From the IMG/VR virus record IMGVR_UViG_3300009509_000031, positions 1 to 64,000 of that record: 64,000 bases of DNA. The stretch is one strand, 5' to 3'. Below are positions 1 to 64,000 of this stretch, one piece after another. The translations under genes and the position numbers were made by a program. The first letter of the stretch is position 1; every line of letters starts with the position of its first letter. Origin of the DNA: a virus. Below the pieces are notes generated by a model that saw nothing but the letters and a program-made list of their open reading frames with translations, was not told the DNA's origin and ran no database searches.

Positions 1-122
1 GCAACATCAGCCTGTACAGTAAAATCCATACATTTTGCTAAAAACAACGCCACTATCTTTTTATAACAGTACTGCGTTGTAACGCTTCCCCTATGCAAAA
101 ATCTTAACCAACGACTAGCCAT
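1..122 (-). CDS. Fibre-like protein, N-terminal fragment (type B paralogue)
   Basis: Partial gene: only the first 40 or so codons are inside the window and it runs off the left edge. It starts at an ATG on the minus strand, 3 nt after the stop of the neighbouring fibre gene. The visible N-terminus (MASRWLRFLH, then FLAKCMDFTVQADV) closely matches the start of the gene at 1600-2826 (MSSRWLRFFH, FLAKCMDYTVQANV). I therefore read it as the second copy of that paralogue. Its start lies exactly 2,704 nt from the start of the paralogue, which marks a tandem duplication. Function is inferred only from this similarity and from its place beside the baseplate genes. Confidence 0.7.
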   Translation of the reverse strand, partial: MASRWLRFLHRGSVTTQYCYKKIVALFLAKCMDFTVQADV

Positions 123-125
123 TTG

Positions 126-1610
126 TCATACACCGTAAGGAGTTGTATCAACAAAAGGATACCAATTACGGGATCCGTTACTACGCATCAACCAACCACC
201 GTATGGCGATCTATAGTAGTCTGATCCAAGCTTCAGTGTTGCCATTGTCTGTGTTATATGGCTTGTTAGCCACGCATTGCGAAAGGTACCGCGATACTCC
301 ATATACCCGGATGTTCTACTCTCAAGTATAAGTTTGATCTTATATTGCTTTTTGCTCCACATACTGAAGCGTTTCCTAGAGGGATATATTAAATTCCCAC
401 CCTCTTGAACTCTTGTTGTAGGTACGCTCGGATAGTACGTTAGAGTTGTAGTGTCATTGTACGCTAAACCTCTTGTACCGTCCCATATACTGTCATCAAC
501 CCTTAAACCAAAACCAACAAGTATCGGTTCGTTGTACTCTGAATGACCAGCTAGACAAACAATTGGTCTAGGATCTATTTCTGGAAAGAATGAGTCAATT
601 TCCTCAATCAGATAAACATACCAGTCAGGTTGGCCCGGAGAAGACTGGCGATGACGGGATCGAATCCACACATGAATATGCTGTTCACTAGCTTCAGCGT
701 ATACAACACATTCACTATGATCAACTTCAGATTCAGGGTTTCTTGCAACAGTGTACTTACTATCGCCCCAAGAATGTGTTCCCGGATTCCAACTAGCAAA
801 AGGCGATACACTAACTTTCGGATAACGAGAAAATGAAGATGTATCAACCTCAACGTATAGATGGTAAATGTAGCTAATCTGCCAAGCGAAACCAGATGTT
901 TCATTTACACCAGAAGCATTAGTGTATGTAATCTGTGTAGTGCTAATTCTGCTAACAATTGTAAACGTTCCGTTGTTACCAGGATTGGTTGCACCACTAA
1001 CGGTAATACTTTTTCCAACGTCACTTGTTTGAAAGTTAGCACCGGAATCCGTCAATGTAGCAACAGAACCGGCCATTGATATTGAATCACCAATACCGTT
1101 CCCTGTAACTGTTCCTGCACCTGTAACACCTGTTCCAGCTACAACAAACTTATTCCCGGTATCCGGGTTGTATGTAACGGTTCCATCCCATAATTTCCAA
1201 CTAGATGATTCCGAAGATGGTAATCCCGCATCATCCGGCCCCATTCGTTTATCAATCTTCACCGTATAATCAGATCCTGCACTATTAACGTATTTCAAAA
1301 TCCTGTATATACCGTCTTTAACACCGGTAGTAAAACCGGTTAGCGTTAGGAATTTTCCAACATCACTAGTAGAAAAAGCGTAACTAGGGGATGTGATCAC
1401 AAGCGTTTCAGCATCACTAACAACGGCTGTTCCAGCACCACCAGAACCAATATAATTGGTCCACTTAGATCCAACAGTGTCAACAGAAGTCCACCCAACA
1501 ACGTGCACTAGAAACTCATAAAGCCATCTAGAAAACGTAGCTCCAACGTAATCTTCAACGTAGGCACTAGGATCGTTAAGCAGTAGACCGTTTTGATATC
1601 TAGTAGCCAT
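126..1610 (-). CDS. Tail fibre / receptor-binding-like protein (type A)
   Basis: 494-residue beta-rich, Gly/Ser/Thr-rich protein. The N-terminal region (residues about 24-40, SRWLYEFLVHVVGW) is shared with the two other long fibre genes at 2830-4311 and 4586-5818 and may be the attachment part. Two copies of a beta motif follow (SDVGKxxTxxG...G.(F/Y).I) at about residues 82-118 and 196-233. The C-terminal half is more variable between paralogues and carries aromatic-rich segments, as expected for a surface-exposed part. It overlaps the start of the gene at 1600 by 11 nt. Its position after the baseplate genes supports a role in host recognition. The exact function is inference. Confidence 0.65.
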   Translation of the reverse strand: MATRYQNGLLLNDPSAYVEDYVGATFSRWLYEFLVHVVGWTSVDTVGSKWTNYIGSGGAGTAVVSDAETLVITSPSYAFSTSDVGKFLTLTGFTTGVKDGIYRILKYVNSAGSDYTVKIDKRMGPDDAGLPSSESSSWKLWDGTVTYNPDTGNKFVVAGTGVTGAGTVTGNGIGDSISMAGSVATLTDSGANFQTSDVGKSITVSGATNPGNNGTFTIVSRISTTQITYTNASGVNETSGFAWQISYIYHLYVEVDTSSFSRYPKVSVSPFASWNPGTHSWGDSKYTVARNPESEVDHSECVVYAEASEQHIHVWIRSRHRQSSPGQPDWYVYLIEEIDSFFPEIDPRPIVCLAGHSEYNEPILVGFGLRVDDSIWDGTRGLAYNDTTTLTYYPSVPTTRVQEGGNLIYPSRKRFSMWSKKQYKIKLILESRTSGYMEYRGTFRNAWLTSHITQTMATLKLGSDYYRSPYGGWLMRSNGSRNWYPFVDTTPYGV

Positions 1611-2826
1611 TTGTATAACCGTTCCAGTTAATCACAAAACCGTCATACACTATAAACTTGTCTCGTGTCCCATTTAAATCAATAGGTGTCCACATTCTTG
1701 AATCACGGTGATTATCACTAAGGGCATTTCTAAAACGGTTCATCCTCCAATGCCCCTTCATCCTTCCTATCATATGATACATATTATCCGTGTTGTTTGG
1801 ATCAGATAGTACATAGGTACCCGGCATTAACGCAATTTTACCGTGTGTAGATGATCCGATCCTTTTATTCAACACAGGAACAACCCCATCATTAAACAAC
1901 GTCAGATCTTTAACAAAGGTGCTTGTAGCTGTTAAATACGATAATCCGATCATATACCCTATTTTCCACGTATATTGATCCTCATTCCAATATCTGCAAT
2001 AACCAACACTATCAGATGAAAAATTACTTTCAAAATTACCGCTACCATTAGCACCGGCTAAAACGATCTTTTCATACTCTGTTTTCCCTGCTTCAATAAC
2101 GTTATCCAGCCTAGCTATAATAAACCCGTATGGTATCCCAAAACGCGGATTATACGCATCACCGATCAAGGAATACGTGGCATTCAACCATTCCCCATCG
2201 TAATCACCTTCAAGAAAAACTAAACTATCGTCACCAGCACCGGTATCGCCATAAATAAGCGGGTTTTGATTATAAGTAGTATTCAAAATCCTACCAGTGG
2301 TTTCCCATTGGCCATCTACAGACACACCACAATAAAGCCAGTTTGCATTCTGCTTTATTTCCAATTGAAGCGCCCATTGTGTTGTGTGTCTGGATCTCAA
2401 TCTACAATAATCATTTGTTGCCGGCATTTGATAATCTTTACCGATAATCCACCAACTAAGCCCGGTAGATGCTTTCGGGTACTCATCGGGTACGGTAAGA
2501 AAATCAATTTCAATACTAGTTGCACTGTTAAATTTTCGTATGTAATAAATACCGGCGTTTTCTGGATTAGAATTATCTCTAACTACTAAATACTTTCCAC
2601 GATCACCAGCTACAAAAGGTGCCGATGAATCAGTAAAGTTCCAATCACTACCGCTAAAAGATCCGGTTGTTCCATTTTTCTCTGTAGAAAACCAATCACC
2701 ACTAACAGACACATTAGCCTGTACAGTGTAATCCATACATTTAGCCAAGAACAATGAAATCACTTTATGCAAAAAACTTACACCTTGTTCTGGCATATGA
2801 AAAAAGCGCAACCAACGGGAAGACAT
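1600..2826 (-). CDS. Fibre-like protein (type B)
   Basis: 408-residue protein beginning MSSRWLRFFH, an SRW start resembling the N-terminal motif of the type A fibres. Residues about 72-105 hold one copy of the same beta motif (AGDRGKYLVV...AGIYYIRKF). It is rich in Trp, Tyr and Asn and has no catalytic signature. The first 35 residues match the truncated gene at the left edge. It lies between two type A genes and overlaps the downstream one by 11 nt. I read it as a virion fibre or baseplate-attached adhesin. No other evidence of function is visible. Confidence 0.6.
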   Translation of the reverse strand: MSSRWLRFFHMPEQGVSFLHKVISLFLAKCMDYTVQANVSVSGDWFSTEKNGTTGSFSGSDWNFTDSSAPFVAGDRGKYLVVRDNSNPENAGIYYIRKFNSATSIEIDFLTVPDEYPKASTGLSWWIIGKDYQMPATNDYCRLRSRHTTQWALQLEIKQNANWLYCGVSVDGQWETTGRILNTTYNQNPLIYGDTGAGDDSLVFLEGDYDGEWLNATYSLIGDAYNPRFGIPYGFIIARLDNVIEAGKTEYEKIVLAGANGSGNFESNFSSDSVGYCRYWNEDQYTWKIGYMIGLSYLTATSTFVKDLTLFNDGVVPVLNKRIGSSTHGKIALMPGTYVLSDPNNTDNMYHMIGRMKGHWRMNRFRNALSDNHRDSRMWTPIDLNGTRDKFIVYDGFVINWNGYTNGY

Positions 2827-2829
2827 AAC

Positions 2830-4311
2830 CTAACCTCCATAAATACTTTCACCAAGGAACGGGAACCAATTACGCGATCCGTTGCTACGCATCAAGAACC
2901 CTGCATATGGCGTTCTGTAGTAATCAGAACCTATCTTTAACGTTGCCATTGGCCTAGTATTGATATTCGTTAACCAGGCATTTCTAACTGTTCCCCTGTG
3001 TTCAAAATATCCCGCTGTTCGTGACTCTAAAACAAACTTAGTTCTATATTGTTTTTTAGACCACAAGCTATTTTTACGTCTGCATAGCTGCATAAGATTA
3101 TATGAAGTGTCTGTGAACGTGGCTGGAATTGATAGAACGTAAACCAACGTTGTTACATCATCGTATCCCAACCCTCGTGTTGCATTATAAACTGTTCCCC
3201 ACGGACTCGCCTGTGATGGGACATATCCAACCATTCTCGGATCATTAACTTCGTTGTCTCCGGCTAAGCACATAACTGGTCTAGGATCTTTGTCTGGATA
3301 AAACGAATCAAATTCTTCAACTAGATATACATTCCATTCTTCATTGTCGTAACTATCAATGCGCTTTCTTGACCTAACCCACGAATGAATATGCTGTTCA
3401 CTAGCTTCAGCGTATATAACGCATTCAGTCTGATCAGCTTCATTTTCAGCATTCTTGGCTGCAGTATACCTATTATCGTTCCAGCTATGCGATCCGGCGT
3501 TCCAGGATGCAAACGGGGATACACTGATCTTTGGATACATAGAATAGGTAGTAGTTTCTACTTCAATATACAAATGGTAGACGTAACTAATCTGCCAAGC
3601 GAAACTTGACGTTTCATTAACACCTGATGCGTTAGTGTAAGTGATCTGCGTTGCTGATACACGAGAAACAATCGTAAACGTTCCGTTGTTTCCCGGATTG
3701 GTTGCGCCGCTAATAGTTATGCTTTTTCCAACATCGCTTGTCTGAAATGTTGCAGTGGCATCTGTTAGTGTAGCAACGGAGCCGGCCATTGATATTGAAT
3801 CACCAGTTCCGTTCCCTGTTGTAGTTCCTGCACCTGTAACACCTATTCCGGCAACAACTAACTTATCGCCAGTATTTGGTGTATAGGTTGTTGACACATC
3901 CCACAACTTCCAACTAGATGATTCTGAAGATGGTAGTCCGTTGCTATGTGGTCCCATCCGTTTATCAATCTTCACCGTATAATCAGATCCCGCACTACCA
4001 ACATAATCCAGAATTCTGTAAACACCATCCCGTTCCCCGGTAGTAAAACCAGTTAGCGTTAGGTACTTATTAATGTCACTTGTTGAAAACACATAACTAG
4101 GGGATGTGATCACAAGCGTTTCAGCATCACTAACAACAGCGGTTCCAGCACCACCAGAACCTATATAGTTGTTCCATTTTGATCCGATTACATCAACAGC
4201 GGACCAACCAACAACATTTACAAGAAACTCGTATAACCATCTACAATAAGCTGTACCGGCACGATCTACCGTAGCTGTATCAAGTGCCAATCCGTTTTGA
4301 TATCTAGCCAT
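2830..4311 (-). CDS. Tail fibre / receptor-binding-like protein (type A')
   Basis: 493-residue paralogue of the gene at 126-1610. The first two thirds are nearly collinear, with shared stretches such as GSGGAGTAVVSDAETLVITS and DVGKSIT.SGATNPGNNG. Differences concentrate near the N-terminus (residues 10-25) and in the last 130 residues. The conserved core with a divergent distal part fits duplicated receptor-binding proteins. It stops 3 nt before the type B gene starts and begins 11 nt after the end of a short gene. Confidence 0.65.
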   Translation of the reverse strand: MARYQNGLALDTATVDRAGTAYCRWLYEFLVNVVGWSAVDVIGSKWNNYIGSGGAGTAVVSDAETLVITSPSYVFSTSDINKYLTLTGFTTGERDGVYRILDYVGSAGSDYTVKIDKRMGPHSNGLPSSESSSWKLWDVSTTYTPNTGDKLVVAGIGVTGAGTTTGNGTGDSISMAGSVATLTDATATFQTSDVGKSITISGATNPGNNGTFTIVSRVSATQITYTNASGVNETSSFAWQISYVYHLYIEVETTTYSMYPKISVSPFASWNAGSHSWNDNRYTAAKNAENEADQTECVIYAEASEQHIHSWVRSRKRIDSYDNEEWNVYLVEEFDSFYPDKDPRPVMCLAGDNEVNDPRMVGYVPSQASPWGTVYNATRGLGYDDVTTLVYVLSIPATFTDTSYNLMQLCRRKNSLWSKKQYRTKFVLESRTAGYFEHRGTVRNAWLTNINTRPMATLKIGSDYYRTPYAGFLMRSNGSRNWFPFLGESIYGG

Positions 4312-4322
4312 TGTTACAACCC

Positions 4323-4583
4323 TCAGAACGCATCAATAATCCGTGTTCTAGCAGCAGAAACAGTAATAGTTGCTGATTCACTGTAACAATCATCGTTAGA
4401 AAACTGAACCAAAACAGGATCCCCGTCATCTTTTGAAACGTAAATATCTAAACCACCTGATTCAAGCGTACCTATAATATTGTGGCTTTTTATCTCATAT
4501 GTTGATCCGCCACTAGCCCACCTAACTGGGAACCAATACCAAACAAGAGCTGTAAGCAGTGCTAGCCTTTCTTCTTCAGTCAT
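4323..4583 (-). CDS. Small protein between fibre genes, unknown
   Basis: 86-residue protein. The N-terminus is a helical, Trp-rich segment (LTALVWYWFPVRWA) and the remainder looks beta-rich and acidic. It is packed between two fibre genes (2-nt gap upstream, 11-nt gap downstream). I do not recognise the family. A minor fibre-associated protein or fibre chaperone is possible but unsupported. Confidence 0.5.
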   Translation of the reverse strand: MTEEERLALLTALVWYWFPVRWASGGSTYEIKSHNIIGTLESGGLDIYVSKDDGDPVLVQFSNDDCYSESATITVSAARTRIIDAF

Positions 4584-4585
4584 AA

Positions 4586-5818
4586 TTACCTCTCGTAAAA
4601 TGTACGGCTACCGTTCCACGGAATTGTAAAACCGCCGATAATGTGTAAATACTCATTACTGGCCCCAATAGGTTTAAGCCTAGCAATGTCCCTTCCACTA
4701 ATCCAAAACCGCCTAAGCAATCCGCGAAATTCCATATATCCGGCTGTTCTACATTCACAAGCTGCCGGCACTAGCGTATGTGATCCACTGATACTGCTAA
4801 ATCTGTGTTCCAATCCGGCTAACCAATTTTTTGTTGTATCAGTTGGGGTAAATAAAGACGCCATATAGCCAGCAACAGTTGTAAGATCATCATACGCTAA
4901 CCAATGTCCCCGCCCATTGATATTACCAACCGAACCATCCCCAACTAAGGCGTTACTATCACTAGCCGGTGTTGTTGCACCATTATTAGATCCTTCCCAC
5001 AAAATACACGGTTTAGGATCACTTGACGGATGAAATGTATCAATCTCGCCAGCATACAAAAAGTGCCAAGCGTAATCACCACTAGACGTAAAACCAAATC
5101 TATCGCGTTCCATTCTCAGCATAAGAACAAAACGATCCGTATCGCCTGCAGCCCATACCCTAGTACCGGGTTGATTGTTTACAGAATCGGAATAATTCAA
5201 CATCGTCAATACAGATGTTCGCCTTGAATCATTCCAGCTATGCGATACAGCATTCCAACTAGCAAACGGAGAAATAATAAATTGTGGTAAGTTTAATGTT
5301 GTTGTTCCAGAAGCAGATACTTCAATGTGAAGATGGAATGTGTAACCGCTACCTGTAATGCCGGATCCTGCTAACACAACCCAGTCACCAGCTGCAGGAA
5401 GATAACTAGTGTCTAGCCGCCACAATTTCCAAATAACGCCGCTTTGATTACACGGTATGCCAGATGAGTGAATCCCGTATTGGCAATCAAGTACAACCTT
5501 TGTTGAAGACAAAACCCGGTTGATCCTATAAATACCGTTATACGTTGATGGTGTCATGCCTGACAGGTACAGATAGCCGCCAACATCGGAAGAATCAAAA
5601 GAAGCACTTGCCGCTTGAAACTGGTAAACCTCATCAACAACAGATGCACCGTCTGTTCCTGAATCGTAATAGTTATCCCATTGCGATCCGCTTTTATCTA
5701 CAACAGTCAAACCAACAACATTTACTAACCATTCAACCAACCAACGGCAAACTGTACGGCCAGCATAATCAGTACCCGGATCTGGCAAATACAATCCATT
5801 TTGAAACTTATCAGCCAT
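4586..5818 (-). CDS. Tail fibre-like protein (type C)
   Basis: 410-residue protein, clearly related to the type A fibres at its N-terminus (FQNGLYLPDP, then CRWLVEWLVNVVG). It has a single beta motif at about residues 76-115 (SDVGGYLYLSG...NGIYRINRV) where type A has two. It shares the later FHLHIEV and SPFASWN segments with type A. It could be an ancestral or shortened version of the duplicated fibres. It is followed 3 nt upstream by the Ig-like gene at 5821. Confidence 0.62.
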   Translation of the reverse strand: MADKFQNGLYLPDPGTDYAGRTVCRWLVEWLVNVVGLTVVDKSGSQWDNYYDSGTDGASVVDEVYQFQAASASFDSSDVGGYLYLSGMTPSTYNGIYRINRVLSSTKVVLDCQYGIHSSGIPCNQSGVIWKLWRLDTSYLPAAGDWVVLAGSGITGSGYTFHLHIEVSASGTTTLNLPQFIISPFASWNAVSHSWNDSRRTSVLTMLNYSDSVNNQPGTRVWAAGDTDRFVLMLRMERDRFGFTSSGDYAWHFLYAGEIDTFHPSSDPKPCILWEGSNNGATTPASDSNALVGDGSVGNINGRGHWLAYDDLTTVAGYMASLFTPTDTTKNWLAGLEHRFSSISGSHTLVPAACECRTAGYMEFRGLLRRFWISGRDIARLKPIGASNEYLHIIGGFTIPWNGSRTFYER

Positions 5819-5820
5819 GA

Positions 5821-6222
5821 TTAAGCCTCATCAAGATCCCTAATGGAACCGATAATAAATCGATACGTACTCATTATTACGTTAGCCGTATAGTAAAATG
5901 ACCACGTTCCGTTTGCTTCGTTATCTTCTACATCAACAGCAAATATCCTAATCCGCGTTGCTTCATCTATTCTGCCATATTGAGTGATTGACGGTACCAA
6001 CGTATATAGGTACCCGTTCGGTATTACTTCAACGGTTGAACCTTCCCAACCATCGCTAAACTTTACACCATCATAAGCAACATCACCCCTAACCCAACAT
6101 TTCACCAAAGCAAGATCACTAGCATCAGTTACAGTAAACTGAATTGGTACGGCTTTATCATTACCAACAGATCCGGCTTCTGGTGATAGTAACGTAATAA
6201 TCGGCGGATCTACATCAGGCAT
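5821..6222 (-). CDS. Ig-like fold virion protein, baseplate/fibre region
   Basis: 133-residue beta-rich protein. The N-terminus (DVDPPIITLLSPEAGSVG...IQFTVTD) has the Pro-rich lead-in and spacing typical of bacterial Ig-like domains, and the later part (IRIFAVDVEDNEANGTW) continues that pattern. One such domain nearly fills the protein. It sits between the J-like baseplate gene and the fibres, so a linker or accessory role at the baseplate is likely. Confidence 0.5.
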   Translation of the reverse strand: MPDVDPPIITLLSPEAGSVGNDKAVPIQFTVTDASDLALVKCWVRGDVAYDGVKFSDGWEGSTVEVIPNGYLYTLVPSITQYGRIDEATRIRIFAVDVEDNEANGTWSFYYTANVIMSTYRFIIGSIRDLDEA

Positions 6223-6246
6223 AGGTTACCAACCTTTATTATCCTA

Positions 6247-8715
6247 TTACTGGGATTCTTGAATGCTGATTGTAATACCACCGGCGGTTGAAACCGGTAG
6301 CTCATTTCCACCTAACAAGGGGGATGATGCAGATCCGTTTAGCAACAACGTTGGAACATCGATGATTGCTGGATCAACAGAATGAATCTGTGCAAAAACT
6401 CGCGATAGGGATACGTAACCACCAAAATCCCAAGTATAGGTTGTTCCGTCTTCTTCAAGCGACAATGGTGTGATTAACGAAAGCAACGCGGTTCGGATAG
6501 CTGCAGCGTTACCACCGGGCCAAACAACAGTGGCGCTAACTTGGATCAATTGTGGTTCATAATTAAACACAAAAACTTTGTTATTTAGAACTAACTTTCC
6601 TTTAATCTGTGGCCTAGTATAACGATTACCGTTAAAGTATTCTTCAAGCTCTAGTTTCTGCTCTGTTGTAAGCGTTGATCCGCCGGCCCCGACAACAAGC
6701 AACTTAGCGGTTTTTACCCCTAATCCTTCCTCAATAGCAACAGCTCTTGCAACTGGCTTTGTACCGTTACTATCAGTAAACGCTATTGCCAATCGTTCAA
6801 TATCACCACCGTTACTTGCAGTATTACGGGTTCTTAATTCTGCCGGTGCATCACGCTTTACACGTTCAATATCCGCTTCTGTACCGCCATCTTTTATTTT
6901 CCAACCAAGGGCCGATCTAGGATTTGTTACTTCTGCAATACCCGATAGGCCATCTGCATTAACAACGATCTCATCCGGACCAACATTACCATCATCATCA
7001 CCACCAACACGATAAGACGATCTTACGTTATCAGTTCCAGCTGGTGGAATCTTGCCGTTTATACCATCACCGAATCTAACAGTTGCTTGATCTTCAGCAT
7101 CTGTTTCCCTTACGTAATGGCGGCTTGTTGCCGTGCTATTTAGAAAGTTAAGAACCCTTATGTATTCTTTCCAAGCACCACCACCAGCTTCATCCACTTC
7201 AAGAGTTTCTGAATTATCAATATACGGCGTTTCTGGTAGCTGAAATTCTTGACTAGTAGATCCATCGCTAGAACCAAGAACCTGTGGCCCTATTGTTTCA
7301 CCCTGTGTAGCAGCAACAATAATGTACTGATCACCTTGATCAATCCTAACTCTTACAAGTGTTGGCGCTGTTGGTGTACTAACGTTAACCAGCCTATACC
7401 TGAACCAAACACTTTCCTCTGCATTCACGTCTGTTGCTTGCCAGTTTCGATCTTGATCTTGCGGGAAGCTAAACGTAACTGTACCATCTTGTTCAAAATC
7501 ACTATTTCCGGCATCAGTGCTATCAGCCTGATCTTCAAACGGTACCCAATCAGCTGTTATCAAGTAATCTTCGATATCGGTACTAATAGTTACTTGCCCT
7601 AGTGGCCCATCAGTTGTGATTTTATTTGCACCACCGCTATACACAGATAAAAGCTTTTCTGTTGAACCGGTGATTAGGTGCCTAACGGTGATCACAGCAC
7701 CGTTGCGATCCGGCAACCCTAGCAAAGAAGACACATCGAATGTAATCGTACCATCAAGATTATCGGTAACAGATGTTGGTGGAAATTCAGAATGGGTGTT
7801 ATCAAAATATTCCCACACACCATCAAGACCAGCACCAACTGTTGAACCAACATCAATATCGATCTGGCCGGCTAATACTTGCCCGTGTCCGAAATAAAAC
7901 AGATCACCAGCTTGTGGTGTTCCATTCCACATAGCCGTATCACTAGCGCCGCTATTCAATTCTGAAGCTTTGTTTACACCAAATCGTTTTAAACTCCATA
8001 CTAGTGAAACCTCTGTTTGAAAAGCAGGGGATCCCGATCCAGGAACCTTAACAACCCGCGCTTGCGTTGCGCTAACAATTTCTGTAATTCTGAATTCACC
8101 ACTATTTGCAGTAATACCCGTTGGTGATGTAACAAAAAAATGATCACCAAGATTAGCGCCAGTCAAAGCCACTGATGCAGAACCAAACACATCAGGTGCA
8201 GCAGTATCAACAACACCATCAGTTCCAGAATCAATCTCTTCTGCGACATAAGCATAGTTAAGCTGATCTGTTCTATTTAAATCAATTCCATCTTCTTCTA
8301 ATACTTCATAACCAATAGGCGGAGTTTCATCGGTTGAAAACTCTGATAGTTCTGGAACAAACCCGATTTGATCTGAAGCTGTTACTTCTGATAGTTTCAA
8401 CAACAGATCAACCGTTGCCGGTGTTGCACTAGAAAGCTCAACACCGATCAACCTAAGCAACCGCTTAATGCTTTCAAGCAACGATGCACTTGAAATGAGT
8501 AGCTCTGTTGCAACGGTATCTAGCCGGGTATTATTAAGGTGCCCAACAAGAGAAAACGCACGCAATAACTGAACGTGCAATTCAAACTCATTTTCATCAG
8601 TAAGACCAAGTTCTGCCCTATGTCTTCTTAGAAACAACAACAACTCTCTAAGAATATCTGGATAGTAAAATCCGGCAAACTCAACACTAGGCGGTTTCAG
8701 TATTTGCAAAGCCAT
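6247..8715 (-). CDS. Baseplate J-like wedge protein
   Basis: 822 residues, long for the baseplate J / Mu gp47 family. The family's typical core is visible at about residues 530-600: HYVRETDAEDQATVRFGDG followed by NGKIPPAG. This protein forms baseplate wedges that link the hub to the fibres. Residues about 180-225 carry the same beta motif as the fibre proteins (LGDHFFVTS...GEFRITEI), an inserted domain that may explain the length. It follows the gp25-like gene by 6 nt, the usual gene order. Confidence 0.88.
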   Translation of the reverse strand: MALQILKPPSVEFAGFYYPDILRELLLFLRRHRAELGLTDENEFELHVQLLRAFSLVGHLNNTRLDTVATELLISSASLLESIKRLLRLIGVELSSATPATVDLLLKLSEVTASDQIGFVPELSEFSTDETPPIGYEVLEEDGIDLNRTDQLNYAYVAEEIDSGTDGVVDTAAPDVFGSASVALTGANLGDHFFVTSPTGITANSGEFRITEIVSATQARVVKVPGSGSPAFQTEVSLVWSLKRFGVNKASELNSGASDTAMWNGTPQAGDLFYFGHGQVLAGQIDIDVGSTVGAGLDGVWEYFDNTHSEFPPTSVTDNLDGTITFDVSSLLGLPDRNGAVITVRHLITGSTEKLLSVYSGGANKITTDGPLGQVTISTDIEDYLITADWVPFEDQADSTDAGNSDFEQDGTVTFSFPQDQDRNWQATDVNAEESVWFRYRLVNVSTPTAPTLVRVRIDQGDQYIIVAATQGETIGPQVLGSSDGSTSQEFQLPETPYIDNSETLEVDEAGGGAWKEYIRVLNFLNSTATSRHYVRETDAEDQATVRFGDGINGKIPPAGTDNVRSSYRVGGDDDGNVGPDEIVVNADGLSGIAEVTNPRSALGWKIKDGGTEADIERVKRDAPAELRTRNTASNGGDIERLAIAFTDSNGTKPVARAVAIEEGLGVKTAKLLVVGAGGSTLTTEQKLELEEYFNGNRYTRPQIKGKLVLNNKVFVFNYEPQLIQVSATVVWPGGNAAAIRTALLSLITPLSLEEDGTTYTWDFGGYVSLSRVFAQIHSVDPAIIDVPTLLLNGSASSPLLGGNELPVSTAGGITISIQESQ

Positions 8716-8721
8716 AACTAG

Positions 8722-9099
8722 TTACTCCGATGCTGGTGGAATAGGAACAGCCAATTCTTTTCGTTCCTGCGTTTCAATGTTCTTATACAGGATCGTCATA
8801 TTAAGGGTACCAATTTCTGATCTGTCAAACGTGATGTTTTTTCGATCAATCTCTGCAAGCTGATCCCTTTGCAACGATTCAAATACTTCCAGCACCGCGG
8901 TAACTATTTCACCCTCTGTCATACCGTCATTAATACCAAATATGTACTTATCTCCGTATAGCCCTATATCTTGAAACGGATTTTCACTTTCACTACTACC
9001 CATTGCGATCCTTACAATCATATCAATATAATCATCGCCACCAAGCAGCTTTAACCGGCCATTTTTTGTTCTCAAAGGAACTTCGATCCCTTGTGCCAT
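8722..9099 (-). CDS. gp25-like baseplate wedge protein
   Basis: 125 residues, the usual size for the T4 gp25 / P2 gpW family. The central segment (LGGDDYIDMIVRIAMG, then NPFQDIG) and the C-terminal region after DRKNITFD match the family pattern. These proteins join the inner wedge to the sheath. The gene lies between the spike gene and the J-like gene, the normal place. Confidence 0.8.
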   Translation of the reverse strand: MAQGIEVPLRTKNGRLKLLGGDDYIDMIVRIAMGSSESENPFQDIGLYGDKYIFGINDGMTEGEIVTAVLEVFESLQRDQLAEIDRKNITFDRSEIGTLNMTILYKNIETQERKELAVPIPPASE

Positions 9100-9103
9100 A
9101 CTG

Positions 9104-9895
9104 TTACCCTGTTTTTGTTTTTAAGCTTGTCCAAGTTGCAACAGCGGCTTGAAACGCTGTTAAAGCTGAAGACAGTTGACTAAGGCCAGTTGCCACATTA
9201 CTGATCTCTGAAGCGTCAACTTGCGGGATCCAAGGGCCGCCAACACCTGCAAGTGCAACCCATTTAGCGACTAGTGCGATCCATTGCGTGGCCATATTAG
9301 CAAAAGCTGTCATTAACAACTGTTCTTGAACGTTATACGTTGTTCCCTTGATCAAAAAGTCAGTTGCAACATCGTTCAGATCTGTCAACGGTGCGTCAAG
9401 ATGTGCTTTAGTTGATGCTTGAATAGTTGAAACACCGGCAGCAGTGTTAGCCCATTCATCCCCGCTTTTGCTATTTTTAATCCTTATTTTTCCATTTAAG
9501 TCATCAAGAACAACTTCGTGCCCACCACTTGTTTCAATTGTTATCGTCTTATCGTGATCATCAAAAATCACATAATGGCCACCAGGGGTATAATACCCGC
9601 GCCTATCCGGATAATTTGTTTTAAACCTATCCGGGTAATCGTTAGCGTCATCATACCGTTTACCAAGATATTTTGCTTCGTGGGCAAACTCAACAACATC
9701 TTCACCCTCTGGTATTTCAACTTCAACGGTATCACCCGGATGCGGGTGGCTAACAACACCTGCAGGCAACACCGGCTCAAACCATTCCGGGTATTGATCA
9801 CCATCCATACTAGCCATCTTCACAATAACCCTTCCAGCTTTTGCAGGATCAGTATTACTATCAACAGTTGCCGTATGTCTATCTACTGGTGGCAT
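9104..9895 (-). CDS. Baseplate spike protein (gpV/gp5-type OB fold)
   Basis: 263 residues. The first 70 or so resemble the OB domain of gpV/gp5 spikes (DPAKAGRVIVKM, then HPHPGDTVEVEIPEG). A short beta-helix-like stretch follows (YYTPGGHYVIFDDHDKTI, ETSGGHEVVLDDLNGKIRIK). The C-terminal 75 residues are instead a predicted helical, Ala-rich region, unusual for a simple spike. It probably forms the membrane-puncturing tip under the hub. Confidence 0.78.
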   Translation of the reverse strand: MPPVDRHTATVDSNTDPAKAGRVIVKMASMDGDQYPEWFEPVLPAGVVSHPHPGDTVEVEIPEGEDVVEFAHEAKYLGKRYDDANDYPDRFKTNYPDRRGYYTPGGHYVIFDDHDKTITIETSGGHEVVLDDLNGKIRIKNSKSGDEWANTAAGVSTIQASTKAHLDAPLTDLNDVATDFLIKGTTYNVQEQLLMTAFANMATQWIALVAKWVALAGVGGPWIPQVDASEISNVATGLSQLSSALTAFQAAVATWTSLKTKTG

Positions 9896-9904
9896 GTATC
9901 ATCC

Positions 9905-11263
9905 CTATACACCGAAAGGAAAAAGTGTGCTTTGTTTTGCTACGGGCTGTACTAGTTTTGATTTAATTTTAGTTGTTGTCTTTGTTGTTGGCTTTCTTCT
10001 GGCTAGTTGTTCAGACAACACTTTATTAGCCAGAAATTCACAGCTGTAAATCTTGCCCGGTTCAAGATTATGTCGTACCTGTGTTAACCTATAGAATCCG
10101 TCAAGACGTGTGCTCAATCCTGCAAATTGGTGGATCTGTCTAGGGCGTAATGTTTCAACGCCTACCGTCTTACCGTTCATATGCAAGAAATCATCTTCAC
10201 GTTCTTTCAGCCAATTCTTAACAAAAGCAGTGGCTTCATTTTTACTAGAAAATGGCCGGTTAGTGAACGCTTCTATATTCTGGCCAAAAGCTGTGAACCT
10301 AACACTTGCACCCCTGCCAACTTCTTTTTTAACTTGCAAGTCACCAGCACCGGCAGATGTTAGTTTTACTGTTTCTGATTTCGTTGTGTCACTAATCAGG
10401 GTTCGTTCAATAACTCGACGCTTCCTATCAAAGTAGGTAACTTCAACTTCTGTTGGCTGTTCTGTAATTGAAAAATCAGGGGTTGCTGATAACAAGCTGC
10501 CGTTACCCTGTCTATATTCAAACAAATACGTTGCTGTACTAGCATCTTGTTTCTTTTTAAAGTGAACAACAAACTTCTTTTTTGATTTGTCGTAATCAAC
10601 CCACAAATCAAAACGATTAATAGCAGCAAGCTTTTTCAAAAAATCCCAATCAGACATATCTGCAGGCTGAACTCGTGCAACAAAACTTCCTTTAACTCTG
10701 GTTCGTTTTACTTCTGGAATATCGGTATCTACACCATACCCGTATTTAGTAGCGATCTTTTTTACAATCTGATCATCCGTTAATTTTGAATAGCCTGTTT
10801 TTCTTTTTTTTGTCCGTTTTGATCGTTTTCCTTTTTTAACTTTAAACTCATTTGTCTTTGTCATTTTATGCCGGCCATCATACCCCATGATCGTTAACGT
10901 AATCGGTCCTTCCTCTGGAAAAACAGGAAGCCATTTAACAATCTCAACCCTACCGACATAGTGCATTGAACTGTAACCGATCCACAGATCAATAAAGTTC
11001 CCTTCCTGGAAAGCTTTGTTGTTCAACACAGCTGCAAAATCAGATCTTGCACCAAGAACATCCTTACTTTGATTTGAAACGGTTATCGTAAGCGTTGCGG
11101 CTAGATCTTCGTCTTCTTCAAAAGTCACACCTGTAACAAACGGTCTGATCGTATTCCATACCGGGGCAGCTTTGCTAGCATCCTTACCGCTAATGCTAAC
11201 CATAAAGTTTGGTTTTAGATCATCACCAAAACGTGTAAACCGTGTTTCAGGAAGCCTAGCCAT
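9905..11263 (-). CDS. Baseplate hub protein, late control D-like (gp27-like)
   Basis: 452 residues, with the order expected for the phage late control D family: an N-terminal beta domain (GNFIDLWIGY), a basic middle region, then MSDWDFLKKLAAINRFDLWV, the family's most recognisable block. These proteins form the trimeric hub on which the spike sits. A Lys/Arg-rich insert (about residues 140-160) is encoded by a run of eight A residues. It overlaps the LysM gene by 8 nt. Confidence 0.82.
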   Translation of the reverse strand: MARLPETRFTRFGDDLKPNFMVSISGKDASKAAPVWNTIRPFVTGVTFEEDEDLAATLTITVSNQSKDVLGARSDFAAVLNNKAFQEGNFIDLWIGYSSMHYVGRVEIVKWLPVFPEEGPITLTIMGYDGRHKMTKTNEFKVKKGKRSKRTKKRKTGYSKLTDDQIVKKIATKYGYGVDTDIPEVKRTRVKGSFVARVQPADMSDWDFLKKLAAINRFDLWVDYDKSKKKFVVHFKKKQDASTATYLFEYRQGNGSLLSATPDFSITEQPTEVEVTYFDRKRRVIERTLISDTTKSETVKLTSAGAGDLQVKKEVGRGASVRFTAFGQNIEAFTNRPFSSKNEATAFVKNWLKEREDDFLHMNGKTVGVETLRPRQIHQFAGLSTRLDGFYRLTQVRHNLEPGKIYSCEFLANKVLSEQLARRKPTTKTTTKIKSKLVQPVAKQSTLFPFGV

Positions 11264-12023
11264 TTATAATCGCCTTTTTCTCGTTTCTTTCATCAAGAAC
11301 TGTCTGAAAGTTATTAAGAGCTTCTTCATTAGTTAGACTTAACGCATGAAATGCCGGTTCAACAGTTTCACTTAAAAGCAAATCCCGTGAAGGGATTCTT
11401 ACTTTTTTACCAACGATTGGTTGCATAGGCATATCGGGGTGCCTTTTTCGCAACCGATCCCCGTATAGCGGATTACCGTAAAACCGTTTTGCGATTGCTT
11501 CATAAGAAGCTTCAGCAGATGTTGCCACCAAAAAATAAGATTGTTTTGCCGGCTTTGTTGGATCAATCGTAATTAGCGAAAAAGGAACATACCGCAATAA
11601 CGAAAAACTAAGAACTATCTCTCTAGGTTCACCATCTGGCCTTACTGGTGGAATATCCGGATCGATACTTGTTACAACACACATTTCAGACAAGACAGAT
11701 CCAGATCCTAACGTGAATTGACAAATAGGCGGCCTACCAAGATGCGGATCAACAATAACTAGTTCTTCAAAGTCATAAAACACACCAGTAATACTAGCTG
11801 ATGAATCTGGTGTAAACATCACTGATCGGAATGTAATAACCTTAGCCCTACCTGTTATCCACTGAATAATTGGATCTTGAAAGCCTACCCGTGGTTGTTC
11901 TGCGTAATTAGCGCCAATCGTTGCAGACAACCCTTCATCACCAAGTGGATAGGGTGGCAGTATCAATTGACCGGAATCTAGATTTCTTATTGACCAATCA
12001 ATTGGAATTTTTTGTGTTGCCAA
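11256..12023 (-). CDS. LysM-containing tail/baseplate protein
   Basis: 255 residues. Residues about 165-212 form a LysM-like unit (ASYEAIAKRFYGNPLYGDRL, then IVGKKVRIPS), as in XkdP/gp53-type baseplate proteins that join tail tube and hub. The N-terminal 150 residues are beta-rich. The start is a TTG supported by a good Shine-Dalgarno (AGAGGT, 8 nt upstream). No ATG fits better. It lies between the tape measure and the hub gene, as expected. Confidence 0.72.
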   Translation of the reverse strand: MATQKIPIDWSIRNLDSGQLILPPYPLGDEGLSATIGANYAEQPRVGFQDPIIQWITGRAKVITFRSVMFTPDSSASITGVFYDFEELVIVDPHLGRPPICQFTLGSGSVLSEMCVVTSIDPDIPPVRPDGEPREIVLSFSLLRYVPFSLITIDPTKPAKQSYFLVATSAEASYEAIAKRFYGNPLYGDRLRKRHPDMPMQPIVGKKVRIPSRDLLLSETVEPAFHALSLTNEEALNNFQTVLDERNEKKAIING

Positions 12024-12028
12024 TTTTG

Positions 12029-14401
12029 CTACCTCTTAGCTAAACGTCTAGGCTTAGCACCTTTAAGCGGCTTACCACCACGATTCACATCATCTAATTT
12101 TGAACCTGCAACAGCCCTAGCAATTTCTTTTCCGTTTATTTCAATCACAGTTGGTGGCCTAGCTGCTAGTTCTTCTTTAGTAGGCAACTTTTCTAGTATC
12201 GGCTGAATAGATTTCATCAAAGCATCTTGAACTTCTTTTGATTCACCGGCAAAACGTTGCCTAATTTTTTTCACAGCAAGTTCCCGTGTAACAGCAACCT
12301 TTTTAGCTGATTTTGAATCCTCTTGAATTTTCATCCCTCGTGTACTAAAGCTCTCAAACATCTTAGCCATCTGTGCTGCATTAGCTGCAGCTGCTACCTT
12401 ACCACCGCGTTCAAGTCTCGCCCTAGTTAACTTTTTCTCTTCTTCAACCAACATCTTAACCGGACCAAAAGACTTTGTTGCGTTCCATGCAAGATCAGCA
12501 ATAGAAGAGCTAAGCCCGGTAGATTCATCGATCGCCTTGCCAATTTGCCAACCGGCAAAAGCTGCAGCAACAAGACCAATCCCAGAACCTGCAAACTTTG
12601 CAGCCTTACCAAGCCGTGTCATTTTAGTTGGCACATCACCAGCACCACCAGTATCACCAAACAACGATTGCTGTCCTGGCAACACTTTTGGCCCACCTAA
12701 ACCACCCATACCCATCTCATCAAAATTAACAACACGTACCGGTTGCGCTGTAATTTTTTCTGCAGCGTTAACAGCCCCTGTCAATTTTCTAAGGCCACCA
12801 GGCAATACATTTGCAAGTTTTGGAAACTTAGTTGTTAGGTAACCAACTGTTCCACCTAATCCGGTTTTAACACCACCAAGCACACCTTTAATTATTTGAA
12901 ACGATCCTTTTGCAACAGAAGCAAACCGGCTAAACAATTTTGTTGCAAGCTTGATCGTTACACCAAGTGCTGCAGCCTTTATAACAATCTCTGTAATTCC
13001 TTTTACACCAGGACCATCAACACCTAACGATCCAACAGGCGAAAACAACCCGCCAAAAAACCTAGCAGCACCTTTAAGCACCGTCACAAAACCACTAAAA
13101 ATGCTTGCAGCACCTTGAATACCCGCAACAAACCCACTTGCAAACTCAACAACTGTTTTACTAAATCCTTCCGTAATCAGCTCTTGTTCAACAAATGCCC
13201 TACCAATTGCCCCGTTAGCACCCCACAACCGTGTGATTACTTGACCAGCAGATCCGATCGCCGCAGTAATCCCTTTACCGCCTTGAATGAATGGCCGGAT
13301 ATAATCACGCAAAGCCTTACCAAGAGAATTCATAAACCCATCAACAGCGGAACTAAGTAACGTAAAATCGCCCTGCAGAGTATCTAACCGCATAGCCTGC
13401 ATCCCCGTAGCCGCACCTTTAGCACGATCCCGCATACCGACAAACAATGTTGATACTAGCTTTTGATTTTTACCTAAAGCATCAAACGCTGCAGCTGTTC
13501 CCATACCGCGCAACCCCAACAACCCCATTGAAGCGTTAGCGCGTTCTAGGGGATCATCTATTTTCTGTAAAGCGGTAACGATGTTGAACATTGTTTTTGA
13601 CAAGTCAACGTTACCCTCTTGTGTTTTTGCAACTTCAACACTGTAGTTACCTACAGAAACCTTTCCACCTTTTGCGGCTTTTGCTAGTTTCAACAAAGCA
13701 TTTTTTAAACCAGTACCTGCAAGCGTTCCCTTCAAACCAACATCAGCCAAAGCACCAAGAGCTGCAGCCGTATCCTCTAATTCAATTCCCATTGTTTTTG
13801 CAACGGGTGCAACAAATTTCAAACCTTCCTGTAGCCCAACCATGTTGGTGTTTGTTTTAGCAGATACAAACGCTAACGCATCAGCAACCCGGCCAGCATC
13901 CTTTGCCTCTAACTGAAATGCTTTGATGTTAGACGCCACAATATCTGCAGCTGTTCCAAGATCCATACCCTCTGCGGCTGCAGCTGCTAGAACCTGCGGA
14001 ACAGCTTTCATGATCTGTGTTGCATCAAAACCGGCTCTAGCTAAATTTTCCATTGCTTCAGCCGATTGCGTTGCTGTAAAAGAAGTTGTTGCACCTAGTT
14101 GAGCTGCTAGTCCTTCAAGCTTTTCAAATTCAGGTGCAGCATCTTTTCCAAGTACAGCCTTAACCGCACCCATTTGACCGTCGAAATCTGCAAACTTTTT
14201 AACAGCACCGGCTGCACCGGCTGCAGCACCGGCAACAACAATATTAAATCCGGCAAACCCGCGTTGAACATTCTTGATACCCTCACCAGCAAGCTTTGCA
14301 TTCATCTGTAACTTAGAAAATGCACCGGATGCTTGCTGCATACCTGAAATAGCGGTACTGCCTTGAAACTGTAGTTTTGCTGTTAATGTCTGTTCTGGCA
14401 T
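12029..14401 (-). CDS. Tail tape measure protein (TP901-like)
   Basis: 790 residues, Ala/Gly-rich and mostly helical. Residues about 90-240 match the TP901 core (TTSFTATQSAEAMENLARAG, then ADIVASNIKAFQLEAKDAGR, and KTMGIELEDTAAALGALADVG). Hydrophobic helices lie in the middle and in the C-terminal third. At about 1.5 angstroms per residue this suggests a tail of roughly 110-120 nm. It is directly downstream of the frameshifted chaperone genes. Confidence 0.9.
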   Translation of the reverse strand: MPEQTLTAKLQFQGSTAISGMQQASGAFSKLQMNAKLAGEGIKNVQRGFAGFNIVVAGAAAGAAGAVKKFADFDGQMGAVKAVLGKDAAPEFEKLEGLAAQLGATTSFTATQSAEAMENLARAGFDATQIMKAVPQVLAAAAAEGMDLGTAADIVASNIKAFQLEAKDAGRVADALAFVSAKTNTNMVGLQEGLKFVAPVAKTMGIELEDTAAALGALADVGLKGTLAGTGLKNALLKLAKAAKGGKVSVGNYSVEVAKTQEGNVDLSKTMFNIVTALQKIDDPLERANASMGLLGLRGMGTAAAFDALGKNQKLVSTLFVGMRDRAKGAATGMQAMRLDTLQGDFTLLSSAVDGFMNSLGKALRDYIRPFIQGGKGITAAIGSAGQVITRLWGANGAIGRAFVEQELITEGFSKTVVEFASGFVAGIQGAASIFSGFVTVLKGAARFFGGLFSPVGSLGVDGPGVKGITEIVIKAAALGVTIKLATKLFSRFASVAKGSFQIIKGVLGGVKTGLGGTVGYLTTKFPKLANVLPGGLRKLTGAVNAAEKITAQPVRVVNFDEMGMGGLGGPKVLPGQQSLFGDTGGAGDVPTKMTRLGKAAKFAGSGIGLVAAAFAGWQIGKAIDESTGLSSSIADLAWNATKSFGPVKMLVEEEKKLTRARLERGGKVAAAANAAQMAKMFESFSTRGMKIQEDSKSAKKVAVTRELAVKKIRQRFAGESKEVQDALMKSIQPILEKLPTKEELAARPPTVIEINGKEIARAVAGSKLDDVNRGGKPLKGAKPRRLAKR

Positions 14402-14409
14402 AGCGATCC

Positions 14410-15407
14410 CTATTTACCACTAACTGCTTTTTCAAACGCCTTTGCTTCAATAGTTTGTGATACGTGCATACGATCGATTAAGGCGTTGCGTTCTGCAGTT
14501 GTCATATCCATTATGTCGCTAAACGAATATTTGCCATAATAATGTAGCTGGTGGATTTCATCCATCAACTCATCAAATGTGCAACAGGGATCGAAGATTC
14601 GAAAAAATGATCGAACCTAAGATCAATAGCCCGTTCAATAGGCTGTTTACATCCGTCACAAATAAACCCGGTTCTTAGTTTTGGGCCTGCAGAAATCTTT
14701 CCAGCTTGATTATTAAGTAACAACGTATCAATCTTGCTCATCTCATCAAGCTCTTCATCAAGCAAGTTGTAATTCTGCCCACCACCATCAACCTCGATAA
14801 CAGCCTCTCTAAGCTGGTTATACCCTAGCATATCATCAACGTTGCCTTGCGTTGCACCGGCAAGAAACACTGTTTTAAACGGTACGGGTTTAACCTTTAA
14901 ACGCTTACAGAGCTTATTGTTACTAAGCCTGAATCCGTCAATCAAGTTCACCCAAAATCGCGATTCATCAAAAGACTCTAAACACGTTATTTCAATACTT
15001 CCAAGATCGATTATTTTTGTTGCCGTCTTAATACTACAAGCGGTATTAGGGCACCCATACTCAATCCGCATTTTGTTACTTGTCTTGTATCTAGACCACA
15101 AATACATATAAATAACATCAGCAAAATGCCAACCTGTAACCATATTAACCGAATCTGGCGAACTATCGTTTTTATCGTCTAATGTAATGTATTGACCGCC
15201 GGCATGTACAACAACAAGACTAAGATATTTTGCGATTAGCCAACCGATATGCCTACCCTGATTAGCTTCCCTCCAAATATTCAAAACACGATCAACCTTT
15301 GCTTTATAAGGTCTCACCTCAAAAGTTTTAACGAGTTTGTTCGTACCTTCCTGGCAATTGCCAATAGGAAGTTCCTGCCCTAGTTCACTTAGTGTAACGG
15401 TTTTCAC
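14410..15407 (-). CDS. Tail assembly chaperone, predicted -1 frameshift fusion
   Basis: Predicted long product. Ribosomes read the upstream frame from the GTG at 15407, slip -1 at 14601-14607 and continue to the TAG at 14410-14412. The added C-terminal part begins RIFDPCCTFDELMDEIHQLH and ends KAFEKAVSGK. The ELMDEIH..HYYG pattern is the one usually seen in the downstream partner of tape-measure chaperones. That downstream frame has no convincing start of its own at the junction. The GT-type fusion normally binds the tape measure and recruits tube subunits. The frameshift itself is inferred from sequence. Confidence 0.7.
14565..15407 (-). CDS. Tail assembly chaperone, unshifted product (gp26-like)
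   Basis: 280 residues. The GTG start at 15407 is preferred over a longer version because GGAGGG lies 6-7 nt upstream. The C-terminal end holds paired cysteines in FICDGCKQPI followed by LRFDHFF, resembling the T4-type baseplate/chaperone family that ends with a zinc pair and a final phenylalanine-rich segment. It is immediately upstream of the tape measure, where tail chaperones are found. It is not a virion protein if the assignment is right. Confidence 0.65.
   Translation of the reverse strand: MKTVTLSELGQELPIGNCQEGTNKLVKTFEVRPYKAKVDRVLNIWREANQGRHIGWLIAKYLSLVVVHAGGQYITLDDKNDSSPDSVNMVTGWHFADVIYMYLWSRYKTSNKMRIEYGCPNTACSIKTATKIIDLGSIEITCLESFDESRFWVNLIDGFRLSNNKLCKRLKVKPVPFKTVFLAGATQGNVDDMLGYNQLREAVIEVDGGGQNYNLLDEELDEMSKIDTLLLNNQAGKISAGPKLRTGFICDGCKQPIERAIDLRFDHFFESSIPVAHLMS
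14601..14607 (-). promoter_or_regulatory. Slippery heptamer TTTTTTC (-1 frameshift)
   Basis: On the minus strand the codons CAT TTT TTC contain T-TTT-TTC, a canonical X-XXY-YYZ slippery site in the correct phase. Slipping -1 opens a frame that runs 63 codons to a stop just before the tape measure gene, whereas the zero frame ends 11 codons later. I could not test for a downstream pseudoknot. Confidence 0.7.
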
Positions 15408-15457
15408 GAGGATCCCTCCAATTACACAAAACGTGTTTGTGAGGACCAAAAGGTTGG

Positions 15458-15484
15458 ATAGGTTCAAAAAGACTGTGAACCTAT
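15458..15484 (-). promoter_or_regulatory. Stem-loop with shared intergenic motif
   Basis: Inverted repeat ATAGGTTC / GAACCTAT (8 bp, 11-nt loop) in the gap between the tail tube and the chaperone gene. It contains one of three copies of a 17-nt motif (see the findings) and lies 61 nt upstream of the GTG at 15407. It could be an attenuator or part of a phage promoter. Confidence 0.5.
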
Positions 15485-15487
15485 TTA

Positions 15488-15934
15488 TTACGCCGGCCTA
15501 ATTTCATCATAGCTTAGTGTCCAAGTAATCGTTGACATCTCACCATCATTATCAAGCTCACTATCGCTATGTGCACGCTTTTTCAACCAAGAGTTTGGGA
15601 GTGTCCAACGCTTAACAGGGAATCTTCCAGATTCGTCAAATTGAACAAGCACACCATTCTTCAAGTAACCTGGCAACGCCAACTTACACAGGGCATACCA
15701 TCCTTCCATCAATGCAACTTCTTCTGTAATGTGCATAGGCTGCACAATATCCGTTTCACCAGGTTTTGCCCTACCACCAGATCGAACAGTCCGATCCGGC
15801 AACTCCGGTGCATCAAGCTCTTCTTCCAATCCACCGATACTTGTAAGCGTGATCTCACCGATACCGGGTTGCACAATAAGTGCATACTTATTTACCGGGA
15901 TCCTGTTTTCAGGAATTACGTTTTTAATAGTCAT
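15488..15934 (-). CDS. Tail tube protein
   Basis: 148 residues, typical for myovirus tubes. The block PELPDRTVRSGGRAKPGET followed by an acidic helix (EEVALMEGWY) is the pattern of T4 gp19-like tube proteins. It stacks as rings inside the sheath. It follows the sheath gene directly (29-nt gap) and precedes the chaperones, the standard order. Confidence 0.82.
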   Translation of the reverse strand: MTIKNVIPENRIPVNKYALIVQPGIGEITLTSIGGLEEELDAPELPDRTVRSGGRAKPGETDIVQPMHITEEVALMEGWYALCKLALPGYLKNGVLVQFDESGRFPVKRWTLPNSWLKKRAHSDSELDNDGEMSTITWTLSYDEIRPA

Positions 15935-15963
15935 CTGTCTTTATCTCCTAATGTGCTAGCCCA

Positions 15964-18351
15964 CTATGCTGGTGACGTTGACTCAAACACACCCTGTTTA
16001 CCAATGGTGATGTTAAAGCGTTCAATGGTATCTGCCATTTTCAAAGATACATCAGCATTCATATCACCAGTAGCTCTTGTAGCATCCGTGTTGTTTTCTT
16101 CGTCCAATTTAAGGATACACGCATCTTCAAATGTATCACCCCGAAGTGCACGCTTTGGCCGCCATTCAGGCAAAAACAACGATTGCAGTGCAGCGATAAC
16201 ACCGGGCTGTTCAATCGGATCATTCAACGCAAAAATAATCCAATCAAACGATTCAAACAACGTATGTTCGTAATAAGACATCTGCTCCCTATGCTGGGAA
16301 AATTTCCAACTAGGATCAACAGACGGGATTCTGGCACCCCACAAAACAAACTTACCACCTTTGATTTCTATACGCTGCAATCCAGCCGGATTAAGCGTTT
16401 CCCCGTCAAGTTTCTTATGAACAATGTTGTTACCGGTGCCACTAATTGTAAACAGTTGCCTAATACGCGGAAAGTCAACATCAACACCAGCAGCAACCTC
16501 GTGATAACCCTTAACCGCTGTTGCGTGTTTCGCTTCCCTTCCGTGAATCATCCCAACTGTTGGAATCGTTTTCATACGATCAGTAAGAATCGGATCACTA
16601 ACCTTACAATACCCGTGCATACACACCTTAACGTGATCAGACTTACCAACAACATTTTGGATGTAATCCCGTGCAACAACTTCATCAATAGCGGTAACGG
16701 GTACCTCATAACGATACTGATGATTCTTTGCTTGTGCGTAATTAACACCAGCCCGCTCAACAACCTGTGCGTCACTAATGCTAGTAAGTGAAGATGGGAG
16801 CAACTGCGTAATACCGGGGCAAGCAAACTTAATAAGCCCGTAACCCTTTTCAGCCGTATCATTAAACGGAGAAGTGTTCACATCAAACGCATCAACAAAA
16901 TCAGTATCTGAAATTTCCGCTATACCGTCGTAACCATCCTGCAGCTGTTGCCGATATTGCAACCTGACGTTAACCGTACCTGAAATAGTCCCACCGTTTG
17001 TCATGTCACCAGTGGTGATATCAACGGTTTCTTCATCATTATCAGTAATAATCCAACCTCGTGTTGGTGCCCACGCTTCATCCGGAAAAAATACCTTACC
17101 GTTAATCAGCTCATCTGTAACAAGTGGCAATACCCAAACAGTTACTTCATCCCCACTAACTGGCCCGGTTTCAGTAAGAGTTGCACCAAAGGAATACGGG
17201 TTATCAGCTGCAAACGGTGTTGCACTAACAACAGCCGGGAATACGTGATTAGCTTGTTTATAATCAGAAGTAAGAGCCCACGCGGCAGTATAAGAAATCT
17301 TATAAGTATCCCTGATCATGCTAGCGCCTGCAGTAAATGCAGACATAGTATGTGGGCCACCAGTACCGGCTGTTTGTTCCCATTCAAAAAGGTAATCCAG
17401 CAAATCGATCTGCTTAGTCGCGATATCCCCGGCAGCAACTTCAGCATAAAAGTTTGCTGGCCGCTTATCTGCATCAATAGCACCAGTCCAAAGATCGGTT
17501 ACCGTGATATACCAGTTTGTTGGATCATCGTTGATCAGGTTTACAAAATAACGGGAACTGTTCGGATCCATGCTTAGATCCGCCCATTCTTTTACAAACC
17601 CATCATTGACATAAACTTTCAAACCAAATTCTGTACTAGGGTTCAGCTGCCCATCAAGCACCTCAACGGAAACAAACTTATCCTGCCCCCATTCATCAAC
17701 GCTAGAATTAAGTAGCGTGATTTCTTTATCCGTTCCAGAAGCATAATCAGTCAACATCTGACTATCAGCGGTTACAGTAACAACAGCACCGGTAATACCG
17801 TCACCAGCTGTATTAGAAATGATCTGATAGCTCAAACCAGTTTCTGTAAATTTGATATATCCGCCTTTCCACTTATCAGCCGGAACAACATACGCATCCG
17901 GAAGTTTAACCGTTGTTTCACCAGTAATGTCCGTTGGCACTGCATCAAGATCAGCAACAACCGTATCCCGTTTACCAGCCCACGATCCGCCATTATGAGC
18001 ATCAACACGAATCACCTGATTTCTAGGCCACGATCGATCCCACAAAACAAGCGTTGCCGATACCTCATTACCGTCAGTAACTCTATACAGAAAAAGAATC
18101 CCGGCACCTTCAGAATGATCCCAGTAATCTTGACAACAATCCGGCAACAGACTATCAGGAATAAGCCCACCAGTTTTTGCAAGCAAATCCTTTTTTCCTG
18201 TTGTCGTAATCAGTTGCCTAATAGGGCCACGATCAAGGATACCGGCATAAGCTGCAGATCCCAGCCTACCCGGAGTGATTGCTTTCTCACCTTCCCTTTC
18301 AGTAATAGAGGTTCCTGCATCTTGCGTAGGACCAAACCGTTTTGTTGCCAT
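15964..18351 (-). CDS. Tail sheath protein, long form
   Basis: 795 residues, longer than most contractile sheaths. The N-terminal segment (ATKRFGPTQDAGTSITEREG, GRLGSAAYAGILDRGP) and the C-terminal 250 residues (GKFVLWGARIPSVDPSWKF, HTLFESFDWIIFALN, then FNITIGKQGVFESTSPA) look like a conserved sheath framework. The extra length lies in the middle (about residues 130-480) and is beta-rich, probably surface domains. Start ATG is preceded by GGAGG at 18360-18370. Confidence 0.88.
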   Translation of the reverse strand: MATKRFGPTQDAGTSITEREGEKAITPGRLGSAAYAGILDRGPIRQLITTTGKKDLLAKTGGLIPDSLLPDCCQDYWDHSEGAGILFLYRVTDGNEVSATLVLWDRSWPRNQVIRVDAHNGGSWAGKRDTVVADLDAVPTDITGETTVKLPDAYVVPADKWKGGYIKFTETGLSYQIISNTAGDGITGAVVTVTADSQMLTDYASGTDKEITLLNSSVDEWGQDKFVSVEVLDGQLNPSTEFGLKVYVNDGFVKEWADLSMDPNSSRYFVNLINDDPTNWYITVTDLWTGAIDADKRPANFYAEVAAGDIATKQIDLLDYLFEWEQTAGTGGPHTMSAFTAGASMIRDTYKISYTAAWALTSDYKQANHVFPAVVSATPFAADNPYSFGATLTETGPVSGDEVTVWVLPLVTDELINGKVFFPDEAWAPTRGWIITDNDEETVDITTGDMTNGGTISGTVNVRLQYRQQLQDGYDGIAEISDTDFVDAFDVNTSPFNDTAEKGYGLIKFACPGITQLLPSSLTSISDAQVVERAGVNYAQAKNHQYRYEVPVTAIDEVVARDYIQNVVGKSDHVKVCMHGYCKVSDPILTDRMKTIPTVGMIHGREAKHATAVKGYHEVAAGVDVDFPRIRQLFTISGTGNNIVHKKLDGETLNPAGLQRIEIKGGKFVLWGARIPSVDPSWKFSQHREQMSYYEHTLFESFDWIIFALNDPIEQPGVIAALQSLFLPEWRPKRALRGDTFEDACILKLDEENNTDATRATGDMNADVSLKMADTIERFNITIGKQGVFESTSPA

Positions 18352-18387
18352 TTGAGAATTCCTCCATAAAAAAACTTATGTTGCTAA

Positions 18388-19665
18388 CTAGGGCACAATC
18401 CCCGCCCATCTAGGCCCATACCCTAATGACGGATCGGTGACTGTGATATTAAGTTGCTGCACCAAATTAACAACTTCTTCTGGTTTCAACCACAAATAAA
18501 TATTTTCAACTCGTAATGTAAACCTATTGGTATGTTCATCCTTCAAAGTTGGCCGTTGCCGCATCAATCCTTGTTCAACAGGGTACATAGATAGCCGTTC
18601 ATCTAAAGCACGCCAATGCAACAAAGGCGTACTAACCATATACTTCAAGGCACCTTCACTCATCACAAGTTGTGTCCTACTTTTTTCTGCAAGTAGGACT
18701 ATATCAAATTCGGCACTAAGTTTAAAAGGTGTCAACCGAATTGTTGCCGTATAGTCGTTTAGGTTCTTAACCTCAAACCTAGCATTTACGCTGTTGCCAC
18801 TAATACTGATACCCTCAATAACAATTGCCGGCAGCTTCGTCACTTCAGTGTAATCCTGCGATCCAAAATCAAGATATCCTTCCGGTTCTGCAACAAACTT
18901 AATCCATAGCCGTGTACCTCTATCAACAGCTGCAGTTAGTACGATCGTTTTTGTTGTTGCGTTATAGGATGAGAGTAAATCAGTTGTGTGGTTAGGATCA
19001 GAATCGTGGTTATAAACGGCTTCCAAAGTGATAATGTTGAAAGCGGTTTCCAGATCCCGCAAGTCAACCTTATCACCACCAGGTGCCCTAACAGCGTAAT
19101 CAATAACCGGTCTAATATTTTCTTTCAAGTCTTCTAGCAAAGAATCAACAAACAGACTCCGCAGATAATCAATATCTGCTTCCATCAAAATTTCTAGATC
19201 CTTTACTGTTGGCGTAGCTGTACCGTCATCACTAACTAAGTTAATCACAACAGCAAGTTGTTTTGTTGTTACAGGAAAGCTTGCAATGTTCGCGGATATT
19301 TCCTGTTCTGTATTCCAATCAGTTACACCTGCAACAGCCCAAACACTACCATTCCACCACCTATCAGATACACCATCATTTAACTTAAACCTGACTTGAG
19401 TATTTGCCGGCTGATTAGGTGTCAGCGGTTCCATCATAAACCCCAACCACTGCACAAGCGTTTCCGGGTTTGTGATCCATGTTGTAACAGTCAAATCCGT
19501 ATCTGTTGAATACACCGGATCCCCTGTTACAACGTTGTAACTCTGAACCTTTAATTCAAGCCTATGCGTTGTAGGGTTCAACCGGATCTTTGTACTATCA
19601 CTAAACGTAAGCCTAGATCGGTTCGCTTCTTGGAACAAAAACGTTTTACACAATTTTTGCAACAT
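18388..19665 (-). CDS. Neck or tail-completion structural protein, unknown family
   Basis: 425 residues from the ATG at 19665, which overlaps the upstream stop as TGATG. It is beta-rich with a helical segment near residues 165-200 (DIDYLRSLFVDSLLEDLKEN). I do not recognise the family. It sits between a virion-morphogenesis gene and the sheath, where tail terminators and neck proteins are encoded, but it is much longer than a usual terminator. It is a virion protein by context. Confidence 0.55.
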   Translation of the reverse strand: MLQKLCKTFLFQEANRSRLTFSDSTKIRLNPTTHRLELKVQSYNVVTGDPVYSTDTDLTVTTWITNPETLVQWLGFMMEPLTPNQPANTQVRFKLNDGVSDRWWNGSVWAVAGVTDWNTEQEISANIASFPVTTKQLAVVINLVSDDGTATPTVKDLEILMEADIDYLRSLFVDSLLEDLKENIRPVIDYAVRAPGGDKVDLRDLETAFNIITLEAVYNHDSDPNHTTDLLSSYNATTKTIVLTAAVDRGTRLWIKFVAEPEGYLDFGSQDYTEVTKLPAIVIEGISISGNSVNARFEVKNLNDYTATIRLTPFKLSAEFDIVLLAEKSRTQLVMSEGALKYMVSTPLLHWRALDERLSMYPVEQGLMRQRPTLKDEHTNRFTLRVENIYLWLKPEEVVNLVQQLNITVTDPSLGYGPRWAGIVP

Positions 19666-20276
19666 CAATTCTTCCCCTGCATAACCTTAGCAATCGCCTT
19701 GTCCCATTGCCTGTTGTACCGAGTCAATAAACGATTAGTTAAGGCAGCTGCTAAAAACGGTCTAGGCGGGATACGGATAACTTTTGTGCTCTTCTTTAAC
19801 GGCTTAACAATACCCTGAAACGGACTATCATCAGAATAGGCTAACCAATAAAAGTAAGCTCTCATTTTATTAGTTACCTTGATTGTTGCACCATCATGCA
19901 AAGCTTCAGCAATCCGCATTACACTACGTTTCTTACCCTTTGCATCAACAACTGTTCTGTTTCTATTAACCCCAACAAGAACCAGATCCCAGGATTTAAC
20001 CTCGCTTGTGATTGATTTCATCAGTTGCCCACTATCAACCAACGGCCTATCACTTCCCTTCATCGCGATTGTTAAATCAGCATTAGGGGCACGCTTACCT
20101 AAAGCACCCTTAATCTTACCCTTGTTAATTGCCTCTTTAATTGCACCCTCAGCAATCAACCCGTTTTTTAAAGTTGCTTTTCCAACGTGTTTCTTTAGCC
20201 GTTTTTCAAACTTAGTCGGATCAAGAATATCCTTTAGCTTCTTAAATCCAATTAGCTTTAAACGTGCTTTAGCCAT
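19665..20276 (-). CDS. Virion morphogenesis / tail completion protein (gpG/gp10-like)
   Basis: 203 residues, basic. It carries the family blocks LVDSGQLMKSITSEV, then an ALHDGATIKV segment, and the C-terminal IRIPPRPFLAAAL that is diagnostic for Mu gpG-type tail completion proteins. It acts in head-tail joining. Its neighbours are connector genes upstream and the unknown neck gene downstream. Confidence 0.75.
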   Translation of the reverse strand: MAKARLKLIGFKKLKDILDPTKFEKRLKKHVGKATLKNGLIAEGAIKEAINKGKIKGALGKRAPNADLTIAMKGSDRPLVDSGQLMKSITSEVKSWDLVLVGVNRNRTVVDAKGKKRSVMRIAEALHDGATIKVTNKMRAYFYWLAYSDDSPFQGIVKPLKKSTKVIRIPPRPFLAAALTNRLLTRYNRQWDKAIAKVMQGKN

Positions 20277-20705
20277 CTACCAATCACCACGTTGCCTTGA
20301 TGGGTGCCTATCTTCATAATAAGCACGAACTAGACTAGCACCACGCTTATCTGGATAGTGGCCCAAATACTTCAATTTAGTAACATAGTAATCAACACTA
20401 CGTTCATTAACACCTTCACCTATTTGAACAATGCGATCCCCTACATCAACCGTTGTTCCAGCCTTCCTAAGATCCTTCGTTAGAAACAACACATAACCAT
20501 CACTTTCAAGCGTTACACCACCAGCTGATGATCTGGGATCGTCTGTCTTACCGTCTGCTATCTGTGCAACAAGCCTGATCGGTTTTAATTGTCGCCTAAC
20601 TTGTCCGATAGGTTCGTGCAAGTTATCATCCATAATAGCCGTGTGATCCTTATCTGACTTTCGCAGATACACAGGAACAGGATGCTGTAACCTTACTCGT
20701 GGCAT
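20277..20705 (-). CDS. Head-closure-like neck protein
   Basis: 142 residues, beta-rich, starting MPRVRLQHPVPVYLRKSDKD. The central part (DGYVLFLTKDLRKAG, VDVGDRIVQIG) and the closing YYVTKLKYLGHYPD resemble small stopper/closure proteins that follow the adaptor in myo- and siphoviruses. It is placed directly after the connector gene (3-nt gap). The family is assigned mainly from order and size. Confidence 0.5.
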   Translation of the reverse strand: MPRVRLQHPVPVYLRKSDKDHTAIMDDNLHEPIGQVRRQLKPIRLVAQIADGKTDDPRSSAGGVTLESDGYVLFLTKDLRKAGTTVDVGDRIVQIGEGVNERSVDYYVTKLKYLGHYPDKRGASLVRAYYEDRHPSRQRGDW

Positions 20706-20708
20706 AGA

Positions 20709-21479
20709 TCACCAAGCCGCAATTTCATAGCCGTATACATCCGCATCAAGGATATCAATTCCAGGATCTGCAAGGAACCGGATCGTTTCCGGTGCTTGAA
20801 TCTCCCATGGCCCACGATATGCCCACAACACGTCTGCAATATCAGCCGGGATCATTTGCCAACGAAGGCTCTTTAACTGTTTCTGTTCCATATACTCTAT
20901 TTCATGCCCATCTGTTTTTTCACGCTTAACAGCAGTAAGAACCTTTCCAGAAGATCCGTCTTCATACTGTTCAAAGTAGTTATCAAGATCAAGAATCACG
21001 AGTTGAATGATCGCATCTTTAATAGGAACAGGTGTTATAAACGAACCCGGATTACTTGGATCTTCATCAACGTACCCCCAAGTTGCAGTAACAAGCTGAT
21101 CAAGACCTTTTACAAACATTCCTGGTGATGTTCGCCATACACTGGCCCTAATAGGTGTCAATTCAATTTTCGGATTAAGCCTATCATCTTGTGGTTGCCG
21201 GTACCCAGTATAAGCCCTGTATTCATCAACCGCTAATGCCGTTGTTTCATCGTTAATCTTAACCGAAGTTACAGATAACAACGGTAAATTAAAATGAAGC
21301 ATACGGCTGTTATTACCATCAAACCTAAGTTCACCTGGTGATAGCTCCCTAAAAATATTACGTGTTAGCTTTTCAACAATCGCTTCCCACTTAACAATAC
21401 GATTATTGATCACAGTTACAGGTGTCCCACTTGGAACACCTTCCTTTAAAATATCTTCCTTAGTAACATAGTATCCCAT
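20709..21479 (-). CDS. Head-tail connector / adaptor protein
   Basis: 256 residues. The N-terminal helix pair (VTKEDILKEGVPSG, VEKLTRNIFRELSPGELRFDG) followed by LPLLSVTSVKIND is the layout of HK97 gp6-like and gp15-like adaptors. Such proteins ring the portal and receive the neck. A 10-nt gap separates it from the upstream gene. Confidence 0.65.
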   Translation of the reverse strand: MGYYVTKEDILKEGVPSGTPVTVINNRIVKWEAIVEKLTRNIFRELSPGELRFDGNNSRMLHFNLPLLSVTSVKINDETTALAVDEYRAYTGYRQPQDDRLNPKIELTPIRASVWRTSPGMFVKGLDQLVTATWGYVDEDPSNPGSFITPVPIKDAIIQLVILDLDNYFEQYEDGSSGKVLTAVKREKTDGHEIEYMEQKQLKSLRWQMIPADIADVLWAYRGPWEIQAPETIRFLADPGIDILDADVYGYEIAAW

Positions 21480-21488
21480 AATAGGATC

Positions 21489-21932
21489 CTATTGCTGGCC
21501 AGTGTGAGAGATTCCGCGTTTACCGCCAGTGATATACACTCTAAGTGCAGTTGGGTTACCAGCAAAAGCAGCAACACGCATAAACAACATCCCCTGATTA
21601 ATCTGCACTTCAAAGAATGCACCCGGTGACAACGGCCCGATACTTCCGCCTATTGACAAAATAAATCCGTTATCTTCATCAGTAAAACCAGGAAAGGCAT
21701 TACAACACTTAACTAGTTCAAGGGCAGCTAGTGTTACTGTTGGCGTAGAACCGCCTTCAATAACGACAAACCCTTGAACAGTTTCCCAACCTTTACAATT
21801 AATAGCACCCCTACTATGTAGCTGATAAAGAGTATTAAGATTACCCGAATCCGCAACGGCCGGCGTACCAACCAAAGATCGATGAATCGTATAATGCGGC
21901 TTTGGATGAAGTGTGTTTTGTTTGTGCGGCAT
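21489..21932 (-). CDS. Beta-rich virion protein, unknown
   Basis: 147 residues with alternating hydrophobic strands and Gly turns (VQGFVVIEGGSTPTVTLAAL, FILSIGGSIGPLSPGAFFEV). No catalytic motif. It lies in the head-neck gene group and is probably a decoration or accessory virion protein. Not recognised. Confidence 0.5.
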   Translation of the reverse strand: MPHKQNTLHPKPHYTIHRSLVGTPAVADSGNLNTLYQLHSRGAINCKGWETVQGFVVIEGGSTPTVTLAALELVKCCNAFPGFTDEDNGFILSIGGSIGPLSPGAFFEVQINQGMLFMRVAAFAGNPTALRVYITGGKRGISHTGQQ

Positions 21933-21943
21933 TGCCTTAACTC

Positions 21944-22351
21944 CTAACTAGTAGCTCTTGTTATATTAGGCAAGAATTCGATCTTACCGTGAAACGCTGT
22001 TACGATTTCACCGTCATCAAGTTTAATCTGACAATCGTAATCCCAAACACCCTCAAGATCTTCGGTTGTCTTTGCTCCAACACCGACAAACTTAACTACA
22101 ATTTTTCCGTTTGTTGGTTCAGTAATCTCGATCTGTGCTGAATCGCTACTATCAAGTTGTAACTTAGCTTCACTATCAGGCACAATCGGATCATCTTTAA
22201 TAGTAAACCAGATCTTTGTTGCACCTATAAGCTGCAAAGCAATACCACCACGTTGTAACGTAAAACGATGTGAGTAAGAATCACCGGCATGAATAGGTCT
22301 AAAACCCGCCGCAATCAGATCATCTGCCGTTATGTTATATACAACACTCAT
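21944..22351 (-). CDS. Ig/BppU-N-like beta domain virion protein
   Basis: 135 residues. The pattern AGDSYSHRFTLQRGGIALQL, GATKIWFTIKDDP, then NGKIVVKFVG and GVWDYDCQIKLDDGEI is that of the single beta domain often found at the N-terminus of phage baseplate or fibre proteins (BppU-N-like). Here it stands alone. Its ATG overlaps the upstream TAA (TAATG), so the two are probably translationally coupled. Confidence 0.5.
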   Translation of the reverse strand: MSVVYNITADDLIAAGFRPIHAGDSYSHRFTLQRGGIALQLIGATKIWFTIKDDPIVPDSEAKLQLDSSDSAQIEITEPTNGKIVVKFVGVGAKTTEDLEGVWDYDCQIKLDDGEIVTAFHGKIEFLPNITRATS

Positions 22352-22704
22352 TAGTTACACCCTTCATCAATATCAATAACAACGTCTGCATCTTCATCGA
22401 TATCAACGGTAACATCCGCGTCTTCACTAATAACAACAATCAATTCACCGTCCGTTAAAATATCGGTAACAACTTCAGCATCCGATCCGATATCAATCGT
22501 TTTACACGCATCAAGCCCCATATCCAGCACCGTATAAGCATCTTCGTTAATTGTTATCAGCGTACACGCATCGGGCCTATCAATAAGAACAACCCAAAGC
22601 GGTTGTGTATCAACGTCACCAGGGGTAAACAAATCCTTCCCAGAAACTTGTCTGGAAAGGTGCAAGGCTTGTGATTCTTCATCATCATATGAATAAAGCC
22701 TCAA
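22351..22704 (-). CDS. Acidic decapeptide-repeat protein
   Basis: 117 residues with a TTG start (AGGG about 8 nt upstream, no nearby ATG). Residues 45-114 form seven perfect 10-residue units beginning at D45, D55, D65, D75, D85, D95 and D105, with consensus D-A-x-x-x-x-D-I-x-x (for example DAYTVLDMGL, DADVVIDIDE). The period and alternating hydrophobics suggest a small beta-solenoid or repeated hairpin; the acidic face might bind cations. A virion accessory role is inferred from position only. Confidence 0.6.
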   Translation of the reverse strand: MRLYSYDDEESQALHLSRQVSGKDLFTPGDVDTQPLWVVLIDRPDACTLITINEDAYTVLDMGLDACKTIDIGSDAEVVTDILTDGELIVVISEDADVTVDIDEDADVVIDIDEGCN

Positions 22705-22708
22705 CTGC

Positions 22709-23410
22709 TTACCCTATGGTAAAGGGTGCTTTTGCACCGTCAACAACTCCCGATATCCCCGGCACAGTTAACGCCGGTTTTGCATAGTAAATCGTGTTTG
22801 CCAACAATCCCGGAGTTGCCTGTTGTACTTTAAATATACCCTGTGCATCAGGACTAACGGCAACCATCGTAAATTGTAAAACACCATCCGCGTCATACCA
22901 ACCAACAGCCAAACCACCTGCCGCATCTTGTACTTGATTTTTCCATTCAACCCAAACAAGCCCGGTCAAAACATCACTTGACGGATTGTAACTATAGCTT
23001 TGTTTTATAACCAAATCACGAGTAAGCAGCGTATTAACCCAGCCACTAATTTTAATTTCATCACCAACAGGCAACCCAACAGCATCAAAACCGCCATCTT
23101 GTACTGCTTCAACTTGCAGAGAATCCCCGTCTAATATATTTGTAATCGCAGCAGTATCAACAACAACTCTATAATCACCAGGTGCACCAATCGGATCAAC
23201 TTCAGCCATTGACTGTAACAACGTTGCTACAAGCGATCTGTCTTTAAACGTCAAGTCAGCCCAATCAAGAAATTGCAAAATTGATGTGCCTGGAATAACG
23301 CGCCAAATTCTAGCTTTAATATTTGATTTACCGGTTAGAGGTTCCCCTAATTGGTCCTTAACTAGAACAACAACAGGTTCAGTATCCCCTAATGCGATAA
23401 CGGATCCCAT
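22709..23410 (-). CDS. Beta-sandwich virion protein, unknown
   Basis: 233 residues made of what look like two Ig-like halves (residues 1-120 and 125-233), with strands such as EPVVVLVKDQLGEPLTG and GLVWVEWKNQVQDAAGG. No enzyme motif. The gene is in the neck/accessory part of the structural operon. It could be a decoration or fibre-anchor protein. Not recognised. Confidence 0.5.
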   Translation of the reverse strand: MGSVIALGDTEPVVVLVKDQLGEPLTGKSNIKARIWRVIPGTSILQFLDWADLTFKDRSLVATLLQSMAEVDPIGAPGDYRVVVDTAAITNILDGDSLQVEAVQDGGFDAVGLPVGDEIKISGWVNTLLTRDLVIKQSYSYNPSSDVLTGLVWVEWKNQVQDAAGGLAVGWYDADGVLQFTMVAVSPDAQGIFKVQQATPGLLANTIYYAKPALTVPGISGVVDGAKAPFTIG

Positions 23411-23411
23411 A

Positions 23412-23615
23412 TCATTCTCTGTACTGTGGCCAAAAAAAGTGTCCCATCAACACACCAAACCCGCACGGAATGATCGGATGCTTACTTACAAATAGCATCA
23501 CCGCACTAATCGTATCCCCGTCATCACCACACAAAGCAACGTAAATATCCCAAGCAATAAGCAGCACAGCAACAACGATCAAAATGCTTATTGTAACTTT
23601 TTTCTTAGTGGTCAT
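23412..23615 (-). CDS. Small two-segment membrane protein, holin-like
   Basis: 67 residues from the ATG at 23615. A basic start (MTTKKKVT) precedes a first membrane helix (ISILIVVAVLLIAWDIYVAL), then an acidic loop (CGDDGDT), then a second hydrophobic segment (FVSKHPIIPCGFGVLMGHFFWP). Proteins of this type occur near fibre genes of other phages and are sometimes called holins. The topology fits a class II holin but the position is far from the endolysin gene, so the call is tentative. Confidence 0.5.
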   Translation of the reverse strand: MTTKKKVTISILIVVAVLLIAWDIYVALCGDDGDTISAVMLFVSKHPIIPCGFGVLMGHFFWPQYRE

Positions 23616-23622
23616 TTCAAAA

Positions 23623-24195
23623 CTACCTGTTATCAACAACCGCGTTTACTTCTGCAATAGTTGTTGCAGCCCTAACCTGATCCTTCAAAGTTGTTCCTGA
23701 ATCAACGTGTGTACGGTATGTTCCAACAGCTGTTAGATAAAAACCAAGCACCGTTGCAGAATCTGGAATTGAATACGTATCACTGTCATCAATCGTATTC
23801 CATTTGATCGGGTAAACCACATTTTCATCATCCCTAACTTGGTTAATCCCCATCAAACGTGATTGAGCATTTTGAGAAAGTGAAAATTGCTTACTAGCAA
23901 ACGTAAACCCAGAAGCTATTAGTTCATCTGTTCTGGCATCAACTTCCGCAAACTTTGCTTTTTTAGCTTCAACTAAAGATTCCACTAAAGTCTGTGTTGT
24001 GTGCGAGTAGTACCAACCACCTTTTGGTTGTACCGGAACATAACTCCCAACATCAAGCCCAACATAATCTTCTGGATCAAGTGCGGGATCGTAGCTGTTA
24101 CAAAAAGCTGTGATTGCTTCAGCAACAGAAACCGCCGATCTGAATTCTTCAACTTTAACTTCACCAACACCATCAGGTGCAATTGCAACAATCAT
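23623..24195 (-). CDS. Tail-fibre-associated protein (DUF4376-like)
   Basis: 190 residues. The second half (AKFAEVDARTDELIASGFTF, NAQSRLMGINQ, VLGFYLTAVGTYRTHVDSG, TTIAEVNAVVDN) has the layout of the DUF4376-type domain seen in phage fibre or fibre-assembly proteins. Adjacent genes encode a fibre and a small membrane protein. Its exact role in assembly is inferred. Confidence 0.55.
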   Translation of the reverse strand: MIVAIAPDGVGEVKVEEFRSAVSVAEAITAFCNSYDPALDPEDYVGLDVGSYVPVQPKGGWYYSHTTQTLVESLVEAKKAKFAEVDARTDELIASGFTFASKQFSLSQNAQSRLMGINQVRDDENVVYPIKWNTIDDSDTYSIPDSATVLGFYLTAVGTYRTHVDSGTTLKDQVRAATTIAEVNAVVDNR

Positions 24196-24204
24196 TGATC
24201 ACCC

Positions 24205-25386
24205 CTAACCAATGTATACTTCTATAATTGAATACCCTGGTGATGTTCCACTATCATACTCAACAGCAACCCTATCACCAATTGATACAGAAATATCTAG
24301 CGTGTTGTCATACCCTTGTGAACCAGTAAGCGTTACACTGTCCTGTACAACACCGTTAACCAAAATTTTAAGCACCGTGCTAGAGCTTCCGCCATCCGTG
24401 ATCCATGTTAAGCATTTAATCGTTCCACCAACCGGCACAACAATTTGGCAACTCTCATCTAGGGATGTTCCCATATTAATGGAATAGTACCCGTGTGCAG
24501 CATAATATCTACCTGTTACATTAGCTGCACCACCAAAAGACAAGCTGTACCCAATACCGCTTGGTGGCACTTGCCACGATCCATCCCCCCTTAGATATTC
24601 AGACGTTTCATCTGACAAAGTTGGCAAAAACCCTGCAGCACTAGATGTAGCTAAAGAATGCAGCGATCCGCCGGCTTGGTTCCCGTGTGAATGAACATGA
24701 TTTGAAGAACTTGCTTCAGCTCTATTACCAGCATCGGCAGTACCTAGCGGTTCTGGTGTATTCGTAAAATCAACATGCCTGCAGCTTCCAACAAACGTCA
24801 ACAAATGCCCGTCAGTATCATCAGAGTTAAGAACAGCTGCAACCCTTTGTGTTGAGCTAGGGCCTGATGGTGCAGTATTTGTTAATCCACCGGCAACGGA
24901 TGCTGAAACATACATGCAATCACCGGCAGACCAAGTGCTAGTGTCCATATGAATCACGCCGACAACAAGAAACGATCCAGTTACAGTATCCGTTGCCTCA
25001 ACATTCACAATACCAATTGCTGGCATTGTTGTTTCAGAATCTGCTTTTGCCTTTTCAACTAATGCGTAGTCACTAGTATGGTTGTATCCAACACCGTAAA
25101 TAACGGTACCAACCGGCAAGGTTCCTGCAGAGTTCTTACGACAATTAATTTGGACCTTATTTAGATCGTCGTTTACTGCAGCGTTACCAACATCTTTCCA
25201 AGTAATCGGATCGTGGTCTACAAGTATGTAATGCCGAAAATCACTAAGTTGGATAGCGATCTTATATGTGTCATCAGCGTCAAACCCAGTTGCAGCTAAT
25301 CTAGCTGCTTCATTTGCGTATTCATACGCAACAAATCCGTGTACACCCTGTGCTAGTGTTTGTTTGCTGTGCTTTGCGTTGGACAT
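24205..25386 (-). CDS. Fibre-like virion protein with His-rich collar
   Basis: 393 residues from the ATG at 25386 (a GTG lies one codon earlier). Residues about 225-275 hold a fibre-type junction: SSNHVHSHGNQAGG, then ETSEYLRGDGSWQVP. The C-terminal 120 residues look like a jelly-roll-type beta domain (TSLDESCQIVVPVGGTI). The metal-binding-like HxHxH and the EYLRGDGSW motif are common in fibre shafts. It is close to the capsid genes, so head fibre and tail fibre are both possible. Confidence 0.55.
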   Translation of the reverse strand: MSNAKHSKQTLAQGVHGFVAYEYANEAARLAATGFDADDTYKIAIQLSDFRHYILVDHDPITWKDVGNAAVNDDLNKVQINCRKNSAGTLPVGTVIYGVGYNHTSDYALVEKAKADSETTMPAIGIVNVEATDTVTGSFLVVGVIHMDTSTWSAGDCMYVSASVAGGLTNTAPSGPSSTQRVAAVLNSDDTDGHLLTFVGSCRHVDFTNTPEPLGTADAGNRAEASSSNHVHSHGNQAGGSLHSLATSSAAGFLPTLSDETSEYLRGDGSWQVPPSGIGYSLSFGGAANVTGRYYAAHGYYSINMGTSLDESCQIVVPVGGTIKCLTWITDGGSSSTVLKILVNGVVQDSVTLTGSQGYDNTLDISVSIGDRVAVEYDSGTSPGYSIIEVYIG

Positions 25387-25389
25387 CAC

Positions 25390-25785
25390 TTACCCCACAA
25401 TAATATGAATCCCATCGTTGTTAACAAGCCAGCCATAATCACTTGTAACAGGGAGTTCAACTGTAAACGTCGATCCGTCTTTTGAATACAGCACTTCACC
25501 AACTTGTGAAGCAGACGGCAACGATCCGCCACTTGCAAGTTGTGTTAACGTATGTGGCCCGGTGTTCTTATCCATAAGCTTTAAATCATCCCCGTCCCGC
25601 GCAACCCACACATCCTCATCAACCGGACCACCTTCAACCTGGCAGTACATACCTCTTGCAGAAATCGCGTCTTCTGTTGGATCAATTTCACCCGGTGCAG
25701 GAAAATCTTCTTCTGTTCCCCCCTTACCCGGTGATTCAAACTTAGCTACTTGAACACGATCTGTATTACTGCCAGGAATTGACAT
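25390..25785 (-). CDS. Small virion protein next to fibre gene, unknown
   Basis: 131 residues, acidic and Gly-rich. The C-terminal SGGSLPSASQVGEVLYSKDG...VELPVTSDYGWLV is similar in style to short fibre-associated proteins. No known family assigned. It is the first gene after the strong hairpin at 25810-25856 and would begin a sub-operon if that hairpin terminates transcription. Confidence 0.45.
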   Translation of the reverse strand: MSIPGSNTDRVQVAKFESPGKGGTEEDFPAPGEIDPTEDAISARGMYCQVEGGPVDEDVWVARDGDDLKLMDKNTGPHTLTQLASGGSLPSASQVGEVLYSKDGSTFTVELPVTSDYGWLVNNDGIHIIVG

Positions 25786-25809
25786 TACAACTCCAAAAAC
25801 AAAACAAGT

Positions 25810-25856
25810 AGACTGCCGGTTAGGTTACTAAACACTGTAAACCTAACCGGCAGTCT
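25810..25856 (-). terminator. Strong intrinsic terminator-like hairpin
   Basis: A perfect 17-bp inverted repeat (25810-25826 with 25840-25856) with a 13-nt loop, containing the GC-rich core GACTGCCGGTTAGG. On the minus strand it is followed by a T-rich stretch (TTGTTTTGTTTTTGG). It lies in the 83-nt gap between the fibre gene at 25869 and the gene ending at 25390. The loop-side arm contains a copy of the 17-nt intergenic motif (25830-25846). Confidence 0.75.
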
Positions 25857-25868
25857 TTAAGCTAAGAG

Positions 25869-27275
25869 CTAAGCAAGCTGCCTACCGTAATCTTGAATCT
25901 GCACATCAAGATCCGTTCCGTTGACAGCAAACCCCATTCTTACAATGTATCCCGGCTTAGGAATAGCCGCTTGCAACACCAAAGCACCGCTAGTGCCGAG
26001 GTAATAAGGCGTGTTTACAGTAGCGGAAGTTAGCACACTGGCACAAACACCATGCTTAACAACTTCACTGGTTCCCGGATTCGCTGCACCACCAGTTCTG
26101 GCAACCCCGATAGCTTGGGAGTTTGCAGCCGTTCCGTTATCAGCATGTGTTACTTCATTGTTCGTACCAGACCACCTAACAGCCCTACCTGTTGTTACAG
26201 ACGTATTATTCAAATGCGTATGTTCAATACGTTGTGCTTCTTCAACAGACGTAATGTTGTGCGTATGCAAAGCATCGGCATTTGACGTGTCTGTAAGCGT
26301 ATCCAGATTAGCAGCCGTTACCGTTGAACCAACAGCAACATCATTAATCTTAAACAAGCTTGGTAGACCAACAACCTTCAACCCGTCACCATCAACATCA
26401 AGAGTATCTGGCGTATCATCAATCTCAATTTCCAAACCAGACGTTCCGATAATAATACCGTGTGCACCGTCAACCTTTGCTTGCAACTCTTGATCTGGTG
26501 ATGTTCCAACAAGTTCAAGACCGGAGTTAGCAGACAGATCAATACCAACGTAGTCTGTTGGGTTTTCAGTAATACCATTACCAAGCCTTACATCAAGTGT
26601 GTTACCAGTCTTCAACAGACCAACACCTGCAATGATCTGGCCGGCACCACTGAACTGAACCCATTCCGGTGTACTAGTGTCATACACCCAAGCCGTATTT
26701 TCGTAATAGTCTGTTTCACCGTTAATCAGTACCGCCCACCCATCAGACGGATCTTGAAATGTCCAACCGGTTCCAGAAACGTAAACGGCAATATCAAGCC
26801 CATGGCCATTAAACGATCCACCAGATCCAGGGGCAGCATCAACAACAACTCGCGCACCATCAGCCGGATTCCCACCACTACCGGCAAGGATCAAACTCCA
26901 CGCCGATCCATTCCAACCAACAATATCCCCAACACTAAAACCAGACCAAGCACCCGTTGCTGAATCTACAACATACGCATCACCAGCATCACCAGATCCC
27001 AAAGTTGGCGGACCGCCGGCAGCATCATCAACCATACGCAATGTCAAACAAGGCGGCTTCCAATTAAGACCAGTAATTTGGTTATCAACATAAGCCTTAC
27101 TTGTTGCTGCACTATCGCTTGTTGGTGTTGACGGCAATCCTGTAACCTCATTGCCAGCCATAACGATATCACCAGACATCGTAAGGCCACCAAGTGCTAG
27201 CTCGTCATCCGTTGCTTGTTCGTGCATCCTTAGTTCCGTCGGATGCAGATACATAAACTTTTTCAATCCGGCCAT
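25869..27275 (-). CDS. Head/tail fibre-like protein
   Basis: 468 residues. The opening segment (GGLTMSGDIVMAGNEVTGLP, AATSKAYVDNQITGLNWK) is the classic start of many phage fibre proteins, followed by Gly-rich strands, and a C-terminal His-containing collar (DALHTHNITSVEEAQRIEHT). The last 100 residues look like a compact beta domain. It is three genes from the major capsid, so it may be a head fibre. Host binding is inferred. Confidence 0.6.
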   Translation of the reverse strand: MAGLKKFMYLHPTELRMHEQATDDELALGGLTMSGDIVMAGNEVTGLPSTPTSDSAATSKAYVDNQITGLNWKPPCLTLRMVDDAAGGPPTLGSGDAGDAYVVDSATGAWSGFSVGDIVGWNGSAWSLILAGSGGNPADGARVVVDAAPGSGGSFNGHGLDIAVYVSGTGWTFQDPSDGWAVLINGETDYYENTAWVYDTSTPEWVQFSGAGQIIAGVGLLKTGNTLDVRLGNGITENPTDYVGIDLSANSGLELVGTSPDQELQAKVDGAHGIIIGTSGLEIEIDDTPDTLDVDGDGLKVVGLPSLFKINDVAVGSTVTAANLDTLTDTSNADALHTHNITSVEEAQRIEHTHLNNTSVTTGRAVRWSGTNNEVTHADNGTAANSQAIGVARTGGAANPGTSEVVKHGVCASVLTSATVNTPYYLGTSGALVLQAAIPKPGYIVRMGFAVNGTDLDVQIQDYGRQLA

Positions 27276-27308
27276 GGTTATTCGCTCCTATGTTTACTAC
27301 TAAACGTG

Positions 27309-27764
27309 TTAAGTGCCGGCTTGTTTTTCACCATCCGGCGTTTTATCAATCCCATCCGTAGCCGCCACAGAATCATCATGCTTTAGTTCTTCAAGCGGAA
27401 AAATTGTACCATCCGCTTGAAGAGCAACTTTAGTCCAGTCAATACCATACGTATTTGACATTTCAGCTAGAGTTGAGTTGTATCTAACCTCCATATCTCG
27501 CAACTTATTTGCAAAACTCGCAATAACCTGTTTAAAGCTTTCTTGCTTGCGAATCATTTCCAATCGCCACAACTCAAAAGCTGTCCGCTGTTCTGCAAGC
27601 TTATTCTTTGCGGCATTAACTTCAGATTCAAAAAACAATAGTTTATAGTGATCCAAATCAGGCAACTTCTTATGAAACCCGTCTGAAGCAACTTCCAACC
27701 CGGTTGAATTACCGTCTTTAGATGTACGGCCCTTGCTCTTTCCCTTACTAGATTTCTTTACCAT
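27309..27764 (-). CDS. Basic N-terminus, coiled-coil protein, unknown
   Basis: 151 residues. A Lys/Ser-rich start (MVKKSSKGKSKGRTSKDGN) precedes a helical, coiled-coil-like middle (FFESEVNAAKNKLAEQRTAF to ANKLRDMEVRYNSTL). The tail is acidic. It lies between fibre and decoration-like genes. It could be an internal head protein or assembly factor. Not recognised. Confidence 0.5.
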   Translation of the reverse strand: MVKKSSKGKSKGRTSKDGNSTGLEVASDGFHKKLPDLDHYKLLFFESEVNAAKNKLAEQRTAFELWRLEMIRKQESFKQVIASFANKLRDMEVRYNSTLAEMSNTYGIDWTKVALQADGTIFPLEELKHDDSVAATDGIDKTPDGEKQAGT

Positions 27765-27765
27765 T

Positions 27766-28185
27766 TTATGATCCCTCGCGTCTTACTGGTTCACCTGGAT
27801 TAATCAACAGAACATCAGAAGCTATAGCTAATCCTATTTGTTGTAATACTCGCTTTATTCCAAATGTAGGTGGTGCCGGTGTTTCAGTAGGTCTTGAATT
27901 CGTACCGACAAAAAGTGTTGCACCTGGTGTCATACCAAAAAACGTATTATTCAATTCCCCAAATGTTCTTACTACACACTCTGTAGGATCATCCTTTGAT
28001 TGTATCACACCAAAGGTAACGGCTTTCTTTATATCTACGCTATCAACGTCAACCTTTGTTACCTGATATATCCTACCAACACGATCACCCATTATATAAA
28101 CACAGTCACCAACAGCGTCAGTAGAAAAGCAGTAGGCCCTTATAACTGACGATGCTACACCATGGCCAGTAGGTGATAACCGCAT
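27766..28185 (-). CDS. Virion accessory protein, beta-rich, unknown
   Basis: 139 residues. The order of segments (VGDCVYIMGDRVGRIYQVTKV, then GATLFVGTNSRPTETPAPP, then QQIGLAIASDVLLINPGEP) resembles small capsid-associated proteins that end in a beta domain repeated in decoration and fibre proteins. The final LLINPG is close to the chaperone-like ends of such proteins. It overlaps the upstream stop by 1 nt. Confidence 0.5.
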   Translation of the reverse strand: MRLSPTGHGVASSVIRAYCFSTDAVGDCVYIMGDRVGRIYQVTKVDVDSVDIKKAVTFGVIQSKDDPTECVVRTFGELNNTFFGMTPGATLFVGTNSRPTETPAPPTFGIKRVLQQIGLAIASDVLLINPGEPVRREGS

Positions 28186-28532
28186 TACGATCCCCTGTAA
28201 TTGGGGCTAAACCTCTGAAAACCTATTTTCGTTAAATCACACCTTGTAAGCTTGCTAGTAAAAGTCCTGGTTATACTCAATCGAATATCGCCAATCTGTG
28301 AATATATTCTTTCTGCTACTGGCGATCCATTATTGCTAACCAGTTCAACACCAAAAACTGGCCGCACACGAAACTTCTTTGGTGTTGGTAATACGTGTTG
28401 CGATCCGTCAAATAGGATCGATAGTGCCGTTACTTTGTTCGATTGGATAAGCGAAAAAATACGGTTAAGAGATTCTGGATCCCTTAACTCGAAAGTGTGA
28501 GTTGCACCAGAACTTGTATTCACAACAACCAT
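28185..28532 (-). CDS. Unknown structural-cluster protein
   Basis: 115 residues, beta-rich, with LRDPESLNRIFSLIQSN near the N-terminus. It starts at an ATG near the stop of the small gene at 28566 and its own stop overlaps the next start by 1 nt. No motif recognised. The tight packing supports it as a real gene. Confidence 0.5.
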   Translation of the reverse strand: MVVVNTSSGATHTFELRDPESLNRIFSLIQSNKVTALSILFDGSQHVLPTPKKFRVRPVFGVELVSNNGSPVAERIYSQIGDIRLSITRTFTSKLTRCDLTKIGFQRFSPNYRGS

Positions 28533-28565
28533 TCATCATATACGAGCTTAAAAGGTGTTTAGAAT

Positions 28566-28826
28566 TTACTTATCCTTTTTTACCTTGTTCTTAAACTTAG
28601 GTACAGCTTCAACCTCAACAACCTTAGTTGCCCGGTTCTTTTCCTTTGCCGTCAACTTTTGCTTAGCAGGCTTATCTTCCTCAAGAACCCTTACACTGAA
28701 ACCTGCAGTTGCTTGACACTTTTTAATAACAGCCGAATCTGTTACGGGCTTAGTAACACCACGATTAAATTTCATAGCCTTAATGCGGTAACTAGCACCG
28801 GCATTATACGTAATCTCTGCTTTCAT
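28566..28826 (-). CDS. Small basic protein after major capsid gene
   Basis: 86 residues from the ATG at 28826, which has AGGAG 9 nt upstream (a longer start at 28868 lacks one). Residues 1-25 look beta-rich (AEITYNAGASYRIKAMKF) and the C-terminus is Lys-rich. It directly follows the major capsid gene and a stem-loop. It may be a capsid accessory protein. Not recognised. Confidence 0.55.
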   Translation of the reverse strand: MKAEITYNAGASYRIKAMKFNRGVTKPVTDSAVIKKCQATAGFSVRVLEEDKPAKQKLTAKEKNRATKVVEVEAVPKFKNKVKKDK

Positions 28827-28855
28827 TTTATTATTCTCCTTAGTAATAGGTTGTT

Positions 28856-28881
28856 GGGATAGTGCCACTTAACACTATCCC
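28856..28881 (-). terminator. Stem-loop after the major capsid gene
   Basis: A 9-bp inverted repeat (GGGATAGTG / CACTATCCC) with an 8-nt loop in the 73-nt gap between the capsid stop and the next start. No T-tract follows on the minus strand, so it may be a partial terminator, an mRNA-stabilising hairpin or an operator. Confidence 0.4.
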
Positions 28882-28899
28882 CCAATTCCTAAACTTTAA

Positions 28900-30099
28900 T
28901 TAAGCAGCTGGAACCGCGAGATTCTTGACAAGTACAACAGCATCAGTTTCTTCAAAAGTACAAAATACTTTTGCAGAAACCGCATACTCTGTAGTACCCC
29001 GAAAAATATTTCTCTGAGATTCAACCCGGATCTCTCTTCCGAGGCAAATGATCAAATTACTCGGCGGGGTAAGAAGCATCATACCACCGGCACGATACGT
29101 AACCTTTACAGTTTGTCCGGCACCGATCGCACCACCACCAAGCCTAGTCCAAGTACCGTTAGCGTAATCAACACTATAATCGGTACCCTCAATATAGGCA
29201 GCTGCAGGATTATCAGCAAGCGTTGTAGGCGTGATAACAACCTCACTAATAGGACCATAGGTCAACCCAGTTGCCGTTGTTCCATCGTTATTGGCTACAG
29301 AGTTTTCACAAACAAGCGGTTCGGGATTCAACAAACTAACAGGAACAAGTTCAACACCAAAAGCAGGAACGTTGCCAGTAGCAGCAAGCGCACTATCACC
29401 AGACATAGTTGCCCTAGTGCTAACAGACTCCCTATAAACCTGTTCGTGATCCCAAGAAAGCCAGAACTTCAGATTAGCCTTGTTCTTCTTAAACTTGTTA
29501 GGCATAGCCTGAATAGCCCTGCTAGCAATAGCCGGCCCCATCGGCTCATTCTCTGCATCCACAACATGCCCAGCAAGTGCAGCTTTAAGCCACCCATTGA
29601 ACATACCAAGATAGCTATCCTTCACGTACAGAGTTTCCGATCCGCCTTCAAGCAGTTCACTTTCAAGCTGTGCAGGACCAACCGTGTTCCCATCCCAAAA
29701 CAGCTCTTCAATGTTGTTACTGAAACGGGTAGCCATCAACTTGACGATCCGATCCTCAACATCATCACCTTCAATGTTCTCTTCTTTTACGATATCCCCG
29801 ATTTCAAAGGGAACCATAATTTCGTGGTGTTCAAGTGTAACCTTGCTAGTTTGCACACCACGTCTAACACCCGGATCCGTTGCTTCAGCTTTTGGAACAG
29901 CAACACGATTTGCAACGTTGATCTTTTCAATCAATCGTTGGGCAGCTCTAAACCGAATCAGCCTAGCACGATCCATCATACTAGACTCATCCATAACATA
30001 ATCAACGAATCGGTTAGACTGTTCCGGTTCCAACAGACCAGCATTGGCCATATTGGCGGTAGTGATTGCGGCTTTTGCCAAAAGTTCTTGGTTGGTCAT
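28900..30099 (-). CDS. Major capsid protein (HK97 fold)
   Basis: 399 residues. The N-terminal arm and early helix (DYVMDESSMMDRARLIRFRA), the EHHEIMVPFEIGDIVKEENI segment, and the closing RGTTEYAVSAKVFCTFEETD match a common group of HK97-fold capsid proteins. Residues about 250-330 look like an inserted beta domain (VITPTTLADNP, DYSVDYANGTW). It follows the scaffold gene by 49 nt and has a good AGGAG before the ATG. It is the main shell protein. Confidence 0.85.
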   Translation of the reverse strand: MTNQELLAKAAITTANMANAGLLEPEQSNRFVDYVMDESSMMDRARLIRFRAAQRLIEKINVANRVAVPKAEATDPGVRRGVQTSKVTLEHHEIMVPFEIGDIVKEENIEGDDVEDRIVKLMATRFSNNIEELFWDGNTVGPAQLESELLEGGSETLYVKDSYLGMFNGWLKAALAGHVVDAENEPMGPAIASRAIQAMPNKFKKNKANLKFWLSWDHEQVYRESVSTRATMSGDSALAATGNVPAFGVELVPVSLLNPEPLVCENSVANNDGTTATGLTYGPISEVVITPTTLADNPAAAYIEGTDYSVDYANGTWTRLGGGAIGAGQTVKVTYRAGGMMLLTPPSNLIICLGREIRVESQRNIFRGTTEYAVSAKVFCTFEETDAVVLVKNLAVPAA

Positions 30100-30148
30100 T
30101 TTAATATCTCCTTATTTATGGTCTTTAATAGTGGCGGCCAGAAATGAC

Positions 30149-30487
30149 CTATCCAAGAAAACGACCGCCCCAAAATGATTTTTTCGTTTCTTCAACCTCT
30201 TCAGGATCCCCATCAGCACTACTGCCCGGGTTTTCAACGTCAAGATCATCAACACGCTTTGTCAACGTAGCAACTTCTTCTTTAACAGCCTTAACCATCT
30301 CTTCCATCTTCGATCCAAACTCTGCAAGTTTGGTAGTGATCAATTCAGACATTTGCTTTGACACATCTTCCAGACTATCAGAAATGGACTTCGCATCTGA
30401 ATCCTGTGCTTGATCCTCAGTCTTAGTCACATCATCTGCCTTAGTCTTATCAATGCTGTCTTCTTTTTGATCCGTTTTGTTGCCCAT
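30149..30487 (-). CDS. Predicted nested scaffold product (internal start)
   Basis: In-frame 112-residue version of the gene above, from the ATG at 30487 (MGNKTDQKED) with AGGAG 9 nt upstream. It would contain only the acidic/basic linker, the coiled coil and the FWGG C-terminus. A similar internal start at 31015 (MDETALMDRL) has AAGGAG 9 nt upstream and would give 288 residues. The arrangement is like lambda C/Nu3, where a scaffold is expressed inside a protease gene. Prediction from initiation signals only. Confidence 0.45.
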   Translation of the reverse strand: MGNKTDQKEDSIDKTKADDVTKTEDQAQDSDAKSISDSLEDVSKQMSELITTKLAEFGSKMEEMVKAVKEEVATLTKRVDDLDVENPGSSADGDPEEVEETKKSFWGGRFLG

Positions 30488-31585
30488 CTCATTAATCTCC
30501 TGTTTTTTAACATCCTTATTGTTAAGGGCTGCTTCACCTTTAATTTCTTCAAGCAAAGCAACAAGTGTCTTTACAGCTGTTTCAAAACTAGAAAGCCTAG
30601 ATCGTTTCATCTTTGCACCAGCTTTCTGAATAAGAATTTCAGGATCCTTATCCCCACTGGCAACAAAGATTTTTACATCCCCGTCAAACAAATCGATCGT
30701 TTCATCTGTTTCAGCATCACCACCCTTATCAACAGTAACCGGTGCCATCTCTTTACCGATATCAACAAATTCTTTATCGTGATCAATATCAAGCGTTTTA
30801 ACAAACATCACTTGACCGGCTGCTTTTGCAATCCGTTCATACGCATCAATAGGTGATAGCTGTTTTACGATAGCCGTATCAACTTTTTTAGCCGTTAGAC
30901 TTTCTGCAATACTGCAAAACTCATTACAAGCTTCATCGGAAATGGTTTCTGCTGTTTCAACTTTAACGACTGTTGCAAGTGCCATCAGTCGATCCATAAG
31001 GGCCGTTTCATCCATCTTTTTAGTCTCCTTACTATTCCTTAACTGATCCTTAATTTGTTTCGACAACAGTTTATCAAGCGGATCATTCTCATCAAAAGAG
31101 GGTTTGATTTTATGCCGCAACTCAGCTCTTACAATCCTCTCGTGAACAACAGCCTTACTTTTTTGTTGTGTATACGTATTCGCGAATTGCTTAAACCTAA
31201 CCCGTGCATTTCGCGATCTTTCTGGAGTATCAAAAAAGAACTTTAGGTTTACCGGATCTCCATACTGATTAAGGTCCGTTGGCCCATCACTAGGAAACGA
31301 CAACCGTTCACCCTTGTTTTCCAAGGCTTCAATACCGAACCTGCTAGCTCTCTCTTTTTGTGCTTTTCGCTTTTCATCAATAGATGCTGAAGCAGCCGGT
31401 ACAGCCTGTTTACTGATAGCATCCTGTTCTGCTTCAAAGTCTCTAACAACAGACAACCCGCCATCTTCATTTTTAACAATCAAAAATGTTCTGCGAATGG
31501 CCGGCTTATCAACAACGGATACTTCCCTAACATCAACATCTTCAAGTTCTGTCGTTGCTCGCCTTTGTTTTGCATTACGTGCCAT
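30149..31585 (-). CDS. Capsid assembly protein: protease-tail segment plus scaffold
   Basis: 478 residues. The first 45 residues (DVDVREVSVVDKPAIRRTFL) look like the segment that normally follows the protease domain in XkdF-type prohead proteases. The middle is mixed; the C-terminal 110 residues are Lys/Asp/Gln-rich with a long coiled coil (LITTKLAEFGSKMEEMVKAV), like a scaffold. The C-terminus ends KKSFWGGRFLG. Two internal ATGs at 31015 and 30487 each have a strong ribosome-binding site, so shorter in-frame products are likely. It lies between the protease gene and the major capsid. Confidence 0.65.
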   Translation of the reverse strand: MARNAKQRRATTELEDVDVREVSVVDKPAIRRTFLIVKNEDGGLSVVRDFEAEQDAISKQAVPAASASIDEKRKAQKERASRFGIEALENKGERLSFPSDGPTDLNQYGDPVNLKFFFDTPERSRNARVRFKQFANTYTQQKSKAVVHERIVRAELRHKIKPSFDENDPLDKLLSKQIKDQLRNSKETKKMDETALMDRLMALATVVKVETAETISDEACNEFCSIAESLTAKKVDTAIVKQLSPIDAYERIAKAAGQVMFVKTLDIDHDKEFVDIGKEMAPVTVDKGGDAETDETIDLFDGDVKIFVASGDKDPEILIQKAGAKMKRSRLSSFETAVKTLVALLEEIKGEAALNNKDVKKQEINEMGNKTDQKEDSIDKTKADDVTKTEDQAQDSDAKSISDSLEDVSKQMSELITTKLAEFGSKMEEMVKAVKEEVATLTKRVDDLDVENPGSSADGDPEEVEETKKSFWGGRFLG

Positions 31586-31616
31586 AACACACCTTACAAG
31601 TCAATTCTAATTATAA

Positions 31617-32621
31617 TCAAACCTTCCTACGTCTTGCAAAGCCGCCTATAGAAAAACCGGTATACTTACCCGCTTTGATGTCTTTCCATAGTTGATCATC
31701 AAGAATGTGATACATAAGCAACCACGATCCCTGTTTCACCTTTTGCCCGTTTAGTGTCCAATTAACAGGCGATATATAGCTCTCATAAATTTCCATTTTT
31801 GAGTTAGCTATTTGCTTATGCTGCACACCACGATCTTGAAACCTTGCCAACCATCTATGTGCGGCATTGGCAATAGTCGGTTTTTTACGAATTGTATCAC
31901 CCTGTGCGTCAACTTCATTTGGCTCAAGAGCAATACCAAATACAATTCGTTGTTCCGTATCCGCTTTTTCTACCGGCAACAACTTAACGATAATATCATC
32001 AAGCTCTTTATCACTGGACTCAGCAATAGCTCTGCACACTGCACAGTTGCTACAGGTATCAGGCGAACACACCTTTTTTGTTTTACTAGACACCTTCAAT
32101 ACGCCAACAACAGCCTTTACACCCTCAGTACCCTCAAAAGTAATCGTTCTAAACGAACCAGGTTTAAACGTTTCTGGATCCCGTTGACGAAATCTAAAAC
32201 TCGTTTCTGTTTCATCCGGCTCTTTACCTTCAAACGTAACTTTAAAGCCGTGCTCTTTAATCCACTGTTTTGCAGCTGCTAGCGTTTTAAATTTCTCTTT
32301 ATCTAGGATCAACGTTTGTAGGGTTGTTGTTGTCTGTTTAGTGAGCTGTATCTCATCAAGCTCTTCAATAGACAGCTGCAGCGTATCAACAGCAAAAATG
32401 GCGGAAATATCGTCAAGATAGTCTTTTACAACGTGATTAATGTCGCGGTTAGTCATCTCTTGAACAATTAAAAGATGGGCTGCAATAACCGCATCTTTTA
32501 ATTGTTCAACAGAACTATGCAACCGGTTGTGTTTATCCACCAGTTCAGAATCTGAAGCGTTAACTAGCCAATCAGACTCAATAGTCGTTTCAACAGCGGT
32601 AACACTCATTTGTGCTTCCAT
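31617..32621 (-). CDS. Prohead protease, XkdF-like
   Basis: 334 residues. Residues about 230-330 match the XkdF-type protease domain: EQRIVFGIALEPNEVDAQGD, WLARFQDRGVQHK, ESYISPVNWTLNG, and a final KYTGFSIGGFARR. The GFSIGG block is the likely nucleophile-containing end. A Cys-rich patch (CSPDTCSNCAVC) at about residue 185 may bind zinc. The gene ends immediately after GGFARRRKV, where homologues often continue; the missing part seems to be the start of the next gene. An ATG at 32609 (GGAAG upstream) is an alternative start. Confidence 0.72.
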   Translation of the reverse strand: MEAQMSVTAVETTIESDWLVNASDSELVDKHNRLHSSVEQLKDAVIAAHLLIVQEMTNRDINHVVKDYLDDISAIFAVDTLQLSIEELDEIQLTKQTTTTLQTLILDKEKFKTLAAAKQWIKEHGFKVTFEGKEPDETETSFRFRQRDPETFKPGSFRTITFEGTEGVKAVVGVLKVSSKTKKVCSPDTCSNCAVCRAIAESSDKELDDIIVKLLPVEKADTEQRIVFGIALEPNEVDAQGDTIRKKPTIANAAHRWLARFQDRGVQHKQIANSKMEIYESYISPVNWTLNGQKVKQGSWLLMYHILDDQLWKDIKAGKYTGFSIGGFARRRKV

Positions 32622-32650
32622 ATGTAACTGTTATAACGAAATAGACTACC

Positions 32651-32667
32651 AAATACTGTGAACCTAT
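32651..32667 (-). promoter_or_regulatory. Copy of the 17-nt intergenic motif
   Basis: AAATACTGTGAACCTAT on the plus strand, identical or near-identical to sequences at 15468-15484 and 25830-25846. It lies 30-46 nt upstream of the protease ATG. The flanks hold a 7-bp inverted repeat (TAGACTA / TAGTCTA). A phage promoter or RNA-processing element is possible. Confidence 0.45.
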
Positions 32668-32679
32668 ATCAACATACTG

Positions 32680-33702
32680 CTAGTCTACAACAACCATCTC
32701 TGTCCTACATTCCCCATGAAAAGGCGGTATCAACGTTGCATCACCCCTACTAGCTGCTTCTTCAAGTCTAGCAGTTGCTAACCTGCTTCCTGTTTTTGCA
32801 CCACCTATGATCGTTTCAGCTGCCTTACCGCTTAACCATGGTGCGATAGACTTTACATCTTTTGGGGTTTTAGCTGCTAGAATCCTGTTCATTTGAGAAA
32901 CACCGGCAGCAACCGTTATAACTTGTCCTGACATCTGCTGGCAAATCTTACCTGTTCTATCATCCATAGGATTTGTTAGCCTGAATCTAACAACCTCACC
33001 TTGCTGATAAGCCGTTAACCGGCCAAAAGTTCTTGCTTGGTGTGATGCAGTTGAAGCAACTTGTTTTAGATACAACTGACTGTTACCCGCGTACCTAGCA
33101 GGCACTTTAGGTGCAAACTTTGTTTTACCGCCGGTAACAAGTCCAAACTCTCTTTTCAACGCATCATTAAGCACAGTGGCCGCTTCATCATGCCCTAATC
33201 CCTGCTGCAGCAACACATCGTTACTTACAGCTCGAATCCTTGTACTTAACTTATCAGAATAAAAATCCCCGATCCAAAATACCTGTTGTTGATTAATCGC
33301 CTTCACAGCTCTTCTATCTACAAGATCAAACACCGGTTTAAACTTAGCCTCTTTTGCCCCGATCTTTTTTGCGATCTTGTAAATTTCATTTACTTGTTTT
33401 TCAACAAACGCAATCTGTTCTTTTGTAAGCGGATCCCTAAGCTTCAAACCAAACTTTGCAAGAAAGGTATTTATCCGTTTTTGGGTATACGGACCTTTTT
33501 TCAGGGATTGTAACGACGCTGTAAGCGTCGTTTGTGCAGCTGTTTGCCAAGCAAGCGTGATAGCCTTTCTCATCCTCTCTTCCACTTTTGCGCTTTCTTT
33601 AACGGTACTGATCTTTGCTATAGCAAACAATACACCGTCAATGGCACCAGCAAGCTCAAAAAGCTCTGTTGTGGTTATAGATGAAATAGGCTCTTTTAAC
33701 AT
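32680..33702 (-). CDS. Head morphogenesis protein, SPP1 gp7 / F-like
   Basis: 340 residues. The C-terminal third has the family signature: SHQARTFGRLTAYQ, LTNPMDDRTGKICQQMSG, and IPPFHGECRTEMVVV at the end. The N-terminal part is helical. These minor head proteins bind the portal and are packaged during assembly. It follows the portal gene and one small gene. Confidence 0.8.
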   Translation of the reverse strand: MLKEPISSITTTELFELAGAIDGVLFAIAKISTVKESAKVEERMRKAITLAWQTAAQTTLTASLQSLKKGPYTQKRINTFLAKFGLKLRDPLTKEQIAFVEKQVNEIYKIAKKIGAKEAKFKPVFDLVDRRAVKAINQQQVFWIGDFYSDKLSTRIRAVSNDVLLQQGLGHDEAATVLNDALKREFGLVTGGKTKFAPKVPARYAGNSQLYLKQVASTASHQARTFGRLTAYQQGEVVRFRLTNPMDDRTGKICQQMSGQVITVAAGVSQMNRILAAKTPKDVKSIAPWLSGKAAETIIGGAKTGSRLATARLEEAASRGDATLIPPFHGECRTEMVVVD

Positions 33703-33710
33703 ATTACAGC

Positions 33711-34097
33711 TTACTTCAAAGAAAACTTACCGCCCCAAAAGTCTGCTTTTTCAATTTCCAAATCAACCAAATACTCTGGTTCACAATCCTCAGATCCGCC
33801 TTCATCCTTTTTCAGATTTTTAATAGGGACAAATACAGCCTTAACTTCTTCCGGTTCACCAAGCTGAATATTCCCGTTTTCATCCCTTGACAGAGAAAGC
33901 CTAAATTTCTTTCGCGTTTCACAATCAAGAGTAATAACATGATCCTTATAAATATGAGTAAGGATCAAACTCCTACTGAGTTTAGTCTTGAACCTGCCCA
34001 ATGCTTGGATAATCTTACCTGGCAACTCGCCAAGCTCTTCACCATCCTTCAAGTCTATCTTGTACACTTCAACGATCTGTTGTTGCTTAACACGCAT
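33711..34097 (-). CDS. Small head-region protein with FWGG C-terminus
   Basis: 128 residues, not recognised. A beta-rich central part (SRSLILTHIYKDHVITLDCE) precedes a charged tail that ends EKADFWGGKFSLK. The FWGGKF end is almost the same as the end of the capsid assembly protein (FWGGRF). It lies between the portal and head morphogenesis genes with short gaps, so an assembly or portal-associated role is plausible. Confidence 0.5.
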   Translation of the reverse strand: MRVKQQQIVEVYKIDLKDGEELGELPGKIIQALGRFKTKLSRSLILTHIYKDHVITLDCETRKKFRLSLSRDENGNIQLGEPEEVKAVFVPIKNLKKDEGGSEDCEPEYLVDLEIEKADFWGGKFSLK

Positions 34098-34107
34098 AAC
34101 ACACCCC

Positions 34108-35793
34108 TTACTCGTCTAGGTTTAATACACGGCTTTCAAGTTCATCTTCGATCCGCTTTCTCAAACTCAACAACCCAGATATTAATTTACCAGTTTGTTG
34201 ATCAGCTGGAAGCGTTGGTGACTGTGATCCACTTCGTGAACTACCCTGCATCCCCTGTTGTGCTTGTGCAAAAGAGATAGAAAACGGGATATCAAGATCA
34301 ATACCTTTTGGCAACGGCCCGATATCATCACCGTATACATCCCTAACAATACGATCAGCCCGTCTAGGTGTCATACCGCCGGCACGTTCAGCAAAAGCCA
34401 GCAATCTGATCAACTCAATGTCATCAGTAATATTTGGCGTGTTTGATCTAAACGTATGAAAACGAGCGTTCCACCTAGAAAGTATAAACCTGTTAATCAA
34501 AAAATCATCACGAGATCGTTCCGGTGCAAACACCTGTTCATCCGCGATATCTCGTGAAGTATCAGCAGTGGCCCTAGTATAGTCATCACTCCTACCAACA
34601 AATATAGGCGGTAGCCTAAACGCTTGTCTTAGTTTATCCCGATTATTAGCATCATATTTTTGAAACAACTGATCGTCTTTTTGCATCTGTGCAAGCGGGA
34701 TCACCTTAATTTTAAAATTAGGCGGTGCCGGTGCACCCTCATCAAGTGTCTCACCTTCAAGGATTAGAAACTTTGATCGGTTTAAACTTGCTGCAACTTG
34801 CTGTTCAGTCCATTCCCTCAAACGTGTAATAGACGCTTGTGTCAACATTCCGTTTTCAACAATAACAAACATTGACGGAATCATGTTATTCGTCAAGCTA
34901 GTGTAATTAAGCTCTTCAGATTTACGCGATCCATAAATAGAAAAAAGATTACCTATCCAGTCTGGAATACCATACGCTGTAAGCGTGCTATGAACTTTAA
35001 AATGAACAAGGCTAGTCGCTCTAATACTTGGTGGCGTATTTTCATCATACTCACCAGTTTGTTTATTTAATGATCTTGGATCCCCTGCTTCTTTAAACCA
35101 AATTGGCTTACCGTGTCTGAGCAACACAAACTTTCTAAACCGGTGACTCATCGGTTTTAATTCATATGTAAAGTTTCTTGCAGGATTTACCCATGGAACA
35201 AAAACCTTTGTTGGTTTTTTATCCTGTTCAGTAAGCCTTACTTCATATGACCTAATATAGTTGACACCAACAAGTTCACCGTTTCTCGGATTATCAATCA
35301 GCTCAAGATACCCATTACCGTTTGAATGCTGATCATCTTTTGCACTTTCACGAAGCATTGTTAACGACTGTGTTGGATGCACAGTTTCTAACATAGCCGT
35401 TAGTCGCAATCGCTCTATCTCAATTTCCTCTTTAAACTTATCTCTAACACCGTCGGGCATTCTTCTTTCCCGAAGCTGATAACCAAACCCAACAGTGTTT
35501 GTAATCATCGATCTAATACACTGTGTTAACTCTGTGCTCTGCTCTTTAAGGGCTGTTAACTGCCCTAACGGATAACGCGGTGTAAGTATTTTATGCTTAC
35601 CAAATCGTTTATCAGAAAACGGATCTGGTTCATCCGCGTTAGATGATGGTGGTAGGTTTGAATCGGGGGAATCAATGAAAGTGGCTTTTAGGATCGCTGT
35701 TCGTTTATTTCCTTCGGAATCCCTGCCATGCAACTTGATAATAGACTGGTTCGGATTAGCTGACGATGTTACAGCTTTCCTTGTTCTTGCCAT
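34108..35793 (-). CDS. Portal protein
   Basis: 561 residues. It resembles PBSX-type portals: an N-terminal PLGQLTALKEQSTELTQCIR, the stem region with RQAFRLPPIFVGRSDDYTRA and DEQVFAPERSRDDFLINRFI, and a C-terminal helical tail (GSQSPTLPADQQ...RKRIEDELESR). Portals form the dodecameric DNA channel at one capsid vertex. It lies between terminase and head morphogenesis genes and ends a unit preceded by a terminator hairpin. Confidence 0.85.
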   Translation of the reverse strand: MARTRKAVTSSANPNQSIIKLHGRDSEGNKRTAILKATFIDSPDSNLPPSSNADEPDPFSDKRFGKHKILTPRYPLGQLTALKEQSTELTQCIRSMITNTVGFGYQLRERRMPDGVRDKFKEEIEIERLRLTAMLETVHPTQSLTMLRESAKDDQHSNGNGYLELIDNPRNGELVGVNYIRSYEVRLTEQDKKPTKVFVPWVNPARNFTYELKPMSHRFRKFVLLRHGKPIWFKEAGDPRSLNKQTGEYDENTPPSIRATSLVHFKVHSTLTAYGIPDWIGNLFSIYGSRKSEELNYTSLTNNMIPSMFVIVENGMLTQASITRLREWTEQQVAASLNRSKFLILEGETLDEGAPAPPNFKIKVIPLAQMQKDDQLFQKYDANNRDKLRQAFRLPPIFVGRSDDYTRATADTSRDIADEQVFAPERSRDDFLINRFILSRWNARFHTFRSNTPNITDDIELIRLLAFAERAGGMTPRRADRIVRDVYGDDIGPLPKGIDLDIPFSISFAQAQQGMQGSSRSGSQSPTLPADQQTGKLISGLLSLRKRIEDELESRVLNLDE

Positions 35794-35815
35794 GATGATC
35801 CATTACAGTAATTGA

Positions 35816-35856
35816 AACCGGGCTGATAGGTAATAACAAACCGTATCAGCCCGGTT
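35816..35856 (-). terminator. Terminator-like hairpin upstream of the portal gene
   Basis: A perfect 13-bp inverted repeat (35816-35828 and 35844-35856; AACCGGGCTGATA) with a 15-nt loop in the gap between the gene ending at 35865 and the portal ATG. On the minus strand only a short mixed AT sequence follows (TCAATTAC), so termination may be partial. Confidence 0.6.
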
Positions 35857-35864
35857 AACAGTGG

Positions 35865-36371
35865 TTAGCTTACTGCGGATGTTTTTACGTACTGAAACGA
35901 TTCAAGGTGAAACACAAACGTCACATTTGTAACGTCATCAGTTTCAATCTTGATGTTTCCTTCATCATCCGTGATCAGTACAACACCCTTGATATAATCA
36001 GAACCGATCGCGCCAGTCATTGCAAAGGTTCTTACAGTATCATCGTTATCAGGGGTATCACCATGGGCATACTTGACGTTATTAACCGCTGCTTCAGCGT
36101 TAACTAGTTCAAGAGTACCCATCAACTTAACAGCTTCACCAGTACGGATCGGATTAGTCAAAACAGCATTCAAAGCAGTGATGATATCGTAATCTTCCCA
36201 AGTATCGTTTACTGCAGCCGTAAATGCTGCCGTTTCAACATTACTAGGTACCCTATGTTCCTGTAGCATCGCCATTAGTGCGGCAAGATGCACATTACCA
36301 GCCTTCACCACACCCTTACCAATATTTGCTTGCCCATCAAAATACTCAGTGGGAATAGCACCAACCTTCAT
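35865..36371 (-). CDS. Unknown virion/head protein
   Basis: 168 residues from the ATG at 36371 (AGGAG 7 nt upstream). A helical N-terminus (NVHLAALMAMLQEHRVPSN) is followed by a beta-rich part (GSDYIKGVVLITDDEGNIKI). Hairpins lie on both sides, so it may be transcribed as a separate unit. Family not recognised. It could be a highly expressed accessory capsid protein. Confidence 0.5.
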   Translation of the reverse strand: MKVGAIPTEYFDGQANIGKGVVKAGNVHLAALMAMLQEHRVPSNVETAAFTAAVNDTWEDYDIITALNAVLTNPIRTGEAVKLMGTLELVNAEAAVNNVKYAHGDTPDNDDTVRTFAMTGAIGSDYIKGVVLITDDEGNIKIETDDVTNVTFVFHLESFQYVKTSAVS

Positions 36372-36406
36372 AATTAAACTCCTATGTTCGATTAAGCCAA
36401 ATAACA

Positions 36407-36435
36407 AAATGGTGGGGCGTTACACCCCACCATTT
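36407..36435 (-). terminator. Intrinsic terminator
   Basis: An 11-bp perfect inverted repeat (AAATGGTGGGG / CCCCACCATTT) with a 7-nt loop, followed on the minus strand by TTTTGTTATTTGG. It sits directly after the gene ending at 36453 and is the clearest GC-stem-plus-T-tract terminator of the structural region. Confidence 0.75.
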
Positions 36436-36452
36436 AATAACACTGTAACTGA

Positions 36453-36782
36453 CTACTCCCAAACCTGCCAAGAAAGCTCTTCACCATCTGCATCATTGAT
36501 ATCAGCCAAACCAGCTGGAATCCGGAACCCCGGGTTGCCGTTGCTATCCGGATCAAGCGGTGCAATACCACCACTAGCAACAACCGATCGGGTTCCGTCC
36601 GACGCGGTTTTGACCATACGGCCACTTGCCAAGCTATCGTTCCATTCAACTTGAATGTTGTTCGTCAGGTTGTTAACCACAACCCTACGGGGCTTAAACT
36701 GCAGGATCCTAACATCCAAGTTCTCAGAAAGATCAGATGTCAAGGTTCCAGCTTCATACCGCGATCCAACAGTGCTAGACAT
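36453..36782 (-). CDS. Small virion protein, unknown
   Basis: 109 residues, beta-rich and Asn/Gly/Asp-rich (PRRVVVNNLTNNIQVEWND, GRMVKTASDGTRSVVASGG). It is isolated by a promoter-sized gap upstream (36783-36868) and a terminator downstream, suggesting its own transcript. A decoration or cement protein is possible. Not recognised. Confidence 0.5.
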   Translation of the reverse strand: MSSTVGSRYEAGTLTSDLSENLDVRILQFKPRRVVVNNLTNNIQVEWNDSLASGRMVKTASDGTRSVVASGGIAPLDPDSNGNPGFRIPAGLADINDADGEELSWQVWE

Positions 36783-36868
36783 TTTCTAATTCTCCTTACG
36801 TTGAAGTTATAGGGCTTATGTTGTAATCCCTTTTATCATAGAAATGTAGTCTATCAATAAATAAGAAG
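36783..36868 (-). promoter_or_regulatory. AT-rich leader upstream of gene at 36453
   Basis: 86 nt without a gene between the terminase stop and the next ATG. On the minus strand it carries TTGACT near its upstream end and TATGAT about 26 nt further on, a poor promoter spacing, then AGGAG 9 nt before the ATG. I can support the ribosome-binding site but not a definite promoter. Confidence 0.35.
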
Positions 36869-38338
36869 TCAAATCAAGCCAACCTCTGATTTTCTCTTCT
36901 TTTTAACACCCCTTAATCCCATAGTTACCGCCAAATCAAACGCATCAAACAAATCTTTTGGTCCGTTCGGAAACGCACACATTCGCCTGATAAACCTGCC
37001 GTGTTGCCTTAACACATATATTGGCTTATCAGGCCCAAAAATTGTTGTCAGTTGGTTTGCTCTAACAACCTTATCCTTATTTGTCCAAACCCCAACTGTT
37101 GGAATGTGCGGCGATAAATACTGCATCATCTGCACCATCACTTGTTGATAGGCGTTGCTTTCAATACCTACTCTAACAGTATCAGGATGGGAATCAAACC
37201 GCTCATTAATTAGATTTATCTGTTTTGGAAACGTTATCCGCGTTTCCCTATACGCGATTAAAAAACAATCCTTACTTGATTTAGTTACGCATAATGTTAC
37301 GTGTGCAAAAAATGCGTTTATATCTTTCTGACTTGCTGCAAGATCAACACCCTGCCATTTGATCACATCTTGGGGCAACTGATCATAATACTTGAAATGT
37401 TCTTGTGTGAATATACCGCCAAGAGAAACACCAGCCCGACACATCCACTGAAGCTCAAAAGCTGCTAAATTGCCCCGTCTGATCCTGTGCATTCGTTCGG
37501 TAGGAAACTGCTCTTCCCAAACAGATTGATCCGTTTCTTCATCAAGAACACCAAACACAAAAGAACTTTCAACGTAATCACCTCCCCTTTTCGTATCAGA
37601 TAACCAGCCATACAAATCTTCTTCGTGCCACCTTGTGCCGATTAGCCACAACCTACCACCCGGCTCTAAACACGGTAACAACGTTTTATAGAACCAGTCT
37701 TTAAGTTTATTCCTTTGCCCTTCAGTTGTCGTATTATCTGCCGTACACAAATCATCACCAAGAATTAAATCATAGTGTCTAGATGGTAGAGCTGTTTCTG
37801 TTCCAATTGCGTGAACAGTTGGTTCTTTTAATCCAATAGCCGTTCTTTTACCAACGATGATTTCATCATCTGCCCATTTTTCAGCACCGGCAACAAAATT
37901 ACCAAATATGGCGATCAGTTCTTCATTCTTTTCAAGATGAGACTTAACACCGCGAAGTAAGGTCTTTGACTGGCCGGCAGCATCAGAAGCTAGCAAGATC
38001 CGAATATTCGGGTTTCTAACAATCTCAAACAGAATTCTTACTTCTGTACAGTAATGACTTTTTCTCGCACCTCTAAACGATAAAATTAAACCCTCAGAAT
38101 ACTGTTCTTGATGTTCCATCATTTCATGGTGGAACCACATAGGAGAATCACCACCAGGTGGGTTTTCGTGGCAACGATCAACAACAAACTCGGCAAAGAT
38201 ATCTATCCTGCCATACTTCAACACAAGCTCTCTAATCTTTGCTCGCCTTGCTGCTTTTGCATTGTCGTATTGTTTGCTGTATACATGCCTTTCTTTTAAG
38301 CGTTGTTTATCCCGTTTAGTATAAATCGGCGTTCCCAT
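36869..38338 (-). CDS. terL: Terminase large subunit
   Basis: 489 residues. ATPase: a deviant Walker A at residues 87-94 (SFRGARKS) and Walker B at 191-196 (LILGDD). Nuclease: RNase H-like acidic residues D332 (GVDLAAS), E393 (VGIESN) and D465/D468 (LFDAFDLA). This is a complete packaging motor. Its ATG overlaps the stop of the preceding gene as TAATG, so the two are coupled. The unusual Walker A resembles that of P2-type terminases. Confidence 0.92.
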   Translation of the reverse strand: MGTPIYTKRDKQRLKERHVYSKQYDNAKAARRAKIRELVLKYGRIDIFAEFVVDRCHENPPGGDSPMWFHHEMMEHQEQYSEGLILSFRGARKSHYCTEVRILFEIVRNPNIRILLASDAAGQSKTLLRGVKSHLEKNEELIAIFGNFVAGAEKWADDEIIVGKRTAIGLKEPTVHAIGTETALPSRHYDLILGDDLCTADNTTTEGQRNKLKDWFYKTLLPCLEPGGRLWLIGTRWHEEDLYGWLSDTKRGGDYVESSFVFGVLDEETDQSVWEEQFPTERMHRIRRGNLAAFELQWMCRAGVSLGGIFTQEHFKYYDQLPQDVIKWQGVDLAASQKDINAFFAHVTLCVTKSSKDCFLIAYRETRITFPKQINLINERFDSHPDTVRVGIESNAYQQVMVQMMQYLSPHIPTVGVWTNKDKVVRANQLTTIFGPDKPIYVLRQHGRFIRRMCAFPNGPKDLFDAFDLAVTMGLRGVKKKRKSEVGLI

Positions 38339-38667
38339 TATTTAAGCCGTTTTTGTTTTTCTTTCTCAATATAAATAGACAGCCGATCAGTATGTGACTT
38401 ACTTGTCAAATCAGCAATCACACCAGCAAGCACAGATGTTAAAATATCGGATTGAACACCGGCAGCAATAAGCCTAGCAATTAACTTCCTAACTCTAATA
38501 CCAACTTCCTTTACTCTATTTACGTGTGAAGCTGGTAATGCTTCATCAAGCTCTTGCTGCACAAGTTGCCACGCAAACTCTCTAATCTTTATCGGATCAA
38601 GCCCGTTTGCGGCTAATACATCGTTCACTTCCCTAATAGACAGGTATTCTTCTTCGTTATCACTCAT
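38338..38667 (-). CDS. Candidate terminase small subunit
   Basis: 109 residues from the ATG at 38667, which overlaps the upstream TGA as ATGA (a longer reading frame upstream is unlikely). The N-terminus (YLSIREVNDVLAANGLDPIK) may be a helix-turn-helix and the rest is a helical bundle (VKEVGIRVRKLIARLIAAGV), ending Lys/Arg-rich. Direct coupling to terL is the main evidence. A second terminase-small-like protein is encoded at 48013-49038, so this call is uncertain. Confidence 0.5.
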   Translation of the reverse strand: MSDNEEEYLSIREVNDVLAANGLDPIKIREFAWQLVQQELDEALPASHVNRVKEVGIRVRKLIARLIAAGVQSDILTSVLAGVIADLTSKSHTDRLSIYIEKEKQKRLK

Positions 38668-39350
38668 TCCGGCCCTTGCTGCAGCTTTGATAATTCTAGG
38701 GCAAACCATCCCCTTACTATTTTTTTGAAAGGCCAGCACCAACCGTAATTCGGACCAGTGAATTGACTGACTAACCACGATAAAGCCTCATCACTTTCAG
38801 CCCATGTTCGATCTGTTTCAAACCAGCCACGCAATGTTTGAATATAGCCGGCTCTTTCAAATCTAGCCCTAAAGTACGCAAACACTATCGGAAACGGAAA
38901 CAACAAATACAGTACAAACATCCCAAACACGGAATACCGCAAGAACTGCCTTAAATGCTCTCTTTCATGCTTCAAACAAACATAAACACGATTTTCCCAA
39001 TTCTGTGATCTGTTTTTTATACGTTCAGAATGCTGCCCACTAAACCCGATCATCCTGCCTAATGTTGTTGTGAACCCTGGTAAAAATCGCCTATTACCGC
39101 CGAACGTAAAGATTACAATAATCCAATGTAGTAACTTCCAATACCAATGATCTTCTTTATACTGCAATACGAGCAACGGAAACTCATTCCGCAATTCCAT
39201 ACATAACCGGTCTAGCAGTCCGTTTCGGCTTACTGTAAGGCTTACTTCTCCGAACCGGTGTGTTACAAACACTGGCTGTTCGTTTATTCCGTTTTGTTGG
39301 TTTAACGATTTGTTTTCTGTTCGGCTGTTGTTGTTTGTCAAATCTGTCAA
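38664..39350 (-). CDS. Predicted membrane zinc metallopeptidase (HExxH)
   Basis: Up to 228 residues. Numbered from the TTG at 39350, residues 128-132 read HEREH, matching the HExxH zinc site, and a downstream glutamate in FERAGY (E165) could be the third ligand. Hydrophobic segments lie at about 72-84 and 141-160, the second just after the active site. The start is unclear: TTG 39350, or a GTG at 39272 that would remove the Asn/Gln-rich start. It sits between a control region and the terminase genes. The substrate is unknown; cleavage of a phage or host membrane protein is inference. Confidence 0.5.
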   Translation of the reverse strand: MTDLTNNNSRTENKSLNQQNGINEQPVFVTHRFGEVSLTVSRNGLLDRLCMELRNEFPLLVLQYKEDHWYWKLLHWIIVIFTFGGNRRFLPGFTTTLGRMIGFSGQHSERIKNRSQNWENRVYVCLKHEREHLRQFLRYSVFGMFVLYLLFPFPIVFAYFRARFERAGYIQTLRGWFETDRTWAESDEALSWLVSQFTGPNYGWCWPFKKIVRGWFALELSKLQQGPE

Positions 39351-39543
39351 GTGTCACCTTTGCGTGGTGCTCTATAGCACCGTTACTAGATACCGGTTGG
39401 CAAATAGTTGTGTTCTGTTCTGCAGTAACAGCAACCATAAATCGTAAAGATCCAGGTGCTTCTTTTTTTAGCTTAACCAGCATACTGCAAAACCCAATAA
39501 CATCAGCTAGCGTGTTCAACACAAGTATCTTTGTTGTTTTCAT
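39184..39543 (-). CDS. Small basic-tailed protein at divergent control region
   Basis: 119 residues with an ATG at 39543, but no clear Shine-Dalgarno. The N-terminal half is mixed (ILVLNTLADVIGFCSMLVK); the C-terminal 45 residues are Lys/Arg/Pro-rich, suggesting nucleic-acid binding. It overlaps the metallopeptidase frame by up to 167 nt if that gene starts at the TTG. It is the first leftward gene after the divergent gap. Not recognised. Confidence 0.4.
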   Translation of the reverse strand: MKTTKILVLNTLADVIGFCSMLVKLKKEAPGSLRFMVAVTAEQNTTICQPVSSNGAIEHHAKVTLDRFDKQQQPNRKQIVKPTKRNKRTASVCNTPVRRSKPYSKPKRTARPVMYGIAE

Positions 39544-39597
39544 GTTGATTGATTATCACAATAAAAACAACAAAGCAAAGAAAAAGTGCATTCTAAA

Positions 39598-39626
39598 TTG
39601 ACTGCATAACATCAATATGTTATTGG
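39598..39626 (+). promoter_or_regulatory. Candidate promoter of the plus-strand regulator
   Basis: TTGACT (39598-39603), a 17-nt spacer and TATTGG (39621-39626), with the regulator ATG at 39655. The -35 box is good and the -10 is weak. The palindrome at 39606-39623 lies between and over these boxes, so a bound repressor would block it. Confidence 0.4.
39606..39623. promoter_or_regulatory. Candidate operator, perfect 7-bp inverted repeat
   Basis: ATAACAT (39606-39612) and ATGTTAT (39617-39623) separated by 4 nt, located in the only divergent gap seen in the window. It overlaps the predicted promoter of the tandem RHH gene. RHH proteins bind short inverted or direct repeats, so autoregulation is likely but inferred. 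Confidence 0.5.
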
Positions 39627-39654
39627 CTAGTTAGAAAGCTTATTGGATAAACGT

Positions 39655-39972
39655 ATGGCTATACCTAAGATACCTATCCAGGTACGAATCGGATCAGCAC
39701 TATTAGAAAAATTTGATGATGCGGTGCTATCAAGCAAGTTTGAATCCCGCAATCAGTGGATGGTTGCGGCCATTACTTACATGCTTGAAACAGAAGAATC
39801 GTTACCGTGTCCAGTCACCATTATTGATGTACTGCACAGAAAGGTAACTATAATGATCCGCGTTGAAGAGCTACTTTTAGAACTTGTTGATGAACAATGC
39901 GATCAATACAGGATGGAACGGGCTTTGTGGGTACTCAATGCCGCGATAAGTTACTATGCTGTTACACACTAA
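39655..39972 (+). CDS. Tandem ribbon-helix-helix regulator
   Basis: 105 residues from the ATG at 39655 (a TTG four codons earlier is in frame). Two RHH units appear in one chain: beta strand PIQVRI (residues 7-12) with helices 14-26 and 32-45, then KVTIMIRV (63-70) with helices about 71-82 and 88-101. RHH proteins are usually separate dimers, so this would be a single-chain pseudo-dimer. It is the only plus-strand gene found, is transcribed opposite to its neighbours, and its end overlaps the convergent gene at 39962 by 11 nt. Likely a transcription switch protein. Confidence 0.65.
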   Translation: MAIPKIPIQVRIGSALLEKFDDAVLSSKFESRNQWMVAAITYMLETEESLPCPVTIIDVLHRKVTIMIRVEELLLELVDEQCDQYRMERALWVLNAAISYYAVTH

Positions 39973-40147
39973 CAAACAATGTGATCGTTAAACAGTGAAA
40001 CTCCCGATCACTGCTCTGTGTAACTGTCCTGTCAATAATCTTTGCTGTTGGGTGCTTTCTTAGCCATTCTGTAATACGTTCTCCCATTTCAGCCCGTTCC
40101 CTGTGCTTCGTTGCAGAAAACACTTTTACAACATTAACACTTTCCAT
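39962..40147 (-). CDS. Conserved small protein, Cse60-like
   Basis: 61 residues. The pattern VNVVKVFSATKHRERAEMG, ITEWLRKHP and a closing VTQSSDREFHCLTITLF resembles a small conserved protein sometimes annotated Cse60. The function of that family in phages is not known. It overlaps the convergent regulator gene by 11 nt. Confidence 0.5.
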   Translation of the reverse strand: MESVNVVKVFSATKHRERAEMGERITEWLRKHPTAKIIDRTVTQSSDREFHCLTITLFVSV

Positions 40148-40149
40148 CG

Positions 40150-40809
40150 TTATCCCCCAATCTCTGGATCCAACGTATCAAGCAACGGCCCGATCTCTTC
40201 CATCAACGCCGCCAACTTATTCTTGTACTTATCAACTTTGTTTGAAGCTTCCCTAGCCTTTCTTCTAAGCCTATGCCTAACCGCATTAAGGTTCTTTTCT
40301 GCAGCCTTCAGATCGGCATGTGCACCATTACTATTACTCGCGTTTAAAATTTTTACTGCGGTAGCTTCAAACCCTCTTGCGTTATGCCGCATATCTGCAG
40401 CAAGCCTAATCTGTTCCCTAGCTTCTTTCTGCAGTCTTTCAGCTTCTAGACAGTACTTTTCAGCTGCAACCTCTGCAGCATCAGCACAGTTAGACAAGTG
40501 TGTTGCCATCTTCCTAGAAACACCGGCTTGCATTTCCACCCAATCAGCGGCATCTTTTGCTTCATCAAACAAATCAACCGCACCATGTATTTCAAGCTCA
40601 TTCTCAGCATCAAGCACCTGTTGCTTATAAACTTCAATCTGCTCTAGCAGTCGTTTAGCCCTGGTGATACGCACGTCTGTTTTCTTCAACACTGGCTTAA
40701 CTGGCTCTTTAACAGTAACCTGCGGATTGTGCCGGTGTGTTATCAGATACCTAGAGACTGTCTTTTGCTGCTTTTCAACTTTAGCTTGCGATACTTCTTT
40801 TTTGTCCAT
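40150..40809 (-). CDS. Coiled-coil protein, unknown
   Basis: 219 residues, strongly charged and helical. A basic N-terminal tail (to about residue 45) is followed by long coiled-coil segments (ITRAKRLLEQIEVYKQQVLD, ADAAEVAAEKYCLEAERLQK). No enzyme signature. It could be a DNA-binding or structural factor in the early region. Stops 2 nt before the Cse60-like gene starts. Confidence 0.5.
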   Translation of the reverse strand: MDKKEVSQAKVEKQQKTVSRYLITHRHNPQVTVKEPVKPVLKKTDVRITRAKRLLEQIEVYKQQVLDAENELEIHGAVDLFDEAKDAADWVEMQAGVSRKMATHLSNCADAAEVAAEKYCLEAERLQKEAREQIRLAADMRHNARGFEATAVKILNASNSNGAHADLKAAEKNLNAVRHRLRRKAREASNKVDKYKNKLAALMEEIGPLLDTLDPEIGG

Positions 40810-40827
40810 ATCTATCTATCCTTTCAA

Positions 40828-41052
40828 TTACCGCCACCAGAGAAACGATCGTAAAATTCGCTTAACCCTTAGTTTAGCTAACCGTGTATAACACAAAATC
40901 CGTTCAGCCGTTTTTGCACCTAATACAAACTGACATCCGTATCGCTCAATACATACTGGACACAAAAACTGATCCATCACAGTTTTTGCTGTAATGCTCC
41001 CACACATTGAACATCTACCAATCTTTGTTGTTCCCCAATAAGAATGGCGCAT
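40828..41052 (-). CDS. Small zinc-ribbon protein
   Basis: 74 residues from the ATG at 41052, one base after the upstream stop. Paired cysteines CSMC and CPVC are spaced as in a zinc ribbon, followed by a basic tail (RLAKLRVKRILRSFLWWR). Probably a nucleic-acid or protein adaptor; function unknown. Confidence 0.5.
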   Translation of the reverse strand: MRHSYWGTTKIGRCSMCGSITAKTVMDQFLCPVCIERYGCQFVLGAKTAERILCYTRLAKLRVKRILRSFLWWR

Positions 41053-41053
41053 A

Positions 41054-41308
41054 CTAATCATCCATAGGAAGGGATGAAAGCATATCCAGCACATCTTTAG
41101 CAAATTGTCTAATTGCGGGATCAGCATGTGTAGAATACCGAATTGCAGCCCGTGCACACCTTTCACCGAGTTTAATACCTTCCATGTATGCAATAGCTGC
41201 TTTACCAGTTACAGCAACATCTGTTTTCTCTTCCCGTTTAACCTCATCCAAATTATCAATGATACGGTTACTGATCGCTACCGAAATTGGACTAATTTTC
41301 TTTTTCAT
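41054..41308 (-). CDS. Small helical protein, unknown
   Basis: 84 residues, mainly helical (AISNRIIDNLDEVKREEKTD, GERCARAAIRYSTHADPA). Its ATG overlaps the stop of the next upstream gene (ATGA). No recognised domain. Confidence 0.5.
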   Translation of the reverse strand: MKKKISPISVAISNRIIDNLDEVKREEKTDVAVTGKAAIAYMEGIKLGERCARAAIRYSTHADPAIRQFAKDVLDMLSSLPMDD

Positions 41309-41484
41309 AATTCCCTTCCTACCCGTTTCAAGTATCGAGCCCTAAGCCTATCAGCCTCTTTTTGCCTTTGACACGAATCCGCATCACACACTGTGTTTGT
41401 TTTACGTTTAGACCTAAACGTCAAACCGCAATATCTGCAAACGGATTCGTTATTAGCCTTATACTGCTTTTGCCGTTCCGTCAT
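41305..41484 (-). CDS. Very small zinc-finger-like protein
   Basis: 59-residue gene with ATG at 41484. It has CRYCG then C...C (VCDADSC), a four-cysteine arrangement, and a basic helix at the end (EADRLRARYLKRVGREL). It overlaps the gene at 41459 by 26 nt and the next start by ATGA, so it is likely translated. Probably DNA-binding by style; not recognised. Confidence 0.5.
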   Translation of the reverse strand: MTERQKQYKANNESVCRYCGLTFRSKRKTNTVCDADSCQRQKEADRLRARYLKRVGREL

Positions 41485-41980
41485 TGTTCAAAAACCTGCC
41501 TTTATAAAAACATTTCAATAAGGCGTTAGCTTGCAACAACTTGGATCTAAGCTTAGTTAGAATTACCGCCCTATCTTCAAGCCGCGTACTACAGTTAATA
41601 TTTTCTGGTTCAAGTTTGTTTTCTTGCTCAATCACGGCTAGAAATTCTGCTTCAACAGTATCAATAAGTACGCTCAACGGTTCGTGTAACTTATCCAACG
41701 CAAGCAACCCAAAAACGTATTCAAGATTATCACCAGTAACTTCTAAGATCTCAAACAGCGTTGATTCACCTTTAGAATTAAGATGAAAACTATCAGCAGA
41801 ACATAATGCGTAATCTATTACGTTATTCAACTTAGAATAGAATTCCTCACCCGGCTTATCAAACGGCTTGTTACTACAAATACGGATCTTCAACATTCGA
41901 TCAACAACCCGTTCATACTGTGCTTCAAATGATTTAATCTTTTTACCGCGTACCTCAGTTTTCTTTACTTTAGCTGTCAT
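41459..41980 (-). CDS. Helical protein, unknown
   Basis: 173 residues with a basic start (MTAKVKKTEVRGKKIKSF) and a helical, acidic body (LDKLHEPLSVLIDTVEAEFL). No known motif. It overlaps genes on both sides (26 nt and 11 nt), which supports it as real. Confidence 0.5.
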   Translation of the reverse strand: MTAKVKKTEVRGKKIKSFEAQYERVVDRMLKIRICSNKPFDKPGEEFYSKLNNVIDYALCSADSFHLNSKGESTLFEILEVTGDNLEYVFGLLALDKLHEPLSVLIDTVEAEFLAVIEQENKLEPENINCSTRLEDRAVILTKLRSKLLQANALLKCFYKGRFLNNDGTAKAV

Positions 41981-42452
41981 GGTTCACCACAACTGTTTGA
42001 AGATTCGCTATTGCCGCTTCAGCCCTTGTTAATCTCTCACGCATTTCACCAAACCCACGAATAAGTGCAAATTCTGTATTACTGATTTGACCGTCAAGTC
42101 TAAGAACCTTTTTTGTTAAATCACGGATCACACCATCCAACACATCAGAAACTAGAACACGCAAGGTTTCATGAATCACAGAAACTAGCTTAGTAAATGC
42201 AACACCTGCAGGACCCTCCAGAACAACATCTGTTGATTTAAGCAACGCCTTACACCTGTGTTCGTACAAAGCCCACAAATCCCCTGCAAACAACGGCCGA
42301 TCTGAAATAGTAAGAACACGAGTATCGATCCATTCAATCAATACGTGCAACAACCGTCTTGTGTGCTGTTCTGGAAGAATCAGCAAATCATCCGGCCATT
42401 TTTCATCTAACATACCCTCTAATCGTGCTTTCAAGCTTCCTGGAACTGTCAC
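41970..42452 (-). CDS. Helical protein with C-terminal coiled coil
   Basis: 160 residues from a GTG at 42452, with GGGGG about 8 nt upstream and GTGA overlap with the preceding stop. Middle helices (LLHVLIEWIDTRVLTIS, SVIHETLRVLVSDVLDGVIR) and a coiled-coil tail (MRERLTRAEAAIANLQTVVV). Family not recognised. Confidence 0.5.
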   Translation of the reverse strand: MTVPGSLKARLEGMLDEKWPDDLLILPEQHTRRLLHVLIEWIDTRVLTISDRPLFAGDLWALYEHRCKALLKSTDVVLEGPAGVAFTKLVSVIHETLRVLVSDVLDGVIRDLTKKVLRLDGQISNTEFALIRGFGEMRERLTRAEAAIANLQTVVVNHDS

Positions 42453-42958
42453 ACCGATCCCCCTTTCTGCTGTTTCTTCACCATGTCAGCTTTCCAATAC
42501 AGCTTTGAACACGCAAGGCATACGTTAGCGTATTCCCCTTTTTCGTTGTTTAAGATCGCATCAACTTGTTTCCTTGAAAAGACCTTATCCCCTTTTGCGA
42601 TACCGCAAAACGATTCACCCTTACCGCGATCAATATGAATAGTTCCAACAAAGCTAACTTCCTGTTCATCATCTTCTTCTGTATCCGCTTGATTACTTAC
42701 GGGATGGCTGATCACCCACTGTTCAAGATTAGCGATCCGCTCTTCCAGTTCCCCCAACCTAATCTGTTTGCCGTTCTGCAATGCTTCTAACCGTCGCACC
42801 AATTCAGCTTTCAACATGAACGGGCCACACACCAAACCATCCCCTATCACACAATCCTGTTTAGTCCTAAGTGTTGTTTCAAACACATCAACCAACACAT
42901 CCCCCGGCACTGCTTCCAGCGTTTCAAACCGGCTCAACAACCGTATTCTCTTAGCCAT
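42449..42958 (-). CDS. Coiled-coil protein with C-terminal zinc-like domain
   Basis: 169 residues. A helical coiled-coil segment (KAELVRRLEALQNGKQIRLG) is followed by an acidic linker (DTEEDDEQEV) and a C-terminal part with FCGIAKGDKVFSRKQ and VCLACSKLYW, a CxxC-like pair. No enzyme assigned. Overlaps the upstream gene by 8 nt. Confidence 0.48.
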   Translation of the reverse strand: MAKRIRLLSRFETLEAVPGDVLVDVFETTLRTKQDCVIGDGLVCGPFMLKAELVRRLEALQNGKQIRLGELEERIANLEQWVISHPVSNQADTEEDDEQEVSFVGTIHIDRGKGESFCGIAKGDKVFSRKQVDAILNNEKGEYANVCLACSKLYWKADMVKKQQKGGSV

Positions 42959-43268
42959 TACTTACAACCTCCAACATCAGATCAACAGTATCCAATACCC
43001 GATCCTCATCTTCACTGCAGGTACACGCATACCCCGGATTACCACAATCACAGATCGGATCAGACATATCCCCTAAACAATCACAATGACCAATACCGCC
43101 ACAATCCATACATACCCAATCACCCTCATCTATATCCCAAATAATCCGCATAGCCCAATTCTCCGATTGTTGTGGAAAGAGGGTTTGGGTGATAGGTGCC
43201 CCAAATCCGTTATAAGAACCATACCCGTACATACCTACCATAACATTGTGTTCACTATCCTGCACCAT
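42951..43268 (-). CDS. Cysteine-rich small protein
   Basis: 105 residues from the ATG at 43268, which overlaps the upstream TGA as TGATG. The C-terminal half contains nine cysteines in close pairs (VCMDCGGIGHCDCLGD, ICDCGNPGYACTC), suggesting two zinc sites or a disulfide-rich domain. The N-terminus is Gly/Tyr-rich. Function unknown. Confidence 0.5.
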   Translation of the reverse strand: MVQDSEHNVMVGMYGYGSYNGFGAPITQTLFPQQSENWAMRIIWDIDEGDWVCMDCGGIGHCDCLGDMSDPICDCGNPGYACTCSEDEDRVLDTVDLMLEVVSNG

Positions 43269-43366
43269 CAATCAATCAAATCTTGTGGTTCACACTCAAA
43301 AAAAGTTTGGCTAACAATCCACATAGCGTTTTCCATTTGCCTATCCACCATAGCTATCCCTTTCAT
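43268..43366 (-). CDS. Possible 32-residue protein
   Basis: ORF from ATG 43366 to the TGA at 43268-43270, which overlaps the next start as TGATG. Sequence begins MKGIAMVDRQMENAMWIVSQ. No strong Shine-Dalgarno. Coupling to the next gene is the only support. Confidence 0.35.
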   Translation of the reverse strand: MKGIAMVDRQMENAMWIVSQTFFECEPQDLID

Positions 43367-43373
43367 GTGAATA

Positions 43374-43967
43374 CTACTTGTTTCCAAGTTTCAACGTAAT
43401 TGCCCCTGTTACCGGATCATCACTCCGAAGTAAGTAACACGCTTCATTTGTCATCATATCCCTAACCTCATTTCTTTCAACAGACACAACAGGGATATTA
43501 TGCTTTTTCATGATTAACCTGATCATGATCATAGCGCCTTCAAGTTCACATTGAAGGCTATTAGATCTTGAATAATCCGTTAACGATACCCTTCGTTGCT
43601 CAATATCTTTAACACGGTTCTGCAACTGTAAAACCTTATCCGTGATCAACTCTTGAAAGGCTATCAGCTCATCAATCCGACTATCCTGCTTCATCTGTGC
43701 AGCAATCAAACCCCGTTCATACCCTTCGTCATATGCCCTAGAAATCATCCGATTGACAGCAACATGATCCGTTTCTTCTTTAGCAGTAATCTTTGAAAGT
43801 AGATTTTCAAGAGCCAGCACCAATTCATGACAAGTACCGTGATCTGGATCCCTGCAAGCTGCATCCCCATACGTTGCCAGATAATCAGCAATCAGTTCTT
43901 GTGCTTCTTCTAGCGGATCCGGGTGTTTCCTATCCAGCTGAGTCTGATCAATTTGATCTTGTTCCAT
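43374..43967 (-). CDS. Coiled-coil protein, unknown
   Basis: 197 residues. A CxDxDHGTCH patch (residues 38-46) near the N-terminus could bind metal, and a long coiled coil (FQELITDKVLQLQNRVKDIE) fills the middle. Basic C-terminal part. Not recognised. Confidence 0.5.
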   Translation of the reverse strand: MEQDQIDQTQLDRKHPDPLEEAQELIADYLATYGDAACRDPDHGTCHELVLALENLLSKITAKEETDHVAVNRMISRAYDEGYERGLIAAQMKQDSRIDELIAFQELITDKVLQLQNRVKDIEQRRVSLTDYSRSNSLQCELEGAMIMIRLIMKKHNIPVVSVERNEVRDMMTNEACYLLRSDDPVTGAITLKLGNK

Positions 43968-44358
43968 CCGTTCCCCCTTTCGTATGTCGAATCCTGCCTA
44001 GTTCTTGCTGGTGCCTATGCAGGGCAATTCGCCTAGACAAAACAGCCCTAACACGATCTGCCTGTTCATATGTCAACCGGTACCGCTTACCGTTACCATT
44101 ACCTATAGATCTACGTTCAGACCAAAGCAACGCTTCAGCAACCTTACCGGCAGTAACAGCAGAACACCCACATTCTTTTGCAATCTGATTAAGCCCAATA
44201 AACCCACCACGCCAAGTGATCCCAAGATACTTAGCTTTAGACTTTACCGCAAAAAGGGTTCTTCCGAGTTTTTTAGCAGCAACAGGTTGCTGATACCGTT
44301 CTGCATACCGCAACAATAGGTGAACTTCTTTTGCAGACCATAGTTTACCGCCAGCCAT
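43948..44358 (-). CDS. SANT/Myb-like plus HTH DNA-binding protein
   Basis: 136 residues from the ATG at 44358. The N-terminal block (WSAKEVHLLLRYAERY, AAKKLGRTLFAVKSKAKYLG) matches the SANT/Myb-like repeat common in phage regulators, and LNQIAKECGCSAVTAGKVAE is a second helix-turn-helix. The C-terminus is basic. It is probably a transcription factor, operon regulation unknown. Confidence 0.62.
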   Translation of the reverse strand: MAGGKLWSAKEVHLLLRYAERYQQPVAAKKLGRTLFAVKSKAKYLGITWRGGFIGLNQIAKECGCSAVTAGKVAEALLWSERRSIGNGNGKRYRLTYEQADRVRAVLSRRIALHRHQQELGRIRHTKGGTDGTRSN

Positions 44359-44363
44359 TGATC

Positions 44364-44627
44364 CTAATCCTTTGTCCAACCTTCCAGTGAACCGAATACG
44401 TGCCATCCGCACCATGGGCACCCGATAGACGGGGATACCCGTCCTGTAGATTCGATTACATGATTCTTATCTAGTGAAACAAGCCCACCACAATCAAAAC
44501 ATCTGATTACAGGAATCCAATCTTCAGATCCGTGTTTGTTTGCTTTATGCCAACTGCCAGGTACCAACGCCGTTTCACTATACTTAAAAACAAAGTTCTT
44601 TGACGATATAGGTTTATACACAACCAT
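44364..44627 (-). CDS. Zinc-ribbon protein
   Basis: 87 residues with two CxxC pairs (RCFDCGG and GCPWCGW), a Trp-rich middle and a Gly-Trp-rich end. Small phage proteins with this layout are common near replication or early genes but have no assigned function. Stops 5 nt before the DNA-binding gene starts. Confidence 0.55.
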   Translation of the reverse strand: MVVYKPISSKNFVFKYSETALVPGSWHKANKHGSEDWIPVIRCFDCGGLVSLDKNHVIESTGRVSPSIGCPWCGWHVFGSLEGWTKD

Positions 44628-44692
44628 GATTACCCCTTAAATTTTTTGAAACTACTTGACGACCTAATAGCTTTCAAAAGTTTGGTAAGCTA

Positions 44693-44971
44693 TCAATCAC
44701 GTTTCTTCCACTTGGGTGTATACCCTAACCGCTTGCATACTTTGATCACGTATTTCATTTCCCGTTTTGATACAAAGTACCGGCATGGATTAAACTTCAC
44801 AACAGTGTTTCCAGGTTCCCATAACACCATCATTTGAATGATTCGATCTAGTGGCGGCATATGACTAACGGGCTTAGGACACCTGCCAAACCTGTGATCC
44901 TTCACAGCTGCAATAAACGTCCTAGCCCTTAATTGTGTGCTTTCTTCTGTTGTCATTGGCAACGATCGCAT
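44693..44971 (-). CDS. Small basic protein, unknown
   Basis: 92 residues with TAATG overlap to the upstream RHH-like gene. A Pro-rich centre (FGRCPKPVSHMPPLDRI) and a basic C-terminus (KREMKYVIKVCKRLGYTPKW). No recognised domain. Confidence 0.45.
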   Translation of the reverse strand: MRSLPMTTEESTQLRARTFIAAVKDHRFGRCPKPVSHMPPLDRIIQMMVLWEPGNTVVKFNPCRYFVSKREMKYVIKVCKRLGYTPKWKKRD

Positions 44972-45318
44972 TACAACAACCCTTTTTTCTTAGCCCGTCT
45001 GAACACCTTTGTTAGCGCCAGTTCAACAACAGCCGTCTTACTCTGCTTCGTTGCATCAGCATACAATGCCAGGGTATCAATCACCGATGGTGGAAGCTTA
45101 AAGCTAACCAGCTTACGTGGAATGATCACCTTTCTGATTTTAAAGCCTGCCGTACCATCAGCCTTTTTGACTAGAACCAACTTATGCTCATCAAAGCCAC
45201 GTTTCTCAGCTGTCTTCTTTATCCTCGCTTTCAAATTTGGTTTGATAGCCAAATCATGTTTTTTAGCTCGTTTCAGTAACCGCCTAATCTCTTCATTCAA
45301 CTTTTTCAACTTAACCAT
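44971..45318 (-). CDS. RHH-like DNA-binding protein
   Basis: 115 residues from the ATG at 45318 (a start 5 codons earlier is possible). The first half is very basic (LLKRAKKHDLAIKPNLKARI). The C-terminal 45 residues look like one RHH unit (KLVSFKLPPSVIDTLALYAD, then SKTAVVELALTKVF). The first 23 coding nt and the AAAAGGTG ribosome site are shared with the gene at 45355. Probably a repressor or nucleoid-type protein. Confidence 0.5.
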   Translation of the reverse strand: MVKLKKLNEEIRRLLKRAKKHDLAIKPNLKARIKKTAEKRGFDEHKLVLVKKADGTAGFKIRKVIIPRKLVSFKLPPSVIDTLALYADATKQSKTAVVELALTKVFRRAKKKGLL

Positions 45319-45354
45319 AATGCACCTTTTCAAAAGAAGACATAATCCTCCAGA

Positions 45355-45654
45355 CTATCGAACCAACAACATCATTTTTCGGTAACAGATCCTGCCATAC
45401 ACTTCAAACAAATAATGTTTGACAAGAACAGCTCTTGTGTACTTAGAGTGTGTTTTGTGTGTTGTTGTCAGCTTGTCAATATACGATCGCATAGATGTTG
45501 AATGGCCAGCAACATCTGCAACCAAATGTAACAGAACTTCACACTGAATACCGTCTAAATACGCTGCAGCACAACTTAGGATCGCGCTGTCAATTTCTTG
45601 TCTACTCCAACGGGTTCGTTTTTTCCTTTTCTTCAACTTTTTCAACTTAACCAT
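45355..45654 (-). CDS. Basic protein with shared N-terminus
   Basis: 99 residues, starting MVKLKKLKKRKKRTRWSRQE; the MVKLKKL start matches the gene at 44971. A helical rest (DSAILSCAAAYLDGIQCEVL) with no recognised domain. The shared start and ribosome-binding region indicate a copied initiation cassette. Confidence 0.5.
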   Translation of the reverse strand: MVKLKKLKKRKKRTRWSRQEIDSAILSCAAAYLDGIQCEVLLHLVADVAGHSTSMRSYIDKLTTTHKTHSKYTRAVLVKHYLFEVYGRICYRKMMLLVR

Positions 45655-45668
45655 GAATCACCTTTTAA

Positions 45669-45950
45669 CTAATACGGTTCAATACGAATTCCAAACCCAC
45701 AACACCCACCCGTTCTAACATGCTGCAACTGAACGTAAGCAAACACGGCAAGAAACCGTTTAACAATATTCCACGCCAAAGCAGGGCTAACTGTTGTACA
45801 GGCTGCTAATTCTGTTGCTAGCTGCATCCCTGCAACAATCGCCTTTTTACTCAAGTGGGTCGTTTCTAGTAGCTCAACTATCTCTTGTTCCCGTTTCTTT
45901 TGTGCACGAAACAAGGCGGTAAACATACACCTAAACGGATCCCCTATCAT
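45669..45950 (-). CDS. Helical protein, unknown
   Basis: 93 residues from the ATG at 45950, with AAAGGTG 6 nt upstream. Helical (FRAQKKREQEIVELLETT, AGMQLATELAACTTVSPALA). The C-terminal end has CCGFG. Not recognised. Confidence 0.45.
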   Translation of the reverse strand: MIGDPFRCMFTALFRAQKKREQEIVELLETTHLSKKAIVAGMQLATELAACTTVSPALAWNIVKRFLAVFAYVQLQHVRTGGCCGFGIRIEPY

Positions 45951-45970
45951 CAGTTTCACCTTTCATCAAT

Positions 45971-46375
45971 TCAACCTATCCGGCAACGGTCTTTTTTAAG
46001 CACACCCATCCCATACAACAATACAGCAAACACGATCAATACCTTCACCTTTCGTGTGAAGTATTTGAATTGCGCTACGGTGGGTTTGTTCCTATGAGGT
46101 ATTGCAGCATTACTACAGTTGCACAACGTTAAATCCTTACTTGTTTTAGTTCTAGATCTGTACGCGGAATAATTTAACAACGCACCCTTATACGTGGATT
46201 CATCTGGTAACACCACTTCAGGTAACCCTACATCCCAATACCGTTCTTGTGTAATAGACTGCTTAAACCACGTTGCAACGGTATGTAACACGAACCCCTG
46301 TGATCGTTTATACCGGCTATTGCTACGGATGATTTTATCCTCTATACGCTTAACCGTGACATCACACGTTTTCAA
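45971..46375 (-). CDS. Single-pass membrane protein, unknown
   Basis: 134 residues with a TTG start (GAGAGGG just upstream; no ATG nearby). Basic soluble part with CNC (LTLCNCSN), then a C-terminal hydrophobic helix (VKVLIVFAVLLYGMGVL) and a short basic end. Tail-anchored type. Function unknown. Confidence 0.4.
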   Translation of the reverse strand: MKTCDVTVKRIEDKIIRSNSRYKRSQGFVLHTVATWFKQSITQERYWDVGLPEVVLPDESTYKGALLNYSAYRSRTKTSKDLTLCNCSNAAIPHRNKPTVAQFKYFTRKVKVLIVFAVLLYGMGVLKKDRCRIG

Positions 46376-46385
46376 TACCCTCTCT

Positions 46386-46781
46386 TCAACACGGCTTATC
46401 TTCCGGATGTTCGTGAAATGGGAACGCGAACCCCTTACTACCTAACCAGATATAAACAACATCAAATAGCCGGCCATACGCTTTTTCAACCCAACAGTTA
46501 ATGCACAGATCAAAAAACGTTAACACCAATTCATCAACGGACATTGGTGATCGACCTTTTGGCCACATTTTATACCACTGTTCCAACGCATCGTTACAAG
46601 CAGCTAATGACCACAACCCATCTAGTGTTACAAAGCATGAAAGCTCATCCACCATCCCTGCAAACAACTTCTTTCTGTGCTCTGTTTGCAGATGTGCCCA
46701 CCACGTTAATTCTTTAGCAAACCCCTTTTCAATATATGCTTGCTGTGCTTTTTCTGCAGCTGTCCTGTATAGAGATGACAT
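46386..46781 (-). CDS. Aromatic-rich helical protein, unknown
   Basis: 131 residues, rich in Trp and Cys (TWWAHLQTEHRKKLF, CINCWVEKAYGRLFDVVYIW). No recognised domain. Its ATG is 2 nt from the stop of the small zinc protein at 46784. Confidence 0.45.
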   Translation of the reverse strand: MSSLYRTAAEKAQQAYIEKGFAKELTWWAHLQTEHRKKLFAGMVDELSCFVTLDGLWSLAACNDALEQWYKMWPKGRSPMSVDELVLTFFDLCINCWVEKAYGRLFDVVYIWLGSKGFAFPFHEHPEDKPC

Positions 46782-46783
46782 AA

Positions 46784-46954
46784 TTACCCGCTTTCTTTCT
46801 CATCTTCTTTTTTCAATGTCGGTATTACTGCATGGCATTTCAAACACACCGTTACACCTAACGGAACAAAGATCTGTGTTGCCGTATCGTATCCATGGGT
46901 AACGATGTGTTCTGATCCGCATACATCACAGGTTGGCCGCTTTGGTTTCGTCAT
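46784..46954 (-). CDS. Small zinc-binding protein
   Basis: 56 residues, ATG at 46954. Paired CDVCGSEH and CLKCHA give a four-residue zinc site; the tail is acidic (KKEDEKESG). Ends 2 nt before the next ATG. Confidence 0.5.
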   Translation of the reverse strand: MTKPKRPTCDVCGSEHIVTHGYDTATQIFVPLGVTVCLKCHAVIPTLKKEDEKESG

Positions 46955-47216
46955 CAGTCTGAATAATCCTATTCTTCAAGATACGGAACACATTCACATA
47001 AAACACGATCCATCTGTCTATCCCCTTTCTTGTTGAAGTACATACCTCTATCTCTGACGGTACTGTACCACTTAGTATATACTATGTCACGAATTACTAC
47101 CCGTGTCATATTCAGTACATACGCAGTATATACGATTGTATTAAGAAGTGAGGTTACTTTTTGTGGTGTGGTTCTGATAGGTGATTCTGTAGAACCCCTA
47201 GAATCCCTATGACCCG
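46955..47216. other. Leader region with palindromes, little coding
   Basis: 262 nt without a clear gene. It holds a possible 14-codon ORF (46969-47013, MDRVLCECVPYLEE) with AAAGGGG upstream, a GGTACTGTACC palindrome (47059-47069), and the palindrome GTATATAC twice (47075-47082 and 47126-47133, 51 nt apart). The spacing of repeats suggests operator sites or a promoter for the leftward genes. Confidence 0.45.
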
Positions 47217-47474
47217 TTATTCTGATTCGTGTAATTCTAACCGGGCTAATCGTTGCCGTGCATTAATCTGTTCTCTGTTGACTTGTCTATACGTTTTTCT
47301 TTGTTTCAAAATATGCTGTCTATGCTTTCTGTAGTATTGACTCATCTTCTTACAGTTTGCGTATGTACGGCACCTATCACAATACTTTTGAACGTTGCTT
47401 GTTCTCTCAACCATTTCTTCACAGACTTCACACACCAGATACCTTTTACGCTTATGTGCTGGTTCCTTTGTCAT
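47217..47474 (-). CDS. Zinc-finger-like protein with basic repeat
   Basis: 85 residues. CEVCEEM and CDRCRTYANC resemble a zinc site; the second half is basic and repetitive (YYRKHRQHILKQRKTYR, VNREQINARQRLARLE). It is the first leftward gene after the non-coding block at 47475-48012, so probably expressed from a promoter there. DNA-binding is likely. Confidence 0.5.
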   Translation of the reverse strand: MTKEPAHKRKRYLVCEVCEEMVERTSNVQKYCDRCRTYANCKKMSQYYRKHRQHILKQRKTYRQVNREQINARQRLARLELHESE

Positions 47475-48012
47475 TATCTTTTATCCTTATCTATAAACGT
47501 ACATACTTTGGATTATGGTTTTTGTATGCGCTATCCGTGTTGGGGTACCCACTACCGCTGTTGACACAAGGTGTCGGTTTTTCACTTCCCCCCACCCCTA
47601 TTGTCCTACATAACAGGGTAGATGTGTTCTTTCTACAGTACGTAAGAATTATTCTGTAGTGCTTAGTCGCTTCATTCATTATTTAATCCTGGATTCCTCT
47701 ACATCGCTTAATGGTTACTTAACTGTTTAAGGGATACGGGTTAATTAGTTGTTAAAGATTAATTAACTATTTAATCACTGTTTAAGGAATGCGAGTTAAT
47801 AGTTAATTAAATGGTTAAGTGGGATGAGTTAACTAGATACCACTTGTTTAACTATGGCGTACATACCGTAGGTTATTTGTTGTATTAAAACAAAACCATT
47901 CTCTTCTTTCTTTGATTCTCTTCTATGGTGGGTAGGGTGTAGGGGTTTTGGTTTTAGAAATTACAGGGAACCATTCAAGGGGATAGGGCGGGATGTGCAC
48001 CAAAAGGGTAAT
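47475..48012. other. Non-coding region, candidate origin or packaging site
   Basis: 538 nt without a gene. It contains AT-rich TTAA-dense repeats at 47722-47836, a pyrimidine-rich stretch (47901-47922), a G-rich tract at 47927-47945 (GGTGGGTAGGGTGTAGGGG), a C-rich tract near 47587-47597, and a short hairpin (GACACaagGTGTC) followed by GG and T5 near 47565-47585. The mix suggests replication, packaging or promoter function. Confidence 0.5.
47727..47833. repeat. Three 19-bp iteron-like repeats
   Basis: Direct repeats TTAAGGGATACGGGTTAAT (47727-47745), TTAAGGAATGCGAGTTAAT (47782-47800) and TTAAGTGGGATGAGTTAAC (47815-47833). Start-to-start spacing is 55 and 33 nt, both multiples of 11. Each begins and ends with TTAA. 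Iteron-like by form; a binding protein is unknown. Confidence 0.6.
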
Positions 48013-49038
48013 TTAAGATTTGGGTGATGATGGTTTAACTAACCAAGATCCTGTAGATGGGGATTTAGATGATGTATCCGATGCAACAGGTTCTAACGTA
48101 TCTTTTGGGGGTAGTGGTGGCGTTACTTTATCGACCACAAAAGAATCACCATCCGTTGTTTCAATAAGAGCTTTATTCTGTTCTGCAAGCAATGCTTTGT
48201 GTAATGCTTTATCCGGATCATAGTCAGGTAACATTCCATATTCATGGGGTGCTAAATGAGTTTTTTGAGATTCAGCGTATACACCATCATCACGTTTTCT
48301 ATAAATAGTATGTCGATACTTCCAATCGGGTACAGCTCTAACAATACCGAATTCATTTCTCAACGGCTTTTTTATGATGCGGGTATACGTGATGTTGGAA
48401 TGAATAGCAGATCGGGATCCGAGTAAGGCGTGTCCTTGTGTTGCATCATCGATTGTTTCAACCAATTTCTGCAATTGAATGATCTCAGTAACCAGTTCAC
48501 CCCGAATATCTTCCGCCTTACCATCAATGGATTTACGATCGGCTTTCTTTTGTTCAATCACACCAAAGGTATGCCCCTTGTCCATAATCTTATCGTATAT
48601 ATCCGACATACCACGCAAGGCTTGAATAGCTGCATTGTACTGCTTCACATCGGGATCATTGATGTAACGTTCATACGTTTTCTGTAGCTTCTTTACAATA
48701 CCCATCTGAAAGGCAGCATATCGAATAAAGGTTTGTTGGGGTGTGGATTGGGCATAATGCCGAATCATATGATCGATAGCGGAATTGAGATTACGAGTTA
48801 CCGCGTTTTGTGGAATCTGCAAATCTTCAGCAATCGCTGCAATCGTTTTACCCTCTGAATACATGGATAGGATTGCGTGTTGCCGCTTTCTAACGTAGGT
48901 TCGTTTTAACTGCTTATCTTCTTTAGATACGTTTTGAGTATTCCGAGTATTCTGTTTATGGACTTTGGCCGGCTTACGGGTTGAGACAACCTCTTTGACT
49001 TTTCGATTGGCTTTGAATCGGGGTTTCTTTTTAGCCAT
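48013..49038 (-). CDS. HTH protein, terminase small subunit-like
   Basis: 341 residues. A basic N-terminus (AKKKPRFKANRKVKEVV) precedes a helix-turn-helix (HAILSMYSEGKTIAAIAED, then PQNAVTRNLNSAIDHMI). A central helical region (AAFQMGIVKKLQKTYERYIN, AAIQALRGMSDIYDKIMDKG) resembles the oligomerisation part of phage small terminases. The C-terminal 120 residues are a flexible Pro/Ser tail. It is 10 kb from terL but directly beside the repeat region, which may be its binding site. Confidence 0.5.
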   Translation of the reverse strand: MAKKKPRFKANRKVKEVVSTRKPAKVHKQNTRNTQNVSKEDKQLKRTYVRKRQHAILSMYSEGKTIAAIAEDLQIPQNAVTRNLNSAIDHMIRHYAQSTPQQTFIRYAAFQMGIVKKLQKTYERYINDPDVKQYNAAIQALRGMSDIYDKIMDKGHTFGVIEQKKADRKSIDGKAEDIRGELVTEIIQLQKLVETIDDATQGHALLGSRSAIHSNITYTRIIKKPLRNEFGIVRAVPDWKYRHTIYRKRDDGVYAESQKTHLAPHEYGMLPDYDPDKALHKALLAEQNKALIETTDGDSFVVDKVTPPLPPKDTLEPVASDTSSKSPSTGSWLVKPSSPKS

Positions 49039-49049
49039 GGATACACACG

Positions 49050-49475
49050 TTATACCGTTTTTATCTTAGACAAATCGTTTAAGTCAGGAGTGTTGTTGTT
49101 GGTAGTATCCAGATATTTTTGATCAGGATCCAGCACTGGATCCAATGTAACAGTATTTGCCCTATCCCGTAACTCGATCGTGTATCGGTGCTGTTGCCCC
49201 TTATAACGATCCTCTTGTTTATCCTTCGGTAGAGGAATAGCCGTTACAACAACCAACTTTTCACCAAAATATTTGGAGTCATTGAGCCGGCACCATATCC
49301 CAATCTTTTCAAAGTCTCTTACATCATCTGGAGCAAGATGCTTTCCTAGTGCGTTTTCAGCCTGTAACAGTTCCCCTTTCAATACCCTTAAACGACGTTC
49401 CTTGTCTTCATACTCTGCTTGAAGGTTATACCAGATCTTTACAAGCTCATCTGTTGCTCTATTCGCGGTTGTCAT
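49050..49475 (-). CDS. Coiled-coil protein, unknown
   Basis: 141 residues. Helical start (IWYNLQAEYEDKERRLRVLK), then beta-rich (EKLVVVTAIPLP), ending in an Asn/Asp-rich tail. ATGA overlap with the upstream zinc gene. Not recognised. Confidence 0.48.
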   Translation of the reverse strand: MTTANRATDELVKIWYNLQAEYEDKERRLRVLKGELLQAENALGKHLAPDDVRDFEKIGIWCRLNDSKYFGEKLVVVTAIPLPKDKQEDRYKGQQHRYTIELRDRANTVTLDPVLDPDQKYLDTTNNNTPDLNDLSKIKTV

Positions 49476-49681
49476 AGGTTACCCTTTTCACTGTTTAGCG
49501 GTACAGAATGTAAATGGTGTTGCTTTTCTGCATACACAACGATCGTTGTCTCTCCTACAACCTTTACTGGCCGCTTACACTTATCACACGTTACAACGTG
49601 TTCCGTAAAGTCACCTTCATTAAAAAGCTGTTCCATATACGCATCACACCAGGGGCAATCCGGTAAAGCGATCGTAATCAT
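49472..49681 (-). CDS. Small zinc-ribbon protein
   Basis: 69 residues with CPWCDAY and CDKCKRP spaced as in a zinc ribbon. ATGA overlaps on both sides (49472 and 49678) indicate coupled translation. Function unknown. Confidence 0.5.
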   Translation of the reverse strand: MITIALPDCPWCDAYMEQLFNEGDFTEHVVTCDKCKRPVKVVGETTIVVYAEKQHHLHSVPLNSEKGNL

Positions 49682-50052
49682 GGCTTGCTTGTATTCTTAT
49701 AGGTGTCTTTTTCTTTTAAGTAGCGTGCTTTGATAGCCCGGAACATATCAAAGTTACGTGCAATCGTTTGTCCAATGCGGTCTTTTATACCATCAGACTT
49801 TGTTACCAACGTTTCATCGATGATCGTTTCTGGAACATCTAGGATCACTGAAAACTCATATATCTGATACGCTAGTTCAACAGATCGGGTATACAGATTA
49901 TATGCTGTTTTTGGTTTTGAGATCTCAACATGAATCCCATAAAAAGACAACAGCTCGGATAGGGCTTGTGTTGTTATCCATTCAACCCGGCTAACTAGCT
50001 TCTTAGAGTCAAAAACCGTGTCAAAAACTGCATCCGCCATACCTACACACAT
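49678..50052 (-). CDS. Unknown protein
   Basis: 124 residues from ATG 50052, or 120 from ATG 50040. Helical (LSELLSFYGIHVEISKP appears beta-helix mixed). No recognised motif. It begins after a 143-nt non-coding gap. Confidence 0.42.
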   Translation of the reverse strand: MCVGMADAVFDTVFDSKKLVSRVEWITTQALSELLSFYGIHVEISKPKTAYNLYTRSVELAYQIYEFSVILDVPETIIDETLVTKSDGIKDRIGQTIARNFDMFRAIKARYLKEKDTYKNTSKP

Positions 50053-50195
50053 CCAATCTGGCCTATCTCAGCCGGTGAATTTCGGGGTTTTACCCCTTGG
50101 ATCGTGCCTGGAACAGTCTAGGGACCAAAAAACGCCTTAAAAAGCCTCTCAGAAGCTCACAAGAAACCCGCATTATTACACACCGGGTATGTACG
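50053..50195. other. Non-coding gap, possible terminator/promoter
   Basis: 143 nt without a gene. On the minus strand it includes GAGAGGCTTTTTAAGGC, then GTTTTTTGG, and a small hairpin GGGGT-TTT-ACCCC (50084-50096). These may mark an operon boundary, but the stems are short. Confidence 0.35.
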
Positions 50196-50384
50196 CTAGT
50201 CCCTATCATACGGAATAAATGAATCAAGGAGTAAAACAGATAACACAATCATCAGCACCATCACACCAAAACCGGGTGATGAGTACAAGAAAAAGCGTAG
50301 ATCGTAGTAATACGCAACAGTGCCAATAATGCCGGCCAACATCAACCAGAACACGAGTAACAACAATCGATAGTAACGCATCAT
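50196..50384 (-). CDS. Two-helix small membrane protein
   Basis: 62 residues. Two hydrophobic segments (LLLLVFWLMLAGIIGTVAYY and FGVMVLMIVLSVLLLDSF) with a short loop, basic N-terminus and acidic C-terminus. A holin or superinfection-type membrane protein is possible. TAAATG junction with the upstream gene. Confidence 0.5.
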   Translation of the reverse strand: MMRYYRLLLLVFWLMLAGIIGTVAYYYDLRFFLYSSPGFGVMVLMIVLSVLLLDSFIPYDRD

Positions 50385-50693
50385 TTAATCCTCACCGTAC
50401 ACAAGCGGCTTAAGTTTATCTTCCTGGATACTATGCTCAACGATAACTAACCCAACCTCGATCAAGGCGATCAGATCAAGTGCCATATCGGATTCAAGAG
50501 GTTTATCTTCATTTTCTTGTTCAGAGTATCTACAACACCAGGCTTTTAGCTCTTCAAACGTATGTGCTTTATGGGTACTTGTGGCGTGATTGATATACGT
50601 TTTGCACCCCTGCCATACTTCAGACCAATCTGGATAATGCAGTTTACGGGCTGTTTTAACCCGTGGGTTCCTTCTAAACTTAAATCGCACCAT
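50385..50693 (-). CDS. Small protein, unknown
   Basis: 102 residues. Basic N-terminus (VRFKFRRNPRVKTARKL), a CK..C pattern (WQGCKTYIN, LKAWCCRYS), and a hydrophobic helix near the end (LDLIALIEVGLVIVE). Not recognised. Confidence 0.42.
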   Translation of the reverse strand: MVRFKFRRNPRVKTARKLHYPDWSEVWQGCKTYINHATSTHKAHTFEELKAWCCRYSEQENEDKPLESDMALDLIALIEVGLVIVEHSIQEDKLKPLVYGED

Positions 50694-50696
50694 CGA

Positions 50697-50948
50697 TCAA
50701 CACTCCCATTTATTAGAATCACGAATCACAGTAATCGGAACAGTGCTTTCAATACTGGTCACAACATACACCCCGTTATCCCGCTTGTAGGCTGTTACCT
50801 TTCTGTAAACGTGATATAGAAGATGGTTCAGTATACGCGGCTTTGTGATCCATGTAACAATGGCGGCTAGTAACCGTTCATACCATGGGCCACCTTCCGT
50901 AATAACGATCCAGTTACCCGCATCACCCTTTGAAAACCGTGTTGTCAT
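50697..50948 (-). CDS. Small protein, unknown
   Basis: 83 residues with an amphipathic segment (RLLAAIVTWITKPRILNHLL) and a beta-rich end (GVYVVTSIESTVPITVI). 3-nt gap to the downstream gene and overlap with the upstream one. Not recognised. Confidence 0.42.
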   Translation of the reverse strand: MTTRFSKGDAGNWIVITEGGPWYERLLAAIVTWITKPRILNHLLYHVYRKVTAYKRDNGVYVVTSIESTVPITVIRDSNKWEC

Positions 50949-51469
50949 TTACTGTTCACTTTCTCTTGATTACGAATCACGGATAACCGATCCATCTCTG
51001 CTAATACTTCACTTAGTGACCACCAACTAGGGTGTCCTGATACAAACTGCAACCGTTTATTTTCAATGAAGGAATGAATAGCTTCCCAATGTTTATTAAT
51101 CTGTTTAATAGACGGTGATACTGTCTTGATCTGTTCAGGATGAGCCAACTGATCGATCAGTGTTTGTAACTGCAAGGATAGTTCCTGCATCCGTGCAACT
51201 AAACTTGCTTCCACGCTTGTCAATGGCCGCTTTAGTTCTGCTGTTTGATTGTCGGCTTTATACCACGTATCGCAATCGTGATAACCTGCTTCATACGCGG
51301 CTTTAAGTTCTTCGATCAGCCGTACTTTGAAATTAATAGCAGCGGGAGATCCAGCGGGATGAACCCGTGTTGTTAATGTTCTTGTTACTGCATAATCATG
51401 TAAGACGGATTCAACGGTTGTTATCCATCTTTTTATACCTGGTGGGATTGGGACTTTCTTTGGGTGCAT
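50945..51469 (-). CDS. Helical protein, unknown
   Basis: 174 residues, helical, with a coiled-coil-like part (ASLVARMQELSLQLQTLIDQ). It overlaps the gene at 51411 by 59 nt, which is more than usual, so its start may be slightly later. Not recognised. Confidence 0.42.
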   Translation of the reverse strand: MHPKKVPIPPGIKRWITTVESVLHDYAVTRTLTTRVHPAGSPAAINFKVRLIEELKAAYEAGYHDCDTWYKADNQTAELKRPLTSVEASLVARMQELSLQLQTLIDQLAHPEQIKTVSPSIKQINKHWEAIHSFIENKRLQFVSGHPSWWSLSEVLAEMDRLSVIRNQEKVNSK

Positions 51470-51725
51470 AATCGCTTTCCTCTCGTTTCAGTTCCGCTTT
51501 AAGAAGTTCCGCATAAATCCAATCAACAGTATCCGGTTCACTCAAGATCTTTTCTGCTTCACTTTTTAATACAGAAATTGAACCATCCGTGTTTGTTATA
51601 ATACGCTGTTTTGGTTCATCATGGGTGCTTGATGGCCTAGCTAACCACGCCTTTACGAATTCATATACCTTGATTCGTGATAGGGACAACAGATCGCCTG
51701 TTGTTGGTCGTTTTCTTCTAATCAT
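51411..51725 (-). CDS. Small charged protein, unknown
   Basis: 104 residues. Basic start (MIRRKRPTTGDLLSLSRI), then charged helical segments (LKSEAEKILSEPDTVDWIYA). Not recognised. Confidence 0.42.
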   Translation of the reverse strand: MIRRKRPTTGDLLSLSRIKVYEFVKAWLARPSSTHDEPKQRIITNTDGSISVLKSEAEKILSEPDTVDWIYAELLKAELKREESDYAPKESPNPTRYKKMDNNR

Positions 51726-51918
51726 GATTAGTGCTGTTTATAGTTTTAACTTCTTCCGTATCCATCCAAGCTGTTATGTAGACTGGGCCGTTAGTGTGCG
51801 CCCAAACTGATCGGATGTGCCAACCTCGTGATCGAATACACTTGATCGTATCATCAACATCCTTGCAAGTGTTCCCTAGTAGACTTGACCTAACACGAAA
51901 TGTTTTGTATTCAATCAT
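51718..51918 (-). CDS. Small protein, unknown
   Basis: 66 residues. An N-terminal basic/aromatic part and a C-terminal beta-like part (RSVWAHTNGPVYITAWMD). Overlaps neighbours by 8 nt each side. Confidence 0.4.
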   Translation of the reverse strand: MIEYKTFRVRSSLLGNTCKDVDDTIKCIRSRGWHIRSVWAHTNGPVYITAWMDTEEVKTINSTNHD

Positions 51919-52159
51919 CGATAATCTCTACACCTGCAGAACTAAGAGCAACCGCGACACAAGACAGAATATCTTCAACCCTGGTAAACGAATGATAGCC
52001 GTGATCCTTTGCCACAATAAGCTGATCCGGTATACTTTTCAGTGTGCTTGCTTTGATCCGTTGCTTCATCCGTTCCTGTGCTAGCTGTTTCCTTAGTCGC
52101 TCGTTATCAACCTTTACTTCCATCAGCTCTTGTAACTGATCCATGGTTAGCCCTACCAT
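51911..52159 (-). CDS. Small helical protein, unknown
   Basis: 82 residues. Coiled-coil-like helix (MDQLQELMEVKVDNERLRKQ), then a mixed C-terminal part ending LSSAGVEIIDD. An internal ATG 5 codons later is also possible. Confidence 0.42.
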   Translation of the reverse strand: MVGLTMDQLQELMEVKVDNERLRKQLAQERMKQRIKASTLKSIPDQLIVAKDHGYHSFTRVEDILSCVAVALSSAGVEIIDD

Positions 52160-52166
52160 GCTTGCC

Positions 52167-52469
52167 TCAAAATGTGGGTGTGTTCTTTTTATGTTTCTTG
52201 ATCACTGCAAGTAACCGATCTGCACACTGCCTATCAGACTGTTTTTCATTTTCTGATAGCTCTGAATAAGCTGTGTTCATTTGTCTCAACCAACGATTAG
52301 TGAGGGTTCTAGGTATTGCAGTTATATACCGGGTTATTGGTTCAAACGTTTCGTTATCCTGTATCACGATCGTTTCTTGCCGGCATTGGCTTAATAGGTA
52401 CCTCATCCAATCCGCCCATATGTCATGGCTGGCTTGTGCAAGCTGTTCCCTTAGTTCAATCACTTTCAT
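52167..52469 (-). CDS. Helical protein, unknown
   Basis: 100 residues, helical with Trp and Gln (QLAQASHDIWADWMRYLL, QMNTAYSELSENEKQSD). No recognised motif. Confidence 0.4.
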   Translation of the reverse strand: MKVIELREQLAQASHDIWADWMRYLLSQCRQETIVIQDNETFEPITRYITAIPRTLTNRWLRQMNTAYSELSENEKQSDRQCADRLLAVIKKHKKNTPTF

Positions 52470-52487
52470 TGATCATCCGTTTCATTT

Positions 52488-52733
52488 TCATGATCGGCGC
52501 AATGCGTGATTACGTGATAGTAAATTTTCAACGTAATCAATACGAATCTCTAACGCTTTAATACGATCCGTCAATTCTCTAATTTTCACATCCCGTTTTT
52601 CAATTTCATCAATCAACACAGAAACAGTTGCTGCTACATCCGTTTTAAACCCTAATGCCAATTCCCGCTTATACGTTTTAGCTTCAATTGAATCAAGGAT
52701 CCGCCTTGTAATGGTATCCATTTTTGCACCCAT
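52488..52733 (-). CDS. Coiled-coil protein, unknown
   Basis: 81 residues. Almost entirely helical, with a heptad-like segment (ISVLIDEIEKRDVKIRELTD in similar order, then IKALEIRIDYVENLLS). Overlaps the gene at 52652 by 82 nt. Confidence 0.42.
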   Translation of the reverse strand: MGAKMDTITRRILDSIEAKTYKRELALGFKTDVAATVSVLIDEIEKRDVKIRELTDRIKALEIRIDYVENLLSRNHALRRS

Positions 52734-52834
52734 GTTCGTATTGGTCCAGTACAGCCGGATTCAAATTCAGAACACCAGACATTGCCGGCTGTATCTTCCT
52801 GTGAAAACACATACGTTGTTTTCTTTGCCGGCAT
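52652..52834 (-). CDS. Possible small protein
   Basis: 60 residues, TAATG coupling to the upstream gene at 52834. It contains CSEFESGC. The 82-nt overlap with the coiled-coil gene lowers confidence. Not recognised. Confidence 0.35.
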   Translation of the reverse strand: MPAKKTTYVFSQEDTAGNVWCSEFESGCTGPIRTWVQKWIPLQGGSLIQLKLKRISGNWH

Positions 52835-53370
52835 TAAAAACCTTTTACCCCTTTAAATGGGTGCTTTGGCAACGGCATTACTTTTTGTTGTTGCTGCCTT
52901 TGTGGAGCCGGAACGGGTAAAGGTGCCATAGGGGGTATAAATTGGGATGGTTGTTGCTGTTGAGTGTTGATCTGTGCTGAAGAACTGGTTACTTGCGGGG
53001 ATCGTCTTCTAACAGGTGTTCTAGGTCTGCTCTGATAGCTAGCTTGCAACATTTCAAGTTTTGTTGTCACAACAATCAAACGATCAGACAGATCAGAAAT
53101 TCGCTTCATTTGAGTGTTAATCACAGTTGCTTGTTCATCTACCTTATTCTTTAACGTATCCCATACCGCAATCGTGCTTTGTTTCGCCGTTTCAGCCTTC
53201 ACAGCAACGTTGTTTGTTTTTTCTTCCTGATTAACACCCATAACAGCATTTACAATACCTAGAATCAATAGAGCGGATGCACCAAGCCCAGTCCCAACAT
53301 TTTTAACCGTTTCACCAAATGTTGCCCCCGATTTGCCTTTCTCATCCGGTGTTTCTTTATCATCAGACAT
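52834..53370 (-). CDS. Membrane-anchored coiled-coil, Pro/Gln-rich protein
   Basis: 178 residues from ATG 53370 (GGAG 5 nt upstream). An acidic N-terminus, one membrane segment (GTGLGASALLILGIVNAVMG), a coiled coil (NTQMKRISDLSDRLIVVTTK), then a Pro/Gln/Ser-rich tail. The order is like an i-spanin or an anchored accessory protein, but it is distant from the lysis genes and no partner was found. Confidence 0.5.
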   Translation of the reverse strand: MSDDKETPDEKGKSGATFGETVKNVGTGLGASALLILGIVNAVMGVNQEEKTNNVAVKAETAKQSTIAVWDTLKNKVDEQATVINTQMKRISDLSDRLIVVTTKLEMLQASYQSRPRTPVRRRSPQVTSSSAQINTQQQQPSQFIPPMAPLPVPAPQRQQQQKVMPLPKHPFKGVKGF

Positions 53371-53384
53371 GATCACTCCATAAG

Positions 53385-53564
53385 CTAGTTAATATGAGGT
53401 TTGGGTGTTCCCTTAATTGCAATATGAATAGGAAAACAAGGAATAAAACAAACCCAGATATGAAGATCATCAGCTGTCTTACAACCTGCAACTAATACCC
53501 GCCTAACTTTCCAATACACGCCGATCCACAAATCTTGTGGTTTAAACTCAACAGCAATTCGCAT
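53385..53564 (-). CDS. Small conserved phage protein
   Basis: 59 residues. ATG at 53564. Start MRIAVEFKPQDLWIGVYWK, later LHIWVCFIPCFPIHIAIKG. This pattern is familiar from short conserved phage proteins near head or early genes, but function is unknown. Confidence 0.5.
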   Translation of the reverse strand: MRIAVEFKPQDLWIGVYWKVRRVLVAGCKTADDLHIWVCFIPCFPIHIAIKGTPKPHIN

Positions 53565-53569
53565 GATCC

Positions 53570-53764
53570 CTACATACCCCTTTTTTTCGGATCAGATATC
53601 GGTTTAACTTCATCTTGTGTCCACTGAACCCATTGCATGTTAACAGTAACGGGCTTTCCAGCAATCCACGATCGCCATTGCGGAAAGGATACCCAACAAT
53701 TACGTTTGATGATCTTAAACCGCTCTGTTTGTGTCACAACGGATATATAAGCTGTTACACCCAT
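53570..53764 (-). CDS. Small basic/Trp-rich protein
   Basis: 64 residues with Trp-rich centre (CWVSFPQWRSWIAGKPVTVN). No recognised domain. 5 nt to the next gene. Confidence 0.4.
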   Translation of the reverse strand: MGVTAYISVVTQTERFKIIKRNCWVSFPQWRSWIAGKPVTVNMQWVQWTQDEVKPISDPKKRGM

Positions 53765-53770
53765 AACAAA

Positions 53771-54049
53771 TTACGATCGCTTAAACAGCCGGCTAAACGT
53801 ACACTGAATCCGATGTAACAACCTGTGAAACCATGTATAACGAATCCAGGCACCGCAAACATTACAAGTGATCCCTGTAATCCTGCAACAAGCCGGATCA
53901 GGTTTCTTTGTAAAGGCTAGCGAATAGTGTAACGACTGATTGCGGTTTGCTAGCTGAAGTTGTTGTGACTGTTCTAAGTTCCGCTGTTTTCGTTGTGAAC
54001 ACGCATCTTCAAACATAGGGTTGTAACGCGGTTGTGTATCTTCAGACAT
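53771..54049 (-). CDS. Zinc-like small protein
   Basis: 92 residues. Gln-rich start (KQRNLEQSQQLQLANRNQS), then cysteines CCRITGITCNVCGAW in a metal-binding style and a basic C-terminus (FHRLLHRIQCTFSRLFKRS). Overlaps the upstream gene by 8 nt. Confidence 0.42.
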   Translation of the reverse strand: MSEDTQPRYNPMFEDACSQRKQRNLEQSQQLQLANRNQSLHYSLAFTKKPDPACCRITGITCNVCGAWIRYTWFHRLLHRIQCTFSRLFKRS

Positions 54050-54428
54050 CAGTAACCCCGATCAGAATCACAGAATTGTTGTTCAGCTCTAACTGCAGTT
54101 CACTTGACAGATCCGAATCCAGACAATCAACCTTTTTCAACACGGTATGCAGTAACCTGGAATAGCTGCTAGCAATCGCTTCTGTCTTTGCCCAAACTCT
54201 TACTTCACAACCGGCCGTTTGCATTGCGTGGCACATTGCACGAATCAGCTCTTTTCTGATATCCCCATCAACACACTTATCAAAAATATCACCCTGTGAA
54301 GCAAGCACAGAATCCAGGTGTTGGTTGTACTGTGCAATTCGTGCATCTCTAGCCGCAGTAACCGCTTTCAAAAAATCAATACCAGACCGCATCAAATGGA
54401 ACGGCAAGGCTTTATCTTGATCCATCAT
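54042..54428 (-). CDS. Helical protein, unknown
   Basis: 128 residues from the ATG at 54428 (GGGG about 8 nt upstream; a GTG start is slightly earlier). Helical (GIDFLKAVTAARDARIAQYN, ELIRAMCHAMQTAGCEVRVW). Not recognised. Confidence 0.4.
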   Translation of the reverse strand: MMDQDKALPFHLMRSGIDFLKAVTAARDARIAQYNQHLDSVLASQGDIFDKCVDGDIRKELIRAMCHAMQTAGCEVRVWAKTEAIASSYSRLLHTVLKKVDCLDSDLSSELQLELNNNSVILIGVTDV

Positions 54429-54747
54429 CACTATCACCCCAATTTTTTACGTTAACTATCCTAGCAAACGATCCGTTTGCACCACGTAATTCAATCGTTC
54501 CTTTTGGAAGTGTCGGATCGGGTTCAATCTTAAAATCCATTACTGGATTAGTAGCAAACAGTGCTGTTCTTGGAAACGGATCGGATCGGTTAGGCGGCTT
54601 TATTTTAGTGTCAAGCGTATCCCTGAACGGAGAAAGATACATTGATTTAATCAGCCAACTAACGCTAACGTGCAGATCTTTTGATTCCATTATCCGCTTT
54701 AATGCTTCTTCAGCCTTTACCACTAACAGCGGTTTCTTCGGGTTCAT
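54412..54747 (-). CDS. Small protein, unknown
   Basis: 111 residues. Helical start (VKAEEALKRIMESKDLHV), then a Pro/Gly part (KPPNRSDPFPRTALFATNP) and a beta end (GTIELRGANGSFARIVNV). Not recognised. Confidence 0.42.
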   Translation of the reverse strand: MNPKKPLLVVKAEEALKRIMESKDLHVSVSWLIKSMYLSPFRDTLDTKIKPPNRSDPFPRTALFATNPVMDFKIEPDPTLPKGTIELRGANGSFARIVNVKNWGDSDDGSR

Positions 54748-54929
54748 CTGTTCACCTGTTTATATTGTGACCAGTCAAGATGAAGCTGAATCGGGATCCC
54801 GTTCTCTCTACTCTGTAACCCTTCCTCGATATACCGCTGTAACTCTTTACTGCGATCTGAAAACTTCGGTAACCTCTCATTCAACTTAGCTGCAACACGT
54901 TTTGATATGGGAATCATAACAACAGGCAT
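54744..54929 (-). CDS. RHH-like small protein
   Basis: 61 residues. VVMIPISKRVAAKLNERLPK then SDRSKELQRYIEEGLQ has the strand-helix-helix order of RHH repressors but is not a clear match. Overlaps the downstream gene by 4 nt. Confidence 0.4.
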   Translation of the reverse strand: MPVVMIPISKRVAAKLNERLPKFSDRSKELQRYIEEGLQSRENGIPIQLHLDWSQYKQVNR

Positions 54930-54935
54930 AACGTG

Positions 54936-55040
54936 TTATCTCCGATCTAATGTACGTTTCACAGACACAATTACACATAACGCACCACTAACAAACCCAA
55001 ATATAAAACAAAAAAACAAAGCCGCTATCAGCACAATCAT
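54936..55040 (-). CDS. 34-residue membrane protein
   Basis: Short gene from ATG 55040 overlapping the upstream TGA as ATGA. A single hydrophobic helix (IVLIAALFFCFIFGFVSGAL) with basic C-terminus (KRTLDRR). Coupling supports it. Function unknown. Confidence 0.45.
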   Translation of the reverse strand: MIVLIAALFFCFIFGFVSGALCVIVSVKRTLDRR

Positions 55041-55339
55041 AGTCCTGTAACAACCCTCTTTTTAAGTTTAAAAGCTTTTGAATTAGATCGAATACCGGCT
55101 GTTGCTTCTAACAGCCCTAATGATTCAAGCTCATATAGTTCCAACAACCGTGCTTTAATTTGTTTACTAGTAAACCAACCGACTGGGAACTGTTGTTTAA
55201 TCGTTTTCAGCAACAAAAGTTGTTTCTTAGTTAGCATCGGAGTAACTAACTCTGGCCGCACACCTTCACCACCACATAACGGGCAATCAATACGACAACT
55301 GCCGGTTAATGATATACAAGAACACTCTCTGTATTGCAC
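55037..55339 (-). CDS. Zinc-finger plus winged-helix-like protein
   Basis: 100 residues from a GTG (GAGGG 5 nt upstream). N-terminal DnaJ-like zinc patch (CSCIS...CRIDCPLCGGEG) and then a winged-helix-like region (LTKKQLLLLKTIKQQFPVGW, KQIKARLLELYELESLGLLE). Likely DNA- or RNA-binding regulator. Confidence 0.5.
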   Translation of the reverse strand: MQYRECSCISLTGSCRIDCPLCGGEGVRPELVTPMLTKKQLLLLKTIKQQFPVGWFTSKQIKARLLELYELESLGLLEATAGIRSNSKAFKLKKRVVTGL

Positions 55340-55351
55340 AACATCCCTCTC

Positions 55352-55645
55352 TTACAATTGCGATCTGTTAGCGTAACTCCCATTAATAACGGCTACCATA
55401 TTTGCAACAACAGCTTTACCCTGTTCAGTCAATGAATACACAGATCGGCTTGTTGTTTGAAACCTATTTACACGAATTCGTTTATTTGCGCTTTGAACTA
55501 AACCACAAGTTCTCAACTCGATAAGTGAAAGCCTTACTTGCTTATCTGATAACGGTGTTCGCTTTAAAATCTCAAATACAACACACGGGGATTCTACGTA
55601 ATGAATAGCAAGTAACACAGCTTTATGATCATCACTCAACTTCAT
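55352..55645 (-). CDS. Winged-helix DNA-binding protein
   Basis: 97 residues from ATG 55645. Pattern KAVLLAIHYVESPCVVFEIL, LSDKQVRLSLIELRTCGLVQ, then SRSVYSLTEQGKAVVANMV is the MarR/PadR-like winged helix layout. It overlaps the upstream gene by 14 nt. A transcription regulator, target unknown. Confidence 0.52.
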   Translation of the reverse strand: MKLSDDHKAVLLAIHYVESPCVVFEILKRTPLSDKQVRLSLIELRTCGLVQSANKRIRVNRFQTTSRSVYSLTEQGKAVVANMVAVINGSYANRSQL

Positions 55646-56138
55646 CTTCAATATTCGTTTCCCGTTTCTTAATCATCTCTTCCCTGAAACGTTTCAAGGC
55701 TTCTGTTGCTGCTTTTTCTTCTTCTTCACGCAATTTTGTAGCATCAATTCCCTTTTCAGCCGGGATATCTTCTTCAAATAACGTACCTGCAGCCATTTCT
55801 TTATGGGCTGCTTCAACTTCTTCCCGCAACTTGTCTAGTGCGGCTTTTCTTGCTGCAGCGTCATCAAGCTTATTAATCACTTGTTCTGTCTTAATTCGTT
55901 CCTTAATTGTTGTTGCCCAAATCAGTTTTACAAGTCTGCTAGGAAGAATGAATTGATATGATCCATCTCTGTTGATAATAGCTTGTGAATTCCGATTTAT
56001 TATCGTACATAGTTCCGCTTTCCATTCCCGGAATTCTCGCATCATCTTTTTTTGTTGCTTTTTCAAATACTGTTTCGCTTCTTCACCCTGTAATATACGC
56101 ATCACTTGCGGTTTAATAGAGCTTTGATCATTACTCAT
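55632..56138 (-). CDS. Charged coiled-coil protein
   Basis: 168 residues, highly charged. Helical runs (KQYLKKQQKKMMREFREWKA, AAARKAALDKLREEVEAAHK) and an acidic/basic C-terminus. No recognised domain. Confidence 0.48.
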   Translation of the reverse strand: MSNDQSSIKPQVMRILQGEEAKQYLKKQQKKMMREFREWKAELCTIINRNSQAIINRDGSYQFILPSRLVKLIWATTIKERIKTEQVINKLDDAAARKAALDKLREEVEAAHKEMAAGTLFEEDIPAEKGIDATKLREEEEKAATEALKRFREEMIKKRETNIEDEVE

Positions 56139-56442
56139 CTAAAACACTCCTAATCACTTTAACTGCAGATAACGCTGAAGCTGTATTACTGTAAATAGCA
56201 CAAGCCCTGCAACTAAAATTAATCCAGTACCCGATACAAGCTACAAGCAAACAATCCGCGTATCTTGGACACTGCATATAACGATAAGACTCAGCTACAT
56301 CTTCTGTTAGAAATACGGCATCTAATTCAACTGGATTTGGCCGGATACCACAAACACACTCTAACCGTTGTTTTCTACGTTCAGCCTTAATACCTGCAGC
56401 ATAGTATCTACGTTTAACCGTTCTATAGTAGCGTGAATCCAT
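56131..56442 (-). CDS. Cysteine-rich protein, unknown
   Basis: 103 residues. Basic start (YRTVKRRYYAAGIKAERRKQ) and cysteines CVCGIRPN, CPRYADC, and CRAC suggest a metal site. It overlaps the RlpA-like gene by 82 nt. Confidence 0.42.
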   Translation of the reverse strand: MDSRYYRTVKRRYYAAGIKAERRKQRLECVCGIRPNPVELDAVFLTEDVAESYRYMQCPRYADCLLVACIGYWINFSCRACAIYSNTASALSAVKVIRSVLDE

Positions 56443-56903
56443 CCCCTGGATCCCATCATCTTGTGAACGGTGGTTGTTGCATCCAATATGCCACGATAAA
56501 ACCCATTCCTGTTATTGCGCCGAGTAACAACACGGTATCGATAACCCAAAGGGCATTGTTTGGATACCTGTTTTTCTGTCTTAGCATTCTCGCAAAAACC
56601 GTAAGGCCCGCGATCAAGTACAACACAAATGCCGAGATCATACTTATTTGACCTAATCCTAACGACGGTACCAAAGGGCAATGTTCTATGAGCACATACG
56701 AGATCAAAAACTGTTGGTTTTGTTCGCCACTTACCAGCATATCTAGCATAAGGAACCGTCTTTGATCGCTTCCATGGCCGGTACCCCGATACAATCCCGG
56801 TTTCAATACGTGATCCTTCAACAGTTTTCCAATCAAACGATAAGTGGGATATCGGAATCACCGGTGTTAGAAATAGTAAGCTTAGTTTTAGGATAAACGT
56901 CAT
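56361..56903 (-). CDS. RlpA-like double-psi beta-barrel protein, exported
   Basis: 180 residues from ATG 56903 (a longer frame upstream is in the SpeD gene). A signal peptide (FILKLSLLFLTPVIPISHLS) precedes the DPBB: CAHRTLPFGTVVRIRSN, then VVLDRGPYG, and GILDATTTVHKMMG. The Asp in DRGPYG is the usual catalytic-site residue of lytic DPBB enzymes. RlpA-type proteins cut peptidoglycan, so it may help in lysis or entry. It overlaps the SpeD gene by 71 nt and lies beside the endolysin. Confidence 0.62.
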   Translation of the reverse strand: MTFILKLSLLFLTPVIPISHLSFDWKTVEGSRIETGIVSGYRPWKRSKTVPYARYAGKWRTKPTVFDLVCAHRTLPFGTVVRIRSNKYDLGICVVLDRGPYGFCENAKTEKQVSKQCPLGYRYRVVTRRNNRNGFYRGILDATTTVHKMMGSRGWIHATIERLNVDTMLQVLRLNVENNG

Positions 56904-57273
56904 AATGAACAACCGTTTCAACACACAAATCTGCAATTGTATGTATGTAAAGACTTGCCGTAGAAAACGGCTTACAAGAAACAACATCCAACATAAATCG
57001 ACGCCTATTAGGCCAGCCATGCAAGGCAATATGGCTTGTTGAAATTAGTGCTAATACACTAATACCGCCTTCATCTTCAAACGCTGTTCTGTTCAACTTT
57101 GACAGATCCTCTTTTACGTTACTAACAATCAAATTAAGGATAGTCATACCTGATAGGCTAGCAATCCGATCCACGATAGAACTAAGGCGGCTAGAACTAG
57201 CCAAAACCCCCTTTTCTTCTCTTTTTACAATTCCATCAAGTTCAAAACGATAACGGATCGGATCGTTGTTCAT
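56833..57273 (-). CDS. AdoMet decarboxylase homologue (SpeD family)
   Basis: 146 residues. The catalytic region matches prokaryotic SpeD: ISTSHIALHGWP then LDVVSC. The pyruvoyl serine (S80), the histidine (H85) and the cysteine (C100) keep the exact spacing of Ser63, His68 and Cys83 of the Thermotoga enzyme. SpeD self-cleaves before the serine to form a pyruvoyl group; here Thr replaces the usual Glu at the cleavage site. It would make polyamine precursors, but some phage homologues use ornithine or arginine. No spermidine synthase gene is seen. Confidence 0.72.
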   Translation of the reverse strand: MNNDPIRYRFELDGIVKREEKGVLASSSRLSSIVDRIASLSGMTILNLIVSNVKEDLSKLNRTAFEDEGGISVLALISTSHIALHGWPNRRRFMLDVVSCKPFSTASLYIHTIADLCVETVVHYDVYPKTKLTISNTGDSDIPLIV

Positions 57274-57295
57274 AATTTAACCTCTTTTCGCTAAG

Positions 57296-58225
57296 CTAAG
57301 TTGGAACCAAAGTATCCCCTGTTGTGTTGCTTTCTGGCATAGGATAATCCCGCAACAGTACCAATTCCGTAAACGGATCCGTAATGCCGGTAACATACAA
57401 CTTCTTTTCTTGTTGAAACTTAATTAACGCTCGTTTGCTTTCGTAACCAAATACACCATCTGCACCATACTTAGGCAGACAGTCAGGCTTCCACCTAAGC
57501 AAAGCCTGTTGCCAATCAAGATCTGTTTTCAAATCTTGTTTAGCTGATTCCCGCCAAGAATCAATCCGAGTCATTAAAACATATCCGGGGCAACCTGCTT
57601 TACCAAAATGAGCATGATAAAAGTTACCCTCTGCACCGTAGTTAAACAACTCTGCTAACCACTGGCAGACCTTTGTGTGACCTTCAAGCTGTTTTACAGT
57701 TGGTCCTGTAGCGTAACCTTTATAACCAGGTGCACTAAAGCCGCCCATTACTAACACGGCTACTAGGTGCAAGTTTTCATCACCGTCTGCTAAACCACCA
57801 TAGGCTTGTGCGTATGTTCGATCCAGAATGTTACCTGTAAGCAAAACAATCCCGTCTTTTGGAATACAGATCGGATATACCATTGTTGGCAACGGTTTAC
57901 CTGGTGTGATGTGATTATTCACACCTGTATGATAATTTGCGGTTGCAACCGGATCGTTATCGTTGCGTGATGCGTTATGATGCGTGCACTGGCCTAGAAC
58001 TTCTGAAATTAGTCGTTTAGGCCATCTAAACCTATCCACCTTATATCTACTGTTAGCGGTAGGTATATCAGACCTAACATCCTTCATCCATCCTTCACTA
58101 ACAGCGATCGTTATCGCGTTTTCAACAATATTCAAATCCTTGGTATACTGTTTTGCCCTATCTAACATTGCTTGATCCACCAGTCTTTCAAAATCCTTCC
58201 ATGCAGTATTTACATACCTAGCCAT
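57296..58225 (-). CDS. Endolysin: amidase plus peptidoglycan-binding domain
   Basis: 309 residues. The zinc/active-site pattern of N-acetylmuramoyl-L-alanine amidase (amidase_2 type) is visible: THHNASRN (H82/H83) and YHAHFGKAGCPG (H204 or H206, C212). Residues about 235-290 form a peptidoglycan-binding domain (LPKYGADGVFGYESKRALIK, FQQEKKL). No signal peptide, so a holin is needed for release. It lies in a lysis-like cluster with the RlpA-like gene. Confidence 0.82.
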   Translation of the reverse strand: MARYVNTAWKDFERLVDQAMLDRAKQYTKDLNIVENAITIAVSEGWMKDVRSDIPTANSRYKVDRFRWPKRLISEVLGQCTHHNASRNDNDPVATANYHTGVNNHITPGKPLPTMVYPICIPKDGIVLLTGNILDRTYAQAYGGLADGDENLHLVAVLVMGGFSAPGYKGYATGPTVKQLEGHTKVCQWLAELFNYGAEGNFYHAHFGKAGCPGYVLMTRIDSWRESAKQDLKTDLDWQQALLRWKPDCLPKYGADGVFGYESKRALIKFQQEKKLYVTGITDPFTELVLLRDYPMPESNTTGDTLVPT

Positions 58226-58237
58226 TAAGCACCAATG

Positions 58238-58570
58238 TTAGTCATCTGCAACAGTTTGCCCGTTCCTTGTTCGCTTAAACCGTCTGTTACCGTTATCTGT
58301 TTCACCTTTTGTTGAATCAGCAATTTCTAGCATCACTCGTGTTTTGTATTTTGCGCTCATAGCTTCCAGCAATACACGCAAGGCTTTTGCGATCCTGCCA
58401 GCCTTACCGATTACCTTTCCAGCATCACCGGTACCTGTTTTAACGGTTAAAATTACAGTACCACCGCCTTCACTTACTGTTTGCGATACAGAAACAGCAT
58501 CCGGAGTATCAACCAATTCCATCACAACATCTTTCAACAGCTCTCTCAACTTAAAGTCTTTAGACAACAT
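58238..58570 (-). CDS. KhpA-type KH-domain RNA-binding protein
   Basis: 110 residues from ATG 58570 (GGAG 9 nt upstream). The KH core has the GxxG loop at residues 55-58 (GKVIGKAGRIAKALRVLLEA) and helices flanking it, in the layout of the single-KH protein KhpA. The last 25 residues are a charged tail. Host KhpA binds small RNAs and mRNAs with KhpB. A phage copy could redirect host RNA handling, an inference. Confidence 0.72.
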   Translation of the reverse strand: MLSKDFKLRELLKDVVMELVDTPDAVSVSQTVSEGGGTVILTVKTGTGDAGKVIGKAGRIAKALRVLLEAMSAKYKTRVMLEIADSTKGETDNGNRRFKRTRNGQTVADD

Positions 58571-58646
58571 GATAATTAACTCCAATAGCTGATAACAGTA
58601 TGTAATAAAGCAGCTGATTATACCATTTTAGAGCAAAAAACTAAAA

Positions 58647-59489
58647 TCAACGCGAATTAAAAAACGAATCTGTTAAAACAAAATCAACAAACCGCTTTGA
58701 CAAATGAGGTAACCATACCGGTCTACTTGCTTCACCAAAAAACAGATCAACCGTTACTTCTTTTGTACAAGCAAACGGTCTGCTTATTGGTGCCAAAGGT
58801 TCATTGTTAGTTGTCCGTAACAGTACCGATCGTAAATCCGGATTTAGCTGATCCAATTTAACAACACCATCCCTAACAGCCATTTCTGAATACAAGAGAG
58901 AGGCAAGTAACAACGCATCAGCAAGGTTACCACCAGGATCATTTTCAGCACTAAGCTTGATCCCGTACTTACTAAAGCACGCTTGCTGCATATCCACCTT
59001 TTCTGCCTTACCGTAACCAGTAACAGCAAGCTTTACAGACAACGGATCGTAAATCCTAAACGGGATCTCTTTATCCCAAAGCCCTTGTTTAATTGCTTCA
59101 ACCAATCCGTGTATTTCATGCAAGCCCCTACTTCGTTTAGAAAAAGCGTATCCCTCAATTGCAACCGCAATCCTACATCCTGGAACCTTAAATGCGTAAT
59201 CACAGATCACACTTAGTGTCCAATCGATCAACACCTTCATTCTGTATTGACTGTTAGACTCTGATCTGCCTGATGGTACTTTCATATAACTAAGCCACTG
59301 TGATTGACGCTTCTGAAGCTGCTTCTTATTTGTCCACCCATGTAAAAAATCAGGGTAGCCATCACGCAATACAGCGATTGCATGGCCGTTCAGTGATGGA
59401 TCAATACCAACACAGATCTTATTTGCTGCTTTAGTAACAGATATGGCCGGCTCAACAACAACAGATCTCAACCGCTTTGCATACTGCAT
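58647..59489 (-). CDS. RuvC-like Holliday junction resolvase
   Basis: 280 residues. RNase H-like acidic motifs: GIDPSLNG (D near 29), VAIEGYAFSK (E near 112), and NLADALLLASLL near 183. The middle DPLSVKLAVTGYGKAEKVDM is typical of RuvC. Expected to resolve branched DNA before packaging. Start ATG 59489, with AGGTG 6 nt upstream. It follows a methylase gene by 8 nt. Confidence 0.78.
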   Translation of the reverse strand: MQYAKRLRSVVVEPAISVTKAANKICVGIDPSLNGHAIAVLRDGYPDFLHGWTNKKQLQKRQSQWLSYMKVPSGRSESNSQYRMKVLIDWTLSVICDYAFKVPGCRIAVAIEGYAFSKRSRGLHEIHGLVEAIKQGLWDKEIPFRIYDPLSVKLAVTGYGKAEKVDMQQACFSKYGIKLSAENDPGGNLADALLLASLLYSEMAVRDGVVKLDQLNPDLRSVLLRTTNNEPLAPISRPFACTKEVTVDLFFGEASRPVWLPHLSKRFVDFVLTDSFFNSR

Positions 59490-59497
59490 CAAGACAC

Positions 59498-60877
59498 CTA
59501 TAGGGCTTTCAATCGCAAGCTTGCTTTTTTCACAAACTTCTTTGACTGTTCAATGCCAATGCTTCGCCTACCTAGCCGCTTACAAGCAACCTGTGTTGTT
59601 CCAACACCCATAAACGGATCAACCACTAGATCCTTTTTCTGGCTATGTCGCTTCAACAACCTTTCAACCAACCACAACGGTTTCTGTGTTGGGTGATCCA
59701 GACGTTCGTTACCTTGACAGATCGGACCTTCAAAGCAGTTATGAACGTATCTAGCACCCTTATTCTTAAACGGCTTAAAATACGGTTTACCCTTCGTTGC
59801 AAACACGATAGCTTCACAACTTGGAAGGTAAACACCATCCCTATTCACAACACCCGGATTCGTTTTATGCCAAATCATAAAACCCTTATAGGTTAGCTTT
59901 GCTGCTTCAATCATTGCTTCATACACGCCGATCGCTTCACCAGGGCAGAATATTTGCAAAGAACTGTTTTTAGCCATCAATGGTGCCCAATCCAAAACCC
60001 ACGAAGCATCAAGGTTATCCCAGTCAAACTCCCCACTATTAACATCTTGCCTTTCGCCGGCGTACCTAATCGTTGAATGTTCCCTATCATAAGGTGGGTC
60101 TGTAAACAGTAGATCAATCTTCCCAGTACAGTGCTCTTTAATCATATTAAAGTGCTCTTGCCACGTACCGTGAAGGATGCTGATTGTCTTTTGAAGTGCC
60201 TTCCCTGCTTTCTTTGCATCCGCTTTACGCTGTTCGTGTTTTTCTTTAGCCTCTTGCTTTAGTTTTTCTTCTTTCTCTTTCCTGCGGATCTCAGATAGCG
60301 CCTTCCTTGCTGCAACATTACGTTCCCTAGTTGTGGCCGCTTCCTGTTCAATCTTACGTTTCTTATTTTCTGGTAGTTCTGCTATCTTCAACAAGTCCCT
60401 AACACTTTGTTCGCTGACACTAAGCACCTTTGCCGCTTCAGCTGTGAACCTTTCAACACTAGCATCAGCTTTTGGCCTACCCCTACCCGCACCACCAACT
60501 TTTGTTTCAGGATGGGCAGCTTCATACTTTTCCCGGTAACGTTTCAACCCATCAGCAACTTCAAGCTTATCAAACCCCTTTCGTTTAATGTTCTCTGCAA
60601 GTTGCATTGTTAGGTTATGCAACTCATCCTTTGGTTTGATAACAACTGCCTTGACTGGAATACCAAGTTGCTTACAAGCCTTTGTTCTTCTAAGGCCAGC
60701 AATAATCACATAAGCACCTTTTTGCTTTTTACTTGGCTTAACAACAATCGGCTGTAGCTGCCCAATTGTTTTAATACTATCTGCGAGTTCTGCAATATCA
60801 CCGTAATCTTGGCGTGCACGCCAGCCTTTTTTGATATCTTTCGGGTTCAGGTTCAATACGATCGTCTTTTCACTCAT
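59498..60877 (-). CDS. ParB-like domain fused to DNA methyltransferase
   Basis: 459 residues from ATG 60877 (GAGAGG upstream). N-terminal ParB-like domain with the signature GLRRTKA (residues 61-67) and a HTH-like segment (AAKVLSVSEQSVRDLLKIAE). A charged linker leads to a methyltransferase with DPPY (260-263) before DPFMGVGTT (420-428). Motif order IV-TRD-I is the beta class, so it methylates adenine or cytosine N4; the target site is not readable. Probably protects phage DNA or affects partition of the genome. Confidence 0.8.
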   Translation of the reverse strand: MSEKTIVLNLNPKDIKKGWRARQDYGDIAELADSIKTIGQLQPIVVKPSKKQKGAYVIIAGLRRTKACKQLGIPVKAVVIKPKDELHNLTMQLAENIKRKGFDKLEVADGLKRYREKYEAAHPETKVGGAGRGRPKADASVERFTAEAAKVLSVSEQSVRDLLKIAELPENKKRKIEQEAATTRERNVAARKALSEIRRKEKEEKLKQEAKEKHEQRKADAKKAGKALQKTISILHGTWQEHFNMIKEHCTGKIDLLFTDPPYDREHSTIRYAGERQDVNSGEFDWDNLDASWVLDWAPLMAKNSSLQIFCPGEAIGVYEAMIEAAKLTYKGFMIWHKTNPGVVNRDGVYLPSCEAIVFATKGKPYFKPFKNKGARYVHNCFEGPICQGNERLDHPTQKPLWLVERLLKRHSQKKDLVVDPFMGVGTTQVACKRLGRRSIGIEQSKKFVKKASLRLKAL

Positions 60878-60891
60878 AACACCCTCTCTTG

Positions 60892-62697
60892 TTACATCCA
60901 TCTTACAGTTGAACAACCGTTTACTTTCTCAACTAACAACATCTCATCAACAGCCATTAAAACATCTTCGTGGTGTGACACTACCAACTGTTGCTTTAAG
61001 CCAAACTCAGATCCTAGTTTATCGATAACAAGTCCAATAAGTTTTTGCCGGTTATTAGCATCAAGCATCGCAAACACTTCATCTAGCATAATGCTCTGAA
61101 TACTGATCCCCAACATTGACGCCACAAAAAACGCACCGGCTAACCTAACAGCAAAGCTCTGCAACACTTGGCCGCCACCAGATTCCAAAGCAAACGGCCG
61201 TTCCTGTGTTCCATCGTATACAGTAACCATCGGTTCATTTTTCTGCTTTCGTGGTCTAGCAGATCCACAGGAAGAACACAGATCCGTTGACGTAGCTTTT
61301 AACCATATTTCAGAACCACATACCGGACATACTTTTTCAAAGCTTGCAAGTTCTCTATATGCCGCAAACCTGATCCGTTTTGGATAGTCAAGCCGGCTCA
61401 ATATCCAGTTACACCGCGTTTCAACCTTTTCAAGTTCTGATTCCAAAATCTGCGAAGGAATACCTTTGTTGCTACACATCCAATACAGAAACCGCGTTTT
61501 CTTCATTCGGCTTTCAAGCTGCTTTATTTTTTTATTACAGGTTCGGACGGCTTCCTTTGCTTTAGAGATTTGATCAAGCTCTGTTTCAGCTCTTGTTACA
61601 ATCGCTCTAAGATGTTGCTCTTCACCTGCAAGCTGAGAAATTGATCGCCGCACACCAGCAATCTTTTCTTTCAATGTGTTTCGCTTGTCAGTATTTGCCG
61701 GCTGCTTCTTTGTTTGCTTGGCTGCCTTTCTTAGCTCTTGTTGCTTCTTAACGTTAGCCTTTATCTCTTCCTTCAACCCGGTTACTGTAACAACAAACGC
61801 TTTCCGTTTCTTTTCATACGATGCAGCTAACTGTTTACAGGATACAGACAACAAAGGACACATCCCCTTTTTGATCTGTTCCAGTTCTTGCAAAGCTTTT
61901 AACAACTTTTTGTTAAGCCGATCATGTTCATCCTTTAGATCATCAATCCGATCGTTAACATCCTCAGTATGCTTTTCACCTGCTTTTATAACCTGCAACT
62001 GGCCGGATAATTCAAGCTCTGCTTCCCTCGCTTGCTCCAACTGATCAGATACAGCCATAAGTTTCTTTTTTGCTGCTAACAGTCGTTTTGAAATAACCGG
62101 CTTGTCTTTCAACATTTCCGCTTGCACGGCTTTTGTAGCCTGTACTGTTTCACGTTGTGATAATAGTTTTGACGTATCAGCTCGAAACTGATCCGCAAGT
62201 GCTTGCCACATAGCCAATGGTTGAGTCCATCGCCTGAAATACGCTGATTTATCCCCTAACATGAATTGACTGATATCACCCTGCACAAAGTAAGACAGCG
62301 CAATAAAATCATCATACGTCAATCGGATTGCTTCATTGATCAGTGCTTGGCCATCAGCAAGCTTAACCGGCTTTCCATCAAGAGAAATAAAGCCGGTGTT
62401 GTCTACTGTCCTACCGCGTTGAATTGTAATCTGGCCGGCACCTGGTACAGTCAACCCAACCTCCACAACCATATCTTTATCGGCACCATCCGTGATCAGC
62501 TGCACATCACGAACCTTGTGCACGTCTTGCTTTAGTGGAACCTTTCCGTATAAGGCATAACAAATTGCCCTTAACAGTGTGCTCTTACCTGATTCGTTAG
62601 CGCCAACAATCCCGACAACTTTTTTTCCTGATAGGTCAAGTGATACCTCTTTTTTGTAGGCACCAAAATTTCTAAGCATCAAACTATCAACGATCAT
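60892..62697 (-). CDS. SbcC/Rad50-like ATPase (gp46-like)
   Basis: 601 residues, shorter than bacterial SbcC (about 1,050). Walker A at 32-40 (GANESGKST), long coiled coils, a central CPLLSVSC that may stand in for the zinc hook, a zinc ribbon (CPVCG...CSSCG), the signature ESGGGQ, and Walker B IMLDEVFAMLD. It is the ATPase partner of the nuclease encoded upstream. It overlaps that gene by 11 nt. Confidence 0.85.
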   Translation of the reverse strand: MIVDSLMLRNFGAYKKEVSLDLSGKKVVGIVGANESGKSTLLRAICYALYGKVPLKQDVHKVRDVQLITDGADKDMVVEVGLTVPGAGQITIQRGRTVDNTGFISLDGKPVKLADGQALINEAIRLTYDDFIALSYFVQGDISQFMLGDKSAYFRRWTQPLAMWQALADQFRADTSKLLSQRETVQATKAVQAEMLKDKPVISKRLLAAKKKLMAVSDQLEQAREAELELSGQLQVIKAGEKHTEDVNDRIDDLKDEHDRLNKKLLKALQELEQIKKGMCPLLSVSCKQLAASYEKKRKAFVVTVTGLKEEIKANVKKQQELRKAAKQTKKQPANTDKRNTLKEKIAGVRRSISQLAGEEQHLRAIVTRAETELDQISKAKEAVRTCNKKIKQLESRMKKTRFLYWMCSNKGIPSQILESELEKVETRCNWILSRLDYPKRIRFAAYRELASFEKVCPVCGSEIWLKATSTDLCSSCGSARPRKQKNEPMVTVYDGTQERPFALESGGGQVLQSFAVRLAGAFFVASMLGISIQSIMLDEVFAMLDANNRQKLIGLVIDKLGSEFGLKQQLVVSHHEDVLMAVDEMLLVEKVNGCSTVRWM

Positions 62698-63856
62698 TGT
62701 CTAGCTGCCTTAGTGCTTTTCCAAACAAGTTGAACAGCGCAACACGTTCTGACTTGGATGAAACTTTTGATCGCAGAAACATCAAAGCGGCTTGTTCTGG
62801 ATCCGTTGCAGATATCACTTTTCTCTTTCGTCGCATTCTAACTTTCTTTTCATGTTCAACCAGAATAGGTGGCGCAATCTGCACAAACCGTGCACCATCA
62901 GAGTACAACCAATTTCTTACTTCCGACCAATCAACAACAGAATATCGATCAACGTAAGAAACAACCTTCACAACAGACCATTGAAAGCAACACCGGCTTT
63001 CATGATTAGCAAGCTCTTCAATCACTTCATCCGTTGTTTTTGCTCGATTCAAACGGTTACTACCAGAAGCATCAACAACCAGTTCCAGCAAGTTCAGTGC
63101 CGTTGTTCTCACATACCGAGTAACATGAACAGCACCTTTAGTTGTCGTTACCAGCCCAAAATATCGTGGTTGTCCTGCTTCATCAAAACGCAACCGATCA
63201 GCTGCACCAATAACCTCTATTCGATTACCGATTGTTTGCGGTGTGTGGATATGGCCGGCAATTGTTGTGCAGGTAATACAATCAGGCAACACATAATCTG
63301 CACCACGATACACAAATTCTTGGTTGCCTAGTGATGCACCTGTCACGTTCAAATGAGAGAAACACACACTGGTGTAACTACCATCTAGCCGCCTTAATGC
63401 GTGTTCAACATCTTCGTTATACTCTGTTGCAGAATCGTAAATCCCGGATGATGGAAACGGCAACAGGATTAGATTGACATCTAACTTACAATCATCTGCA
63501 GGTTGAAACACTAACGGCCGATCAACAATCCAGGGATTGGATTTCTGTGATCCTGCTTTTAGATACTGCAAAGCAAACGGTGTTGATTCCCTAGCCATAG
63601 CTTCATGATTCCCGCCCAAAATAAACAACGGGATCTTTGCCCGATCAAACTCATTACACCACTGTGCAACCAGTTTTCTATCTGCTTCAGTTGGTATTGG
63701 CCTGTCAAACACATCCCCTAACTGAATAGCCGTATCAACAGAATACCGTTTACAAAACGAAACAAACTCCCACATACTGTTTCGTATAGAGTCCGATAGG
63801 CTGTAACCGTATAGTGATCGGCCTAAATGCAGATCGCCTATTACACCAATGTTCAT
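62687..63856 (-). CDS. SbcD/Mre11-like nuclease (gp47-like)
   Basis: 389 residues from ATG 63856, which overlaps the stop of the preceding gene (TAATG). Metallophosphatase motifs in order: GDLHLG, GDVFDR, GGNHEA, SHLN and GHIHTP. Forms the recombination nuclease with the SbcC-like protein, used in DNA-end processing, recombination-dependent replication and host DNA breakdown. Confidence 0.9.
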   Translation of the reverse strand: MNIGVIGDLHLGRSLYGYSLSDSIRNSMWEFVSFCKRYSVDTAIQLGDVFDRPIPTEADRKLVAQWCNEFDRAKIPLFILGGNHEAMARESTPFALQYLKAGSQKSNPWIVDRPLVFQPADDCKLDVNLILLPFPSSGIYDSATEYNEDVEHALRRLDGSYTSVCFSHLNVTGASLGNQEFVYRGADYVLPDCITCTTIAGHIHTPQTIGNRIEVIGAADRLRFDEAGQPRYFGLVTTTKGAVHVTRYVRTTALNLLELVVDASGSNRLNRAKTTDEVIEELANHESRCCFQWSVVKVVSYVDRYSVVDWSEVRNWLYSDGARFVQIAPPILVEHEKKVRMRRKRKVISATDPEQAALMFLRSKVSSKSERVALFNLFGKALRQLDNDR

Positions 63857-64000
63857 TACCCTAACTCGTTTTCTGCGAACCAATCGAACACAACAAGCGT
63901 TCCTGATGTACCAATCTCATAAACTTCACTGTCATCATGAATAGCGCGTTTTGGGATCCAGAACTGGCCGGTGTCTTTTAGGTGTGGTTGTTTCTCATTA
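63856..64000 (-). CDS. C-terminal fragment of a phage protein
   Basis: The last 47 codons are visible and the gene continues beyond the right edge. The C-terminus (DTGQFWIPKRAIHDDSEVYE, then VVFDWFAENELG) resembles short phage recombination-module proteins that end with a PKSxI...WLA pattern. Function unknown. Its TAA overlaps the SbcD ATG. Confidence 0.5.
   Translation of the reverse strand, partial: NEKQPHLKDTGQFWIPKRAIHDDSEVYEIGTSGTLVVFDWFAENELG

Follow-up and report, generated by a model that had tools for sequence, protein, structure and literature searches.

A phage SpeD homologue of a distinct clade as a candidate pyruvoyl arginine decarboxylase

The 64-kb stretch of virus DNA analysed here (the window) carries a gene for a SpeD homologue that we tentatively read, at slightly under an even chance, as a pyruvoyl arginine decarboxylase (ADC) of the SpeDA type. 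The proenzyme, of SpeD fold, would cleave itself between Thr79 and Ser80, with the pyruvoyl group arising from Ser80 and with roles for His85 and Cys100 in both processing and catalysis. The clade of rare SpeDs from phages and bacterial bins to which it belongs would have left AdoMet and would most likely decarboxylate L-arginine to agmatine. By raising agmatine, the phage may provide the host agmatinase with a source of putrescine for the polyamine supply during infection.

Encoded on the minus strand, the ORF runs from an ATG at 57273 to 56833, and a good ribosome-binding site precedes its start (Table 1). As judged by profile comparison, its similarity to the AdoMet_dc superfamily lies far beyond chance (PF02675, 49.1 bits, E 8.1e-13, curated cut-off 25), and a PHROGs search also assigns the ORF as a SpeD homologue. 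The AlphaFold model of the protein (pLDDT 86.6, pTM 0.80, from a 32-sequence alignment) has T. maritima AdoMet decarboxylase (AdoMetDC; 1vr7) as its top PDB match (E 7.4e-7, probability 1.00). A reading of the sequence alone had already called this gene a SpeD homologue, and Pfam, PHROGs and the fold match all agree with it. The same reading had noted that Ser80, His85 and Cys100 keep the 5- and 15-residue spacing of T. maritima residues 63, 68 and 83, and that Thr, not Glu, precedes the serine; the translation and the alignment confirm both. Ser72 occupies the position of T. maritima Ser55, where Ser/Thr is kept, and the Trp and Pro of the HTWPE motif are retained as Trp87 and Pro88. Neither a tblastn search of 50,697 phage records with the window SpeD protein nor a viral scan with the same protein as a single sequence gave a match.

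Table 1. Coordinates of the window SpeD gene, its key codons and neighbouring features.
Feature	Position in window	Strand	Basis or remark
Class 1b SpeD/AdoMet decarboxylase homologue, pyruvoyl-type proenzyme, 146 aa	56833..57273	-	ORF, Pfam, AlphaFold, PDB match
Ribosome-binding site AAAAGAGGT, 5' of ATG	57274..57288	-	Read from sequence (AAAAGAGGTTAAATT-ATG)
Thr79 codon, precedes processing serine	57037..57039	-	Translation, alignment
Ser80 codon, predicted site of self-cleavage and pyruvoyl formation, = T. maritima Ser63	57034..57036	-	Alignment
His85 codon, = T. maritima His68	57019..57021	-	Alignment
Cys100 codon, = T. maritima Cys83	56974..56976	-	Alignment
Asn89-Arg90 codons	57004..57009	-	Asn89 in place of HTWPE Glu (clade alignment)
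Endolysin-like protein, C-terminal peptidoglycan-binding domain	57296..58225	-	PHROG E 2.5e-8; PG_binding_1
126-aa ORF, TTG start overlaps SpeD stop (TTGA)	56456..56836	-	No family match
ParB_N + N6/N4 DNA methyltransferase, ordinary motif I (DPFMGVGTT)	59498..60916	-	Domain search, motif reading

The whole virus record is a contig of 93,821 bp, and its bases 1-144 are identical to bases 93678-93821 (window:1-144 = L003:13678-13821), a terminal repeat suggesting that the record is complete. As the sequence-only reading had stated for the window, no spermidine synthase gene (PF01564) was found in the 64 kb, nor was one found in the full record. The record also yielded no second SpeD and no agmatinase, AR-fold ornithine/arginine decarboxylase or deoxyhypusine synthase-like gene. 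No near DNA relative was found in the phage collection, which may omit records very near the window. The claim that the gene lies near lysis genes holds for its immediate upstream neighbour, which is endolysin-like; the other neighbours were not recognised as lysis genes. Further upstream, a KH-domain protein, a RuvC-like resolvase and a ParB-methyltransferase are encoded, and a synteny test found no relatives of the endolysin and the ParB-methyltransferase in viral contigs. Another ORF (window:56361-56915) overlaps the 3' end of the SpeD gene and the 126-aa ORF in other frames; its product reads like an RlpA-type secreted protein, with no Pfam match. Elsewhere, at L002, genes for a phage VWA-domain protein and a MoxR-type AAA ATPase lie close together (L002:9640-11070 and L002:12360-13604), and a uracil-DNA glycosylase-like N-terminal domain is fused to a family A DNA polymerase (L002:4798-7521).

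Scanning viral contigs and bacterial genomes led to seven window-type relatives, found on phage contigs (L012, L013, L014 and L348b) and in bacterial bins (L172, L173 and L174); L347 is a near copy of L014. One SpeD search used an approximate T. maritima-like probe, for finding phage records only. No clade members beyond those known were found among 284 genomes drawn from the phylum of bin G001 or among 29 genomes of the class of bin G002. Together with the window protein, the seven relatives form one clade with a support of 99/97 (99/92 in the tree without L348b). It sits in a group (96/94) with the pelagiphage ADC, the ornithine decarboxylase (ODC)-type SpeDs and some SpeDs of unassigned activity, a placement that argues for the ADC reading. 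The phylogeny proposed as a check gave a strong clade beside ADC- and ODC-type SpeDs, but a weak deeper placement: the sister relation to ADC+ODC has a support of 97/78 without L348b and of 82/58 with it, and phiN3, a proven AdoMetDC, also falls in this group, both of which count against ADC. The trees took in the proven ADC/ODC sequences of PMC10407285 only in part. By the AU test, grouping with the Bacillaceae SpeD-SpeE fusions was rejected (p 0.019) and grouping with ODC+phiN3 was disfavoured, though not rejected (p 0.073). Placing the window clade together with the pelagiphage ADC group was not rejected (p 0.157); the free tree keeps the two apart.

Profile scores and residue changes also set the clade off from canonical enzymes. 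Against the AdoMetDC equivalog TIGR03330 (NCBIfam, cut-off 75.65 bits), the window protein scored 35.2 bits and the other clade members scored (all except L013) 30-60.7 bits, all below the cut-off. These values resemble those of the ADC of pelagiphage HTVC201P (38 bits) and of an ODC-type SpeD (39.5 bits), unlike those of the canonical SpeD of L348 (128.6 bits) or of L181, a single-domain Bacillaceae SpeD of the TSH type (119 bits, above the cut-off), and would thus favour a changed substrate. The Glu of HTWPE, which holds the ribose in AdoMetDC structures, is replaced by Asn, Tyr, Gln or Leu in all eight aligned members, and this clade-wide loss likewise points towards ADC. The adjoining residue is Arg in 7/8 members (Arg90 in the window) and Gln in L348b. 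A DEGG/DDGG motif is found instead of PQG in all eight, and the catalytic Ser, His and Cys are kept throughout.

Two clues used by the sequence-only reading proved to carry little weight. Thr79 had been taken as a hint of a new substrate. The same Thr precedes the serine in the HTVC201P homologue (AXH71538, L206), a demonstrated arginine decarboxylase (PMC9992855), in the ODC-type SpeDs (L257-L261), and in the Bacillaceae SpeD-SpeE fusions, which are presumably true AdoMetDCs; L181 shares it. Thr-Ser therefore fits processing and alone says nothing about the substrate, and we rejected it as a mark of altered specificity. The missing SpeE is similarly uninformative on its own, because phages in which an AdoMetDC has been proven mostly depend on the SpeE of the host (PMC9992855). 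The proposal built on these clues, an ornithine or arginine decarboxylase or some other altered activity, survives in part: its reasoning was weak and ODC is disfavoured, but ADC is plausible on the grounds of the clade, the TIGR03330 scores, the lost Glu and the gene contexts of two relatives. The results speak neither for nor against an entirely new activity.

Two SpeDs per genome, or a SpeD without SpeE, has been used as a criterion for finding neofunctionalised enzymes (PMC10407285). The window record has its SpeD without PF01564, a weak sign in a phage, where the SpeE of the host may serve, and extra SpeD copies were found in G001 and L348. In L348, a 323-kb jumbo phage contig, the window-type SpeD lies directly behind the canonical SpeD with an ATGA overlap (L348:7456-8342). 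No agmatinase or SpeE was found in this record by tblastn with three agmatinases and one SpeD-SpeE protein, nor any PF01564 match. Myxococcota bin G001 has a window-type SpeD plus a SpeD-SpeE fusion on a separate contig. Both cases would support ADC, the tandem as a second paralogue of the anomalous kind defined in PMC10407285.

In bin G003 (L174), an agmatinase gene lies 237 bp from the window-type SpeD in convergent orientation (SpeD end 3015, agmatinase match 3253-4215), and an agmatinase is present in 3/3 bins (G001-G003). PvlArgDC is absent from all three. By reading, the AR-fold genes of G002 and G003 look like diaminopimelate decarboxylase, and G001 is without any; an AAT-fold decarboxylase is found only in G003, leaving G001 and G002 without the other ADC/ODC folds searched. 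This distribution, together with the agmatinase neighbour, is consistent with ADC, although the bins may be incomplete, making gene absences weak, and the neighbour is a single, convergent case in a bin that also has the AAT-fold decarboxylase. Weak PF01564 matches in G002 and G003 were read as synthase-like proteins other than SpeE. No polyamine neighbours were recognised around the nearest phage relative, L012, which speaks against ADC. In L014, the window-type SpeD overlaps the gene of an 865-aa protein that combines zinc-finger/HTH regions with a methyltransferase at its C terminus (SPPYYDLESY; L014:5314-8357).

A further point against ADC is Pro88: at the inferred position, the window retains the Pro of HTWPE, which is fully conserved in true AdoMetDCs and is said not to be a conserved residue in SpeDA (PMC10407285). 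Together with Trp87 and the catalytic residues, it fits a divergent but genuine AdoMetDC that would make decarboxylated AdoMet for the spermidine synthase of the host, a rather unlikely reading that nevertheless comes second. Of the phage SpeDs with proven activity, most are true AdoMetDCs using host SpeE, and phiN3 is one despite a divergent motif and its place in the ODC group (PMC9992855). However, the window protein scores under the TIGR03330 cut-off, the HTWPE Glu is lost clade-wide, and such an enzyme would be redundant beside the canonical SpeD in L348 and the SpeD-SpeE fusion in G001.

Less likely again is a pyruvoyl decarboxylase for another substrate, be it ornithine, lysine or a non-basic amino acid, as might be suggested by the Arg after the lost Glu in most members, the DEGG/DDGG motif and the separation of the clade from both known ADC and ODC groups. 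For ornithine, the AU test is unfavourable, as is the residue pattern. The SpeDC ornithine decarboxylases have Gln-Thr-Phe-Tyr as diagnostic residues, as far as the text of PMC10407285 gives them; L257-L261 are taken to carry this signature, and the positions were inferred from these sequences and that text. At the positions so inferred, only one of the four residues (Thr79) is present in the window, so ODC is disfavoured.

A regulatory or inactive, prozyme-like partner of an active SpeD is very unlikely. The tandem with a canonical SpeD in L348 would fit and resembles the AdoMetDC/prozyme heterodimer of trypanosomes; PDB 5tvm is among the structure matches of the window model. However, Ser, His and Cys are kept clade-wide, unlike in the prozyme, and the window record yielded no second SpeD. 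Most improbable is a donor supply for DNA modification, in which the product would feed the ParB-methyltransferase three genes upstream and give aminopropylated DNA: in other phages, a ParB-methyltransferase whose motif I is altered is followed directly by SpeD, and a methyltransferase gene overlaps the SpeD of L014, but the window methyltransferase is of another family and not adjacent to SpeD, and the window SpeD is of the wrong type.

That phage module is an observation in its own right. In phages ZRG1 (L008:446-2291) and P2559S (L011:4667-6308), speD lies directly behind, and overlaps, a gene for a ParB-type N6/N4 methyltransferase, and the same module was found in L092, L093, L095-L100 and L104. 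SpeD is directly downstream in 9/80 viral loci with related methyltransferases. Among 34 aligned methyltransferases, a group of twelve is fully supported and 10/12 have SpeD; in the other 22, SpeD is found only at the distant L014, the rest having none within the flank (which is short in two). Motif I, the cofactor loop, reads FAGD[TS]xFG in the SpeD-linked group (3/12 deviate in part) and mostly FAGGSVRG elsewhere, with Gly changed to Asp and Arg/Lys to Phe. The loss of a positive and gain of a negative charge fits decarboxylated AdoMet instead of AdoMet, and suggests that the SpeD-linked enzymes may use it as donor for DNA aminopropylation, no description of which turned up in the literature searched. 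The SpeD of P2559S is a proven AdoMetDC (PMC9992855). The precedent is CmoA-CmoX, where carboxy-AdoMet produced by a phage serves a DNA methyltransferase homologue, often with ParB-domain genes nearby (PMC12783734). In L092, from a P2559S-like phage, speD lacks the stretch bearing the catalytic Ser and His (L092:3339-3599), while the methyltransferase query region is identical. The aminopropylation reading does not apply to the window: with an ordinary motif I, its ParB-methyltransferase is not supported as a SpeD partner.

With ADC as the preferred reading, a wider claim, that the clade is a separate and unreported departure of SpeD from AdoMet, is possible but more doubtful. Such a lineage would stand apart from the ADC/ODC lineages, occur in phages and bacteria, have its own solution for substrate binding (HTWPE Glu lost, acidic DEGG gained) and be found in tandem with a true AdoMetDC in a jumbo phage. 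A SpeD-derived ADC is already a reported kind of switch, to which the window clade would add one lineage. Annotation routinely labels the SpeD homologues of phages and bacteria as AdoMet decarboxylases; if the substrate has changed, this would add another switch, with the triad kept, to an enzyme family that is small and cofactor-free, and phages would be providing a precursor of polyamines instead of spermidine. In the jumbo phage, the tandem pair makes a division of labour directly testable.

Compared with known SpeD types, the window protein shares the Thr-Ser processing site with the Bacillaceae SpeD-SpeE fusions with TSH (L186, L191, L200, L202), but these keep HTWPE and the window does not. 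With class 1b AdoMetDCs (T. maritima TM0655; phages S-PM2 and P2559S), it has in common the fold, the triad, the Trp-Pro of HTWPE and the size; its identity to TM0655 is 20% on the fold alignment, and the Glu of HTWPE is missing. Fold, Thr before Ser and loss of the HTWPE Glu are shared with SpeDC (L257-L261 type; PMC10407285), while Ala75, Gly86 and Met94 differ at the diagnostic positions inferred from the text of that source. No sequence signature positively marks SpeDA enzymes, which also counts against ADC. Relative to SpeDA (HTVC201P AXH71538; PMC9992855, PMC10407285), the window protein falls in a separate clade, keeps WP where SpeDA has WDE, lacks the two-residue insertion and has Asn-Arg at the Glu position; the two share the SpeD fold, the Ser/His/Cys triad, the Thr before Ser, a phage without SpeE and a score below the AdoMetDC equivalog cut-off.
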